From: Anseongella ginsenosidimutans
GTDB taxonomy: Bacteria > Bacteroidota > Bacteroidia > Sphingobacteriales > Sphingobacteriaceae
Assembly: GCA_029268045.1 (NCBI GenBank)
Contig: JAJUHF010000003.1
Coordinates: forward strand, 1 to 64,000
Reading direction: 5' to 3'
DNA length: 64,000 bases
The position numbers and the translations under genes were made by a program. Positions 1 through 64,000 of this stretch are shown one piece after another. The notes below the pieces were generated by a model that searched no databases, was not told the origin of the DNA, and saw only the letters and a list, made by a program, of their open reading frames with translations. The stretch's first letter is position 1; each line of letters starts with the position of its first letter.

Positions 1-1
1 C

Positions 2-3000
2 CGTTTAAAGGACATCACCGACCTTTTTCTCGATACCGGCATCGGTTCGGATTCCTATTCGATCATCGAGCTCAAAATGATCGAGGAGATCCTGAACAAT
101 AAAGACAACTCCCGGCGGGCCCTTTTTGAAGAGGCCTCGGGGATTTCCAAATACAAAGTCCGCAAAAAGCAGACACTCAATAAGCTCAAAGACACCGAAG
201 CCGATCTGGCCCGGGTGGAGGACCTGCTTTTCGAGATCGAGAAGAATTTGAGGTCGCTTGAAAACCAGGCCAAAAAGACACAACGGTATTACCGGCTAAA
301 AGATCAGTACAAGGAAGTCAGCCTTGCCCTGGCTTCCTTCCGGATCCATGCCTTCCGCCAGTCCCTGGAAACTCTTCAGAAACAGGAACAGGAACAGCAG
401 GATGAAATGCTTCGGATCCAGACCGAAAGCCAGAAAATGGAAGCCTTGCTTCAGGAGGAAAAACGCCTGAGCCTGCAAAAGGAAAAGAATCTTGCCGTTC
501 AGCAAAAAGCGACCAACGAGCATCTCGCCTCCATCCGGCAGTATGAAAGCGAAAAGCAGCTCAAAAACCAGCAGCTGAAATTCCAGCAAGAAAAGGAATC
601 CCGCCTTTTGGCCGAACTCTCCAATGACAAACTGTGGATGGAACGCAGCCGGGAAAACATCGGGCAGTTGGAACAGGCCAAAGAGGCCGAAGCCGCCGTG
701 CTGCAGGAACTGGAAAAGCAACTGACTGAACTGAAAGCAAACCTGGAGGCCCTGCAAAAGCGACAAGGGCTTCATAAAGCCGAAGTGGAGGAAGCCGGGG
801 CGGAAGTGAAGCGCCTGCAGGAAGAAGCCTATCAGTTGGAAAAGGAAAAGGACATTTTGACCATCCAGATCCAGACCCTGGAACAGGAACTTCAGCGTAC
901 CACGCACGATGCCAGTGAAAAGGAGGACGAGCTGAAGGGTTTCAGTCAGTCCATCGAGCGGCTGGACAAACTCGTCCGTGAAAAGGAAAAGGCCCTGGAA
1001 GAGGCAGGTGAAGCGGAAGAGCAGCTGGCCAGCTCCCTGGCCCGGATCGAGGAAGCGATTGGCCAGGCGAAAGAAAAACTGGCTGCCTCAGGCCGACTCC
1101 GGGATGCAAAACAAAATGAATATCAGCTGACCAAAAGTCTGGTGGACAACCTGGAAGGGTATCCTGAATCCATCAAATTCCTGCGTAAATCCGCCGGCTG
1201 GGCCAAAAAAGCTCCCCTGTTTTCCGACATTCTGTTTTGCGGGGAAACCTACCGCATTGCCGTGGAGAATTTCCTGGAGCCTTACATGAACTACTACGTA
1301 GTGGAAAGCTACGCGGAGGCCATGCAGGCCATTTCCCTGCTCAGCGATGCCTCCCGCGGCCGGGCGAACTTTTTCGTCCTGGAAGCCTTCCGGAATTACA
1401 AAACGCTGCCACCCAAACCGATCGATGGACTTCTACCCGCGTTGGAGGTCATCGAAAGCGAATCCAAATACCAGCCGCTCTGCCATTACCTGCTGCAGGA
1501 TGTGTACCTGCTTCCCAAAGCGCAAGAGACGAATTTCAATCCGGAAAATTATCAGGTGACAGTATTGGGTGAATCGGGTAAATACTCCCGGGGCCGGTTC
1601 AGCGTTTCGGGCGGTTTTGTCGGCTTGTTTGAAGGGAAACGGATCGGGCGGGCCAGGAACCTGGAAGCACTGCAGAAAGAGATCCGGAAACTCGACGCGG
1701 AACTGGAGCGCCTGACTTCGGAGATCGCCGATCTGGAACAGCAAAGAAGCGAATTAAGGCAACGGACCAAAAAGGAGGAGATTGACACGCTGCGCGTCGA
1801 ACTGAACCGGTACTCGAACGAATTGCTGACCTTCCAGACCAAGGAAAACCAGTATCGGGAATTCATCGGAAACAGCGCCGTCCGCAAAGAAGACATCATT
1901 CAGAAACTCGGACAGTACCGTGATTCCCTTCAGACGCTCCAGCCCCGTCTGCTGGTATTGGAAGAGGAAAAGCTCCAGGCAGGAGGCAACCTGCTGCGCG
2001 TACAGGAAACCTACCGGGAAATCAGTGAACAGGTTTCCCTCGTTTCGGGTAACTACAATCAACAGAACATCCGTTACCATCAGCAAAAAAACAAGCTGGA
2101 CAGCCTGACAAAGGACTTGGAATACAAACTGGCCGATGTGAACCGTTACGGCGAACGGATCGAAAAAAACACCTCCGAACTGGAGGGAACGCGGACTAAG
2201 ATCGCCGAATTATTGAAAACAGAGGACGGGGCGGATGAAGTGCTGCAAGGCATGTATGCGCAGAAGGAGGAAATGGAAGCCGGACTCCGGGAAGCCGAAG
2301 AGCTTTATTATGCAAGCAAAGGAACCATCAGTGAACTGGAAGAACAGCTCACTGCGCTGCGCCGTCAGAAAGACCAGGTAGATTTCCTGGCCTCTGAACT
2401 GAAAGAGCGGAAAACCCAGCTTCGGATCGACCTCAATTCCCTTAAGGAACGGCTATCGGTCAATTTCAACATTGATATTGAAGACCTGCTTGAACAGGAA
2501 GAAGCGCCCCAGGGCGATGAAGAAGAACTCAGCGCAAAGGCGGAGAAGCTGAAAACCCAACTGGATAACTTCGGTGCGATCAATCCGATGGCAATGGAAG
2601 CTTTCGATGAAATGAATGAGCGTTTTCAATTCATTACCAAGGAGAAAAATGATTTGCTGGAAGCAAAGACTTCTCTTCTAAGCACCATCGGGGAGATTGA
2701 CGACACGGCAAGGACGCAGTTTCTGGCCGCTTTCACCCAGATCAAGGAGAATTTCCAGCGGGTATTCCGGTCGCTTTTCAATCCGGAAGACTCCTGCGAC
2801 CTGTTTCTGGTAAAACCCGATGAGCCGTTAGATTCCGATATTGAGATCATTGCCCGGCCGAAAGGGAAGAAGCCGCTATCGATCAATCAGTTGTCCGGGG
2901 GAGAAAAAACGCTCACCGCCACCGCCATTCTTTTCTCGCTGTACTTACTGAAACCGGCGCCGTTCTGTATTTTTGACGAAGTTGACGCACCCCTGGACGA

Positions 3001-3184
3001 CAACAACATCGACAAATTCAATAACATCATCCGGGAATTTTCGAAAGACTCCCAGTTTATAGTAGTAACCCATAACAAACGGACCATCGCCAGTACCGAC
3101 GTCATTTACGGCGTGACGATGGTGGAACAGGGGATTTCACGGGTGGTCCCGGTAGATCTGCGCGAGATGGAAGCGGCCGGCTGA
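2..3184 (+). CDS. smc: Chromosome segregation protein SMC (5' truncated by window edge)
   Basis: Open frame continues to the left edge (RLKDITDLFLDTGIGSDSYSIIE...); long coiled coils, hinge region (GYPESIKFL...), C-terminal LSGGEKTLTATAILFSLYLLKPAPFCIFDEVDAPLDD signature/Walker B. Confidence 0.97.
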   Translation, partial: RLKDITDLFLDTGIGSDSYSIIELKMIEEILNNKDNSRRALFEEASGISKYKVRKKQTLNKLKDTEADLARVEDLLFEIEKNLRSLENQAKKTQRYYRLKDQYKEVSLALASFRIHAFRQSLETLQKQEQEQQDEMLRIQTESQKMEALLQEEKRLSLQKEKNLAVQQKATNEHLASIRQYESEKQLKNQQLKFQQEKESRLLAELSNDKLWMERSRENIGQLEQAKEAEAAVLQELEKQLTELKANLEALQKRQGLHKAEVEEAGAEVKRLQEEAYQLEKEKDILTIQIQTLEQELQRTTHDASEKEDELKGFSQSIERLDKLVREKEKALEEAGEAEEQLASSLARIEEAIGQAKEKLAASGRLRDAKQNEYQLTKSLVDNLEGYPESIKFLRKSAGWAKKAPLFSDILFCGETYRIAVENFLEPYMNYYVVESYAEAMQAISLLSDASRGRANFFVLEAFRNYKTLPPKPIDGLLPALEVIESESKYQPLCHYLLQDVYLLPKAQETNFNPENYQVTVLGESGKYSRGRFSVSGGFVGLFEGKRIGRARNLEALQKEIRKLDAELERLTSEIADLEQQRSELRQRTKKEEIDTLRVELNRYSNELLTFQTKENQYREFIGNSAVRKEDIIQKLGQYRDSLQTLQPRLLVLEEEKLQAGGNLLRVQETYREISEQVSLVSGNYNQQNIRYHQQKNKLDSLTKDLEYKLADVNRYGERIEKNTSELEGTRTKIAELLKTEDGADEVLQGMYAQKEEMEAGLREAEELYYASKGTISELEEQLTALRRQKDQVDFLASELKERKTQLRIDLNSLKERLSVNFNIDIEDLLEQEEAPQGDEEELSAKAEKLKTQLDNFGAINPMAMEAFDEMNERFQFITKEKNDLLEAKTSLLSTIGEIDDTARTQFLAAFTQIKENFQRVFRSLFNPEDSCDLFLVKPDEPLDSDIEIIARPKGKKPLSINQLSGGEKTLTATAILFSLYLLKPAPFCIFDEVDAPLDDNNIDKFNNIIREFSKDSQFIVVTHNKRTIASTDVIYGVTMVEQGISRVVPVDLREMEAAG

Positions 3185-3215
3185 ACGGACTAAGCGCTTG
3201 AACCCGGTAACCGGA

Positions 3216-3881
3216 CTAACTGCCCGAAACGATCTTTCCGTCCTGCATAACCAGTTGCCGGTCTGCCATGGCAGCCAGCTCCACGTTGTGAGTCACGATC
3301 ACAAAAGTCTGGTCCAATTCGTCCCGCAGGTCGAAAAAAAGTTGATGCAGTTCACTGGAGTTTTTGGAATCGAGGTTACCGGAAGGCTCGTCCGTCAGCA
3401 CCAGGGCCGGATTATTCATCAGCGCGCGGGCAACGGCCACCCGTTGCTGCTCCCCGCCCGATAGCTCACCCGGTTTGTGATGCGCCCTGCCCCCCAGGCC
3501 CAGCATATCCAGCAGGCGTTTGCCTTCCTTCTCGGCTTCCGGAACCCTTTTTCCTGCGATGAAGGCCGGCATGCAGACATTCTCCAATGCCGTGAACTCC
3601 GGCAGCAGGTGATGGAACTGGAAGACAAAGCCGATATGGCGGTTGCGGAATGTACTGAGTTTCTTTTCCCCTAGCCGGCTCACGTCCATTCCGTTGATAC
3701 TCACCTGGCCCGCATCGGGCTTGTCCAGGGTGCCGATGATATGGAGCAAGGTGCTTTTCCCGGCTCCCGAGGCGCCCGTAATGGACACCACCTCTCCCTT
3801 CTTTACCTCCAGATCAATGCCTTTCAGGATGGCAAGGTCCCCGTAGGATTTGCGGATGGAATTGGCTTGGAGTAGAATCAT
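3216..3881 (-). CDS. lolD: ABC transporter ATP-binding protein, LolD-like
   Basis: [71 protein letters not shown]; internal ATG chosen over the longer ORF 3216..4334; ATGA overlap with the upstream SDR. Confidence 0.9.
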
Positions 3882-4693
3882 TTTATCAAGGGATCTTTTT
3901 CTTTTGTGAAATGTTTGTAAACCAAGCGGTCGGTCAGTTTTGGAAAAAAACGGCTCATAAAAACCGTCAGACGCCCCTGACCGGTAATGATGAGGTCTCT
4001 CCGGCGCTGGCGGACTCCCCGCAGGATCAGGCCGGCTACTTCGTCGGCAGTCATCATGCGCCCTTCCTCCATTGAGGAACTTCCCTGCAGGGAACCGTCG
4101 GCAACCAGCGCCGTATTCCGGATATTGGAAGCGGTAAATCCGGGGCAGGCCACCATGACGTGCAGGCCCGTGTGGAGATGTTCTATCCGAAGCGACTCCA
4201 TAAACCCCTGCATGGCGAATTTGGAGGCGGAATAACCCGTACGGCCCGGCAGCCCTTTGTAGCCAGCGATGGAAGAAACCCCCACCACCGATCCGCGGCG
4301 GGCTACCAGCGACGGCAAGGCGTATTTGGTGCAATAAACCGCTCCCCAGAAGTTCACGTTCATCACCTGGTGCAATACCGCCAGGTCCAGGTCCTGAAAC
4401 AGGGCCCGCATGCTAATCCCCGCATTATTCACCAGCACATCAATTCCCCCGAAGGTGCTCCGGGCCTGTTCGACAAACAATCGGCAGTCTTCTTCCCGCG
4501 ATACATCCGTCTGTACGGCAACGGCCTGTATTCCGTGGGCTTTTTCCAATTGGTCTGCCAAGCCGCAGAGACGGACGTATTGACGAGCCCCCAGCACGAG
4601 GTTGGCCCCGGCTCCGGCGAAGCGCCTGGCACAGGCTTCCCCAATGCCGGATGACGCGCCGGTAATCAGCACGGTTTTTCCTTTTAGATCCAT
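3878..4693 (-). CDS. SDR family oxidoreductase
   Basis: [29 protein letters not shown] (TGxxxGIG), [11 protein letters not shown] catalytic motif; internal ATG at 4693. Confidence 0.93.
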
Positions 4694-4697
4694 TTTC

Positions 4698-4705
4698 CAA
4701 AGATA
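4698..4705 (-). promoter_or_regulatory. Candidate -7 box (TATCTTTG) for the SDR-lolD operon
   Basis: Exact TAnnTTTG match on the minus strand, 4 nt before the SDR ATG. Confidence 0.5.
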
Positions 4706-4744
4706 ATTTTTTTGACCCGGTTTCCCGAAAACCGTATATTGATC

Positions 4745-6643
4745 ATGATTATGAACGGACGGAAACGTTTCCCGACCTTTGGACATGCCGGCGCGCTTCT
4801 CCTCTTATGGGGTATGCTGGTATCCGCCTCAGCCTACGGCGGGGCAACAGCATACGACTCCCTGGCCCTGGACAAGCCAGTGGACGTGACCTACCTGCAA
4901 AAGCATCTGCGGAAAGGCACCCCTCGTTTGGTACTGACCCCAGAATTGGAAACCCGCCTCCGGGATAAACTGGAAACTGATTCGGTCGTAAAGAACATGT
5001 ACCGGGCCATCCGCTTGAGTGCAGGAAAAATTCTTACGCAACCCCTGCTGGAGCGGATAATGACCGGCAGGCGGCTGCTTTCCGTCTCCCGTGAAATGCT
5101 TTACCGGATGAATATATTGGGTATGGTTTACCGGATGGAGGAAGACCCTGCGGTGCTGACCCGGATCGATGAAGAGCTGAATGCGGTATGTTCCTTCGCC
5201 GACTGGAACCCCTCCCATTACCTGGACGTGGCCGAAATGGCCCTGGCCGTTGCCCTGGCGGTGGACTGGACCGGACACGCCTTGCCGGATCAGACGGTTG
5301 CCCTGGCCAAGACAGCGCTCATTGAAAAGGGCATTTTACCAGGTTTTCAAGGCAATAACTGGTGGGTAAAGGCCAACAATAACTGGAATCAGGTATGCAA
5401 CGGGGGCATGATCGCGGCCTCCATCGCGATCGCTGAAACCGATCCCGAACTGGCGGCAAAAACAATTGCCCGTGCCCTGGATGGCATCCCGAATGCGCTA
5501 AATGCCTACGGGCCGGACGGAGTTTATCCCGAAGGATCTACCTATTGGAGCTACGGCACCGGGTTTTCCGTGCTGACCGCCTCCATGCTGGAAAGCGCCT
5601 TTGGCAACGACTTTGGCCTGGCAGCCTACCCTGCGTTTATGAAGAGTGCCGATTTTCGCCTCCTTAGTACCGCGCCCTCGGGATACTACTATAACTTTTT
5701 CGACTGCGGCGACCGCCGGGAAGTCAACGGAGACCTCATACTGGCCTGGTTTGCAGCCAAAACCGGCAACCCCATATATTATGAAACCGACCGCTTCCTG
5801 CAGGATCCCGGGGAAATGGAAAAGTTATCCCGCCATGCGGGTGCGGGTCTGGTATGGCTGGCCGAATTTGAGAAAAAGGAGGAAAAAGCATTGCCGATGG
5901 CCTGGAAAGGAAGGGGCGTCAACCCGGTAATTTTTTTTCGTTCCGATCCGGCCGATGCATCGGCCTATTACCTGGGCGCCAAAGGCGGGCGGGCCAGCAG
6001 TAACCACGGCAACATGGACGCGGGTTCCTTCGTATTTGAGCTGGATGGCGTCCGGTGGGTAATTGATCCCGGGAATCAGGCTTACCATGCGATTGAAAAA
6101 ACGGGCTTCGATCTCTGGAGCAGCTGTCAGGACTGTCCCCGTTGGACGCTGCTGACGAAAAACAATTTCGGGCACAGCACCCTCACGGTGAATAACGAGC
6201 TTCACCGGGCGGATGGCTTTGCGGAGCTGACCAGATTTGAAGACGGTCCGCAGCCCCGGGCCGAATTTGACCTTACGCCGGTGTTCGGAAACACCCTCGA
6301 TCACGCCGAAAGGCATTTCCTCAAAAACGACGACGCTTCTTTGCTAATTGAAGATAAGATTGAAATAAATAAGTCTACTAAGCTGGTAACCTGGCAATTA
6401 ATTACAAAAGCCGAGGTGACGATTCAGGAAAACAAGGCCTTGCTCAGCCAGGATGGAAAAAAACTCGAGGTGGAAAACCTGTCCCATCCGGATGTTCGGT
6501 TCGAGGTAATTTCCCTCGATCCTCCCCCGCTGGAACTGGACCGGAAGATCAGGAACCTGAAACGTCTCGAAATCCGATTTCCCGCTGAACGACTCCAGGG
6601 CGGATCCGGAACGATCCGCGTCCGGCTGCAGCGGGGCCGCTGA
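4745..6643 (+). CDS. Heparinase II/III-family (alginate lyase-like) polysaccharide lyase, secreted
   Basis: Signal-like N-terminus; SSNHGNMDAGSFVFELDGVRWVIDPGNQAYHAIE; WTLLTKNNFGHSTLTVNNELHR typical of the heparinase II/III C-terminal domain. Supplied ORF begins at TTG 4712; ATG 4745 or 4751 more likely. Confidence 0.85.
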   Translation: MIMNGRKRFPTFGHAGALLLLWGMLVSASAYGGATAYDSLALDKPVDVTYLQKHLRKGTPRLVLTPELETRLRDKLETDSVVKNMYRAIRLSAGKILTQPLLERIMTGRRLLSVSREMLYRMNILGMVYRMEEDPAVLTRIDEELNAVCSFADWNPSHYLDVAEMALAVALAVDWTGHALPDQTVALAKTALIEKGILPGFQGNNWWVKANNNWNQVCNGGMIAASIAIAETDPELAAKTIARALDGIPNALNAYGPDGVYPEGSTYWSYGTGFSVLTASMLESAFGNDFGLAAYPAFMKSADFRLLSTAPSGYYYNFFDCGDRREVNGDLILAWFAAKTGNPIYYETDRFLQDPGEMEKLSRHAGAGLVWLAEFEKKEEKALPMAWKGRGVNPVIFFRSDPADASAYYLGAKGGRASSNHGNMDAGSFVFELDGVRWVIDPGNQAYHAIEKTGFDLWSSCQDCPRWTLLTKNNFGHSTLTVNNELHRADGFAELTRFEDGPQPRAEFDLTPVFGNTLDHAERHFLKNDDASLLIEDKIEINKSTKLVTWQLITKAEVTIQENKALLSQDGKKLEVENLSHPDVRFEVISLDPPPLELDRKIRNLKRLEIRFPAERLQGGSGTIRVRLQRGR

Positions 6644-6651
6644 AATCCGGA

Positions 6652-7272
6652 TCAGCTGTTTTCTCCCTTATAGGGTACGCGGGTCAAAATGGAACGCCCC
6701 AGGGTGACTTCGTCGGCATATTCGATTTCCCCTCCAAAGGCGATTCCTCTTGCAATGCTCGAAAGCGCCACGGGAATTCCCTTCAACTTTTTGTAAAGAT
6801 AGAATACGGTCGTATCCCCCTCCATGGTAGCGCTCAGCGCCAGGATCAATTCGCGGGTTTCTTCCTTTCCGGCACGTTCCAGCAATTTCCCGATATTCAG
6901 ATCCGAGGGACCAATCCCGTCCATGGGCGAGATAAGGCCGCCTAGCACATGATACAGGCCATTGTACTGACGGGTATTTTCGATCGCCATTACATCGCGG
7001 CTGTCCTCCACCACGCAGATCAGGCTGCGGTCCCGCTTAGAGGCCGTGCAGATGCTGCACACGGGCTCGTCGGAAATATTCCCGCACTCCCGGCAGAAGT
7101 TCACCTCTCTCTTAAGCCGAAGCAGCGCGCCGGCAAACTTCTCCACCTCCGAATCCGTCCGGTTGAGCAGAAAAAGCACCATGCGCAGGGCCGTTTTTTC
7201 TCCTATTCCTGGCAGCCGGGCGAACTCCGCCACGGCATCTTCCAGCAACTTCGATGAAAAGTTCATATTCAT
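6652..7272 (-). CDS. recR: Recombination mediator protein RecR
   Basis: LARLPGIGEKTALRMVLFLL, four-Cys zinc finger CRECGNISDEPVCSIC, Toprim CVVEDSRDVMAIE. Confidence 0.97.
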   Translation of the reverse strand: MNMNFSSKLLEDAVAEFARLPGIGEKTALRMVLFLLNRTDSEVEKFAGALLRLKREVNFCRECGNISDEPVCSICTASKRDRSLICVVEDSRDVMAIENTRQYNGLYHVLGGLISPMDGIGPSDLNIGKLLERAGKEETRELILALSATMEGDTTVFYLYKKLKGIPVALSSIARGIAFGGEIEYADEVTLGRSILTRVPYKGENS

Positions 7273-7339
7273 GCAAAGAAACTGTTTTGATTTTTATTTG
7301 TGTGAAATTATTTTCATCTTACCCCTTAAATTGACCTGA

Positions 7340-8827
7340 ATGTCACCCTTTTTCATTATCTCATGCATCGTTGTCTACTTCGGGATTTTGCTTCTCATCG
7401 CCTGGATAACCGGCAGAAACGCGGATAATAACGCATACTTTCTTGGAAACAAAGCCTCGCCCTGGATAGCGGTCGCTTTCGGAATGCTTGCCGACTCGCT
7501 TTCGGGGGTAACTTATATTTCGGTGCCCGGCGCGGTGGGTTCAGCCCAGTTTTCCTACCTGCAGCTGGTCATGGGCTATGTCTTCGGGTATTTCCTTATC
7601 GGCGCAGTCCTGCTGCCCTTGTATTATAAAATGAACCTGACCTCGATTTACAGCTACCTTAAAACCCGTTTCGGGAGCTGGTCGCAGAAAACAGGCGCCT
7701 TTTTCTTCCTGCTGTCGAGGACCCTGGGAGCAGCCGCCCGGCTATACCTGACGGCAAGCGTCATTCAGCTGTTTGTATTCGACGCGTTGGGCGTACCGTT
7801 CTGGCTAGCGGTTACGATCATCATCGCGCTGATGCTGATTTATACGTACCGCGGTGGGATCAAAACGCTGGTATGGACCGACACCCTGCAGTCGGGCTTT
7901 TTGCTCCTGGCGGTGATTCTTTCGATTGTAGCCATCAGCAGGGAACTGGATCTGGGCTTTTTCGACCTAATCCGTACCGTGTCGGACAGCACCTATTCAA
8001 AAACCTTTTTCTGGGACCCCAAGCCGGAATCCTTTTTCTGGAAACAGTTCCTGGCCGGTGTGTTCATCGCGGTAGCCATGACCGGCTTGGATCAGAATAT
8101 GATGCAGAAAAGCCTAAGTTGTAAACGCCTGTGGGATGCGCAGAAAAACATCTACTCCTACAGCTTGGTCATGTTCATTGTCAATTTCTTCTTCCTTTGC
8201 CTGGGTGTGCTCCTGTATACGTACGCAGAACGGATGGGGATCGGGATACCCGGGGTAAGCGATAACCTCTTCCCCACCCTGGCATTGGAGCACCTGGGCA
8301 TCTTCGCGGGACTGGTATTTATTGTAGGCCTTACCGCGGCCACTTTTTCAAGCGCGGACTCCGTGTTGACTACCCTGACCACCTCGTTCTACATCGATTT
8401 CCTCAACATGCAGGAACGGGAGGATTACACCCAGAAGCAGAAAGTCCGGATCCGGAAACGCACGCACCTGGCCTTTGCCGTTATCCTGCTGCTTGTGATC
8501 CTGATTTTCCGGGCGGCCAACAACGACGCGATCATCAATACGGTTTTGCTGCTGGCTGGATATACCTACGGTCCCTTACTGGGACTTTTTGCATTCGGCT
8601 TGTTTGCAAAAAGGAAGGTCATCGATCGATTTGTTCCGCTGATATGTATCTTTGCCCCTTTGTTATGTTACCTGCTCAATGAAAATGCGACACGATGGCT
8701 GAACGGCTATGAAATCGGCAACGAGCTGATCCTGCTGAACGGACTTTTGACCTACATCGGGTTGCTGTTAATTTCAAAGCGGGAAAACAGGGTGAAGAAT
8801 AATACAATCGCAAAAGATTCGATATGA
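7340..8827 (+). CDS. Sodium:solute symporter (SSS family)
   Basis: Polytopic; GMLADSLSGVTYISVPGAVG, YRGGIKTLVWTDTLQ, LTAATFSSADSVLTTLTTSF. Confidence 0.93.
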   Translation: MSPFFIISCIVVYFGILLLIAWITGRNADNNAYFLGNKASPWIAVAFGMLADSLSGVTYISVPGAVGSAQFSYLQLVMGYVFGYFLIGAVLLPLYYKMNLTSIYSYLKTRFGSWSQKTGAFFFLLSRTLGAAARLYLTASVIQLFVFDALGVPFWLAVTIIIALMLIYTYRGGIKTLVWTDTLQSGFLLLAVILSIVAISRELDLGFFDLIRTVSDSTYSKTFFWDPKPESFFWKQFLAGVFIAVAMTGLDQNMMQKSLSCKRLWDAQKNIYSYSLVMFIVNFFFLCLGVLLYTYAERMGIGIPGVSDNLFPTLALEHLGIFAGLVFIVGLTAATFSSADSVLTTLTTSFYIDFLNMQEREDYTQKQKVRIRKRTHLAFAVILLLVILIFRAANNDAIINTVLLLAGYTYGPLLGLFAFGLFAKRKVIDRFVPLICIFAPLLCYLLNENATRWLNGYEIGNELILLNGLLTYIGLLLISKRENRVKNNTIAKDSI

Positions 8828-9546
8828 TCGACAACGGAAAGGAAAGCGAAGAGAAAATCAGGAAAGCATTCGAACAGAAGGACTGGCAGAGCATCAAGGT
8901 AAACGATTCCTGGCAGATATTCAAAGTGATGTCCGAGTTTGTGGAAGGATTCGAGACCATGGCCCGCATCGGCCCCTGTGTTTCGATCTTTGGCTCGGCA
9001 CGCACCAAGCCCGGCCATAAATACTACAAAATGGCAACCGAGATTGCCGCGGGACTTACCCGTAGGGGTTTCGGGATCATTACTGGCGGCGGCCCCGGGA
9101 TCATGGAAGCGGCCAACAAAGGCGCCCAGATGGAAGGCGGCAAATCGGTGGGTCTGAATATCCACCTCCCGCATGAGCAGGAATCCAATCCCTACATCGA
9201 CAAGGATAAGCTGATGAATTACGACTATTTCTTCGTCAGGAAGGTCATGTTCATCAAATATTCCCAGGGATTCATTGTGCTGCCCGGTGGCTTTGGAACC
9301 ATGGATGAGCTATTTGAAGCAATTACGCTCATTCAGACCCGGAAAATCGCCGAATTCCCCATTATTCTGGTGGGAAAATCATTCTGGAGCGGATTGATCG
9401 ACTGGCTTAGGGAAGAAGTGCTGACCCGCGAAAACAACGTGGGACCGGAAGACCTGGAGCTGTTCCGTCTGGTGGACACGGTGGACGAAGCGGTGGATCA
9501 CGTGGTGCGGTTCTACGAGAAGTATGTGATAAAACCCAACTTTTAA
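8824..9546 (+). CDS. LOG-family protein (TIGR00730-type nucleoside monophosphate phosphoribohydrolase)
   Basis: ITGGGPGIMEAANKGA and FIVLPGGFGTMDELFEAIT motifs; ATGA overlap with the symporter. Confidence 0.93.
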   Translation: MIDNGKESEEKIRKAFEQKDWQSIKVNDSWQIFKVMSEFVEGFETMARIGPCVSIFGSARTKPGHKYYKMATEIAAGLTRRGFGIITGGGPGIMEAANKGAQMEGGKSVGLNIHLPHEQESNPYIDKDKLMNYDYFFVRKVMFIKYSQGFIVLPGGFGTMDELFEAITLIQTRKIAEFPIILVGKSFWSGLIDWLREEVLTRENNVGPEDLELFRLVDTVDEAVDHVVRFYEKYVIKPNF

Positions 9547-9550
9547 TTGA

Positions 9551-10348
9551 ATGAGACGGTTTTTATTTCTGTACTTTGCTGTTACCCTTCTCTGCCCATT
9601 GCAAGCAGTTCATTCGCAGGAAATCTGCTCGGTGAGCCTGGGGGACTCGACTGTGCATTTGGCAATCCACGGATCCGCGGATGCGCCCGTTTATTTTTTA
9701 AACCTCCACGATAACGAAAACACATCCGTAGAGGCTGCCCTGGAGGTAATGAAGACCCTGCCGGGCCGCCTGGTGGAGATAAAGCACACCGGTGAGCGGC
9801 TGATCGCCTTTTCCGTTGGCAACCGCTCCTATCAATTCGATCCGAACCGCATGTTCACCCCGGAAGGACGACGGGCTACGCTAAACCGATATGGATCTTT
9901 CAGCCTGGCGGCGGAAAAAGCGGTGGCGGTGTTTGCCGATACGGTCCTGCAGGTTTACGGGATAGACCGGGCCGGCTGCATTGTAACCCTTCACAATAAC
10001 ACCAATAATGATTTTTCGGCCAAGTCGTATCTCCCCGGTGCCATTTATGAAAAGGAAGCCCGGAAAGTCTACATTGAACCGGGAACCGATACGGATGATT
10101 TCGTGGTGGTAACCCGGCGGCGGTTCTACCGTTATTTCAAACGTCACGGGATCAATGTGGTATTGCAGCATCCGGATCCGACCGATGACGGCTCCTTGTC
10201 GGTTTACGCCGAGCAGCTGGGCATTCCCTACATAAACATCGAAGCCGAAGATGGACATTTACAGGAGCAGATGCGGATGATACAGATCACCTATCAACTC
10301 TTGCAGCGCCCCCGGGGGATTTTTTCATGGCTGGCCGGCGGCAGGTAG
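9551..10348 (+). CDS. Secreted protein of unknown function, possible M14-like zinc hydrolase
   Basis: Signal peptide (MRRFLFLYFAVTLLCPLQAVHSQ); LHDNENT (HxxE), FDPNRMF (NR), LHNNTNN (H) ordered as in M14 peptidases. Confidence 0.6.
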   Translation: MRRFLFLYFAVTLLCPLQAVHSQEICSVSLGDSTVHLAIHGSADAPVYFLNLHDNENTSVEAALEVMKTLPGRLVEIKHTGERLIAFSVGNRSYQFDPNRMFTPEGRRATLNRYGSFSLAAEKAVAVFADTVLQVYGIDRAGCIVTLHNNTNNDFSAKSYLPGAIYEKEARKVYIEPGTDTDDFVVVTRRRFYRYFKRHGINVVLQHPDPTDDGSLSVYAEQLGIPYINIEAEDGHLQEQMRMIQITYQLLQRPRGIFSWLAGGR

Positions 10349-11551
10349 CGGTCCGGCCGTATTGGCGCGGAAAACACGCAGAAAGTTCTCACCCAAGATT
10401 TTTTTCACCTCCTCGTCCGAGTACCCCCTTTCCTTCAAGGCCCGGGTGATTTTCGGGAAATCCGAGACGTCGTCCAACCCGCGCGGAAGGGAGTTCACCC
10501 CGTCGAAGTCCGACCCCAGACCGACATGGTCCACCCCGGCCAGCCGGGCGATGTAATCGATGTGGTCGATCAGCAGGGAAAGAGGGGCCCGCAACGCCTC
10601 GGCTTCGCCGGGATGCATCTGAAGCAAGCGGATCCCAATCGCGTAATCGGACGATAGCGTGCTGCGCAGCGAATCGGCTTCACTGGGATAACGGGTCAGC
10701 AGCGCTTTGACTTTCCCGTTATAGGAGGGGTCGATGTAGGCTGAATAGAAATTAACGCAGATAACCCCTCCGTTGCGCGCAACGGCTTTGATCTGCTCGT
10801 CTTTCAGGTTTCTGTAATGGGCACACAGGGCATAGGCCGAGCTGTGTGAAAGGATGACGGGCCGCTTTGCAATTGCCATCGCGTCCCAGAAGGTGGAATC
10901 CCCGGTATGGGACAGGTCGACCAGCATGCCCAGTTCATTCATGCGGGCAATGACCCGTTTGCCGAAATCGCTTAAGCCCCTGGTACGCAGGCTCCGCGGA
11001 CGCAAAACCTCATCCTGGGCCGAACTGGCCCAGGAAATGCTGTTATTCCAGGTAAGAGTCAGGTAACGTGCCCCGCGTGCGTGCAGGCTGTCGAGGTAGT
11101 CCAGCCGCTCCTCAATCATGTGGCCGCCCTCCACGCCGATTACAGCCGCCAATTTTCCCTGTTTCACGGCACGCATCAGGCCGGAAGCATCGGTTACCAG
11201 CGCCATGCGGCCGGAATTGCGCCGGATGGTTTCTTCAAGTACATCAATCTGACGGTTCGCCTCACGGAAACCTCCTTCGTGCGTGAATTTCTCGCCACAC
11301 CAGACTGAAAACACCTGGACGTTGACGCCCCCCTGTTGCAGGCGGTCCAGGTCGGTATGCGCCTTTCCACGAAGGTCGTCTTCGAGTTTGCGTCCCCGCA
11401 TGAGTGCCGAAGCCAGCACGTCGTTGTGGGCGTCCACCAGAAGCGACCGGGCATGCAGGTTCCCCTGGGAACTATCCGTGGCCTGGCCCTGTGCCGGGTC
11501 AAAGACCAGACTGAGAATTACCGCAAAACCAAGCAGCCTTGCAATCCGCAT
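10325..11551 (-). CDS. Membrane dipeptidase (peptidase M19, renal dipeptidase family)
   Basis: LLVDAHNDVLAS, GVEGGHMIEERLD, LTLTWNN, LVDLSHTGDSTFWDA, SHSSA, HVGLGSDFDGV. Confidence 0.94.
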   Translation of the reverse strand: MRIARLLGFAVILSLVFDPAQGQATDSSQGNLHARSLLVDAHNDVLASALMRGRKLEDDLRGKAHTDLDRLQQGGVNVQVFSVWCGEKFTHEGGFREANRQIDVLEETIRRNSGRMALVTDASGLMRAVKQGKLAAVIGVEGGHMIEERLDYLDSLHARGARYLTLTWNNSISWASSAQDEVLRPRSLRTRGLSDFGKRVIARMNELGMLVDLSHTGDSTFWDAMAIAKRPVILSHSSAYALCAHYRNLKDEQIKAVARNGGVICVNFYSAYIDPSYNGKVKALLTRYPSEADSLRSTLSSDYAIGIRLLQMHPGEAEALRAPLSLLIDHIDYIARLAGVDHVGLGSDFDGVNSLPRGLDDVSDFPKITRALKERGYSDEEVKKILGENFLRVFRANTAGPLPAAGQP

Positions 11552-11556
11552 GCTTA

Positions 11557-12981
11557 TCAAGCTTTAACCTGGGTTGTTCCCCCTCCTTCCAAAGAGAGAC
11601 TTACCGGTTGGTTTGTTTTCCAGGACCCGGCGGTAAAATCGGGCACATCAATGGAATTGGACCGGTTTGCCACCGACCATTCGCTTAAAGGGGCAATCGC
11701 ACTCCACAGCACCCCGTCGTATACATCCTGATCCAGCGGAAGACCATTCCGGAGACAATCAATCAAGCGCCAGTCCATCATGAAATCCATGCCCCCGTGT
11801 CCTCCGATCTTTTTTGCCATCTCACCGACCTTGGTCACAATTTCCGGGGTATATTGTTCTTCCAGCGTTTTAAATTCCTCCTGCGAAAGCCAGTTGTGTC
11901 CGGTTGCAATGCGGGCAGGCGAAGGCCACTTTCGTGCAACGCCCTTGGTTCCGCTGACCAGGTGGATCCTCGAGTAAGGCCTCGGTGAAGTCACATCGTG
12001 CTGGATCATGATACTTCCTCCCTTTTTCAGTCGCACCAGCGTAGTATTCATATTTCCACGGAATTGCTTATTAGCATACGGGGCGAAAAACGCATCTTCT
12101 TCGGCCAGCTCCTGTGCCTTGCCGGCCATTTGGTAATCGCGGCTGGAAAGCGATACCAAATAATCCATCCGGTCGCCCCGGTTTACGTTCATCACCTGAC
12201 AGACCGGTCCCAATCCATGCGTAGGATACAGGTTGCCATCCCGGAAGTTCTCCTTCAGCCGCCACATGTCGTAATACCCCTGCTTGTTGAAGTTAAGCTG
12301 AAGCAGGTCGTGGATGTAGGCGCCTTCGGCATGCACGATCTCCCCGAAAAAGCCTTGACGGGCCATGTTCAGGGTAAGCAGCTCAAAGAAATCGTAACAG
12401 CAGTTTTCCAGCATCATGCAATGCTTCCGGGTACGCTCAGAGGTCTCAACCAATTGCCAGCATTCTTCCAGAGTGGTGGCTATGGGCACTTCACAGGCAA
12501 CGTGTTTGTCGCATTCCATGGCGTAAACCGCCATGGGAACGTGCCAGTCCCAGGGGGTGCAGATATAAATCAGGTCGATATCATTCCGCTCGCAAAGCGC
12601 TTTCCATGCAAAGGTCGATCCTGCGTAGATGTCGGGGCGGTGGCCGGTGCCCTCCAAGGACTTTTTCACCTTTTCGGCGCGGTCTGTGCGGATATCACAT
12701 AACGCCTTTATCTCAACTCCCTGGATGTGGCTCATCCGGTTTACCGCTCCCGGTCCACGTTGTCCCAAGCCAATGAAGCCAATCCGGACGGTGTCCAGTT
12801 TCGGCGCCGCATAGCCGCTCATGTTGAATCGCTGCCGGCGCTTGCTGCGCGCAATCTGTTCCTCAATCCACCGGGAAGACCCGGAAACGGCCGCTCCGGC
12901 AATGCCCGGTAGCCCGGCGCCTGCCAGGCTCAGTCCGGCCAGTCCGCTTATTTTAAGAAAATCTCTCCTTTTATTACTCAT
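11557..12981 (-). CDS. Gfo/Idh/MocA family oxidoreductase, GH109-like (NAD-dependent glycosidase family), Tat-exported
   Basis: Twin-arginine signal NKRRDFLKISGLAGLSLAG; VRIGFIGLGQRGPGAVNR; EVPIATTLEECWQLVETSERT; NLYPTHGLGPVCQ typical of GH109-like proteins. Confidence 0.88.
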   Translation of the reverse strand: MSNKRRDFLKISGLAGLSLAGAGLPGIAGAAVSGSSRWIEEQIARSKRRQRFNMSGYAAPKLDTVRIGFIGLGQRGPGAVNRMSHIQGVEIKALCDIRTDRAEKVKKSLEGTGHRPDIYAGSTFAWKALCERNDIDLIYICTPWDWHVPMAVYAMECDKHVACEVPIATTLEECWQLVETSERTRKHCMMLENCCYDFFELLTLNMARQGFFGEIVHAEGAYIHDLLQLNFNKQGYYDMWRLKENFRDGNLYPTHGLGPVCQVMNVNRGDRMDYLVSLSSRDYQMAGKAQELAEEDAFFAPYANKQFRGNMNTTLVRLKKGGSIMIQHDVTSPRPYSRIHLVSGTKGVARKWPSPARIATGHNWLSQEEFKTLEEQYTPEIVTKVGEMAKKIGGHGGMDFMMDWRLIDCLRNGLPLDQDVYDGVLWSAIAPLSEWSVANRSNSIDVPDFTAGSWKTNQPVSLSLEGGGTTQVKA

Positions 12982-13017
12982 AATTCAATTGCTAACAGCC
13001 GATCAAATTAAACATTT

Positions 13018-15438
13018 TTATTCTTTATCAAGAATGGTGAAGTGGGCGGTAAGGCGCTCTCCTAGTTCATCCACCAGCGTCAGGGAATGTCTTCCCCGGG
13101 TTGGACTAAGCGCCATTTCATGCGGAGCCCGGGTTTCGCCAAGATACGCTCCGTCCAGATGCCAGTACACGGTAGCCTCTGCCCGGCGATGGGCGACACT
13201 GAATACGGCTTCTCCGCGCTCACCCGTCAGTTCAACCGGGACGTAAATGCTGGTGCCCGGCGTGGGATAGATGAACGCCATGGATTCGGTGGCTCCCGAA
13301 TGCGGATCGCATCCCTCCCGATACGGCGGAAGCGGCCGGTAGTCCTGGTTTCCCGCTTTGTAATACCATTCCATGGCAGGAGGCAGTACGAACCAGGACC
13401 GGGAAACTATGTCGGAAGGCTGGGCGCAGTCGCTGCTAACCCTTTTGCCAGTGGCATCCAGATGGACGAGCCGATGGTACGGGCATGCCGCCGTACGGAG
13501 CCCCGCCCGGGGTACATACATGCTGTCTGCCTGGGAACACAGTTCCGATGCGCGGTAACCGCTTTGGGGGCATACCGGAATGCGGGCCATTTTGTCATAG
13601 GGTACCTGGAACCACGATGATTCGGGAAGATGGCGGAAAATATCGAACAGAATCGGAGCCGCCGCGGTAATCCCGGTAAGTCCTGCCCTGCCCTCCCCGT
13701 CGGCATTGCCCGCCCAGACGGCCACCACGAATTTCGGGGTGAGCCCAATGGCCCAACCGTCCCGGAATCCAAAACTGGTGCCCGTTTTCCAGGCGATCTG
13801 CTGGGTGGAGGTAAATTGCTTCCATAGCATTTCCTCTCCCGGCCGGACCACCTCTTCCATGGCCCGGAATGCGAACCAGATACCCGCCGCGTCCAGCAAG
13901 CCTTTCTGTTCCAGCCGGGCATCCCGGTTTTGGGACCAGGCCAGGTAATGGGGCGCGTGAAAATCGGCTGGATTGTATTTCCCGTTGTAATCGTAATGAT
14001 GATTCAGTACCCGCGCCATGCTGGCATAGACTCCTGCCAGGTCCCACATCGTTACTTCTCCTCCCCCCAGGATGAGCGACAATCCGTAATGCCCCGGCGG
14101 CCGGCCGAGGGTGGTGATTCCCATTTTCCTCAGCAGGGAATGGAACCGCTCGTAGCGGTAATTCTGAAGCATTTTTACTGCGGGAATATTGAGTGAACGG
14201 GAAAGGGCGGTCGAGGCCGGCACCGCGCCGGCGTATTCGAGGTCAAAATTATGCGGTGTAAATCCCGCGATCCGCGTGGGGATATCCGCCACCAAGGTAT
14301 GCGGCAGCAACATTCCTTCAGACAACATGGCCGCATAAAGCGCCGGCTTGAGCGTACTGCCCGGACTTCGGGGAGCGGGGATCACGTCCACATACGATTC
14401 CACTTCGGGATCTTCGGGTTCAAATACATTGCCCACATACGCCAGGGCGTTGCCGGTTTCTACCTCCAGGACCAGGGCGGCGGCATTGTGGATGCCGTTC
14501 GCCTTCAGGCGGCGGTGATGCTGCTTGACAAGGGCGTTTACCTTTTCCTGAAGGGAAGCGTCCAGCGTCGTACGGGCGCGGGTTGTCAGCCGGGCAGCCC
14601 CTTCCGCACGCCGCACGGCAGCCGCATGGTCTTTTCGAAAACGGTCCAGCAGATGGGGCGCCCGCTCGGGAAGATCCAGGGGCGTGCCCGGCAGGGGCTC
14701 ACGCATGGCAAGCTTGGCTGTGAGCGGATCAATGACCCCTTTTTTTTCCAGCTTTTCCAGCAGCCGGTTTCGTTTATCCAGCAGGGCGGAACTGTTCTTA
14801 CCCGGATAAACCAGCGAGGGGCTGTTGGGAAGCACCGCCAGGGCGGTCATCTCGCCCCAGGACAGTTGCGACGGACTACGACCGAAATAGCGCCAGGATG
14901 CCGCCTCCAGCCCCACCACATTTCCACCGAAAGGCGCGTTCTGCGCATACAACGCAAGGATCCCGGCTTTGCTATAGCTCAATTCCATTCGGATGGCCAG
15001 CAGGATCTCGATGCACTTCTGCCAGAGGGTACGCGGCTTGTTCCTGGACAGCCGGATTACCTGCATACTGAGCGTACTGCCGCCGCTTACCACGGCTCCT
15101 GCCCGTAGGTTCTGCATCATCGCCCGGGCCAGGGCCAGGGGATCAAAGCCCGGATGACTGAAAAAACGCTTGTCCTCAAACGTCGTAATCGCTTCGGCGA
15201 ACTTATCCGGCACCGCATCTCCGGCCGGAAACCTCCATTGTCCGTCGGAAGCCACGCTCGCGCCCAGTAGAATTCCTTCCCGGCTTTCAATCAAATACGA
15301 AGTGGGTGTACGGAACAGGGGATCCGGCAGGGAGAACCAGAAGACCGCCAGGAAACAACCGCAGATGATCCCGCTGAGCAGCAATTCGGGACGCACACTG
15401 GACCGGCTGCGTGCAAATAAATGCGTTCTGGCCATCAC
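13018..15438 (-). CDS. pbpC: Penicillin-binding protein 1C
   Basis: Transglycosylase EDKRFFSHPGFD, GGSTLSMQVIRL; transpeptidase STLK, SLN, KTGTSFGFRDGWAIG; PBP1C C-terminal extension. Confidence 0.94.
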   Translation of the reverse strand: MMARTHLFARSRSSVRPELLLSGIICGCFLAVFWFSLPDPLFRTPTSYLIESREGILLGASVASDGQWRFPAGDAVPDKFAEAITTFEDKRFFSHPGFDPLALARAMMQNLRAGAVVSGGSTLSMQVIRLSRNKPRTLWQKCIEILLAIRMELSYSKAGILALYAQNAPFGGNVVGLEAASWRYFGRSPSQLSWGEMTALAVLPNSPSLVYPGKNSSALLDKRNRLLEKLEKKGVIDPLTAKLAMREPLPGTPLDLPERAPHLLDRFRKDHAAAVRRAEGAARLTTRARTTLDASLQEKVNALVKQHHRRLKANGIHNAAALVLEVETGNALAYVGNVFEPEDPEVESYVDVIPAPRSPGSTLKPALYAAMLSEGMLLPHTLVADIPTRIAGFTPHNFDLEYAGAVPASTALSRSLNIPAVKMLQNYRYERFHSLLRKMGITTLGRPPGHYGLSLILGGGEVTMWDLAGVYASMARVLNHHYDYNGKYNPADFHAPHYLAWSQNRDARLEQKGLLDAAGIWFAFRAMEEVVRPGEEMLWKQFTSTQQIAWKTGTSFGFRDGWAIGLTPKFVVAVWAGNADGEGRAGLTGITAAAPILFDIFRHLPESSWFQVPYDKMARIPVCPQSGYRASELCSQADSMYVPRAGLRTAACPYHRLVHLDATGKRVSSDCAQPSDIVSRSWFVLPPAMEWYYKAGNQDYRPLPPYREGCDPHSGATESMAFIYPTPGTSIYVPVELTGERGEAVFSVAHRRAEATVYWHLDGAYLGETRAPHEMALSPTRGRHSLTLVDELGERLTAHFTILDKE

Positions 15439-15461
15439 CTCACTCCTCTTCTCCCTCCCGA

Positions 15462-18400
15462 TTAGTTTTCTTCCATTGGGCTGTAGACCTCCACCCAGCG
15501 ACCCGCAGTCCGCGCGCTGACGCCTGCATCGTACATCGCCTCGCAGTATACCGGGGGCTGATAAAACCTACCCGGGTACGCTGCGTTGAGCATCACATGG
15601 TAGGTAACCGAGGCTTTCCCAGCCAGATTAAAATACGTATATACGCGATCATCCCGGATATCCTGATAGGCGAACGGCGAGGAAAGCAATACATTCCCTT
15701 CGCCTGACATGCGGGTATTGATAATCTCCCAACCAGACGGAAACACCTGCGAAAGTGCCAGGTTTTCGTAGTCTCCCCAGGTACCGGGATTGGTCAGCGT
15801 AACTTCGGCAATGAAATCGGTACCCTGGGCCAGGCGCAGCGGATCCACCGGCTCCCCGGCCAGGCCGGTGTAGCGAACATTCATTTTCAATCGTTCCGTA
15901 TTTATTGCCGGCAGCGGATCGGCTCCGGGGGCAGGCTGCCCGCTAATGATCCATCGGACAAATAAGCTGTTTTCCCCTTCATTGCGGATGGTCGCCTCCT
16001 GCTGATTACCCGAAAGGCGAAGGGGAATGCTTTTCAGATACGCGCTGGTCTGCACATTTTCCGATTGTTTCCCCGATTTGAAATCCGCATGGATTCCGCC
16101 TCCCTGTGGGTTTCTTCCGCAATACCCGGCGATTGCGATCAATGACCAGGCGGTGGTATGCGTGCTGTACCAGGTAGCTCCGGAAAGCCCCCTGGCCACC
16201 TCGTTTAGCAGTTCCCGCGCCTGTTCGCGCCGACCCATTGTAACGAGTGCCTGTAAAAGCATGGCTTTGTCCCGAAGGCTGCTTCCGAAGGTCGGTCCCG
16301 GTTTGCTGTAAGCAGGCGCTTTCAGCGGCAGGCGCGCGGCCAGCTGGGCGGCGGCCTCGGTTTGGCCGGCCAGCTGATAGGCGGCGGCAAGCATCCAGCC
16401 TGCTACCGGATTCATGTATTCAAATTCCCTCAATCGATTCATCGCCCCCATTTCCGGCGAACCGGCGGCGGCAAGAAGGTACAGGCGGTATGCCTGCATT
16501 AGATCGCCTCCCTGGAAGTTATAGTAACCAGGTGACCAGGCCAAGGCCCTATTCCGCTGGTATTTCATCCACTGGTCCCAGAAACCCGGGGGCAGCGTGT
16601 ATCCTCTTTCGCGCGCTTCCAGCAGAAAATGCCCTGCATAGCTGGTGGACCATTCATCTGATTCGGATGCGCCTGGCCAGTACGCCAGTCCTCCATCGGA
16701 CCGTTGGTAGCCTTTGATACGCTGAATGCCTGCTTTCACATTCCGGGATATCGCCGCTTTTTCCTGTTCACCCGGGTCGCCCAGCTGTTCCACAACAAGT
16801 TGGGGGAAAACCGTGGAGGTTATCTGCTCCAGGCATCCATGTGGATACCGCACGAGGTAGCCCAGGGTTTTCGCCAATTCGACCGCGGGAATGGAGGAAA
16901 GCTCCAAATGCGCGGTTCCACTGCCCTCTTCCCCGATGGGTACGAGCGTGACGCGCTGACTTTCCCCGGGGGCTATCTCCTGTGACAAGACATTGGTAAT
17001 AACGGGATTAGGATTTCTAACATCTAGTTCCACTTCATATGATGCCTGCTGATCCCCAGTGCTTGCGGACACGTTTACGCGGGCAATGCCGGTGGAATTC
17101 CCCACTTCCATTTCCACGTAAACCAATTGTTCCCCTGCCTCGGCAAACCGGACGGTGCGCATCGATTGCCCGGCAGAAACGGGTTGGAGCAGCCCATTGG
17201 TCGACACTTTGAGTTGGACCTGCCGGCTTCCTTCGGCAGACGAAAAAACAGTTACCGGCATCCGCAGTTTTTCTCCCGGCGCCAATATCCTCGGCAAGGT
17301 AGCCAAGAGCATCAAGGGCTTCTTTACGGCCACCGATTTTTCGGCTCTTCCGTAGGCGCCCCGGTCCGCCCCCACCACCATGACGCGGACGGCTCCGATG
17401 TAGGGATCGAGTTGGAACGTGTGCGTTTGTTTCTGACCCTTTTTCAGACGATACGGCCCCATGAATTTCACGACCGGCTTGAAGCGGTTCGCCCGGGCCG
17501 CCCCCGCATCCAGGTTCAGTTCCCCGTCGCCACCGATACTCAGAATGCGCTCAAGATCGCCTCCCCAGGCGCCAACCACCGCATCAAACAGATCCCAGGT
17601 CTTCACACCCAGGGCTTCGCGCGTGTAAAAGGCTTCGTGCGGGTCGGGAGTTTGAAACCGGGTCAGATCCAGCAATCCTTCATCCACGATGGCCAACGTA
17701 TAGGTCATTGCTTTTCCGCGCGATTCGGAAACGGTTACACTTGCCGGCTCTTTGGGACGTATGCTCGAGGGCATGGAAATGACCGGGTCAAGGATTGTTT
17801 CTGAATCCTCCACCAGGATCGGAATGACTCCGTACATCCGGATGGGCAGGTCATTTTTTGTTTGGGCATGCGGTTGCAGCAGGCTTACGTTGACATACAC
17901 GTTCGGAGCCATTTCTTTTTCCGCTTTGAATTTGAAAACGGTCTGTCCTTCGTCCGTTCCGGTCCAGAAGGTTCTGATAACTTTGCTGCCCGACTCAATA
18001 CTCACCAGGCAACGGCCACCCTCGGCGCTGGGGATGGTGAGCACCACTTCGTCCCCCACCTGAAATTTCTCTTTGTTGGCTGTGAAGGAAAGCATTGCTG
18101 CTTCGGTAGGGTTCTCATCCCGCATCCGCTGGTTCCATCCCGGCCAGTCTATATAGACCGTCTGACCGGTCGTGTGCCCGCTTTCCAGATCCTTTACACG
18201 GATCAGGTAACGCCCCCATTCGGGATAGGCCACGTTCAGGTTCCACTGGCCCCGTCCGTTCTGCAAAGTGACCTCCTGCTCCTGAAGCAATTTATTGTAA
18301 CTGTCCTGTGCAAAATTGCTGAAATCATCGCCGCTCTCGTCCCACCACCAGCGCCACTGCACTTTATATAGGCTGACCTGAACTTTCCGGCTGCCTTTTA

Positions 18401-21032
18401 CCGGGTTGCCCTGCTCATCCAGGTTGACAACTTCCACCGGATGATCGGTATCGGTGACCAGAAAATTTGAAAAACCACTTCCTTCAGGAACCTTAATTCC
18501 CACATAGCTGGAATAGGCGTGATAAGGCAGGGAAACATTGCTCACGCTGAAATTGCCACCCGGTTCAAATACTTTTACCAGAAAGTTGGCCTTCAGCATC
18601 CCGGGAGCGCGGTCTCCTGTGGCGATCTGCGGAACGAACGAGCCTTGACCGCGGGCGTTCAGCTGTCCTTTGAAGATAGTCTTGATTTCCCCTTTGAACG
18701 CGGAAACGGGATCGTCGAACGTATAGCCTTTGTACTTATCGAATACGGTTCCCGGATGGGTGAGCCAGGCATCCACAGTGGCACTCAGGTTTTGGGCCAC
18801 CCCGCCGAACAACCAGCGGGCCGCCAGCTGCACGGGCTCGCCTGCATTGCCTGACAAGGCTTTCCGCCCTCCGAAGTCCAGGTCAATCTTCAGCCGGTTG
18901 GGCATGACCGTTTCGATTTTAAGCGTCTTGCTGAATTGTGCACCGCCCACCTTGACCAGGGCGGTCCAATTGCCGGTGGGATCATCCGCGCCGGTGGCGA
19001 AAGGAAACGTATAAAATCCATCGGCCGAGCCGGTCTTCACCTGGCGAAGGTATAACTGGCCCCGCGGATTGATCACCTCGAAGGTTACCGGATGATCGTC
19101 CGGAAGCCGTCCTGATTTATCTTCCAGGATGAAGCTGAGATAGACCGAATCCCCCGGCCTCCATACGCCCCGTTCCCCGTAAATAAAACCTTTCAGTCCC
19201 TGCTGAACCTCACCTCCGCCTACATCAAAGCGACTCAACGGAAGGCTGCTGCCGTCATCGAGTTTCAGGTAACCGCGTTGCTCGCCTTTCCGGGCGATCA
19301 GAAGGAAGGGTTTCCGCTCGGTTTCAAAACGCGCCATACCCGCTGCGTCGCTTTTTCCCTGTTCCATTACCTGCTGCTGGTAATCAAGCAGTTCCAACTC
19401 CACTCCCGCAACCGGTTGGGCCGTGAGCAGGTCGGTTACCGAAACCCACACTTCGTTGCCGGCGCCCCGTTTAACGATTAGCCCCAGATTGGAGGCGATC
19501 ACGTTTTTGCTTGCCCAGCGGCTTTTATTGTAGTAGGCATCATGACAGGGGTTATCCCGCTGTTTCCAGTCGAATCCGTAAGGGTAATATTGATCGTACC
19601 GGCTCCAGAATTCATCGTCTTCGTCAATATTTTCCATGTATCCGACCGGCGTTTCTTCGGTTGGGGCTGTATCTTCCTGACATTCAAATAGCGAATAGGA
19701 TCTCCGGAATCCAATCGTAACCGTATAAATGGCTCCGGGTTCGGTTTTCACCAGTTGATCGATATCCAGTGAGAACCGGTTTTTCCGGCTCAGATCAAGC
19801 GACTGATCGGTATTGAGCCAGATGGTCTTCCGTACCACGGGCCGGGCAACCCGTCGCAGGCCGTAGGTGCTTTCCAGGTCGTTCTGCTGCAGAAACTGAG
19901 GGATGTTATTCTCGTAGATCCGGATGATGCTTACATCGACCGCCTTCAGATTGACGGCTTCAAAAGGCAGTACCAGTTTACCGCTCTGAGGCAGGATCAC
20001 ACCCTTTCCCCGGATTTGGACCGAAGGCATTCTGTTCTCAAAATAGATGGTCCCGGTAACGTTTTGATTCAAGCGATGGTCCCGGTTGCTACGGACTCCT
20101 TCGTGGACTGTCACCTGATAGTCTCCCTCGTACACATCAGGGGCATACACCTTCAGCTGGCTCCCTTCTACAGTATACACAAGATCCGAAACACCGGCCA
20201 CCGTAACCAGTCCTTCCAGATCCTGACCCGGGGAAAGCGGCTGGGAAAACTGCAGCAGGACGTATTGATTCGGTTCATTCACCGCCCGGATTTGAAGTAC
20301 CTTGAAGACATCCCTTCCCGGCACCTCAACCCGGCGTTCGGTCCGTTGATCATCACCAATCGGTTCCCCGTTCCAGGAAAGCGCCAATTCCTTACCGGTC
20401 TGGTCGCGGAGCAGGCTGTCGATGGTAAAATAAGACCGCTTCTCGTCGGCGTGATGCTGCCATCTGATCTCGGTGGCGGTTCCGCCGTAGCGCGCCGTCA
20501 GCAGCTTTTCCACCTGGTCCGGCTCCTCGATATCGGCTGTCAGCACATGACCGCTATATTCCATGTACTCCGGGGAATTGTTTCCGCTTACACGAAGCCC
20601 TTCCTCCACGACTTCAAACGTGGGTTCTATTACCTGAAAGCTGAACTGGAATTCCTTCAGCTGGCTGGGAACTTCCGCCACCTTGGACAGATCGAAAGTC
20701 GCGGTATACATCCGTCCCGCTTTCAGATTTTCAGCGGGGCGGAACTCAATGGTACGGGCATCGACTCGATAGGCCTCCCCGGCAATAGCCGGCTTAAAGC
20801 GGAAAAGCGAGCCAGGCAAGGGGTCATTTCCCCCGGTATGTAAAGCAAACCGGGAAGAGAGGCGAATGCGGATGGGACTTTGCTTTGAAATGGTGCCGGA
20901 GGTAAAGGACTCCACGTATTTGGCAAAAGCGGGGTCAATTTCAGCCGGCTGCTGCTTGCAAGAAATAAGAAGCAGGCCGGTTATGCCTGCAAATACGAAG
21001 AAAAGCCGGGAAAGCACAGGATGGGACTCCAT
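15462..21032 (-). CDS. Alpha-2-macroglobulin family lipoprotein with CLEQ thioester
   Basis: 1856 aa; lipobox LLISC near the N-terminus; MG domains; YPHGCLEQITSTVFPQ thioester motif; adjacent to pbpC. Confidence 0.95.
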   Translation of the reverse strand: MESHPVLSRLFFVFAGITGLLLISCKQQPAEIDPAFAKYVESFTSGTISKQSPIRIRLSSRFALHTGGNDPLPGSLFRFKPAIAGEAYRVDARTIEFRPAENLKAGRMYTATFDLSKVAEVPSQLKEFQFSFQVIEPTFEVVEEGLRVSGNNSPEYMEYSGHVLTADIEEPDQVEKLLTARYGGTATEIRWQHHADEKRSYFTIDSLLRDQTGKELALSWNGEPIGDDQRTERRVEVPGRDVFKVLQIRAVNEPNQYVLLQFSQPLSPGQDLEGLVTVAGVSDLVYTVEGSQLKVYAPDVYEGDYQVTVHEGVRSNRDHRLNQNVTGTIYFENRMPSVQIRGKGVILPQSGKLVLPFEAVNLKAVDVSIIRIYENNIPQFLQQNDLESTYGLRRVARPVVRKTIWLNTDQSLDLSRKNRFSLDIDQLVKTEPGAIYTVTIGFRRSYSLFECQEDTAPTEETPVGYMENIDEDDEFWSRYDQYYPYGFDWKQRDNPCHDAYYNKSRWASKNVIASNLGLIVKRGAGNEVWVSVTDLLTAQPVAGVELELLDYQQQVMEQGKSDAAGMARFETERKPFLLIARKGEQRGYLKLDDGSSLPLSRFDVGGGEVQQGLKGFIYGERGVWRPGDSVYLSFILEDKSGRLPDDHPVTFEVINPRGQLYLRQVKTGSADGFYTFPFATGADDPTGNWTALVKVGGAQFSKTLKIETVMPNRLKIDLDFGGRKALSGNAGEPVQLAARWLFGGVAQNLSATVDAWLTHPGTVFDKYKGYTFDDPVSAFKGEIKTIFKGQLNARGQGSFVPQIATGDRAPGMLKANFLVKVFEPGGNFSVSNVSLPYHAYSSYVGIKVPEGSGFSNFLVTDTDHPVEVVNLDEQGNPVKGSRKVQVSLYKVQWRWWWDESGDDFSNFAQDSYNKLLQEQEVTLQNGRGQWNLNVAYPEWGRYLIRVKDLESGHTTGQTVYIDWPGWNQRMRDENPTEAAMLSFTANKEKFQVGDEVVLTIPSAEGGRCLVSIESGSKVIRTFWTGTDEGQTVFKFKAEKEMAPNVYVNVSLLQPHAQTKNDLPIRMYGVIPILVEDSETILDPVISMPSSIRPKEPASVTVSESRGKAMTYTLAIVDEGLLDLTRFQTPDPHEAFYTREALGVKTWDLFDAVVGAWGGDLERILSIGGDGELNLDAGAARANRFKPVVKFMGPYRLKKGQKQTHTFQLDPYIGAVRVMVVGADRGAYGRAEKSVAVKKPLMLLATLPRILAPGEKLRMPVTVFSSAEGSRQVQLKVSTNGLLQPVSAGQSMRTVRFAEAGEQLVYVEMEVGNSTGIARVNVSASTGDQQASYEVELDVRNPNPVITNVLSQEIAPGESQRVTLVPIGEEGSGTAHLELSSIPAVELAKTLGYLVRYPHGCLEQITSTVFPQLVVEQLGDPGEQEKAAISRNVKAGIQRIKGYQRSDGGLAYWPGASESDEWSTSYAGHFLLEARERGYTLPPGFWDQWMKYQRNRALAWSPGYYNFQGGDLMQAYRLYLLAAAGSPEMGAMNRLREFEYMNPVAGWMLAAAYQLAGQTEAAAQLAARLPLKAPAYSKPGPTFGSSLRDKAMLLQALVTMGRREQARELLNEVARGLSGATWYSTHTTAWSLIAIAGYCGRNPQGGGIHADFKSGKQSENVQTSAYLKSIPLRLSGNQQEATIRNEGENSLFVRWIISGQPAPGADPLPAINTERLKMNVRYTGLAGEPVDPLRLAQGTDFIAEVTLTNPGTWGDYENLALSQVFPSGWEIINTRMSGEGNVLLSSPFAYQDIRDDRVYTYFNLAGKASVTYHVMLNAAYPGRFYQPPVYCEAMYDAGVSARTAGRWVEVYSPMEEN

Positions 21033-21073
21033 GGTGTTTTATTTAAATTCAACCTAAATTTGCAATAAAAGCA

Positions 21074-21081
21074 CAAAAATA
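21074..21081 (-). promoter_or_regulatory. Candidate -7 box (TATTTTTG) upstream of the A2M-pbpC operon
   Basis: Exact TAnnTTTG on the minus strand, 41 nt before the start codon. Confidence 0.4.
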
Positions 21082-21109
21082 CAAGTCCCTATTCCCGGCA
21101 GGAGATATC

Positions 21110-21514
21110 TTAACCTATAATTACGCCCGGTTTGTTTACCAAGGGCACGCGTACCAGATTTTCCTCCACGATGCTTTCGGGAAGGAAAATAAATTTTTTA
21201 TCGTAGATCGTACCATGCAGATAGTAGCTCAGCCAGTATTCGTTGTTCAGACCGAACACCTGCTCGTCGATCAACTCCACCAGCGCATATTCCCGGGCTT
21301 CGATGCGCGGAAAAGCATGACGCAGGACCGAGGTTTTCACTTCCTTGCCGTCTTTGGTCCCGTAGCCCTTGGAGCTGATCATGACCGTCTCGATCGCCTC
21401 GTCCTTCAGGTTAAGCAAAAACACGCGCCAGCTCTTCGCTTCAGCGGAAGCTTCTTCAAGCACCACCGCTACGGCGATATCTCTGACTTCGTTTTTAGGA
21501 AGATGGCTAAGCAT
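21110..21514 (-). CDS. Hypothetical protein (134 aa), downstream of topA
   Basis: Complete ORF, 25 bp after topA on the same strand; no motif recognised. Confidence 0.75.
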   Translation of the reverse strand: MLSHLPKNEVRDIAVAVVLEEASAEAKSWRVFLLNLKDEAIETVMISSKGYGTKDGKEVKTSVLRHAFPRIEAREYALVELIDEQVFGLNNEYWLSYYLHGTIYDKKFIFLPESIVEENLVRVPLVNKPGVIIG

Positions 21515-21539
21515 AACAGCGTCGGATGTATAATTTCGA

Positions 21540-23882
21540 TTATTTCGATTTGCGCCGCGATTTCGATTTTGGATTGGCTTTGGCTTCTTCGGCCAGCCTC
21601 ACGCAGTCTTCATAGCTCAGCGACGCCGGGTCGGTGCCCTTGGGAATTTTTACATTCTGCTTTCCAAAAGCGATAAATGGACCCCAACGTCCATTAAGCA
21701 CCTTCACATCCGGGTTTTCATCGAAGGTCTTGATGGTCTTTTCAGCGTCTTTCTTTCGCTTCTCCTGAATGATTCCGATGGCCTGCTCTTCGGTCACATC
21801 CAGCGGCTCAATGCCTTTAGGAATGGAATAAAACTTTTTATTGTGCAGGATATACGGACCGAACCGGCCGATATTCACCTGCATTTCCTGGTCTTCAAAG
21901 AATCCGATCTTCCGAGGCATTTTGAACAATTCCAGCGCCTCTTCCAACTGAATGGTTTCAATGGACTGGTTTCCGCGCAGACTGGCATATTTGGGCTTTT
22001 CCTCTTCACTGCTGTCTCCCAACTGCACAAACGGACCGTACCGGCCGATGCGAACCGATACCCGCTTCCCGCTCACCGGATCAACCCCCAGCTCGCGCTC
22101 GCCGGTAGCTTTGTCGGCCTCCTGCAGGGTCTTTTCAACATTCTGGCGGAACGGACCGTAAAATTCCTCCAGCATCCGGGTCCACTCTTTCATGCCTTGG
22201 GCTATCTCATCGAATTCCTTTTCGACCCGGGCGGTAAAATGGTAATCCATGATGCCGTTAAAATGCTGCAACAGGAAGTCGTTGACTACCGCTCCTACAT
22301 CACTGGGAAAAAGTTTGTTTTTCTCGGCGCCGGTGATCTCGGTTGCGATTTCCTTTTGAACACCCGCGGTCGTCTCCGACCCCTTCGACTTACGGTACGT
22401 AAAGACCCGGTAATCACGGGGTTTCCCCTCCCGGTCTTCCTTGGATACATAACCCCGCTTTTGGATCGTCGAAATCGTGGGTGCATAGGTGGATGGCCGT
22501 CCAATCCCCAGTTCCTCCAGTTTTTTAACCAGACTCGCCTCCGTGTACCGGGCGGGAGCGCGTGAAAACCGCTCGGTTGCCCGCATCTCCTCCAAATCAA
22601 GCTGCTGCCCTTTGGTCAGCGGAGGCAAGACGCCCTTGACTTCCGATGTGTTCTCATCGTCGTCGTCGGTGGATTCGATGTACACCTTCAGAAAACCGTC
22701 AAATTTCAGCACTTCACCTTCAGCGACCAATTCTTCATCGCGGGTGGAAACGCCTATTCTGACACTGGTTTTCTCAAATTCGGCTTCGCTCATCTGGGAG
22801 GCGATGGCCCGCTTCCAGATCAATTCGTAAAGCCGCTGTTCTGCGGAATCGCCTTCAATGCTGTGTTGCCCGAAGTAGGTCGGCCGGATGGCCTCGTGCG
22901 CTTCCTGGGCTCCGGAGCTTTTGGTTTTATACCTTCTCAGTTTATGATACCGTTCCCCATAGGCTTTGCTGATTTCCTGCCGGGCGCCTTCCAGGGCCGT
23001 GTCGGACAGATTGACCGAATCGGTACGCATGTAGGTGATCTTACCCGATTCATACAGCCGTTGGGCCACCACCATGGTGCGCGACACGGAAAAGCCCAGT
23101 TTCCGCGAAGCCTCCTGCTGAAGCGTGGAGGTGGTAAACGGCGGAGCCGGTGTCCTTCGCGAAGGCTTCACCTCCAGACTGTTCACGGTGAAGTCCGCAG
23201 CCATGCAATCCGACAGAAATGCGGTGGCTTCCTCCTCCTGCCGGAAGCGCTTGGGGAGCTCCGCTTTCAGGACCGCTTTCCCGTTTACACGGAAAACGGC
23301 TGTGATCCGAAATTGCGCTTCGGGTACAAAGGCATTGATCTCCCGCTCCCGCTCGACAATCAGGCGAACCGCTACGGATTGTACCCTTCCGGCGGACAGG
23401 GACGGTTTTACTTTCTTCCAAAGGACAGGCGACAACTCAAAACCCACCAGGCGGTCCAACACACGCCGCGCCTGCTGGGCACGGACCAGGTCGTAATCGA
23501 TCTGCCTGGGGTTTTCGATCGCAGCTAAAATGGCCGGTTTGGTGATCTCATGGAATACGATCCGCCTCACTTTTTCTTCAGGGAGTTTCAATACTTCCGC
23601 CAGATGCCAGGAAATGGCTTCCCCTTCCCGGTCCTCATCCGTTGCCAGCCAGATCACTTCCGCCTTCTTCGCCAACTTTTTCAATTCTTCCACCACCGGT
23701 TTCTTATCGGCCGGAACTTCGTATTTTTGTGAAAAATCGTTCTCCACATCAATGGCGTCGTCACCCTTGACCAGGTCCCGGATATGCCCATAACTTGATT
23801 TCACAAGAAAGTCAGGGCCTAAATAGCCTTCTATAGTTTTCGCCTTTGCCGGCGATTCCACGATCAATAAGTTTTTTGCCAT
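21540..23882 (-). CDS. topA: DNA topoisomerase I
   Basis: MAKNLLIVESPAKAKTIEGYLG; SAGRVQSVAVRLI; ITYMRTDSVNLS; GRPSTYAPTISTIQKRGYV. Confidence 0.98.
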   Translation of the reverse strand: MAKNLLIVESPAKAKTIEGYLGPDFLVKSSYGHIRDLVKGDDAIDVENDFSQKYEVPADKKPVVEELKKLAKKAEVIWLATDEDREGEAISWHLAEVLKLPEEKVRRIVFHEITKPAILAAIENPRQIDYDLVRAQQARRVLDRLVGFELSPVLWKKVKPSLSAGRVQSVAVRLIVEREREINAFVPEAQFRITAVFRVNGKAVLKAELPKRFRQEEEATAFLSDCMAADFTVNSLEVKPSRRTPAPPFTTSTLQQEASRKLGFSVSRTMVVAQRLYESGKITYMRTDSVNLSDTALEGARQEISKAYGERYHKLRRYKTKSSGAQEAHEAIRPTYFGQHSIEGDSAEQRLYELIWKRAIASQMSEAEFEKTSVRIGVSTRDEELVAEGEVLKFDGFLKVYIESTDDDDENTSEVKGVLPPLTKGQQLDLEEMRATERFSRAPARYTEASLVKKLEELGIGRPSTYAPTISTIQKRGYVSKEDREGKPRDYRVFTYRKSKGSETTAGVQKEIATEITGAEKNKLFPSDVGAVVNDFLLQHFNGIMDYHFTARVEKEFDEIAQGMKEWTRMLEEFYGPFRQNVEKTLQEADKATGERELGVDPVSGKRVSVRIGRYGPFVQLGDSSEEEKPKYASLRGNQSIETIQLEEALELFKMPRKIGFFEDQEMQVNIGRFGPYILHNKKFYSIPKGIEPLDVTEEQAIGIIQEKRKKDAEKTIKTFDENPDVKVLNGRWGPFIAFGKQNVKIPKGTDPASLSYEDCVRLAEEAKANPKSKSRRKSK

Positions 23883-24030
23883 TCGGTTTAATGCTGCTGA
23901 CCGGACAGTACCTCATTTGCCTGACCGGCATTCCGCAAAGAAAGAGATTTGGTTTCAAAAACAAAAACTATTGGACGGAAACCTTACCCTTTCCGGCACT
24001 GGCAGGGATTCCGTCACCGGTTCCCGAGGG

Positions 24031-25665
24031 TCAGGTTTGAATGAGTCCGGGGTTGAATCGTTTCCCCAGGGGCGCGTGATTGGCCGCGGCAATGCCCTCG
24101 GAGATTATCCGCCGGGTGTCCAGTGGATCAATGATCGCATCCACCCACAGGCGCGAAGCGGCGTAGTATGGCGACAACTGGGCGTTGTAGCGTTCGGTTA
24201 TTTCCTTCAGCAGGGCCTGCTCCGATTCCTTGCCGATTTCCTGGCCCGCCGCCTTCAGGGCCGACTCCTGGATCTGCAGTAAGGTTTTGGCCGCCTGATC
24301 TCCACCCATCACGCCCATGCGCGCACTTGGCCAGGCCAGCATCAACCGGGGATCGTAGGCTTTTCCGCACATCGCGTAATTACCTGCTCCAAACGAATTG
24401 CCCACCACCACGGTAAATTTGGGAACCACCGAGTTGGCCACCGCATTGACCATTTTCGCGCCGTCTTTAATAATCCCTCCATGTTCCGAGCGCGTTCCTA
24501 CCATAAAGCCGGTGACATCCTGCAAAAAGAGCAGGGGGATGGTTTTCTGGTTACAGTTCATGATAAAGCGGGTCGCCTTGTCGGCCGAATCTGAGTAGAT
24601 GACGCCGCCGAATTGCATTTCCCCGGACCGGGTTTTCACAACCGTACGCTGGTTTGCCACAATGCCCACCGCCCAGCCATCAATCCGCGCCAGGCCGCAA
24701 ATAATGCTTTGTCCGTAACCCGCTTTGTATTCATCCAGCTCAGAGGCATCCACCAGGCGGTAAATGATTTCCCGCATATCGTAGGGCTTATTCCGGTCAT
24801 GAGGCAGCAAGCCGTATATTTCCTGTTCGTCCTTGCGGGGTTTCTGGGGGGCGGCCCGGTTAAAGCCTGCCAGCGAGACCGCTCCCAGCTTATCCATGAT
24901 CCGGCGGATCGCCTCCAGACAAGCGTAATCATCGGGAAATTTATAATCGGTCACTCCGGAAATTTCACAATGGGTCTCCGCTCCGCCCAGGGTCTGGTTA
25001 TCGGTTTCCTCTCCAATCGCCGACTTGACCAAATACGATCCGGCCAGAAATACCGAACCTGTCCCCTCCACGATCAGGGCCTCGTCACTCATCACCGGCA
25101 AGTACGCCCCCCCGGCCACACAGCTTCCCATGATCGCTGCGATCTGCACAATTCCCATGGATGACATGTGGGCGTTATTTCGAAAAATCCGTCCAAAATG
25201 TTCCTTATCCGGAAAAATTTCATCCTGAAGCGGTAAGAATACGCCCGCGCTATCCACCAGGTAAATGATCGGAAGCCGGTTGTCCATGGCAATTTCCTGG
25301 GCCCGCAGATTCTTTTTGGCCGTCATCGGAAACCAGGCGCCTGCTTTCACCGTGGCGTCATTGGCCACCACCACACATTGTTTCCCCGATACGTAACCGA
25401 TCCCGGCAATCACCCCCGCCGAGGGGCATCCGCCGTATTCACCATACATTCCATCGGCTGCCAGGGCGCCGATCTCCAGAAAATGGCTGTCCTTATCCAG
25501 AAGGTGCCGGATCCGTTCTCTGGCAAGCAGTTTCCCTTTTGCCTTTTGTTTGGCTGCATTGGCCTGGCCTCCCCCCTCCAGCACAGCCTGCTGCTTTGCC
25601 CGCAGTTCATTCAGGAGCTGTCTGTTGAAATCCTGATTTCTTTCAAAGTCGAGACTTTCCGGCAT
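24031..25665 (-). CDS. Acyl-CoA carboxylase carboxyltransferase (beta) subunit, methylcrotonyl-CoA carboxylase-like
   Basis: GKLLARERIRHLLD; GGAYLPVMSDEALIVEGTGSVFLAGSYLVKSAIGE; GNSFGAGNYAMCGKAYDPRLMLAWPSARMGVMGGDQAAKTL; internal ATG at 25665. Confidence 0.93.
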   Translation of the reverse strand: MPESLDFERNQDFNRQLLNELRAKQQAVLEGGGQANAAKQKAKGKLLARERIRHLLDKDSHFLEIGALAADGMYGEYGGCPSAGVIAGIGYVSGKQCVVVANDATVKAGAWFPMTAKKNLRAQEIAMDNRLPIIYLVDSAGVFLPLQDEIFPDKEHFGRIFRNNAHMSSMGIVQIAAIMGSCVAGGAYLPVMSDEALIVEGTGSVFLAGSYLVKSAIGEETDNQTLGGAETHCEISGVTDYKFPDDYACLEAIRRIMDKLGAVSLAGFNRAAPQKPRKDEQEIYGLLPHDRNKPYDMREIIYRLVDASELDEYKAGYGQSIICGLARIDGWAVGIVANQRTVVKTRSGEMQFGGVIYSDSADKATRFIMNCNQKTIPLLFLQDVTGFMVGTRSEHGGIIKDGAKMVNAVANSVVPKFTVVVGNSFGAGNYAMCGKAYDPRLMLAWPSARMGVMGGDQAAKTLLQIQESALKAAGQEIGKESEQALLKEITERYNAQLSPYYAASRLWVDAIIDPLDTRRIISEGIAAANHAPLGKRFNPGLIQT

Positions 25666-25676
25666 TCCTGTATTGC

Positions 25677-27146
25677 TTACCTCGAATAATTCGGTGCTTC
25701 TTTGGTAATGATGATGTCGTGCGGATGGCTTTCGCGAAGTCCCGCCGCGGTGATCTTGACAAACCGGGCTTTTTGAAGATCCTCGATCGTGGCTGCGCCG
25801 CAATAACCCATACCGGCACGCAAACCGCCGATGTATTGGTGCATAACCTCCTGCAGGGTACCTTTATAGGGAACCCTGCCCACAATACCCTCGGGCACCA
25901 GTTTTTTAATATCGTCTTCCACGTCCTGGAAATAACGGTCTTTCGAGCCGCGCTCCATCGCTTCCACCGAACCCATGCCCCGGTAGGATTTGAATTTCCT
26001 TCCTTCGTAAATAATGGTTTCGCCAGGTGATTCTTCCACGCCGGCGAACAGCGACCCGGCCATGACCGAACTGGCTCCTGCCGCAATGGCCTTTACGATG
26101 TCCCCCGTCTGTTTGATCCCGCCGTCTGCAATAACAGGAACCCCCATCCCTTCCAGGGCCCGGGCCGCATCGTAAACGGCGCTGAGCTGCGGAACCCCCA
26201 CGCCGGCAACCACGCGTGTCGTACAGATGGATCCCGGCCCGATACCGACTTTCACTCCGTCCACTCCGGCATCGGCAAGCGCCTTGGCTCCTTCCCCGGT
26301 ACCCACGTTGCCTGCGATGATATCCAGATCCGGAAAACGTGCTTTTACCTTTTTCACTTCGTTGATCACTCCCCGGGAATGCCCGTGGGCTGTATCGATA
26401 ATGACCACGTCCACACCGGCGTTCACCAGGGCGGCAACCCGCTCCAGGGTGTCTGCCGTAACGCCAACGGCAGCGCCTACCCGCAACCGTCCGTGGTCGT
26501 CCTTGCATGCGGTGGGGAAATTCTTGAATTTCTGAATATCCTTGTAGGTAATCAGTCCACTTAATTTTCCTTCCTTGTTTACTACCGGCAGCTTCTCGAT
26601 TTTATGGTTCTGAAGGATTTCTTCAGCCTGGGTCAGATCCGTGCCTTCCGGGGCGGTCACCAGGTTGTGACGGGTCATGACCTGTCCCACCTTCAGGGTG
26701 GTGTCCCGCTGAAAACGGAGGTCCCGGTTGGTGAGGATCCCCACCAGTTTGCAGTTGTCTTCCACGATCGGGATCCCGCCGATCTTGTATTCTTTCATCA
26801 GGTTGAGCGCCTCTTCCAGCGTCGCGTCCTCCCGGAGGGTAACCGGGTCGAGGATCATGCCGCTTTCCGAGCGTTTGACCTTTCTCACCTCCAGGGCCTG
26901 CCGCTCGATGCTCATGTTTTTATGGAGAATCCCAATGCCGCCTTCCTGGGCAATGGCGATGGCCAGAGCCGATTCAGTCACCGTATCCATGGCGGCTGAC
27001 ACGACGGGAATATTGATCTGAATGTTCCGCGTAAGTTTGGTCTGCGTATTGACTTCGCGAGGAAGGATCTCGGAATAAGCCGGAATGAGTAGCACGTCAT
27101 CGTATGTGAGGCCTTCTCCGGTGAATTTTGAGGGGTCTGACTGCAT
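25677..27146 (-). CDS. guaB: IMP dehydrogenase
   Basis: [20 protein letters not shown] pair; [30 protein letters not shown]. Confidence 0.98.
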
Positions 27147-27180
27147 GGCAAATAATAGAATTAAGGGTATATTATTTGCC
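27147..27180 (-). promoter_or_regulatory. Perfect 11-bp inverted repeat (N12 loop) abutting the guaB start codon
   Basis: GGCAAATAATA(27147-27157) / TATTATTTGCC(27170-27180). Confidence 0.7.
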
Positions 27181-27183
27181 GCA

Positions 27184-27191
27184 CAAAATTA
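27184..27191 (-). promoter_or_regulatory. Candidate guaB -7 box (TAATTTTG)
   Basis: Exact TAnnTTTG on the minus strand; predicted TSS falls at the outer edge of the dyad. Confidence 0.5.
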
Positions 27192-27216
27192 GCAATTTTT
27201 TCCGAATTATAATGAT

Positions 27217-27261
27217 CGCGTCCCTACTTTCTCACCGAAACCGGAGGAAAGCAGGGACGCG
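27217..27261. other. Stable hairpin between amt and guaB
   Basis: CGCGTCCCT(27217-27225)/AGGGACGCG(27253-27261), extended inward by CTTTC/GAAAG and CCG/CGG; no U-tract. Confidence 0.6.
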
Positions 27262-27283
27262 GAGGAACAAATCGGAAAAGAGA

Positions 27284-28693
27284 TCAGGAAATCAATTCTT
27301 TTTCTCCCGATACGGTTTGCTTGTCGTGTTTCAAACGGCCTTGGGTATCAATCAGGAGATTTCCTTCAAGGTATTTCTCGTCGTGCTGACTCAGATCGAG
27401 ACCAACTTCCTCTTCTTCAGCCGATACGCGAAGCGGATAAACCAGGTTGATTCCTTTGAATATCAGCCAGGAAACCGTGAAACTGTAACCAACCACCAAG
27501 AGCATTCCGAGGAATTGGTTTTTAAACAGCTCGAAGTTTCCATACCACCAGCCACTGTCGATATCCGCGTTCACCACGGTGCTGGCAAACACACCGGTCA
27601 GCAGCATGCCCACGATTCCGCCGACGCCGTGGCAGGGGAATACATCCAGCGTGTCGTCGATCGTAGAGCGCGATTTCCAATGAACAAACATATTGGAAGC
27701 TACGCTGGCAATCACCCCGATGAACATACTCTGGGGTATTCCCACAAATCCGGCAGCAGGCGTAATAGCCACCATGCCCACAACCGCCCCGATACAAAAT
27801 CCGAGCGCCGACGGTTTTCTCCCCCGGGCCGCATCGAACAGGATCCAGGCTAGGCCTGCCGCGGCGGTCGCGGTATTGGTCGTGGCAAAGGCGGAGGCGG
27901 CCAGGCCGTTTGCCCCCAGGGCGGAACCGGCGTTGAACCCGAACCATCCGAACCACAGCAGCCCGGTACCGAGTAATACAAAAGGTATATTGGCTGGTTG
28001 AATGCTTTTCTTTATTATATGGTCTTTCCGGCGTTTGAGGATCAGCGCACCGGCAAGAGCCGCGCAGCCGGCTGAAATATGAACCACCGTTCCGCCGGCA
28101 AAGTCAAGTACGCCAAGCTGAAAAAGAATTCCATCCGGGTGCCAGGTCCAATGCGCAATGGGCGCATAGACCAGCAGGCTAAACAGGATCATGAACAAAA
28201 TGTAGCCGGTAAACCGGATGCGTTCGGCAACCCCGCCTACGACCAGTGCCGGCGTGATGACCGCGAATTTCATCTGAAAAAGCGCGAACAGCAACAGGGG
28301 GATGGTCGGAGCCAGGCTCCAGGGCTCACCGGAGGCCACCCCTTTAAAAAAGAAGAAGGTGGTGGGATTTCCGACAAACCCGTTCAATGATTCGCCAAAT
28401 GCCAGGCTGAATCCCACCACAATCCAGACAACCGTAATAAGCCCGGTTGCGATAAAACTTTGAAGCATGGTGGAAATCACGCTTTTCCGGTTCACCATTC
28501 CTCCATAAAAGAACGACAAACCCGGTGTCATCAGAAAAACCAGGGTTGCTGCCACTAAAATCCAGGCTACATCCGAGCTGTTTACGACACTTTCGTCAAA
28601 GTTTACCCCTTCTGACGGTACAAATACAGCAAAAACACTGATAACCGCCAGAACAATCATAGGTAGGACCGATTTTAATGTAATTTTTTCCAT
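27284..28693 (-). CDS. amt: Ammonium transporter (Amt family)
   Basis: VAATLVFLMTPGLSFFYGGMVNRKS; DFAGGTVVHISAG; FPCHGVGGIVGMLLTGVFA. Confidence 0.96.
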   Translation of the reverse strand: MEKITLKSVLPMIVLAVISVFAVFVPSEGVNFDESVVNSSDVAWILVAATLVFLMTPGLSFFYGGMVNRKSVISTMLQSFIATGLITVVWIVVGFSLAFGESLNGFVGNPTTFFFFKGVASGEPWSLAPTIPLLLFALFQMKFAVITPALVVGGVAERIRFTGYILFMILFSLLVYAPIAHWTWHPDGILFQLGVLDFAGGTVVHISAGCAALAGALILKRRKDHIIKKSIQPANIPFVLLGTGLLWFGWFGFNAGSALGANGLAASAFATTNTATAAAGLAWILFDAARGRKPSALGFCIGAVVGMVAITPAAGFVGIPQSMFIGVIASVASNMFVHWKSRSTIDDTLDVFPCHGVGGIVGMLLTGVFASTVVNADIDSGWWYGNFELFKNQFLGMLLVVGYSFTVSWLIFKGINLVYPLRVSAEEEEVGLDLSQHDEKYLEGNLLIDTQGRLKHDKQTVSGEKELIS

Positions 28694-28710
28694 TTACTTG
28701 TGATTTGAAG

Positions 28711-28718
28711 CAAAAGTA
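28711..28718 (-). promoter_or_regulatory. Candidate amt -7 box (TACTTTTG)
   Basis: Exact TAnnTTTG on the minus strand; TTG about 21 nt further upstream. Confidence 0.5.
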
Positions 28719-28799
28719 CGCAGCAAACCACCAATAATGCAACACTTTTTTTAATTTTTTTTTAAAAACTCTGATTTTTTTAGACTTTTCACCTAAAAC

Positions 28800-29906
28800 C
28801 TATAACATTTTTGAATATTTATACCCAAAACCCGATACATTCTCAACATATCCGGCAATTTCAAGACTCAAAAGTGATGAAAGTAGGATATTTCTTGGAA
28901 TTCCAGTCTTGTTTACGAGCTCATCTACCGAAATATGGTCGATTTGCTTCAAAACTTTCAGAATTTTGCGCTCGTTTTCATTTTTTATAGCCGGAACAGT
29001 CGGATGGGAGTCTTTTTTAAAATCTTCCTGCCAGTTTAAATAGTGAGCTACATCCGCCCCTGCGGTGACCAGCTGAGCCTGCTGGTTTTTTATTAAGGCG
29101 AGGCATCCCGCAGCGTTCTCATCGCTCAGGCGGCCGGGCAGCGCAAATACTTCCCGGTCGTATCCGGAGGCGATCCCTGCGGTAATCAGGGCTCCACCCT
29201 TTTCCGTTGCTTCCACCACCAGGGTCGCATCGGAAAGGCCGGCTATAATCCGGTTTCTTTTCGGGAAGTTACCGGGAGCCGGAGGACAGTCGTGCATGAA
29301 TTCACTAAGTAGCCCACCCTGTGAGCGGATGCTTCGCGAAATCCCCGCATGGGCCGCCGGATACATGTGATTCAGTCCGTGCCCTAAAACGGCCACGGTG
29401 GGCAAGCCGTATTTCAGGGCTGCCTGATGGGCGGTCACATCGATCCCGTAAGCCAGGCCGCTCACGATGAGTGGCCGGTAAGGAGCCAGCTGTTCGATTA
29501 GGAACTCACAAACCCGTTTTCCATACCGGGTGGCGCGCCGGGACCCCACAATGCTCAGCACACGCGGATGGTCCAGCTCCGCGTTCCCCCGATGAAAAAG
29601 TACCAGGGGCGCGTCGTAGCATTGCTTCAGCCGATCCGGATAATTGCTGTCGTAATAAAAAAGCCGCTGCACGCCGTACTTTTCCATGTAATTCAGTTCG
29701 GCCTCTGCCCGCCTGAGCGCGTCCTTCCGGAAGGCGGCTTTAAATGACCGCGCCAGCCTGGTACCGATGCCCGGAATTTGGATCAGGTCTTTTTCGGATT
29801 CGTTAAAAACAGCCTCTTCGCTGCCGTAATGTTCCAACAGGATCCGGGCGTGCACCGGACCAATGCCTGGCAGCAGGGTAAGCGCCAGTTGATGTAAGGG
29901 GGACAT
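28800..29906 (-). CDS. dprA: DNA-processing protein DprA
   Basis: LALTLLPGIGPVHARILLEHYGS; SIVGSRRATRYG; GLAYGIDVTAHQAAL; FPKRNRIIAGLSDATLVVEA. Confidence 0.96.
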   Translation of the reverse strand: MSPLHQLALTLLPGIGPVHARILLEHYGSEEAVFNESEKDLIQIPGIGTRLARSFKAAFRKDALRRAEAELNYMEKYGVQRLFYYDSNYPDRLKQCYDAPLVLFHRGNAELDHPRVLSIVGSRRATRYGKRVCEFLIEQLAPYRPLIVSGLAYGIDVTAHQAALKYGLPTVAVLGHGLNHMYPAAHAGISRSIRSQGGLLSEFMHDCPPAPGNFPKRNRIIAGLSDATLVVEATEKGGALITAGIASGYDREVFALPGRLSDENAAGCLALIKNQQAQLVTAGADVAHYLNWQEDFKKDSHPTVPAIKNENERKILKVLKQIDHISVDELVNKTGIPRNILLSSLLSLEIAGYVENVSGFGYKYSKML

Positions 29907-29957
29907 AGGTAAATGTCTTTATGGTAAACGTTATCTCTAAAAAATCCCAACGGCCTG

Positions 29958-30599
29958 TCAGCCTACCGGAATGTGGACTACATATTTCATATCAAAAAAA
30001 GATTCCTTAAAAAAATCGCTGATCGAGTAGCAGGTTGCCGGACAGGGCAATTCGGCCAGCTCGGCAGCCAGCTCGCCGCCCGCAGAAAGGTCACCGCCTT
30101 TTAAATAGAGGATCCCGTTTTGTAGCCGGTTAAAGGAATCCCGGGCTACCTTTCCGTTCACCCAGTTGTAAAAAACCGGAAGCCGGGTAACTGCCCGGGA
30201 AATCACGAAATCGAAACGCTCCTTGAGATTTTCCACACGCTCCTGGGCCGCCCGGACGTTGTCCAGGCCCAGCCTGTCGGCAATGTCCTCTACCACGCGG
30301 ATCTTTTTCCCGATGGAATCGACAAGTAAAAACCGGGTCCGGGGGAACAGGATGGCCAAGGGAATTCCGGGAAAGCCGCCCCCGGTACCTGCATCCAGCA
30401 CCGCGGTGTCGTTTTTGAAAGAAATCACCCGGGCAATCGCGAGCGAATGGAGGACATGCCGCTCGTAAAGGTGATCTATATCTTTTCTGGAAATGACATT
30501 GATCTTTGCATTCCAGTCCGCGTAGCATTCCTTCAGCGAGGCCAATTGCTGAAGTTGACCGGGGTCCAGATCCGGAAAATAGTTCGTGATCACTTCCAT
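29958..30599 (-). CDS. rsmG: 16S rRNA (guanine527-N7)-methyltransferase RsmG
   Basis: NVISRKDIDHLYERHVLHSLAI; VLDAGTGGGFPGIPLAILFP; FDFVISRAVT. Confidence 0.96.
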   Translation of the reverse strand: MEVITNYFPDLDPGQLQQLASLKECYADWNAKINVISRKDIDHLYERHVLHSLAIARVISFKNDTAVLDAGTGGGFPGIPLAILFPRTRFLLVDSIGKKIRVVEDIADRLGLDNVRAAQERVENLKERFDFVISRAVTRLPVFYNWVNGKVARDSFNRLQNGILYLKGGDLSAGGELAAELAELPCPATCYSISDFFKESFFDMKYVVHIPVG

Positions 30600-31744
30600 G
30601 GCACATTTTCAGCGGAGGCCGGCACAAGGCTCAGCAAAAACAGATAGAGATGATATATCAGATCAAACAGGGGGATAAAAAACCAAAGATCCCCTGCTTT
30701 CATTTTTTTCATGACCGGATAATACAGAATATACTGTACCAACCACTTGACTCCGGCCGCCAGGCCAAGCAACAGCAAATCCCAACCCAGCCCAGCCAGC
30801 ACGAAAAGACAAAGGTAAAAGAGGATCGTAGCCACGGCCTGGGTTCCGAGCAGAAAGCGATGCCGTCCTTTATAATACTTGCCTACACTTTGATGGCGCC
30901 GCTTCTGGCGGAAGTAATCCCCCCAGGTCCGTTCCGGGGTGCTGCAGGTCTGACTCCCGGGGGAAAACACAATCCGGGTATTGCGCCGGTGCGCCGCTTG
31001 GTTAACGAACAGGTCGTCATCGCCCGATTTAAGATGAAGGTGGCTTGCAAAGCCTTTGTGCTTAAAAAACAGCGACTTTTTATAGGATAGATTTCTGCCC
31101 ACACCCATGTAAGGGATTCCTGCCAGGGCGAAGGAAAGGTAGTTCATGGCGGTCTGGAATGTCTCAAAACGGATGAACGCGTTCAGCAGCCCGCCTCTTT
31201 TTTCATAGGGCGAGGTACCCAGCACGATTTCCGTCCCGTCGCTACGGTACCCCTGCTGCATAGACCGGATCCAGTTCGGTGAAAGCGGATAGCAATCGGC
31301 ATCGGTAAACAGAAGCGTTTCATGACGGGCTGCCTTAATGCCCATGGTCAGCGCAAATTTTTTTCCGTGCCGGTATTTGTCGTTTTCCGGAATGGACACG
31401 ATCCGGAGCCGGGGATTCCCTTGCTGCAGCTCCTTCAACACCGCTTCGGTCCGGTCGTAAGAGCAATCATTGGCCACGATCACTTCAAAATCAGGGTGAT
31501 CCTGACTGAGAATCCGGGGCAGGTTTTTTTCCAGATTGGCCGCTTCGTTCCGTGCCGCAATGACCACGCTGACCGGCCCGGGTACGTTTTTCTCACCGTC
31601 ACGGTCTCCGCCGGCATCCACCAACGCCTCTCGGTAGGAAAACAACTTTCTGTAAATGAATAGATAATACAAAAGCTGCACGAGCGTCAGGACAAGCAGC
31701 AGCAGATACAGTAAACCAGGTAGACTTTGTAATTCCATTTCCAC
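30590..31744 (-). CDS. Glycosyltransferase family 2, membrane associated
   Basis: PVSVVIAARNEAANLEKNLPRILSQDHPDFEVIVANDCSYDRTEAVL; TM segments at both ends; start GTG 31744 or ATG 31738; overlaps rsmG by 10 bp. Confidence 0.9.
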   Translation of the reverse strand: MEMELQSLPGLLYLLLLVLTLVQLLYYLFIYRKLFSYREALVDAGGDRDGEKNVPGPVSVVIAARNEAANLEKNLPRILSQDHPDFEVIVANDCSYDRTEAVLKELQQGNPRLRIVSIPENDKYRHGKKFALTMGIKAARHETLLFTDADCYPLSPNWIRSMQQGYRSDGTEIVLGTSPYEKRGGLLNAFIRFETFQTAMNYLSFALAGIPYMGVGRNLSYKKSLFFKHKGFASHLHLKSGDDDLFVNQAAHRRNTRIVFSPGSQTCSTPERTWGDYFRQKRRHQSVGKYYKGRHRFLLGTQAVATILFYLCLFVLAGLGWDLLLLGLAAGVKWLVQYILYYPVMKKMKAGDLWFFIPLFDLIYHLYLFLLSLVPASAENVPWK

Positions 31745-31781
31745 CCCCGAAGATAAAAAATAAAATCTGACGAGGGCTTCT

Positions 31782-31789
31782 TATCTTTG
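31782..31789 (+). promoter_or_regulatory. Candidate tgt -7 box (TATCTTTG)
   Basis: Exact TAnnTTTG, 7 nt before ATG 31797. Confidence 0.5.
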
Positions 31790-31796
31790 CCTTCGC

Positions 31797-32927
31797 ATGA
31801 ATTTTAGACTGGACCATTCCGATCCCTTATCCAAGGCCAGGGCGGGAACACTTCAAACTCATCACGGAATCATTGAAACACCGGTATTTATGCCCGTAGG
31901 CACCGCCGGTACCGTGAAAGCGGTTCACCAGCGGGAACTGAAAGAGGATATCCGGGCCCAGATCATTCTGGGAAACACCTATCATTTGTATCTACGACCA
32001 GGTCTGGAGGTACTCCGTAACGCAGGTGGGATACATCGTTTCAACGGCTGGGACGGCCCGGTACTCACCGACAGCGGCGGTTATCAGGTTTTTTCACTTT
32101 CGGAAACCCGGAAGATCCGCGAAGAAGGGGTTACTTTCCGCTCCCATATCGACGGATCCCGCCATCTGTTCACACCCGAAAACACGATGGATACCCAGCG
32201 TATCATCGGCGCCGACATCATCATGGCGCTGGACGAATGCACCCCCTACCCGTGCGAATACCGCTATGCCAAAGATTCCATGCAACTGACCCATCGCTGG
32301 CTGGAGCGCTGCGTTCGCCATTTTAATAATACGAAGCCGCTATACGGATACCCTCAAACCCTTTTCCCGATCGTACAGGGAAGCACTTACCGGGATCTGC
32401 GGAAAGCCTCGGCGGAAACGGTCGCATCCATGAACCTGGAAGGCAACGCGATCGGCGGCCTTTCCGTGGGCGAGCCGGCCGAAGAAATGTACGAAATGAC
32501 CCAGGTGGTATGCGATATTCTGCCCCGGGAGAAACCCCGCTACCTGATGGGTGTGGGGACCCCCGCCAACATACTGGAATGCATTTCCCTGGGCATCGAC
32601 ATGTTCGATTGCGTCATGCCTACCAGAAACGCCCGCAACGGAATGCTGTTTACCCGGAATGGCATCATCAACATTAGGAACGAGAAATGGAAAAATGATT
32701 TTTCGCCGATCGAAGAGGAAAGCGGCCTTTGGGCCGACAGGTGTTATTCCAAAGCCTATCTTAGGCACCTGATCACCAGCAAGGAGATATTGGGGGCGCA
32801 GATCGCTTCACTTCATAATTTACATTTTTATCTTTGGCTCACGGGAGAAGCCCGCCGCCGGATTATCGACGGCACCTTCACCCCTTGGAAAAACGAGTTG
32901 ATCAACACGGTATCAGCAAGACTTTAA
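31797..32927 (+). CDS. tgt: tRNA-guanine transglycosylase (queuine tRNA-ribosyltransferase)
   Basis: TPVFMPVGTAGTVKAV; GNTYHLYLRPG; LTDSGGYQVFSL; QRIIGADIIMALDECTPYP; GIDMFDCVMPTRNARNG. Confidence 0.98.
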   Translation: MNFRLDHSDPLSKARAGTLQTHHGIIETPVFMPVGTAGTVKAVHQRELKEDIRAQIILGNTYHLYLRPGLEVLRNAGGIHRFNGWDGPVLTDSGGYQVFSLSETRKIREEGVTFRSHIDGSRHLFTPENTMDTQRIIGADIIMALDECTPYPCEYRYAKDSMQLTHRWLERCVRHFNNTKPLYGYPQTLFPIVQGSTYRDLRKASAETVASMNLEGNAIGGLSVGEPAEEMYEMTQVVCDILPREKPRYLMGVGTPANILECISLGIDMFDCVMPTRNARNGMLFTRNGIINIRNEKWKNDFSPIEEESGLWADRCYSKAYLRHLITSKEILGAQIASLHNLHFYLWLTGEARRRIIDGTFTPWKNELINTVSARL

Positions 32928-32944
32928 TCCGGATACAGACATTC

Positions 32945-34054
32945 ATGCGCAAAAGGCGTTTCAGAACACCCCGCATCAGTTTACTCGACCGTTATATTAT
33001 TAAACGGTTTCTGGGTACCTTCTTTTTTACCCTGGCTATTTTCATGGCCATTGCCGTGGTATTCGACATTTCGGAAAAGATGGATGACTTTCTGAAATGG
33101 GAAGCGCCGCTGGAAAAAATCGTCGTCAACTATTACGTGAATTTCGTCCTGTTCTACGCCTCCTTCCTGAGCCCTTTTCTCATATTTGTGTCGGTGATCC
33201 TTTTCACGGCCAAAATGGCTTCCAATACTGAGATTGTGGCGATCCTGAGCGGGGGGATCAGTTACAGACGATTTCTTTATCCCTACTTTCTGAGCGCGCT
33301 TTTCCTGGCAATGATCACGTTTTTTTTTAACGGATACATCATACCACCGGCGAATAAGGTCAAGTACGACTTTGAAATGACCTACGACGACAAAAAATAC
33401 AGTGGCGTTTCCAGAGACATCCACATGCAGCTGGATGCCGAAACATTTGCCTACGTGGAGTCGTTCAATACGACCAATAGCATTGGATACAAATTTTCGC
33501 TGGAACGGTTCGAAGATCAGGACCTGCGCTATAAGCTCATGGCCGACCGGATCCTGTGGGACACGACCGAGAATAAATGGCTGATCGAAGACTACAGCAT
33601 ACGTTATATCGACGGACTTCGGGAAAAGATGATCTACGGCACCATCATGGACACCACGCTCGCCTTCGTTCCGGCAGACTTTGACGTGAAGGACGATGAC
33701 CTGACCACCACCATGACCATGGACGAACTCGAGGAGAACATCCGGGTGGAAAAAATCCGGGGTACCGGCAACCTGGAAATTTTTCAGTACGAATACCATC
33801 GCCGGATCGCCTCGCCGTTCACGGTGTTCATCCTGGTGCTGATCGGGGTATCCTTGTCGTCCCGAAAATCACGGGGCGGCGTGGGCGCCTCGCTGGGACT
33901 GGGTATTGGCCTGAGCTTCCTTTACGTGCTTTTTATGCAGTTTGCCAGCGTGTTTTCCATCCAGGGAAACATGCCTCCGCCCATCGCAGCCTGGCTGCCC
34001 AACCTGATTTTCGGCTCAATCGCCTATTATCTATACCGGATTGCTCCAAAGTGA
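32945..34054 (+). CDS. LptF/LptG family permease
   Basis: SLLDRYIIKRFLGTFFFTLAIFM; SFLSPFLIFVSVILFTAKMASNTEIVAILSGGISYRRFLYPY; C-terminal TM bundle; ATG 32945 preferred to ORF start 32834. Confidence 0.93.
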   Translation: MRKRRFRTPRISLLDRYIIKRFLGTFFFTLAIFMAIAVVFDISEKMDDFLKWEAPLEKIVVNYYVNFVLFYASFLSPFLIFVSVILFTAKMASNTEIVAILSGGISYRRFLYPYFLSALFLAMITFFFNGYIIPPANKVKYDFEMTYDDKKYSGVSRDIHMQLDAETFAYVESFNTTNSIGYKFSLERFEDQDLRYKLMADRILWDTTENKWLIEDYSIRYIDGLREKMIYGTIMDTTLAFVPADFDVKDDDLTTTMTMDELEENIRVEKIRGTGNLEIFQYEYHRRIASPFTVFILVLIGVSLSSRKSRGGVGASLGLGIGLSFLYVLFMQFASVFSIQGNMPPPIAAWLPNLIFGSIAYYLYRIAPK

Positions 34055-34211
34055 TCGCGGCCTGTTTTTACAAGGGCTTAACGCAGGCGCCGGCACGGCT
34101 GGAACCCGATTTTATTTTTTTTTGATTTCCGTGTAGCGTTTCCCTGCTTTTATTCGTTTATAAAATCAAAGGCTGGAATAAGCGTCTCTCCATACATCTC
34201 TTATATACGGC

Positions 34212-34250
34212 AAAGCCCTGCCTCCGCTACACGGCGGACAGGGCTTTTTT
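34212..34250 (+). terminator. Rho-independent terminator downstream of the LptF/G permease
   Basis: AAAGCCCTG-CCTCCGC-TACA-CGGCGGA-CAGGGCTTTTTT: GC stem plus T6. Confidence 0.85.
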
Positions 34251-34269
34251 GATTCTTAACCCCTGTGAG

Positions 34270-35817
34270 CTAACGCATGGTGCTGGCAAATTTTCCCTGA
34301 ATCACTTCCTGCACGGTTCGGTTCTCGATCTTGCTTTCCAGCCAGGAAATAATATCCAGGTAAAGGAATGCCCGTTTTTCGTAGGGATGTTCGGAAAGCG
34401 CCAGCAAACGGCTTCGCAGCTTTTTGAATTCATCCTTCAGCTGATATTCATAGATCCGGCCCAGGTTCCGGACAAAGAGCATGATCTCCTGCTGCACCTG
34501 ATGCAGTTCATTCATTTTGACAATGAATTTGTAAACGGACTTTATTTGGTACTCCAGGTGCTCGTCCAGCCCTTCTTCGTACAAGGCGATCAGGTGCAGA
34601 ATGCGCGCAAAGCACTGCAGGTCTTCCCGCAGGCCTTCCTCCCGGCAATCGGTCACTTTTTTCAGGTAGGCAATGGCATTCAGGTTGTCCCCGCTCCCAA
34701 AATAGAGACAAGCTATTTTATAATAAAGTACCAGGATGTGATGCGGGTCCAGGCCGGGCTTTCTTTCATCAATCATGGCAAGCAGGCCGGGAAGCACTTC
34801 ATTCACACCCTTGGAAAATGTGCCTTCCATAAAATGCTTGTTGATCCGGTTGGTGTAAAGGTACATCCGCGCCAGGGTCTCCGTACTGCCTTCCAGCGTG
34901 ATCCGGCCACCTTCAATATCTTCACTGAATTTGTCAAGCGTTTCCCGGAACTTGGAATAGCGCTGCAGGTAAAACAGGGTATCCAATAGGTAGTGATATC
35001 CTTTCAGATAGGATCCCGTGTTTATTTTTTTCATCAGGGGGTATTCCTCGTACAGATCCACCCAGTGCTGTGCTGAACGGTAACACAGCGGAAAGTCCTG
35101 CATGATATGGTAATACCATACCTGGGCCTGGTAGAGAAACAGTTTTTCATCGAAACTCAGTTTCTCTATCTCGTAGGATGGCAGGTTCGCGTTATAGAAC
35201 GCTTCCACAAAGGCCTTGTCTTTCTCACTCCGCACGTAACCCACTTTCAGGTAAAGCCCGTATAATTTGAGCGCCAGATTCGAAAGCGCGTTTTTCCGAT
35301 GTATCTGCTGACAGAGCGTGCTGGATTCGGTCGCCAGCTGGTCTGCCCGGTTGCTGAGGCTCCGGGTGATGTGCTGCGACTCGATCAGCTTCTCAAACTC
35401 CACCACCTCCAGCCCCATCAAATCCTGGTTATATTGGGAGGCGAGAACCTTTGCCTTTTCCAGCAATTTCAGGCTCTGCATATAGAGCCCTTTGTTGTAA
35501 AGGATGCGGGCGAAATCAATCTGTTCCCGGAGTTGCAACTCCTCCCTGATATCTGTATATTTCAGCCGAAGACTGATCAAAATCTGTTTATACAAATGCG
35601 CCTTCATGTTGGCAAGCTGCAATTTGGTCACAGGAGCACGCTGAAGGATCAGGTGTTCGTCGTAAGCCGCCATGCGATCCATCGTATCGAAGAGTTTAAG
35701 GAATTTTGCGTCTTCATTGGAGATCAGCCGCCGGGCATACAGCTTGAAATTTCTCTTTTCCGATTTGGAAAGCGATTTGATCAACTGGAATAAGGGGTCA
35801 GTCTTCACGTTTGCCAT
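34270..35817 (-). CDS. Conserved-looking hypothetical protein, helical (TPR-like)
   Basis: Intact ~515-520 aa ORF; helical, repeat-rich composition; start ATG 35817 (or 35832). Confidence 0.75.
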   Translation of the reverse strand: MANVKTDPLFQLIKSLSKSEKRNFKLYARRLISNEDAKFLKLFDTMDRMAAYDEHLILQRAPVTKLQLANMKAHLYKQILISLRLKYTDIREELQLREQIDFARILYNKGLYMQSLKLLEKAKVLASQYNQDLMGLEVVEFEKLIESQHITRSLSNRADQLATESSTLCQQIHRKNALSNLALKLYGLYLKVGYVRSEKDKAFVEAFYNANLPSYEIEKLSFDEKLFLYQAQVWYYHIMQDFPLCYRSAQHWVDLYEEYPLMKKINTGSYLKGYHYLLDTLFYLQRYSKFRETLDKFSEDIEGGRITLEGSTETLARMYLYTNRINKHFMEGTFSKGVNEVLPGLLAMIDERKPGLDPHHILVLYYKIACLYFGSGDNLNAIAYLKKVTDCREEGLREDLQCFARILHLIALYEEGLDEHLEYQIKSVYKFIVKMNELHQVQQEIMLFVRNLGRIYEYQLKDEFKKLRSRLLALSEHPYEKRAFLYLDIISWLESKIENRTVQEVIQGKFASTMR

Positions 35818-35962
35818 TGTAGTACGAACCATGTCAATCTATTGATTGTCAGCACAATAGTAAACACAGTTAATTATTAGCTGTTGTAGCAGTAAAGTTA
35901 ATCTAATTTTAATAATTCTAGCAATCTGGTAGCTTCGTGAGCATAAAAAAAGGAAGGTAGCA

Positions 35963-37135
35963 ATGGCTTCTAGGAAAATAGACATTTTTGACACGACCTT
36001 GCGCGATGGGGAACAGGTCCCTGGCTGTAAATTGAACACCCCGGAGAAGATCGAGATCGCACGCCAACTTGAAAAGCTGGGTGTGGATATCATTGAAGCG
36101 GGATTTCCCATTTCCAGTCCGGGAGACTTCAACTCCGTTGTGGAAATCGCAAAGGCGGTGAAGGAACCCGTCGTCTGCGGTTTGTCCCGGGCGGTAAAGA
36201 AAGACATTGAAGTAGCGGCTGAAGCGCTTAAGTTCGCAAAAAGGCCGCGGATTCACACCGGAATCGGCACCTCGGAAACCCATATCCGGTATAAATTCCG
36301 CGCTACCCCTGAAAAGATCATCGAATGGGCAGTGGATGCCGTCAAGTACGCGAAAACCTTTGTGGAGGATGTGGAATTTTACGCGGAAGACGCAGGCAGA
36401 ACCGATAACGAGTTTCTGGCCCGGGTATGCGAAGCCCTAATCAAAGTCGGGGTCACCGTGCTGAATATCCCCGATACCACCGGCTATTGCCTACCGGAAG
36501 AATACGGCGCCAAAATCCGGTATTTGAAAGAAAACGTCAAAGGAATTGACCGGGTGACCCTTTCCACCCATTGCCATAACGACCTGGGCCTGGCCACTGC
36601 CAATTCCATTGCCGGAGCGGCCAACGGCGCCGGCCAGATCGAATGCACCCTGAACGGGATCGGCGAACGGGCGGGAAACACTTCGCTGGAGGAAGTCGTG
36701 ATGGTGATCAAGCAGCATCCCTCCCTGAATCTGCATACCGACATCCAGACCCGTCTGCTTTATCCAACCAGCCGCCTGGTGTCTGACCGCATGGGCATGG
36801 TCGTCCAGCCGAACAAAGCCATTGTCGGATCCAATGCGTTCGCGCACTCTTCCGGCATCCATCAGGACGGGGTGATCAAATTCCGGGAAACCTACGAGAT
36901 CATTGATCCGGAAGAAGTCGGCGTGGACCAATCATCCATCGTACTCACCGCCCGCAGCGGACGGGCTGCCATCGCCTACCGCTCACAGAAATTGGGGTAT
37001 CACCTCACCAAGGACGAATTGGACGGGGTGTACGAACTGTTTCTGGATTACGCCGACAGAAAGAAAGAGGTAGTGGACGAGGATCTGCACGAGATCATGA
37101 GGAAATCAAATATCAGCGGAAAAGTGGAAGCCTGA
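35963..37135 (+). CDS. leuA: 2-isopropylmalate synthase
   Basis: [93 protein letters not shown]. Confidence 0.95.
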
Positions 37136-37155
37136 GGGGAAATGGGAGGAGTCGT

Positions 37156-38565
37156 ATGGGAAAGACCATTTTTGAGAAGATCTGGGACGCGCACGTTGTT
37201 GCCACGGAAAAGGGCGGCATTGAAGTCCTTTACATAGACAGGCATTTTATACACGAGGTAACCAGTCCCCAGGCTTTTTCGGAATTGGAGAAACGCGGGC
37301 TGCCGCTTTTCCGGCCGGAACAGACCGTGGCTACCGCCGACCACAACGTCCCAACCTGGAATCAGCACCTTCCCATCCCCGACCCGCTCTCAAGAAAACA
37401 GGTCAACACCCTGGAGGAAAACTGCCGGAAATTCGGCGTAACGCATTACGGTCTGGGACACCCCCATCAGGGGATTGTTCACGTAATCGGTCCCGAACTG
37501 GGCATTACCCAACCCGGTATGACTATTGTGTGCGGAGACAGTCACACTTCCACCCACGGCGCCTTCGGCACAGTTGCATTCGGTATCGGAACCAGTCAGG
37601 TGGCCATGGTCATGGCCAGTCAGTGCCTGCTCTTGAACCGGCCCAAAAAGATGCGGATCACCGTGAACGGACAAACCGGCCCGGGCGTATTTCCCAAAGA
37701 CGTCATCCTGTATATTATATCCAAACTGGGGACCGGCGGCGGGACAGGACATTTTGTGGAATATGCGGGAGACGTATTCCGGAACATGAGCATGGAGGGC
37801 CGGATGACCGTATGCAACATGAGCATTGAAATGGGCGCCCGCGGCGGACTGATCGCTCCGGATCAGACCACATTTGATTACATCAAAGGAAGGAAATTCG
37901 CTCCCAGCGGGGAAGCGTTCGACCAGGCGGTGGCCTATTGGAAAACTCTCCCCAGCGACGAAGATGCCGTATTTGATACCGAATATCATTTTGACGCCGC
38001 CGATATCGAACCCATGATTACCTACGGGACCAATCCGGGAATGGGCATCAAGATCACCGGCCGCATTCCGCAGCTGGATGAGGTTTCCAGCAAAGAAAAC
38101 TTCCGGAAATCCCTCGAGTACATGGGTTTGCAACCCGGCATGTCGCTGCTGGGGAAAAAGATTGATCACGTGTTCATTGGCAGTTGCACCAATTCGCGCA
38201 TCGAAGACTTGCGGCTGGTCGCCCGGATCGTAAAAGGGCGCCGGAAAGCCGCCAATGTGCAGGCCATGATTGTACCCGGATCGCGTCAGGTAGCCGACCA
38301 GGCACGGGAAGAGGGAATTGACCAAGTACTGCGTGAAGCCGGATTCCAGATGCGTGAGGCGGGCTGTTCGGCCTGTCTGGGAATGAATGAAGACAAGATC
38401 CCGCCGGGGGAATATTGCGTATCCACCTCCAACCGGAATTTTGAAGGCCGCCAGGGTCCGGGAGCGAGAACATTCCTGGTGAGCCCCCTGCTTGCGGCAG
38501 TCATTGCGCTGGAAGGCCGGATCGTGGACGCAAGAACCTATGCGGAACTTGCCGACGTATTGTAA
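37156..38565 (+). CDS. leuC: 3-isopropylmalate dehydratase large subunit
   Basis: [62 protein letters not shown]. Confidence 0.98.
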
Positions 38566-38581
38566 AGAGATCAGTTCAGTA

Positions 38582-39172
38582 ATGGAAAAATTCACCACGC
38601 TACAATCCACTGCCGTGCCGCTGCTCATCGAAAACGTGGACACCGATCAGATCATCCCGGCCCGATTTCTGAAAGCAACCAGCCGGGAAGGCTTCGGCGA
38701 GAACCTGTTTTGCGACTGGCGCTACGATTCAAACGGGCAAGCCCGGCCGGACTTCGTGCTTAACAACCCCCTGTATTCGGGAAAAATACTGATCGCAGGA
38801 CGCAACTTCGGGTCCGGATCGAGCCGTGAACACGCCGCTTGGGCAATTTATGACTACGGTTTCCGGGTCGTTGTATCCAGTTTTTTCGCGGATATTTTTA
38901 AAGGAAACGCACTCAATACCGGGCTGCTGCCCATCGAAATATCGGAGTCTTTCCTTCAGCAGCTGCTTTCAGCGGTGCATGCCAACCCCAAGACCCTGTT
39001 TCGGGTAGACCTTGAGAACCAGGAGTTGGCGGTCCCTGACCGAGGGCTTTCAGAAACGTTTGAAATCCACCCCTACAAAAAGATGTGCCTGCTTAACGGC
39101 TACGATGATATTGATTACCTGATCAGCCTCAAAGACCGGATCCTTGCCTTTGAAGAACAAAAGCCGGCATAA
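38582..39172 (+). CDS. leuD: 3-isopropylmalate dehydratase small subunit
   Basis: [51 protein letters not shown]. Confidence 0.97.
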
Positions 39173-39187
39173 CTCCCCGGAATTACT

Positions 39188-39195
39188 TAACTTTG
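39188..39195 (+). promoter_or_regulatory. Candidate suf operon -7 box (TAACTTTG)
   Basis: Exact TAnnTTTG between leuD and the structured sufB leader. Confidence 0.45.
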
Positions 39196-39211
39196 GCGCG
39201 AATTAAAACAA

Positions 39212-39322
39212 AGCCCAACGGGCTATGTTGAACCCATGGAGAAGGCCCGTAAAAGCGGGCTCCAACCGGCAAGATCAGCTTCTGCATCCGGCCAAAACAA
39301 AGTTATTTAGAATGGGTTTAAT
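39212..39322 (+). ncRNA. Candidate structured 5' leader of sufB (three-way junction)
   Basis: 11-bp closing stem 39227-39237/39312-39322 enclosing hairpins 39238-39263 and 39266-39291; preceding hairpin 39212-39224. Confidence 0.6.
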
Positions 39323-39340
39323 TAATGTAAGTTCAGCGCT

Positions 39341-40786
39341 ATGAGTGAAGATTTGAAAGTCCTTGAAGAGATTACCCAATCGGAGTATAAATACGGTTTT
39401 TATACGGACATTGAAACCGAGTACGCCCCGCCCGGCTTGAATGAAGACATCATCCGTTTCATTTCCGCAAAAAAAGGCGAACCGGAATTCCTGTTGGAAT
39501 GGCGGTTGAAAGCGTTCCGGAACTGGCTGAAAATGGAAGAACCCCATTGGCCGAATGTGACCTATCCGGCAATAGACTACCAGAAGCTGTCCTACTACGC
39601 GGCGCCGAAGCAAATGCCCAAGTTGAACAGCCTGGATGAAGTGGATCCGGAACTGCGCGCCACCTTTGACAAACTCGGCATATCCCTGGATGAGCAAAAG
39701 CGCCTTACCGGCGTAGCGGTGGATGCGGTATTCGATTCGGTTTCCATTGCCACCACATTCCGTGAAAAACTGAAAGAAGCCGGTGTGATCTTCTGTTCGG
39801 TGAGCGAAGCGGTGAAGGATCATCCGGAGCTGGTCAAGAAATACCTGGGTACGGTCGTACCTCCAACCGATAATTATTTCGCGGCATTGAACTCCGCCGT
39901 GTTTTCTGACGGTTCATTTGTGTATGTCCCCAAGGGAGTCCGTTGTCCCATGGAGCTTTCCACCTATTTCCGGATCAATGCGGAAAACACCGGCCAGTTC
40001 GAACGTACCCTGATCATCGCCGAAGAAGGCGCGTATGTCAGTTACCTGGAAGGCTGTACCGCTCCCATGCGGGATGAGAACCAGCTGCACGCCGCGGTGG
40101 TGGAGATCATCGCCCTGGATGACGCCGAGGTAAAGTATTCCACGGTACAGAACTGGTATCCTGGAGATAAGGACGGAAAAGGAGGCATCTATAACTTCGT
40201 TACCAAGCGGGGTCTGTGCCAGGGACGGAATTCAAAAATATCCTGGACCCAGGTGGAAACCGGTTCGGCCATCACCTGGAAATATCCCAGTGTAATTCTG
40301 AAAGGAGACCATTCCGCCGGAGAGTTCTATTCCGTGGCCGTGACCAATAACCGGCAGCAAGCCGATACCGGAACCAAAATGATTCACCTTGGAAAGAATA
40401 CCCGTAGCCGGATCGTCTCGAAAGGGATTTCGGCCGGATTCAGCAATAATTCATACCGCGGCCTGGTGAAGGTGGGGAAAAACGCACACAAATCCCGGAA
40501 TTACACCCAATGCGATTCGCTCTTGATCGGCGATAAATGCGGAGCGCACACGTTCCCATACATTGAAGTGAAGAACCAGACGGCTCAGATCGAACACGAA
40601 GCTACCACCTCCAAAATCGGAGAAGACCAGATATTTTACTGCAATCAGCGGGGTATCGGGCCCGAAGAAGCAGTGAGCCTGATCGTAAACGGCTATTGCC
40701 GGGAAGTATTGAACCACCTCCCCATGGAATTTGCGGTGGAAGCGCAGAAGTTATTGGCAGTCAGCCTTGAAGGTAGCGTTGGTTAA
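39341..40786 (+). CDS. sufB: Fe-S cluster assembly protein SufB
   Basis: [77 protein letters not shown]. Confidence 0.98.
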
Positions 40787-40809
40787 TCAAAAGAATTAAG
40801 AAAAAGAAT

Positions 40810-41568
40810 ATGTTAACGATAAAAGATCTCAAAGCTTCCATTGAAGGGAAGGAAATTTTAAAAGGCATCAGCCTCGAGGTACGGCCGGGCGAAGTTCATG
40901 CAATCATGGGTCCCAACGGATCCGGGAAAAGTACGCTTTCGGCCATTCTTGCAGGGCGTGAGGAATTCGAAGTCACTTCGGGCAGCGTCACCTATCAGGG
41001 ACAGGATCTGCTGGAGATGGCGCCGGAAGACCGCGCGCGGGCCGGCATCTTCCTGGCATTTCAATACCCGGTGGAAATTCCGGGAGTAAGCACCACCAAC
41101 TTTCTGAAAACCGCGGTGAACGAACTGCGTAAAGCCCGTGGCCAGGAACCGCTGGATGCCGTGCAATTCCTGAAGCTGATGAAGGAAAAAATGAAACTGG
41201 TTGAAATGAACCAGTCCCTGCTGAGCCGTTCGCTGAACGAAGGGTTCTCAGGCGGCGAGAAGAAACGGAATGAGATCTTTCAGATGGCCATGCTGGAGCC
41301 CAACCTTTCCATACTGGATGAAACCGACTCCGGCCTGGACATTGATGCCCTTCGCCTGGTTGCCAGCGGGGTAAATCAGTTACGCAGCAAGGATAACGCG
41401 TGCATCCTGATTACGCACTACCAGCGTCTGCTTGAATACATCGTGCCCGATTACGTGCACGTACTGTACAACGGAAAAATTGTTAAATCAGGAGATAAGA
41501 ACCTTGCGCTTGAGTTGGAAGCCAAGGGATACGATTGGATAAAAGAAGAAGAAAAAGTAGAAGCTTAA
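40810..41568 (+). CDS. sufC: Fe-S cluster assembly ATPase SufC
   Basis: [58 protein letters not shown]. Confidence 0.98.
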
Positions 41569-42849
41569 ATGAACAATGCTATCATAGCCCAGGATCCGGA
41601 TATCCAACGCTCCCTTGCCCCCCTTCAGACGAAACGGGAAGAAGCTAAGGCGTATTTTGAGAAGCATGGCTATCCGCATTCCAAACTGGAAGATTGGAAA
41701 TATGTTCCGGTTCACCGGATTATTGCGCCTGCCTACGAAAACCCTGCACCGGACGCAGGCGGCTCAGTGGACAGGGACGCGTTTGCCGCGTACCCGCTGA
41801 CCAGCCTGGATGCGTGGTACCTGGTGTTTGTAAACGGCTGGTTCAGCGCCGAACTGTCGCAGGTACCCTCGCCGGAAGAAGGCATTTTGATCGGAGCGCT
41901 TTCCGACGAACAGGTGTTGGCGCAGGCGGCTCCCTATCTGGGGAACGTGGCAACCCTGGAGTCCGGCTTCGTTGCAAGCAATACGATGGGTTTCACCGAC
42001 GGCGCGTTCATCCACACTGCTGCCGGAAAAACACTGGATAAGCCCGTGGTGGTATATCACCTGACCGTTGCCCACGATGCACCGTTGAAGATCCGTCCGC
42101 GGAATCTGTTTGTTGCCGAATCGAACTCCTCCTTTAAGGTGGTTGAAATATTCGCTGGAGACGCATCCCGGGAGGCGCTGACCAATATGGTCACCGAACT
42201 GAAAGCCGAACAGGATGCCGTGGTGGATTACACCAAACTCCAGCTGGAGACCGGAAGCAACTTCCATGTGGGATATACTGAAATCGAACAGCATAAAAAC
42301 GCATCGGTAGACACGCACATCATTTCGCTGGACGGCGCGTTTGTGAGAAACAACCTGCATTTCCGTTTAATGGACAAGCAGTGCCGGAGCATTATGAACG
42401 GACTCTATCTGCTGAGCGGAAACCAGTTCCTGGATAACCACACCCGGGTAAATCACAATTCGCCCGAATGCTACAGCGATCAGCTGTACAAAGGAATTAT
42501 TAATGAACAGGCCACCGCCGTGTTCAACGGAAAGATTTTCGTGGAAAAGGATGCACAGAAAACCAATGCATACCAACGAAACATCAACATTCTGTTGTCA
42601 GACGAGGCGACTGTAAATACAAAACCCCAGCTGGAGATCTTCGCCGACGATGTGCGCTGTACGCACGGCGCTACCAGCGGCCACCTGGACGAAGAGGCTG
42701 TTTTCTATCTGCGCTCGCGTGGACTTTCGGAAAAAGATGCCAAACGCATGCTGTTGCGGGCCTATTCCGAAGAGGTGATCGGGAAATTACAGGTGGAAGA
42801 GCTGATTGCGCCCCTGATGAAGATCGCCGCTGAAAAATTTAAAGACTAA
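41569..42849 (+). CDS. sufD: Fe-S cluster assembly protein SufD
   Basis: HSKLEDWKYVP; DNHTRVNHNSPECYSDQLYKGI; QLEIFADDVRCTHGATSGHLDEEAVFYLRSRGL. Confidence 0.97.
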   Translation: MNNAIIAQDPDIQRSLAPLQTKREEAKAYFEKHGYPHSKLEDWKYVPVHRIIAPAYENPAPDAGGSVDRDAFAAYPLTSLDAWYLVFVNGWFSAELSQVPSPEEGILIGALSDEQVLAQAAPYLGNVATLESGFVASNTMGFTDGAFIHTAAGKTLDKPVVVYHLTVAHDAPLKIRPRNLFVAESNSSFKVVEIFAGDASREALTNMVTELKAEQDAVVDYTKLQLETGSNFHVGYTEIEQHKNASVDTHIISLDGAFVRNNLHFRLMDKQCRSIMNGLYLLSGNQFLDNHTRVNHNSPECYSDQLYKGIINEQATAVFNGKIFVEKDAQKTNAYQRNINILLSDEATVNTKPQLEIFADDVRCTHGATSGHLDEEAVFYLRSRGLSEKDAKRMLLRAYSEEVIGKLQVEELIAPLMKIAAEKFKD

Positions 42850-44061
42850 ATGATCGATATACCTGCCATCAGGGAACAGTTCCCCGTCCTTCACCAGGAA
42901 GTGAACGGGCATCCCCTGGTGTATTTCGACAACGCGGCAACCACGCAAAAACCGCAACGGGTCATTGACGCCTTGCTTCATTATTACCGGTTTGACAATT
43001 CCAATATTCACCGCGGTGTACACACCCTGGCCGACCGCGCCACCGACGGCTTTGAACAAACCCGGGAACTGGCAGCAAAATTCATCAATGCTGCCGAGAA
43101 GGAGGAAGTGATCTTCACCAAGGGAACCACCGAGGGAATTAACCTGGTGGCGCATAGTTTCGGGCGCAGTATGCTGCATCCCGGCGACGAGGTGATCATT
43201 TCCGCCATGGAACATCATTCCAACATCGTTCCCTGGCAAATGATCTGTGAGGAGCGCGGCGCCCTGCTCAAAGTTATTCCGGTTACAGAAAACGGGGAGC
43301 TGATCCTGGAGGAATACGCCCGTCAGCTAGGTCCGAAGACCAAAATGGTGGCGCTTGTTCACGTATCCAATACGTTGGGCACGGTGAACCCGGTCAGAAA
43401 GATTACCGAGATGGCGCACCAAGCCGGCGCCAAGGTATTGATTGACGCAGCCCAGTCGGTTGGACACCTGCCCGTGGATGTCCAGGAAATCGATTGCGAT
43501 TTTCTGGTGTTTTCAGCGCATAAGATCTACGGTCCTACCGGGGTTGGCGTGCTGTACGGCAAGCGGGCCGAACTGGAGGCGCTTCCCCCCTACCAGGGCG
43601 GAGGTTCCATGATCCGGGACGTGCGTTTTGAAAAAACCACCTACAACGATATTCCCTATAAGTTTGAAGCGGGGACCCCGACCATTGGCGAGGTGATCGC
43701 GTTCAAACCGGCCATTGAATTCATCAACGAGTTGGGCAAACCGGCCATCCATTCCCACGAAGACGAACTTTTTCGGCAGGCGCGGGAAGGGCTGCAATCC
43801 ATCCCCGGCGTACGGCTGGTTGGCCAGGCGGCGGAAGCATCGGGTATTGTTTCGTTTTTGCTGGAGAAAACGCATCTGTTCGACACGGGAATGTTACTGG
43901 ATGCCCGGGGAATCGCGATCCGCACGGGCCACCACTGCACCCAGCCCCTAATGGAGCGCTTCGGCATCGAAGGCACCTGCCGGGCCTCTTTTGCCGTGTA
44001 CAACACCAAAGAAGAAGTGGACTACTTTCTGGAAAGCGTAGAAAAAATAGCAACGAGGTGA
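42850..44061 (+). CDS. sufS: Cysteine desulfurase SufS
   Basis: VYFDNAATTQKPQRVIDAL; EHHSNIVPWQ; SAHKIYGPTGVGVLYGK; RTGHHCTQPLMERFG. Confidence 0.97.
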   Translation: MIDIPAIREQFPVLHQEVNGHPLVYFDNAATTQKPQRVIDALLHYYRFDNSNIHRGVHTLADRATDGFEQTRELAAKFINAAEKEEVIFTKGTTEGINLVAHSFGRSMLHPGDEVIISAMEHHSNIVPWQMICEERGALLKVIPVTENGELILEEYARQLGPKTKMVALVHVSNTLGTVNPVRKITEMAHQAGAKVLIDAAQSVGHLPVDVQEIDCDFLVFSAHKIYGPTGVGVLYGKRAELEALPPYQGGGSMIRDVRFEKTTYNDIPYKFEAGTPTIGEVIAFKPAIEFINELGKPAIHSHEDELFRQAREGLQSIPGVRLVGQAAEASGIVSFLLEKTHLFDTGMLLDARGIAIRTGHHCTQPLMERFGIEGTCRASFAVYNTKEEVDYFLESVEKIATR

Positions 44062-44501
44062 AACCGGCAATCAATGAAATACAGGACGAAATAATAGAAG
44101 AGTTTTCACTGCTCGAAAATGACATGGAAAGCACCATCTTCTATATCATGGAGATGGGCGGCAAGCTTCCTCCGCTTGATGAGAAATACAAGGTAGAAGA
44201 AAATATCGTAAAAGGCTGCCAGTCGAAGGTGTGGCTTGTAAGCAGCTTTGAAGATGGGAAAGTGATTTTCAAGGCGGACAGCAATACCGATATTACCAAA
44301 GGCCTGATCAGTCTGCTTATCCGGGTCTGGAACGAGCGGACACCGGAGGAAATCCTTCACTCGGAATTGTATTTTGTGGAGCGTATCGGCATGCGGAAAG
44401 TGATTGGCTCCCAACGTTCCAATGGATTTTCCTCCATGATCAAGCAGATGAAACTATATGCGCTGGCATTCCAGAACATCCAACACCATGGCAGAGAATA
44501 A
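44058..44501 (+). CDS. sufE: SufE family sulfur acceptor
   Basis: MGGKLPPLDEKYKVEENIVKGCQSKVWLV; GTG start overlapping the SufS stop (GTGA). Confidence 0.94.
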   Translation: MKPAINEIQDEIIEEFSLLENDMESTIFYIMEMGGKLPPLDEKYKVEENIVKGCQSKVWLVSSFEDGKVIFKADSNTDITKGLISLLIRVWNERTPEEILHSELYFVERIGMRKVIGSQRSNGFSSMIKQMKLYALAFQNIQHHGRE

Positions 44502-44820
44502 AAACGAAAAAACGCTTGAACAGCTTCGGGAAGAGGCCATTGAAGCAATAAAAACCTGTTATGACCCCGAGATCCCGGTCAATATCTATGATCTCGGTCT
44601 AATATACGAGCTGACGATCACGCCGGAACGCAATGCGGAGGTGATCATGACCCTTACTTCCCCATTTTGTCCGGTAGCCGGCACACTCCCCGAAGAAGTA
44701 CGTCAAAAAGTACAGGCGGTAGAGGGCATCAACGAAGCAACGCTGGATGTGGTCTTCGATCCCCCCTGGGACAAGGACATGATGAGCGAAGAAGCCAAAC
44801 TGGCGCTCGGTTTCATGTAG
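44488..44820 (+). CDS. DUF59/MIP18 family Fe-S maturation protein (SUF-associated)
   Basis: AIKTCYDPEIPVNIYDLGLIYEL; TLTSPFCPVAGTLPEEV; VVFDPPWDKDMMSEEAKLALG. Confidence 0.93.
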   Translation: MAENKNEKTLEQLREEAIEAIKTCYDPEIPVNIYDLGLIYELTITPERNAEVIMTLTSPFCPVAGTLPEEVRQKVQAVEGINEATLDVVFDPPWDKDMMSEEAKLALGFM

Positions 44821-44824
44821 AGCT

Positions 44825-46066
44825 TTACCAGCAAAGCAGGATGGCCAGGCCACCTGTAATTCCGGCGCCAAATAACACACTCATGTATTTTTTCAGCCGC
44901 CGGTTCCCTATAAAGAGGACGATGCCGCCCTTAAACGCCAGGTTGGCCAGAGAGGCGGTCAGGATCAGACGCCAGGCAAGGTCCGGTTCTATTTCTCCCG
45001 AAGCGGCCATTGCCGAAGTAGACAGTGTAATCGCGTCCATATTGGTGAGGCCCGATAGGATCGCCACGCCGAACAGTCCGCTTTGCCCCACTTCCTCCGA
45101 AGCCCAGGCAGATACCAATACGATCAGGCCGTAAAGTGCCGCAAAGATCAGCGCATTCTTGATTTCGGCGGGGTTGTCCTGTTCCGGAAGCTCTTCGGTC
45201 TGACTTCCCCGTTTGAAAAACCACACCACGGTCATCAGGCCGAAGAAGACCAGTTCCAGGGCGATGGGCCACACCACCTTACTGAAAACACCGGGCGCCA
45301 CAATGACAATTTCCACCAGCACCCTTCCGTAAGACACCACCGTGGCGGCCAGGAGTACCAAAATGGCTACGTTGGTAATCCCCGCTCCCGCCCTGCCGGC
45401 GGTTTTACGTGAATAGGAAACGGTCGTCGCGGTACTGGAAACCATTCCGCCTAGCAGACCGCCCGCCAGGACTCCCAGTTTTCCGCCCAGCAGCTTGTAA
45501 AAGAAGTATCCGATCAGGCTGATCCCCACAATGAGTACCACCATCCACCAGATTTCCCGTGGATTCAGCACCTGGTATGGCCCCATGTTTTCATTGGGCA
45601 GTACCGGCAGAATGACCAACGTAATCAGCACAAATTGCATCACCGCCTTCAGGTCCTTTTCCCCGATCTTATCCACAAATTGGTGCAACGCCGGCTTGAA
45701 ATGAAGCAGCACCACCACCACCCCGGTCAGCACGACGGCAAGCAGCTGATTTCCATTTACCAGATAGGCTCCGATGAGATACATCAGGATGATTGACATC
45801 TCGGTGGTAAGTCCGCCTACCCCTTCCCGCTGAACGGTTCGCTGCCAGTTGGTTACGATCAGCAATCCGCCGATACAGGCCACCCCGGCCGGGACCATCC
45901 ATACCCCGAAATCGCTGGCAAGCAGCGCCGAAAGCGTCCCCGTAAGCGTAATCAGCGGAAAGGTACGGATTCCTGCCACGCGGGAATTCACATGTTCCCG
46001 CTGGATTCCAACCAGCATACCCAATGCCAGGGACAAACCAAGGATGAGGTATAAATTGTCAATCAT
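44825..46066 (-). CDS. MgtC/SapB-like, DUF4010 membrane protein
   Basis: LALGMLVGIQREHVNSRVAGIRTFPLITLTGTLSALL; polytopic C-terminal half. Confidence 0.88.
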   Translation of the reverse strand: MIDNLYLILGLSLALGMLVGIQREHVNSRVAGIRTFPLITLTGTLSALLASDFGVWMVPAGVACIGGLLIVTNWQRTVQREGVGGLTTEMSIILMYLIGAYLVNGNQLLAVVLTGVVVVLLHFKPALHQFVDKIGEKDLKAVMQFVLITLVILPVLPNENMGPYQVLNPREIWWMVVLIVGISLIGYFFYKLLGGKLGVLAGGLLGGMVSSTATTVSYSRKTAGRAGAGITNVAILVLLAATVVSYGRVLVEIVIVAPGVFSKVVWPIALELVFFGLMTVVWFFKRGSQTEELPEQDNPAEIKNALIFAALYGLIVLVSAWASEEVGQSGLFGVAILSGLTNMDAITLSTSAMAASGEIEPDLAWRLILTASLANLAFKGGIVLFIGNRRLKKYMSVLFGAGITGGLAILLCW

Positions 46067-46067
46067 C

Positions 46068-46083
46068 TTTTATAAATTCGTTC
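46068..46083 (+). repeat. 16-bp motif TTTTATAAATTCGTTC (copy 1)
   Basis: Identical to 53644..53659; both upstream of plus-strand genes for exported proteins. Confidence 0.7.
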
Positions 46084-46110
46084 TCTTAGTGAAATATAAA
46101 AATAATCCCG

Positions 46111-47292
46111 ATGAAATACTTTCTTCTTGCCGCTATTCCTTATTTTTTTCTGGCTGCGAAACCCAGCGATCCACCGGCGAAAGATACCCCCACGCCGGTA
46201 TTCAAGGCCCAGGTAGTGGACGATCAGGTCGCCATTGGTTACGGACTGGCTATCGGCGATGTGGACGGGGACCGCAAACCGGACATTCTGCTGGCTGATA
46301 AGAAAGAGATCGTCTGGTACCGGAACGGAGACTGGAAGCGCTTTGTCATGGCAAAGGACCTGACCACGCACGACAACGTCTGCATTGCCGCGCGGGATAT
46401 CAACGGAGATGGTTTGGTGGAAGTGGCCGTCGGCGCGCAATGGAACCCCGGCGAGACAAGCGATACCGCCCAATCGGGCGCTGTCTTTTACCTCCACCGC
46501 CCCCAGGACCCCACCCAGCTGTGGAAGCCGGAGAAACTGTATCACGAACCCACCGTGCATCGCATGGGTTGGGTCGAGGCCGCACCCGATGTTTTTCAGC
46601 TGATCGTCTTGCCCCTGCATGGACGGGGAAACACGAACGGAGAAGGAGAAGGAGTCCGGGTCATGGCTTACACGCCGCCCGGAAACAACCAAGAGGGGTG
46701 GCGCTATAAAATCATTGACCGGCTGCTCCACATGACCCATAATTTTGAGATCGTTCCCGGCAAGGGAGGCGAAGCGCTCTTTGTGGGAGGGAAAGAAGGC
46801 ATCCGGAAACTGAAATTCGAGGACGGCCAATGGGCGGCCAGCTGGCTAGTCAACGGACCTTCCTTTGGCGAACTCCGCGTAGGACGGGATGCCGATGGCC
46901 GCACCTGGCTCACCGGGATCGAACCGATGCACGGTAACAACCTGACCGTTTACCTTGGGCTGGATACAGCCGGACGCCAGGTATTGACGGCTAAAATGAA
47001 CCAAGGACACGGGCTGGCTACGGGCGACCTGACCGGAAGCGGAAACGATCAGATCGTGGCGGGCTGGCGAAACCCGGACGAGGAGGGCAAAGTGGGCATT
47101 CAATTATGGCAGCAGGAAAGTGGGAAATGGAAACCCTACCGGATTGATGACAATGAAATGGCATGCGAAGACCTGAAGATAGCCGATCTGGACGGAGACG
47201 GCCGGCCGGAGATCATCGCTGCGGGGCGGGCCACGCACAACCTGGTCATTTATTGGAATCGGACCGACGCTTCGGATGGCTCAGGACACTGA
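46111..47292 (+). CDS. FG-GAP/VCBS repeat-containing exported protein
   Basis: Signal peptide; repeated [52 protein letters not shown]. Confidence 0.88.
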
Positions 47293-49314
47293 GCGCATCT
47301 GCTTAAGCGCTTCGGAGGCCTCCCGTACCGGGAGCTGACAGGTTTTATCCCGGCACACGTAAATCATCGTTTCGCCCGTAAATTTCCCCTCCAATAACGG
47401 CAGGTTTCCCGTTTCACCTCCCAGCATAAGTTTATTGGGAATGTATGCCGAATCAATTTCTTTCCGTCGCAGGAGGGATTCCGGACCGGTGATCGCCACT
47501 TCGAAAACCCCGCTGACTTCGTTGAGCAGAAGGATGGCCCAATTGGAATAGGCCGAACCGTACCCCTTCATCGGTTTCATTACGTTGCGAAGCATCTGCC
47601 GGCTAATATCCAAATACCGCTTTTCATCGAAAAGAAGGCCCAGCTGCTGCAGTACGTGAGCCATTGTGGAATTGGACGAGGGGATGACATTGTCCATTAA
47701 TTCGTATTTGCGATCGATCAGGGTTTCGCTCTCAGCAGAGGTATAAAAGAACATTCCGTTTTCGGGATTGTAAAAATCCTGAAGCGCCCGTTCAGCAAGC
47801 GCGCGTGCCCGCAGCAGCCATTGCTCATCAAAGGTTGCCTGGTATAGCGCAATGAATGCGTCCGCAACAAACGCGTAATCATCCAGAAAGCCAGGGATCG
47901 AAGTCTTTCCGCCTTTATAGTTCCGGTAAAGCCGGTCATTTCCCTGGAGTAAATTGCGTTTTATAAAAGCGGCATTTTTAAGGGCACGTTCCAGAAACAG
48001 ATCCTTGCCAAAAGCCCGGTATGCATCCAGATATCCTTTTAGCATCATGCCGTTCCAGGAAGCAAGGATTTTGTCATCAAGCCCGGGACGGACCCGTTGT
48101 TCCCTAAGCTGCAACAGCCGGTCCCTCCCTGCCGAAACGATTCGCTGCAATTCACCCGGCTGCAGATTGAACCGACGCGCCACCTCCTGGTCGGTATAAA
48201 GGCGTCTCAATACATTGGTTCCCTCCCAGTTCCCTTCCGGGGCAATATTGTAATACGCGCAAAAGACCGCTTCGGCCTCCGGATGATCTAGTTGATCCAG
48301 ACCGGCTTGCGCTATTTCATCTCGTGTCCAGCAATAAAACTTCCCTTCAACCCCTTCGCTATCGGCATCCAGGGCGGAATAAAAACCTCCCTCGGGCGAT
48401 GTCATTTCCCGCTCGATAAACTCCAGGGTCTGGTACACGGTATCCCGGTACAGGGAAGATCCGGTCCATGAAAACCCTTCGGAATAAAGACTCACCAGTT
48501 GCGCGTTGTCGTAGAGCATCTTTTCAAAATGAGGCACGTGCCAGGCCGCGTCTACGGAATAGCGCGAAAATCCGCCGCCCAGCTGATCGTATATCCCGCC
48601 CCGGCACATTTTGTCCAGCGTCAAGAGCACAATTTCCCTGGCCTGGGATTCCCCGGAAAAATGGGCGTATCTTAAAAGAAAGAGAAAATTATTGGGAAGA
48701 GGAAATTTGGGGGCGCGGTTATGGCCTCCTTCCTTGAAGTCGAAATAAGAAAGCCATTCCCGGTAGATTTCCTGAAGGTCCGCAGCGGAAAATTCCTTTC
48801 CGAATGCGATCCGCTGCACCTGTTCGGACTGCCGGATTCCCGCGGTAAGCTTGTCGGCATAGGCTTCGGCTTCGCTTCTTTTTTTTCTGAAAAATTCATC
48901 CAGATTCACCAGAATACTTTTCCAGTCTTCGGGTGGGAAATAGGTTCCTCCGTAAACCGGACGCTGATCGGGCAGGGTGAAACAATTCAGGGGCCATCCC
49001 CCCTGCCCGGTCATAAGCTGCACCGCGTTCATGTAGATCTGATCAATGTCCGGCCGCTCCTCGCGGTCCACTTTTATGCAAACGTAGCGCTCGTTCATGA
49101 TTCGGGCGATCTCCTCGTCCTCGAAGCTTTCCCGCTCCATGACATGGCACCAGTGACAGGAGGAATAACCGATGCTTATCAGGATCAGCTTATCCTCCTT
49201 TTTTGCTTTCTCCAGGGCCGCCTGGCCCCAGGGGTACCAGTTTACCGGATTGTGGGCGTGCTGCAGCAGGTAAGGACTGCTTTCATTGATCAGCGGATTG
49301 GTGAATTTTGCCAT
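47281..49314 (-). CDS. Thioredoxin domain-containing protein (DUF255/YyaL-like)
   Basis: [81 protein letters not shown]. Confidence 0.95.
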
Positions 49315-49474
49315 GGACCTCGGTTTTTTCAATCAAATAAAACGACATTCTTCTATAAGAATAACGGTCCCACGAAAATATGTTTCCTTTTTTGAAATTA
49401 TTCCTGGGAGTCCAAACATTTCGAACGGGTCCATGTATTATTTATATCACCTGAACATAAATAAAAAACACAAT

Positions 49475-50185
49475 ATGGTTACAAATAAAGTTGTTTACGT
49501 CACCGGCGCCAGCAAAGGCATTGGAAAGGGCATTGCTGCCTACCTGGTGGACCAGGGATACCGGGTCGCGATCAGTAGCCGTAAGCTGGATGCGGCCCGG
49601 CAGGCGACCGAAAGTCTGGGAAATGCCGATCGGGTCCTGCCTCTTCAGTCAGATGTCCGGAATTTTGAAGACGAGCAGCGCGCGGTGGCAGCGATCCTTG
49701 AAAAATGGGGCCGGTTGGATGTGCTGGTTGCCAACGCCGGCGTGGGACACTATGCTCCCATCACCGAATTGACCCACGAACAATGGAACGCCATGCTGGA
49801 CACGAACGTAACCGGCGTGTTCAACAGTACCAAAGCAGCCGTAGAGGAACTGATTAAAACGAAAGGCTATATCATTACCATCGCCAGCCTGGCCGGCGCG
49901 AATTTCTTTGCAGGCGGCACCGGTTACAATGCCAGTAAATTCGCCGTGGTGGGGTATACCCAGGCTTTGATGCTGGATCTCCGTCAACAGGATGTAAAGG
50001 TGACAACCATTATGCCCGGATCGGTCGCATCCCATTTCAACAATAACGAGCCATCGGAAAAAGACAATTGGAAGATACAGCCGGAAGACCTCGGACAGCT
50101 GGTTTCCGACCTGCTCCGGATGCATCCCCGCAGTTTGCCGAGCAAGGTCGAGATCCGCCCCACCAAACCGCCCGTGAAAGCCTAA
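49475..50185 (+). CDS. SDR family oxidoreductase
   Basis: VVYVTGASKGIGKGIAAYL; VANAGVG; GYNASKFAVVGYT; ATG 49475. Confidence 0.93.
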   Translation: MVTNKVVYVTGASKGIGKGIAAYLVDQGYRVAISSRKLDAARQATESLGNADRVLPLQSDVRNFEDEQRAVAAILEKWGRLDVLVANAGVGHYAPITELTHEQWNAMLDTNVTGVFNSTKAAVEELIKTKGYIITIASLAGANFFAGGTGYNASKFAVVGYTQALMLDLRQQDVKVTTIMPGSVASHFNNNEPSEKDNWKIQPEDLGQLVSDLLRMHPRSLPSKVEIRPTKPPVKA

Positions 50186-50192
50186 GCATCCC

Positions 50193-51314
50193 ATGAGAAT
50201 AGATACGCTTGCCATTCATGCGGGTAAGGACCGGAATAGCTCCCGTGTCAGCCCGGTCATCGCTCCCTTGCAGCTTTCTACCACGTTCCGTCGCGATGCG
50301 GCGGGTGATTTTCCCGACGGATACATGTACACCCGGCATGGCAATCCTACGCGGACCGAATTGGAATCCTGTCTGGCATCGTTGGAAGGCGGTGAAGCCG
50401 CGGCCTGTTTTTCATCGGGATCGGCTGCAGCCATGGCCGTATTCCAGGCACTGCAGCCGGGCGATCACGTGATCGTTCCGGAAGATATGTACATGGGCAT
50501 CCAGAATATGATCCGCCAGGTGATGACGCGCTGGAAACTGGAGTTTTCGTTTGTGGACCTGGGGAGCCTGGATGAGCATATCCGTCCCCATACCCGGTTG
50601 ATCTGGGTGGAAACCCCGTCCAATCCGCTGATGAAAATCGCTGACATCCGCCGGATTACCGACTTGGCACGCCGGAAGGGGATCGTCACCGTTTGCGACA
50701 ATACCTTTGCCACTCCAGTCTTCCAGCGTCCGTTGGAATTGGGGGTCGACCTGGTAATGCATTCCACCACGAAATACATTGGCGGGCACAGCGATACATT
50801 GGGTGGGGCGATCGTCTGCAGGAAAAAAAATGAATTCTTTGACAGGATCCGGCAGGTCCAGACCCTGGGTGGAGGGGTGCTATCCCCTTTCGACTGTTAT
50901 CTGACCCTGCGCGGGGTAAAGACGCTTGCATGCCGGATGCGGGTTCACGATGCAAACGCGCTTCGTTTGGCTCAATGGCTGAAGGATCATTCCCAGGTGG
51001 AACAGGTTTTTCATCCCGGCCTGCCCGGACACCCCGGTCACGACATTGCCCGTTCACAAATGAGCGGATACGGTGGCATGCTGGCTTTTCTGATCAAGGG
51101 AGGGCGGACCGAAGCCATGAACCTGATCAATAACTGCCGGCTTTTTGTCCACGCGACCAGTCTGGGAGGTGTGGAAAGCCTAATTGAGCACCGGGCTTCC
51201 CAGGAAGGCCCGGGAAGCCATTCTCCCGAAAATCTGCTGCGGGTCTCAGTGGGCATTGAAGCAATCGAAGATCTGATCGGCGACCTGGAGCAGGCGTTCG
51301 ATCCGTCCCGCTAG
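50193..51314 (+). CDS. Trans-sulfuration PLP-dependent enzyme (cystathionine gamma-synthase/lyase family)
   Basis: [60 protein letters not shown]. Confidence 0.95.
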
Positions 51315-53548
51315 GCCTGCGCTTCGGTTTCGCTTTCCAGTATTCTGTGCAGGGCGTTGTGATAGAGGTCCTTGACTTCTTCTATCTCGCCAAAGGATTC
51401 GCCGTCGATAATGAGATCCCCATCGTTGACAGTGCCCAGCAGACTGTACTCGACATCGAAATTGGCCATGAATTCCAGAAACTGCTCCTGCAATTCGGAT
51501 TTGACCGAAACCACGATCCGGCTTTGCGACTCCCCGAAGAGGAAAGCGTCTTTACGTACGCTCATATCGGTAGAGATATCGAATCCCAGGTTGCGGGGCA
51601 TGGCCGATTCCAGCAGGGTGATGTACAGGCCGCCATCGGAAACATCGTGGGCCGAGTCGATGAGATTCTCCAGGATCAGGTTTTTAACTACCTGCTGCAC
51701 GTCGAATTCCTTGTCCAGATCGAAAAAGGGAGCCGGCGACTGCCTGATCTTATGCCATGAATACAGGTATTGGGAAGAAGCGATATCGTTTTTGGATTCC
51801 CCGATGAGATAGATCAGATCACCCGGCTGACGAAATGCCAGCGAGGTAAACGTATCCCGGTTATCGAGTACGCCAAGCATCCCAATGGTAGGGGTGGGAA
51901 ATACCGGCCCCTCATCGGAAGACTGATTATAAAAGCTCACGTTGCCTCCCGTAACGGGAGTCTGGAACTTTTCACAGGCCTTGGCCATGCCTTTAATGGC
52001 TTCCACAAACTGCCAGTAGACCTCGGGGTTGTACGGATTCCCGAAATTGAGGCAATTGGTAACGGCAACGGGCTCGCCACCGGCACATACGATGTTACGG
52101 GCCGCCTCGGCCACAGCCATGGCACAGCCCTCCTGCGGATCCGCCCATACGTATCGGGAATTGCAGTCGACGGTCATGGCCAGCGCTCTCTCCGTCCCTT
52201 TTACCAGGGTCACCCCGGCATCGGCAGGCGCGTTGGTGGTCATATTCACCGTCCCGATGGTGGAGTCGTACTGATTATACACCCAGCGTTTGGATGCGAT
52301 ATTTGGATGACCCGCCAGGTGAAGCATCACCGCCTTCAGATCCTTCGGCTCCTCCACTTGGTCAATGGCAAATTGTTTGTTTTCCTTGAAATAGGCAGGC
52401 TCTTTAAAGGAACGCTGATAAACCGGAGCGCCACCGCCCAGCACCAGTGAATCGGCAGGCACATCGGCAACCAGTTCACCGTGCATAAAATAACGCAGGC
52501 GGTCTCCCTCGGTCACTTCCCCGATGATGGCGCAATTAAGATCCCATTTTTCGAATATTTCTTCTACTACCGCCTCTTTTCCTTTTTCAACAACGATCAG
52601 CATGCGTTCCTGGGACTCGGAAAGCAGGATCTCCCAGGGAAGCATATTCTCCTGACGTACCGGCACGCGGTCCAGGTGGATATCCATTCCGTGTTCGCCC
52701 TTGGCAGACATCTCCGAATTGGAACAAATGATACCGGCTGCCCCCATGTCCTGCATGCCCACCACGGCGCCCGAGGCAATTACCTCCAGGGTAGCTTCAA
52801 GCAAAAGCTTTTCCTGGAAGGGATCGCCAACCTGTACCGCGGGAAGGTCCTTGGCCGATTCTTCGGTAATATCTTTTGAAGCGAAAGCAGCCCCATGGAT
52901 CCCGTCCTTTCCAGTGGCTGAACCCACGATATAAACCGGGTTACCCACGCCGTAGGAGGTAGCAGAGGCGGTTTTGCCGTGTTCCACCAAACCCACCGAC
53001 ATGGCGTTTACCAAAGGGTTGACCGTAAAACAGTCGTCGAAAAAGACTTCCCCGGCTACCGTTGGAATACCAAAGGCGTTTCCGTAGTCGCCGATTCCCT
53101 TCACTACCCCACGCATAAGCCATTGGTTCCGGGGAAGGGTCGGATCGCCAAACCGCAGCGAGTTAAGCTGCGCAATGGGACGGGCGCCCATGGTGAAAAT
53201 ATCCCGGTTGATCCCGCCAACTCCGGTGGCAGCGCCCTGATAGGGTTCCAGCGCGGAGGGATGGTTATGCGATTCAATCTTAAAAACACAGGCCAACCCA
53301 TCGCCTATATCCACCATTCCCGCGTTTTCCTCACCGGCTTTAGCAAGCATGCGCGGGCCATCCTTGGGCAGGGTTTTCAACCAGATAATGGAGTTTTTGT
53401 ACGAGCAGTGCTCGCTCCACATCACGGAATAAATACTTAGCTCATTGAAATTCGGAGTCCGGCCTAGGATCTCTTTAATCTTTTCGAATTCTTCGGGTAA
53501 TAACCCCAGTTTCTGAGCGGTCTCCAGGGTGGTTAACTGATCTTCCAA
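51311..53548 (-). CDS. purL: Phosphoribosylformylglycinamidine synthase subunit PurL (short form)
   Basis: [55 protein letters not shown]; 745 aa. Confidence 0.97.
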
Positions 53549-53573
53549 CGTAACGGTAAAATTTATATGGAGG

Positions 53574-53581
53574 CAAATTTA
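53574..53581 (-). promoter_or_regulatory. Candidate purL -7 box (TAAATTTG) overlapping a GGCAAAT half-site
   Basis: Exact TAnnTTTG on the minus strand, 25 nt before the start codon. Confidence 0.5.
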
Positions 53582-53643
53582 ACAAATAAAGCCGAGTAAA
53601 AACAGAGGAACCGGAATTACTGCGTGGCGGCCTCTCGGGGATT

Positions 53644-53659
53644 TTTTATAAATTCGTTC
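53644..53659 (+). repeat. 16-bp motif TTTTATAAATTCGTTC (copy 2)
   Basis: Identical to 46068..46083. Confidence 0.7.
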
Positions 53660-53674
53660 ATTCAAGCCCATGAT

Positions 53675-54745
53675 ATGAAGAAACGCGCTTTTTTGAAGTC
53701 CCTCGGAGGCGGGATCCTGTTGTCTCCCTTCCTGTCCGGCAGCACCGCCGCAGCACTATTTCCCGATCGGCCGCGGAATCCTTCCGGCCTTCAGCCGGAG
53801 ACGGTGCTTCCGCCCGGCCTGAAAAAAGGCGATACCATCGGGATAATCAGCCCTTCGGCCACATTATTTGAAGAAATGCCCTTCCAGCTTGCGCGCGAGG
53901 TCGTGCAGGCGCTGGGTTTTAAAGTGAAAATGGGCCAACACGTGGGCAACCGCTACGGTCATCTGGCAGGGACCGACCAGGAACGGGCGAAAGACCTGAA
54001 TGCCATGTTTGCCGATCCTACCGTCCGGGGTATCATTTGCCTGCGGGGCGGCTCCGGGGCTGCGCGTATCCTGGATCTCATCGACTACGATGTAATCAAA
54101 AATAACCCGAAGGTATTTATGGGGTACAGCGACATAACCGCCCTGCACATGGCCATTTATACACAAACCGGACTGATCACTTTTCACGGTCCCATGGCCA
54201 GCAGCACCTGGCCGGATTATAATGCATCGCAGTTCCGGACCCTGTTTCTTGAGCGAGCGCTGCCCGTATGGAAAAATCCCCAAAGCAAAGGAGATGACCT
54301 GATCGTCCGCTACAACCGGATCCGTACGATTTCCGGCGGCGAGTCGGCGGGCGAATTGCTGGGTGGCAACCTATCGGTCCTTTCCGGCCTGGCCGGATCG
54401 CGTTATTTCCCTGACTTTACGGGCAAGATCATGTTTCTGGAAGAAGTTGGAGAGAAATTGTACCGCGTGGACCGGATGATGAGCCAGTTGCAGCTGTGCG
54501 GCGCCCTGGAGCAGCTTGAAGGCTTTATTTTCGGCCACTGTACCGAATGCAATCCGGGTGAGGGTTACGGCGCACTTACGTTGGACGAAATCCTGGACCA
54601 TTATATAAAACCATTGGGTATTCCGGCGTATTCCGGCGCCATGATCGGCCACATTTCCCGGCAGTTCATCCTGCCGGTTGGGGGTCGGGTACGAATGGAC
54701 GCCGCCGAGGGCTCGTTTAGTCTCTTGCAGCCTGTTTTCAAGTAA
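53675..54745 (+). CDS. LD-carboxypeptidase (S66 family), exported
   Basis: KGDTIGIISPSATLFEE; IICLRGGSGAARILDLIDYDVI; FMGYSDITALHMAIY; GGNLSVLSGLAGSRYFP; Tat/Sec-like N-terminus. Confidence 0.93.
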   Translation: MKKRAFLKSLGGGILLSPFLSGSTAAALFPDRPRNPSGLQPETVLPPGLKKGDTIGIISPSATLFEEMPFQLAREVVQALGFKVKMGQHVGNRYGHLAGTDQERAKDLNAMFADPTVRGIICLRGGSGAARILDLIDYDVIKNNPKVFMGYSDITALHMAIYTQTGLITFHGPMASSTWPDYNASQFRTLFLERALPVWKNPQSKGDDLIVRYNRIRTISGGESAGELLGGNLSVLSGLAGSRYFPDFTGKIMFLEEVGEKLYRVDRMMSQLQLCGALEQLEGFIFGHCTECNPGEGYGALTLDEILDHYIKPLGIPAYSGAMIGHISRQFILPVGGRVRMDAAEGSFSLLQPVFK

Positions 54746-54793
54746 TTCTCCCTGAGGGGCCTGCGTGACGTGTCCAAAAAGTGAAGACGCCTC

Positions 54794-55189
54794 CTATTTC
54801 CGTCTGTTGGCTTCCAAAAGCGTGAGCAGTCGCTCGTTCACGGATACGACGCTCTCCATGAGCCTCAGCATGAACTCCTGTTGCGCTTGGTTGACAGTTT
54901 GCGCACTTCCCTGAACCGCAAACCGGGTTCGGGTCACCTGTTCCAGGAAATTATGGGGAGAAGCCGAAACAATCTGAAGCGGGTCTACCGTCAGAAACTC
55001 GGCGACCTTTTGAATAACGTCGACGGTGATTTTGCTTTCACCCCGTTCGTATTTGGTATAGGCAGCTTCTCCGATCCCGATGTAGTCGGCTACCTCAAAC
55101 GCTTTTTTTTCACGGAGTTTTCTGAATAAAGCCAGGTTGCGGCCAATGGTTTTGTTTTCGAAAACAGTGAATCGTTCCTGTTTTTCCAT
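54794..55189 (-). CDS. XRE-family HTH transcriptional regulator
   Basis: IGRNLALFRKLREKKAFEVADYIGIGEAAYTKYERGESKITVDVIQKVAEFL. Confidence 0.9.
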   Translation of the reverse strand: MEKQERFTVFENKTIGRNLALFRKLREKKAFEVADYIGIGEAAYTKYERGESKITVDVIQKVAEFLTVDPLQIVSASPHNFLEQVTRTRFAVQGSAQTVNQAQQEFMLRLMESVVSVNERLLTLLEANRRK

Positions 55190-55199
55190 ATCAGCGCCG

Positions 55200-55214
55200 G
55201 TTGTTCAAAACAAC
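55200..55214. promoter_or_regulatory. Candidate operator GTTGTT-CAA-AACAAC upstream of the xre gene
   Basis: Perfect 6-bp dyad, 11 nt from the xre start codon. Confidence 0.45.
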
Positions 55215-55284
55215 AATATTTATAGGTAAAACTACTAAGAATCCTGGGATTTTTGGAGAAAAAAAATCAACTTAGCATTGATTT

Positions 55285-55524
55285 AAGAAGATCTCTTCAT
55301 AATCAAACCTGTATGACAGTTCTCCGGCGGGCATCCGCCGGAGCAGCTGTCAGTTTTAAAAACGGGATTACGACGCAGGCCCACCCAATGTTCCAAGTTT
55401 CTACGTATTGGTTTTACTTCAACTTGTGCTGCTAAACAAGCACATGTTCTTTATGCCACTTATGTGGGGCACAGGCCAGCTTCAGGCAATGGCTTAATTA
55501 CCGGCACCTGACAGCTGGCTTTTT
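55285..55524 (+). ncRNA. Candidate orphan structured small RNA ending in an intrinsic terminator
   Basis: Promoter-like TTTG(55252-55255)-N17-TAGCATTG(55273-55280); hairpins 55314-55352, 55421-55448, 55456-55467; terminator 55475-55524. Confidence 0.5.
55475..55524 (+). terminator. Rho-independent terminator upstream of glnN
   Basis: GCCAGCTTCAGG...CCTGACAGCTGGC (12 bp with one bulge) followed by TTTTT. Confidence 0.75.
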
Positions 55525-55691
55525 CATAGTTTTTACTTGAATCCGGCGGCTTTAACGCCTAATTTTCACAAAAACCGCCACATAATTCGCAAGAACACAT
55601 TCGGACACCTGAATTATTGGAGAAAACAAGGGTTTTTCGGATCAAAACTTGAAAATATATGATTTTTTATCATTTTTTTTCAAAGATTCAC

Positions 55692-55720
55692 TTGATTTTT
55701 GATTTTTTCGCCTATTTTTG
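55692..55720 (+). promoter_or_regulatory. Candidate glnN promoter
   Basis: TTG(55692-55694)-N18-TATTTTTG(55713-55720), Bacteroidota -33/-7-like. Confidence 0.55.
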
Positions 55721-55758
55721 TCACGATTTATTACAAAAACAAAACAAATAGACGAAAT

Positions 55759-57951
55759 ATGTCCACTTTACGCTTCAAAGCTTTAGAAAGTGTTCTCAGT
55801 AGAACACCGATGCGGGCAATACCGCCTTCCGATCGGATCTCGGATTATTTTGGCACCAATGTGTTCAATGAGCACACGATGAAAGAATTTCTTTCCAAGG
55901 AAGCTTTCCAAAGTGTAAAAAATGCAATTGAGCGGGGAACGCCGGTTGATCGCGACATGGCAGATCAGATTGCCTCCGGCATGAAGGCCTGGGCCATGAG
56001 TAAAGGGGCAACCCACTACACCCACTGGTTTCAGCCCCTAACCGGGCTTACCGCTGAAAAGCACGATACATTTTTTGAGGCCTCACCCGATGGAACGGGC
56101 ATGGAAAAATTCACCGGAGAATCCCTGGTACAGCAGGAACCCGATGCATCCAGCTTTCCCAGCGGCGGTTTACGTGTCACGTTCGAAGCCCGGGGCTATA
56201 CCGCATGGGATCCCTCCTCCCCGGCTTTCATTATCGAGAGCCAGTCCGGAGGTAGCGCTACCCTGTGTATACCCACCGTATTCATTTCTTATACCGGCGA
56301 AGCGCTGGATTACAAAGCTCCCCTGCTGAAAGCATTGGGCCGGCTGGACAAAGCCGCGGTAGATGTCTGCCATTATTTTGACAAATCCATCACCAAGGTA
56401 AACGCAAGTCTGGGCATCGAGCAGGAATACTTCCTGGTGGATCTCTCCTTATACAACGCCAGGCCGGACCTGTACCTCACCAACCGGACGCTCTTTGGAC
56501 ACATGTCCGCCAAAAACCAGCAATTGGAAGACCACTATTTCGGCTCCATTCCGCGCCGCGTCCAGGCGTTCATGAGCGAACTGGAAACAGAAGCCCTGAA
56601 ACTGGGTATTCCCCTGACGACCCGGCACAACGAGGTAGCTCCCGGTCAATTCGAATGCGCTCCGCTTTACGAGGAGATCAACCTGGCAATCGACCACAAC
56701 CAGCTGCTCATGGATTTGATGGATAAAATTGCGCTTCGCCATCACTTCAAGGTGTTGCTCCATGAAAAACCTTTTGCCGGACTGAACGGATCAGGTAAGC
56801 ACAATAACTGGTCATTGATCACCAATACGGGCAAAAATCTCCTTTCCCCGGGGAAGACCCCCAAAAACAACCTGATGTTTTTGACCTTCTTTGTCAATAC
56901 CATCAAAGCGGTGCATACCCATGCGGATCTCATGCGAGCGGGTATCGCGTCGGCGGGTAACGACCACCGGCTGGGAGCAAACGAAGCGCCCCCTGCGATC
57001 ATTTCCATTTTTATAGGCTCACAGCTTACCGAAGCCCTGGAGGAAATCGAAAGCCGCCGGGTGGCTAAAAAGGACAAGCATACCGACACGATTAAACTGA
57101 ATATTCCAAAAATTCCGCAGATCCTGTTCGACAACACGGACCGGAACAGAACCTCTCCGTTCGCCTTCACCGGAAACAAATTTGAATTCCGGGCCGTGGG
57201 TTCGTATGCCAACTGCGCGGCTCCCATGACCATCCTGGCAGCGATCATGGCCGAGCAACTGGAAGCATTCAAGAAAGATGTGGACAGCCTGATCCGGAAA
57301 AAGGAGAAAAAGGACGTGGCCATCCTGAAAGTGATCCGCCAATACATTAAGGAATCCAAGAATATTCTCTTTGAAGGCAATAATTACAGTGAAGAATGGC
57401 ATAAAGAAGCCGAAAAGCGTGGTTTGCCCAATCTGGCCACAACGCCGGTGGCACTGGATGCTTACACGACACCCAAAGCGCATAAACTGTTTGTTGAACA
57501 GGATATTTTCACCGAAAGAGAGCTTCACGCACGGTATGAGATACTTCTGGAAGCCTTTATCAAGAAGATTCAGATCGAAGGCCGCGTATTGGGTGATCTT
57601 GCGCAAAACCATATTATCCCCACGGCGCTTACGTACCAGACCAGCCTGATCGATAACGTAAAAGGGCTGAAAGAGATCGGACTGGACAAAAAGAATTACC
57701 AAAGCCAGCTGGACATCATTGAGAAAATATCGGCGCATGTGAATCTGGTCAAACAGAACGTGGATGCCATGACCGAAGAACGCAAAAAAGCAAATAAGCT
57801 GACCGACGTACGCAAAATGGCCGCCGCATACGACCAAAAGGTAAAACCCTATTTCGAAGTCATCCGGTACAACATTGAAAAACTGGAGCGGATGGTGGAC
57901 GACTCGGTATGGCCCATGCCGAAATACAGGGAATTGCTGTTTCTACGCTGA
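55759..57951 (+). CDS. glnN: Glutamine synthetase type III
   Basis: FGTNVFNEHTMKEFLSKEAF; GIEQEYFLVD; TRHNEVAPGQFECAPLYEEINLAIDHNQLLMDLM; KPFAGLNGSGKHNNWSL; ATG 55759. Confidence 0.97.
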   Translation: MSTLRFKALESVLSRTPMRAIPPSDRISDYFGTNVFNEHTMKEFLSKEAFQSVKNAIERGTPVDRDMADQIASGMKAWAMSKGATHYTHWFQPLTGLTAEKHDTFFEASPDGTGMEKFTGESLVQQEPDASSFPSGGLRVTFEARGYTAWDPSSPAFIIESQSGGSATLCIPTVFISYTGEALDYKAPLLKALGRLDKAAVDVCHYFDKSITKVNASLGIEQEYFLVDLSLYNARPDLYLTNRTLFGHMSAKNQQLEDHYFGSIPRRVQAFMSELETEALKLGIPLTTRHNEVAPGQFECAPLYEEINLAIDHNQLLMDLMDKIALRHHFKVLLHEKPFAGLNGSGKHNNWSLITNTGKNLLSPGKTPKNNLMFLTFFVNTIKAVHTHADLMRAGIASAGNDHRLGANEAPPAIISIFIGSQLTEALEEIESRRVAKKDKHTDTIKLNIPKIPQILFDNTDRNRTSPFAFTGNKFEFRAVGSYANCAAPMTILAAIMAEQLEAFKKDVDSLIRKKEKKDVAILKVIRQYIKESKNILFEGNNYSEEWHKEAEKRGLPNLATTPVALDAYTTPKAHKLFVEQDIFTERELHARYEILLEAFIKKIQIEGRVLGDLAQNHIIPTALTYQTSLIDNVKGLKEIGLDKKNYQSQLDIIEKISAHVNLVKQNVDAMTEERKKANKLTDVRKMAAAYDQKVKPYFEVIRYNIEKLERMVDDSVWPMPKYRELLFLR

Positions 57952-57971
57952 TCCTTCGGTACGGATTGTGT

Positions 57972-58010
57972 AAAAAGCTCCGGGATGGCCTGTCCGTTCC
58001 GGAGCTTTTG
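57972..58010 (+). terminator. Rho-independent terminator after glnN
   Basis: AAAAGCTCCGG(57973-57983)/CCGGAGCTTTT(57999-58009) stem. Confidence 0.75.
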
Positions 58011-58029
58011 TCATTCGGCGCTTTTGCCG

Positions 58030-58048
58030 GGCAAATTCGTACATTTGC
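58030..58048. promoter_or_regulatory. Dyad GCAAAT-N6-ATTTGC overlapping the purM -7 box (TACATTTG, 58040-58047)
   Basis: GGCAAAT(58030-58036) ... ATTTGC(58043-58048); ATG at 58052. Confidence 0.6.
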
Positions 58049-58051
58049 GAC

Positions 58052-59260
58052 ATGAATAAGGACCTTCGTTACAGTCAGCGCGGCGTTTCCGCGTCCAAGG
58101 AAGACGTTCACGCGGCCATCCAACATATCGACAAAGGAATTTTCCCCAACGCGTTCTGTAAGATCATTCCCGATATTCTCGGCGGAGACGACAATTGGTG
58201 CAACATCATGCATGCCGACGGGGCGGGCACAAAGTCTTCACTCGCCTACACCTATTGGAAAGAAACCGGTGATTTAAGCGTGTGGAAGGGAATCGCGCAG
58301 GACGCGGTCGTCATGAATACGGATGATCTGCTATGCGTTGGCGCCACCGACAACATCCTGCTTTCCTCCACCATCGGAAGAAATAAAAACCTGATTCCCG
58401 GTGAAGTCATTGCCGCGATCATTAACGGTACCGAAGAAGTCCTGGAAGAACTGCGATCGCATGGCATCGGGATTTATTCCACCGGAGGTGAAACCGCCGA
58501 CGTGGGGGACCTGGTACGGACGGTGATCGTGGATTCCACGGTGAGCTGCCGGATGAAAAAAGAGGAAGTCATCAGCAACGACGGCATCCGGGCAGGCGAT
58601 GTGATCGTGGGTCTTGCATCGTTCGGACAGGCCCGGTACGAAAAGGAATACAACGGCGGAATGGGAAGCAACGGGCTGACCAGCGCACGGCACGACGTCT
58701 TCGACCGATCGCTTGCGGAGAAATATCCCGAAAGCTACGATCCGGCGGTTCCTCAGGAGCTTGTTTTCAGCGGAAGCAAAAAACTGACCGATCCCATCAA
58801 CATTTCTCTGTATGACAGCACGGGCCGTGCCTCACGGGAAGTCCGCACCACGGCCGGAAAGCTGGTGCTTTCCCCCACCCGGACCTATGCGCCGGTCATT
58901 AAGAAGATACTGGAAAGCTACCGGTCCCGGATCCACGGCATGGTGCACTGCAGCGGCGGGGCGCAGACGAAGGTATTGCATTTCATCAACGGTCTGCACG
59001 TGGTAAAGGATAACCTGTTCCCCTGCCCGCCCCTGTTTCTGCTGATCCAGGAACAATCCGGGACGCCCTGGGAGGAAATGTACAAGGTCTTCAATATGGG
59101 TCATCGGATGGAGCTGTATGTTCCTTCGGAGATTGCCGATGACCTGATTGCAATCTCCCAAAGCTTCGGGGTGGATGCGCAGGTGATTGGCCGCGTCGAA
59201 GGGGCCGAAAGCAAGCAGGTCACGATCCATTCGGAATTCGGAACGTTTTCCTACCGGTAG
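58052..59260 (+). CDS. purM: Phosphoribosylformylglycinamidine cyclo-ligase (AIR synthase)
   Basis: RYSQRGVSASKEDVHAAI; HADGAGTKSSLAY; AVVMNTDDLLCVGATDNILLSSTIGRN; GIGIYSTGGETADVGDLVRT. Confidence 0.93.
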   Translation: MNKDLRYSQRGVSASKEDVHAAIQHIDKGIFPNAFCKIIPDILGGDDNWCNIMHADGAGTKSSLAYTYWKETGDLSVWKGIAQDAVVMNTDDLLCVGATDNILLSSTIGRNKNLIPGEVIAAIINGTEEVLEELRSHGIGIYSTGGETADVGDLVRTVIVDSTVSCRMKKEEVISNDGIRAGDVIVGLASFGQARYEKEYNGGMGSNGLTSARHDVFDRSLAEKYPESYDPAVPQELVFSGSKKLTDPINISLYDSTGRASREVRTTAGKLVLSPTRTYAPVIKKILESYRSRIHGMVHCSGGAQTKVLHFINGLHVVKDNLFPCPPLFLLIQEQSGTPWEEMYKVFNMGHRMELYVPSEIADDLIAISQSFGVDAQVIGRVEGAESKQVTIHSEFGTFSYR

Positions 59261-59267
59261 GTAGTAT

Positions 59268-60185
59268 TTATTCCCCCACGTCGAATACCGATCCTTCCCG
59301 GGCCAGCTCGGTTGGGGGAAAGACCGCCCGTGCCTCCTCCAAAAGCGGGGAAAGTTCCCGGTACCTCGCGGAAAAATGGCCAATGATCAGCTTTTTCACC
59401 TGGGCTTTTCGGGCAATCTCTGCCGCCTGGGCAGCAGTGGAATGAAAGGTTTCATTGGCCCGCTCCAGCATTTCGCTGGTAAAGGTGGCCTCGTGATACA
59501 GCAGGTCCACTTCCTTGATTTGAGGGATGATATCCGGCTTGACCAGCGTATCGGCACAATAGGCATACGCCCGCGAAGGACGCGGCGCCAGCGTCAGCTC
59601 CTGATTGGGGATCACCCTTCCATCGGGAAGGCGCAGGTCCATGCCCTGCTTTATGGATGAAATAAGTTCCGACGGAATCGCGTATTCCTGAATTTTCTCG
59701 CGGATAATATTGGGCAGTCGCGGCTTTTCCCTGAAAAGAAAACCCGTGCAGGGAATCCGGTGGTTCATGATAATGGTCTCCACCGTTATCTCGGAATTTT
59801 CCAGCAAACGGGTGGGCGCCCCCGCATCCACCGGAATAAACTCAAGCGGATATCGCAACTGGGTCTGGGAACAGGTAAGGGTCAGATTGATGATCTCAAT
59901 CAATTGCGGCGGACCGTACAGCATCAAGGGCTTGGTACGCCCGTTCAGATGGAGGGTGGATAGCAAGCCAGGCAATCCGAAATAGTGATCGCCGTGCAGA
60001 TGGCTTATGAAAATATGATCAATCCGCGATGCCTTCAGTCCGTACCGGAGTAACTGGATCTGGGCTGCTTCACCGCAATCGATCAGAAATAGTTTTTCAT
60101 TGATATTCAGTAGTTGTGAGCTGGGAAAGCGATTACGCACGGGGGTGGCGGAACTGCTGCCCAGTATCGTTAACTGAAACTTCAC
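59268..60185 (-). CDS. rnz: Ribonuclease Z
   Basis: FQLTILGSSSATPVRNRFPSSQLLNINEKLFLIDCGEAAQIQL; FISHLHGDHYFGLPGLLSTL; GTG start 1 nt after the STAS stop. Confidence 0.95.
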   Translation of the reverse strand: MKFQLTILGSSSATPVRNRFPSSQLLNINEKLFLIDCGEAAQIQLLRYGLKASRIDHIFISHLHGDHYFGLPGLLSTLHLNGRTKPLMLYGPPQLIEIINLTLTCSQTQLRYPLEFIPVDAGAPTRLLENSEITVETIIMNHRIPCTGFLFREKPRLPNIIREKIQEYAIPSELISSIKQGMDLRLPDGRVIPNQELTLAPRPSRAYAYCADTLVKPDIIPQIKEVDLLYHEATFTSEMLERANETFHSTAAQAAEIARKAQVKKLIIGHFSARYRELSPLLEEARAVFPPTELAREGSVFDVGE

Positions 60186-60186
60186 A

Positions 60187-60561
60187 TTACTCCTTTTTAT
60201 TAATCTCTCTTTCCAGTTCTTCCATAAACACGTAATCGATGGCCTCCTCCTTTGTCGGAACAATTTGTAATGACTTATCTAGCTGCGTTATAGATATTAA
60301 TTGTTCCACCGATGGTTTAACCCCGGTCAGCACAAACGAGCCGTTGGAATTTTGGCAGATCCGGTTCGCCGTCAGCAGACAGCTGAGCCCGGATGAATCC
60401 ATGTGTTCCACATGGGAAAGATCAAGAATGATATTCCGGAAGCCTTCCGCATTGAAAATGACCAATTCCGATTTCAGGGCCGGCGAGATCATCGCATTCA
60501 GCTTCGCTTCTTCCAGGGTAAGCAGAATGTATTTTTCGTTTTTGTCGACCGAATATTTCAT
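60187..60561 (-). CDS. STAS domain protein (anti-sigma factor antagonist-like)
   Basis: IILDLSHVEHMDSSGLSCLLTANRICQ with the conserved DSSGL serine. Confidence 0.9.
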   Translation of the reverse strand: MKYSVDKNEKYILLTLEEAKLNAMISPALKSELVIFNAEGFRNIILDLSHVEHMDSSGLSCLLTANRICQNSNGSFVLTGVKPSVEQLISITQLDKSLQIVPTKEEAIDYVFMEELEREINKKE

Positions 60562-60572
60562 ATACGATAAAA

Positions 60573-61559
60573 TTAAGCAGAATTTTCCATCTCCATGCTA
60601 TTTTCCTTTAAAAACCGCCGAATGTTTTCCTGTACCCGTTCGGTTACATCCACATCTCCGGCCGGCTTGATGAATTCATCGCCGGTCACCCGTTCAAACA
60701 ACTCAATGTACCGGGCGGAAATGGCCTGCACTACGTCCGGGGTCATTTTTGGTATCTTTTGCCCTTCCAATCCCTGAAAGCCGTTTTCGATCAGCCATTG
60801 CCGTACGAATTCCTTCGACAGCTGTTTCTGCGTTTCTCCACGTTCCTGCCGCTCGTGGTAACCTTCAGCATAAAAGTAACGGGACGAATCGGGGGTATGG
60901 ATCTCGTCCATAAGGTACACCTGATTGTTCCGCAAACCAAATTCGTATTTGGTATCGACCAGGATCAGCCCCCGCTGGGCGGCCAGTTCCGTCCCTCTTT
61001 TGAACAAAGCATGCGTGTACTCCTCGAGCTTAGCATAATGGGAAGCGTTGACGATTCCCTTCCCGATAATCTCCTCCCGGGAAATATCCTGGTCGTGACC
61101 GGTGGCCGCTTTGGTGGTGGGCGTAATGATGGGCCGGGGCAAGGGATCGTTCTCCTTCAGGCCGTCGGGCAGCGGAACTCCGCAGAGCTGCCTTTTTCCG
61201 GCGCGGTATTCCCGCCAGGCGTGTCCGGCAAGATAACCGCGAATGACCATTTCAATCGGAAAGGGTTTGCATTTGAATCCAACGCTAACGTTGGGATCGG
61301 GGACGGCAATGATCCAGTTGGGTACGATGTCGGCCGTCGCATCCAGGAATTTAGCCGCAACCTGGTTCAGCACCTGGCCTTTGAACGGAATGGCTTCGGG
61401 CAGAATCACATCAAAGGCCGAAATCCGGTCGCTGGCCACCATGATCAGCAGTTCGTCGTGGATCGTGTATACGTCGCGGACTTTTCCGTGGTACAACGCA
61501 GTTTGTCCCGGAAACAGAAAAGAAGTCTTTTTTAGGGTATTCATGGTTTGTCTGCTCAT
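60573..61559 (-). CDS. purC: Phosphoribosylaminoimidazole-succinocarboxamide synthase
   Basis: [75 protein letters not shown]. Confidence 0.97.
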
Positions 61560-62521
61560 TGTTTTTCGATGTCACCGTATGCTTCCAGGATTTTCCGCAC
61601 CAGTTTATGGCGGACCACGTCATTTCCGTTCAGATAAACAAACTCGATTCCACGGATATTTTTCAGGATTTCCATGGCATGAAGCAATCCCGACTGCTGC
61701 TTGCGGGGAAGATCGATCTGCGTGACATCGCCCGTTACAATAAATTTCGCCGTGGGGCCCATCCGGGTGAGGAACATTTTCAGCTGCAGATCCGTCGCGT
61801 TCTGCGCTTCGTCCAGGATCACAAACGCATTATCCAGTGTTCTCCCCCGCATGAAAGCAAGCGGAGCCACCTCAATGGTCCTGTTTTCGAGGTACACCCG
61901 AAGCTTTTCCTGCGGGATCATATCATCCAGGGCATCGTACAGCGGGCGGAGATAAGGGTCTATTTTTTCCTTCAGATCACCGGGCAGAAATCCCAGGTTT
62001 TCGCCCGCCTCCACGGCCGGCCGGGTCAGGATAATCCGCTTAACCTCCTTGTTTTTAAGCGCCCGCACCGCAAGCGCCACCGCGGTATACGTTTTTCCGG
62101 TTCCCGCCGGTCCGATGGCAAACAAAATATCGTTCTGATAGGCTCCCTCCACCATGCGAAGCTGGTTCTCACTTCTTGCACGCACTTTATTCCCCTTAGG
62201 CCCGTAAAGGATCACATCACCCAGTCCGATTTCCCGGGCAGCGTCACTCCCCTCTCCCGGGGAGTCCTTTTCCGCATTCAATATCTGTTCAAAATCACTG
62301 GAGCTGATCCGGTTGTATTTTTCAAGGTGCTGCAGCAATTGTTCAAATTTTGCAGCAAACGCGGCAGTTTCCTGTTCGTCCCCCAACACCTTCACCTGGG
62401 TTCCCCGGGCGACTATTTTCAGTTTCGGAAATCTTTTTTTTAGAATTTCAAAGTGCTCATTGTTTGTTCCCCAGAGGATCGCAGGGTCGGCCTGATCCAA
62501 GCTTAAATGTATTTCACTCAC
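61556..62521 (-). CDS. phoH: PhoH family protein (ATPase)
   Basis: [73 protein letters not shown]. Confidence 0.97.
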
Positions 62522-62549
62522 AATCTACTTTTAAAAGTGTTATTTTCCC

Positions 62550-62569
62550 TGCAAATTTTGATATTTGCA
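62550..62569. promoter_or_regulatory. Dyad TGCAAAT-N6-ATTTGCA between phoH-purC and the SAM hydrolase gene
   Basis: Perfect 7-bp arms, 62550-62556/62563-62569. Confidence 0.6.
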
Positions 62570-62600
62570 AGCGTTACCAAAAATAAGCAATTATTAACGA

Positions 62601-63377
62601 ATGGCAATTATCACCCTTACTACCGATTTGGGGCACAGAGACTTTTATCAAAGTGCGGTCAAGGGGGCCATTTTATCTCATTTGCCGGATGTAAAGATAG
62701 TGGACATTTCCCATCAGATTTCTCCTTTTGATGTGGCCCAGGCAGCATATGTCGCGCGGAATGCGTACCGGTTTTTCCCGCCGGGAACCATCCATATCCT
62801 GGGAGTGGACGCCCACTATCAGACCCAGCCAAGGTATCTGGCGCTTTTTCATGAGGATCAGTTTTTCGTGGGGCCCGACAACGGTATTTTTTCACTTTTG
62901 TTCGAAAACATCCCGCAGACCGTTGTCGAGATAGCGCTACAGAATGATCCCGCTTTCGTGCATTTTCCGCTGGTCGACGTGCTGGTGAAGGCAGCCGTGC
63001 ACCTGGCCGCAGGCGAACCACTGCAAAAGCTTGGACCGGCCGTGGAACATATTAATCAACGCGGTTTTCTGCAACCGGTACACGAACCGGACCTGATCCG
63101 CGGAAGCGTGATCCATATCGATTCATTCCAGAATGTGGTGACCAACGTCACCAAAACCCTTTTCAAGGAAATCGGGAAAAACCGGCCGTTCGAGCTGTTC
63201 TTCAGCCGGAACGAATCCATCACGAACATCAGCCGCTATTACAACGACGTGCCCGAGGGGGAAAAGCTTTGTCTGTTCGGCATCAGCGGCTACCTCGAAA
63301 TCGCGATCAACAAAGGGAATGCTTCGGGCCTGCTTGGCCTGAACCTGGGCGATATCGTAATCATCCAGTTTGACTGA
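62601..63377 (+). CDS. SAM hydrolase/SAM-dependent hydroxide adenosyltransferase (DUF62)
   Basis: IITLTTDLGHRDFYQSAVKGAILSHLPDVKIVDISHQISPFDVAQAAY; GPDNGIFSLL; IHIDSFQNVVTNV. Confidence 0.95.
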   Translation: MAIITLTTDLGHRDFYQSAVKGAILSHLPDVKIVDISHQISPFDVAQAAYVARNAYRFFPPGTIHILGVDAHYQTQPRYLALFHEDQFFVGPDNGIFSLLFENIPQTVVEIALQNDPAFVHFPLVDVLVKAAVHLAAGEPLQKLGPAVEHINQRGFLQPVHEPDLIRGSVIHIDSFQNVVTNVTKTLFKEIGKNRPFELFFSRNESITNISRYYNDVPEGEKLCLFGISGYLEIAINKGNASGLLGLNLGDIVIIQFD

Positions 63378-63424
63378 GTCGGGAATGGCAGCATTTTTGC
63401 AACCGGTAATACTTTCGGACAATC

Positions 63425-64000
63425 ATGAAGAAAACTGGCCTACGGCGCTTGCTGGGTTTGCTATTGTACGGATGTCTTACCGTTGTCATCTATTTTGCCG
63501 CGTTGGAAATAAACTTTTTGGGATTGTTCGGAAACTCCCCGGGTTTTGATGAACTAAAACACCCTTCGCTGGCAACTTCCTCCGAATTATATACCTCTGA
63601 CGGGGTCCTGATCGGGAAATATTACGAGGAAAACCGCTCCCCGGTCCAATTTGCCGATCTTTCCCCGGTTCTGGTGGAGGCGCTTCTGGCTACCGAAGAC
63701 ATCCGCTTCTTCCGCCACGCCGGGATCGACCTCAAATCCATTCTGTCCAGCGCCTGGGCCACGATTAAAGGTGACCCACGTGGGGCAAGCACAATTACTC
63801 AGCAGCTGGCCAAAAACCTGTACAAAACGCGCCGGGTAAAAACCCAGGGTATTGTCCGGCACATACCCCTGGTTGGTACGTTGGTTCTCAAGACCAAGGA
63901 GTGGCTGACGGCTGTGAAACTCGAAATGATTTACTCCAAACAGGAAATCCTGGCGCTTTACCTGAACACGGTCAGTTTCGGTAACAATGCCTACGGGATC
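63425..64000 (+). CDS. Class A penicillin-binding protein (PBP1A-like), 3' truncated by window edge
   Basis: N-terminal TM; ATEDIRFFRHAGIDLKSILSSAW; GASTITQQLAKNLYKTRR; KLEMIYSKQEILALYLNTVSFGNNAYGI. Confidence 0.95.
   Translation, partial: MKKTGLRRLLGLLLYGCLTVVIYFAALEINFLGLFGNSPGFDELKHPSLATSSELYTSDGVLIGKYYEENRSPVQFADLSPVLVEALLATEDIRFFRHAGIDLKSILSSAWATIKGDPRGASTITQQLAKNLYKTRRVKTQGIVRHIPLVGTLVLKTKEWLTAVKLEMIYSKQEILALYLNTVSFGNNAYGI

Follow-up and report, generated by a model that had tools for sequence, protein, structure and literature searches.

A putative small RNA divergent from an XRE regulator gene in Anseongella ginsenosidimutans, and a covarying RNA family at homologous XRE loci of other Bacteroidota

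The gap between a small XRE regulator gene and glnN in Anseongella ginsenosidimutans raises the question of whether it encodes an RNA and, if so, to which of the two genes that RNA belongs. The locus lies in a 64,000-nt stretch of DNA, referred to here as the window, for which a sequence-only reading had proposed a free-standing, terminated transcript of about 240 nt, either a small RNA or an attenuated leader, linked to nitrogen or glutamine metabolism. Upon checking of the sequence, all of the elements named (a promoter-like TTTG-N17-TAGCATTG, hairpins and a terminator with T5) were present at their coordinates, with the hairpins and terminator contained in 55262-55524. The upstream XRE gene was indeed found on the strand opposite to the RNA, both in the window and in G001, a single-contig chromosome that is the sole other genome of the genus in the collection. 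The features of the locus are as follows.

54794-55189, minus strand: XRE (HTH_3) regulator of 131 aa, divergent from the RNA (Pfam HTH_3, E 1.7e-9) and next to the RNA in G001 too
55205-55235, minus strand: probable XRE operator, direct repeat GTAGTTTTAC-N11-GTTGTTTTGA between the XRE start and the RNA
55252-55280, plus strand: promoter-like TTTG-N17-TAGCATTG of the RNA (TTTG at 55252-55255, TAGCATTG at 55273-55280)
55280-55356, plus strand: 5' conserved module, a single-stranded stretch and hairpin 1 (73/75 aligned bases the same in G001)
55314-55352, plus strand: hairpin 1, 17 pairs with one bulge, TGACAG/CTGTCA enclosing CTCCGGCGG-GCAT-CCGCCGGAG
55421-55448, plus strand: middle hairpin, as read from the window, in a middle region that is not conserved in G001
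55450-55519, plus strand: 3' conserved module with invariant ATGTGGGGCACA (77% of aligned bases the same in G001)
about 55455-55470, plus strand: hairpin, likewise read from the window
55474-55524, plus strand: intrinsic terminator, 3' hairpin (55474-55519) and T5, from the terminator scan (-24.3 kcal/mol)

The 240-nt segment 55285-55524 folded at -87.2 kcal/mol compared to -62.3 +/- 4.2 kcal/mol for a background of 200 dinucleotide-preserving shuffles (z = -5.95), none of which folded as well. Terminator-like matches in the region were only mildly more frequent than chance, with 5 found in the scan vs 2.6 expected, and the hairpin at 55474-55519 is itself clear. The promoter-like box differs by 1 base from a TAnnTTTG box and constitutes weak evidence. 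Scanning of the window against Rfam 15 returned no family at gathering score and, at a relaxed threshold (E up to 10), chance-level matches only. The RNA is single copy, which excluded a dispersed repeat, MITE or REP-like element, and a small protein was excluded as its product since the overlapping 60-aa ORF is disrupted by indels in G001. The 3' arm of hairpin 1, CAGCTGTCAG (55345-55354), is a perfect 10-nt complement of CTGACAGCTG in the terminator hairpin (55507-55516); this alternative pairing could open the terminator and is not conserved in G001.

Conservation of the RNA was evaluated by DNA search (BLAST), which recovered it in G001 at E 5e-25 and gave no convincing copies beyond G001 among 60 relatives. 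The 5' module was also turned into a covariance model, R1, with the window sequence as its only input since the aligner had misplaced a loop gap. In a search of 395 genomes of the class with R1, the window genome alone scored strongly and one marginal match (E 0.029), in a 0.5-Mb genome, is probably due to chance. The first 77 nt of the RNA are 97% identical in G001 over the aligned bases, with a few small loop gaps, and the adjacent XRE coding sequence is 76% identical. The middle 90 nt, on the other hand, are barely alignable. Both outer hairpins refold in G001. Hairpin 1 does so at about -31 kcal/mol in both genomes alike, with the interspecies differences confined to loops, while substitutions in the 3' hairpin, compared by eye in the two folds, preserve pairing (C-G to U-G, U-A to U-G, and U-A exchanged for G-C with the bulge shifted). 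The homologous 3' hairpin of G001 lacks the T-tract, and some 60 nt past it there is another, separate terminator-like hairpin with a T6 (about 2757-2782 of locus L036). Given this hairpin in G001 and the terminator in the window, transcription of the RNA would seem to stop short of the next gene in both species. The pattern is that of a selected non-coding RNA, as read from two sequences only and hence below a formal covariation test. On this sequence evidence the fold, the terminator and the conservation in the congener sustain the proposed free-standing RNA of about 240 nt, but the promoter-like box ("-7 box") and the position of the T-tract were not kept.

Gene order was decisive for the partner of the RNA. 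In the window, the RNA terminator ends 235 nt upstream of the glnN ATG (55759) on the same strand, an arrangement compatible with a glnN leader or attenuator that would respond to nitrogen or glutamine and end transcription ahead of the coding sequence. In G001, however, four ORFs stand between the RNA and glnN (S66 peptidase, reverse XRE, RNA, the four ORFs, glnN): one of 141 aa, one of 223 aa, one for a histidine kinase and one resembling a response regulator. As the order of XRE gene and RNA is kept and glnN is displaced, the RNA belongs with the XRE gene and not with glnN. The leader is thereby largely refuted and, with no glutamine-type Rfam RNA matched either at gathering score or with E relaxed to 10, we consider it very improbable. 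The search for homologues in synteny with glnN that the sequence-only reading had suggested hence produced a copy with both outer hairpins in G001 but without the synteny, and the link to glutamine metabolism, tempting but wrong, is removed.

The direct repeat between the XRE start and the RNA, alternatively given as GTAGTTTTAC-N11-GTTGTTTT, has no second copy in the window genome, and a comparable repeat, likewise with a 21-bp period, can be made out upstream of many XRE homologues. It is therefore probably the XRE operator; G001 keeps its first half only. The promoter-like box sits just past this putative operator, making XRE control of the RNA plausible. The RNA would be transcribed from this promoter, with a predicted 5' start near GATTTAAGAAG and its 3' end at the terminator, and the XRE protein, given the adjoining operator, would probably control it together with its own gene. 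The near-invariant single-stranded 5' stretch CTTCATAATCAAACC may then contact a target RNA or protein, and the stable end hairpins may protect the RNA. A simple target search for antisense targets of CTTCATAATCAAACC gave nothing clearly above control. Strong folds upstream of the XRE family in general were at most weakly enriched, z < -4 being reached in 16/54 vs 9/50 control gaps.

Fifty-two homologues of the window XRE were fetched from other Bacteroidota, many of which are divergent from TlpA-like, SusC and SusD genes. The divergent gap held strongly folded sequence at XRE loci of Sphingobacterium, Olivibacter, Pedobacter, Mucilaginibacter and Dyadobacter, and a model of six of these sequences, R2, had matches in 102/301 genomes of the window's family. 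A refined covariance model of about 173 nt and 63 pairs, R3, was obtained from 35 aligned matches (alignment A10). Changes on both sides were seen for 54 of the 63 pairs, 91.1% of cells were paired vs 39-46% with the partners slid by 1-3 columns, and the covariation score was 0.52 vs 0.07-0.11 when slid; the alignment was fitted to the model, which favours these pairing statistics, and the margin is large. Copies outside the building set (L103, L108-L110, L117, L122 and L126) scored 79-134 bits. Across the class, R3 matched in 92/395 genomes and 57/197 genera with up to seven copies per genome, in covariance searches whose E-values rest on a short calibration. R3 copies scanned against Rfam 15 had no match at gathering score, and the literature searches made found nothing on an XRE-paired structured RNA or a SusC leader RNA. 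R3 is a large covarying RNA family without an Rfam entry and, as far as checked, unreported. Example copies are the following.

L075 5591-5764, minus strand: R3 copy
L077 5592-5761, minus strand: R3 copy
L100 1501-1677, minus strand: R3 copy
L127 3730-3897, plus strand: R3 copy

A TAnnTTTG box precedes the start of the R3 model by 34-50 nt in 33/44 loci. By manual count, a recognisable XRE gene is divergent from R3, about 120-260 nt away, in about 29/44 loci and a plausible small regulator gene in up to 34/44, these counts being drawn from simple ORF calls and from ten representative regulators checked with Pfam (seven HTH_3-type, one weak TetR_N, two without a match). The associated regulators belong to several subfamilies. 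In the window's family R3 is usually situated between a divergent XRE gene and TlpA/SusC/SusD genes, and outside this family the XRE partner is often absent. The first ORF often begins 15-60 nt past R3 and is followed by TlpA/SusC genes. The 3' element of R3 (e.g. CCATGCCTGTAG) could pair with the apical hairpin through its loop and 3' arm (GCTACAGGTATGG), a complementarity that changes in step between copies and exceeded that of all 200 shuffles in 19/35 sequences. On paper, the 3' element can thus invade its own apical hairpin, and this alternative pairing might serve as a terminator in the many copies from other families where a T run comes after the 3' element. R3 accordingly looks like a switch architecture with strand exchange, of translational or terminator type. 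Confirmation would make R3 a candidate for a new class of RNA switch that controls outer-membrane uptake systems, and it is the more interesting result compared to the RNA in the window.

Several further observations were made at these loci. An ORF of ~50-55 aa with the conserved C-terminus (F/Y)DRLxxLKPKNP(I/V) is found between XRE and TlpA/SusC genes, in L101 and L116 (16-20 nt after R3) and in the Algoriphagus loci L049, L067, L068 and L069. In L100, L102, L104, L105 and L107-L114, the gene nearest to R3, beginning 25-31 nt past it and ahead of a TlpA-like gene, encodes a conserved protein of ~90 aa (MDxLKP...FGTLTGIMERFAQIPYEQFQQELHDWF...). In L155, R3 (3615-3776) is followed 30 nt on, on the same strand, by a DUF805 RNA (RF03081, 65 bits, 3807-3873) directly before a gene. 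Two XRE homologues in one genome, a Filimonas MAG (L081, L085), are preceded by inverted repeats of very high strength (z about -8.5 and -10.6; in L085, AGTGGTCCACTTT...AAAGTGGACCACT).

R3 and the window RNA are both strongly folded and of similar size, and R3 in the window's family is usually divergent from an XRE gene, including homologues of the window XRE. It is this back-to-back arrangement only that the window RNA shares with R3, in both species. R3 differs in its fold and in having a TlpA/SusC operon where the window RNA has its own terminator. No TlpA/SusC/SusD operon follows the window RNA, the next gene past the terminator being glnN and, in G001, four other ORFs. With filters off, R3 scored 4.1 bits inside the RNA and at most 7.0 bits anywhere in 54700-56000, and in G001 3.9 bits at best over the homologous RNA and at most 7.9 bits in the gap. 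These are chance-level scores compared to 34 bits in Dyadobacter and 26 bits in Mucilaginibacter for distant true members, and the window RNA was excluded as an R3 member. No R3 match was found in the window genome (92% complete), and G001 carries one R3 at another locus, where it has an XRE gene and a TlpA-SusC operon of its own.

These results bear on the origin of the RNA. It might be a decayed or replaced leader, in which case an XRE gene originally divergent from R3 and a TlpA/SusC/SusD operon would have lost this operon, and the RNA would have changed beyond recognition. XRE homologues in Sphingobacterium, Olivibacter, Mucilaginibacter and Dyadobacter do have R3 in the same divergent position, and the fold strength of the window RNA is comparable. 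The R3 model is nevertheless blind to the RNA in both species, and the near-identity of the 5' module in G001 argues for present selection and not decay, which renders such an origin improbable. Alternatively, an XRE regulator and a structured RNA placed back to back may be a general module of the class, realised as R3 in many lineages, while in the window's genus a free-standing RNA unrelated to R3 would have taken its place as the partner of the same XRE protein; this we consider conceivable and rather unlikely.

The nature of the conserved block may be questioned as well. Its location in a divergent regulatory gap, and a perfect inverted repeat (55314-55352) that would form as DNA too, would suit an operator, binding or recombination site in which RNA folding is incidental. 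The conservation, however, spans about 70 nt including a 30-nt unpaired part, a second hairpin is found at a distance of 150 nt, both species have a terminator downstream and the block is single copy, so that a function as DNA is given a low probability. The RNA could also be the 6S RNA of the lineage, overlooked by existing models, as its length is roughly right and no 6S or 6S-Flavo above cut-off was found in the window genome or six relatives, leaving this slot open. Its limitation to one genus, a fold without a long closing stem and central bubble, and a variable middle that is not expected of 6S make this extremely improbable.

The explanation favoured, and regarded as reasonably likely, is a free-standing sRNA of ~240 nt that is restricted to the genus and transcribed divergently from the small XRE regulator. 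It is founded on the strength of the fold, the conservation of two modules, the lack of coding potential, the linkage to XRE and not to glnN, and a terminator-like hairpin ahead of the next gene in both species. That the locus holds a genuine RNA gene and that this gene goes with XRE can be stated with good confidence. As to mechanism, the likeliest, put forward tentatively, is regulation in trans by an XRE-controlled sRNA. A conserved, genus-level putative sRNA is in this way added together with its likely transcriptional partner.

Among known RNAs, the glutamine-type glnA and Downstream-peptide RNAs (Weinberg 2010, PMC2864571) are, like the window RNA, structured and near a glutamine synthetase gene; the window RNA differs in that it matches no Rfam family and that its place beside glnN is not conserved. 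The 6S (RF00013) and 6S-Flavo (RF01685) RNAs are stable, free-standing and roughly 200 nt in length, as is proposed for the window RNA, which differs from both in its genus-restricted distribution and its shape; neither model matched in the window or the window genome, and 6S identity was rejected. Transcriptomics of Flavobacterium psychrophilum has shown short, structured independent transcripts of narrow conservation to be common in the phylum (PMC9723704). Its sRNAs (Rfp1-89, e.g. Rfp18; PMC9723704) resemble the window RNA in these three properties and in being without an Rfam entry, a likeness of description and not of compared sequence, and whereas they were shown by transcriptomics the window RNA is known from sequence alone. 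Since such transcripts are common in the phylum, the window RNA, taken by itself, would represent a known kind of Bacteroidota sRNA.
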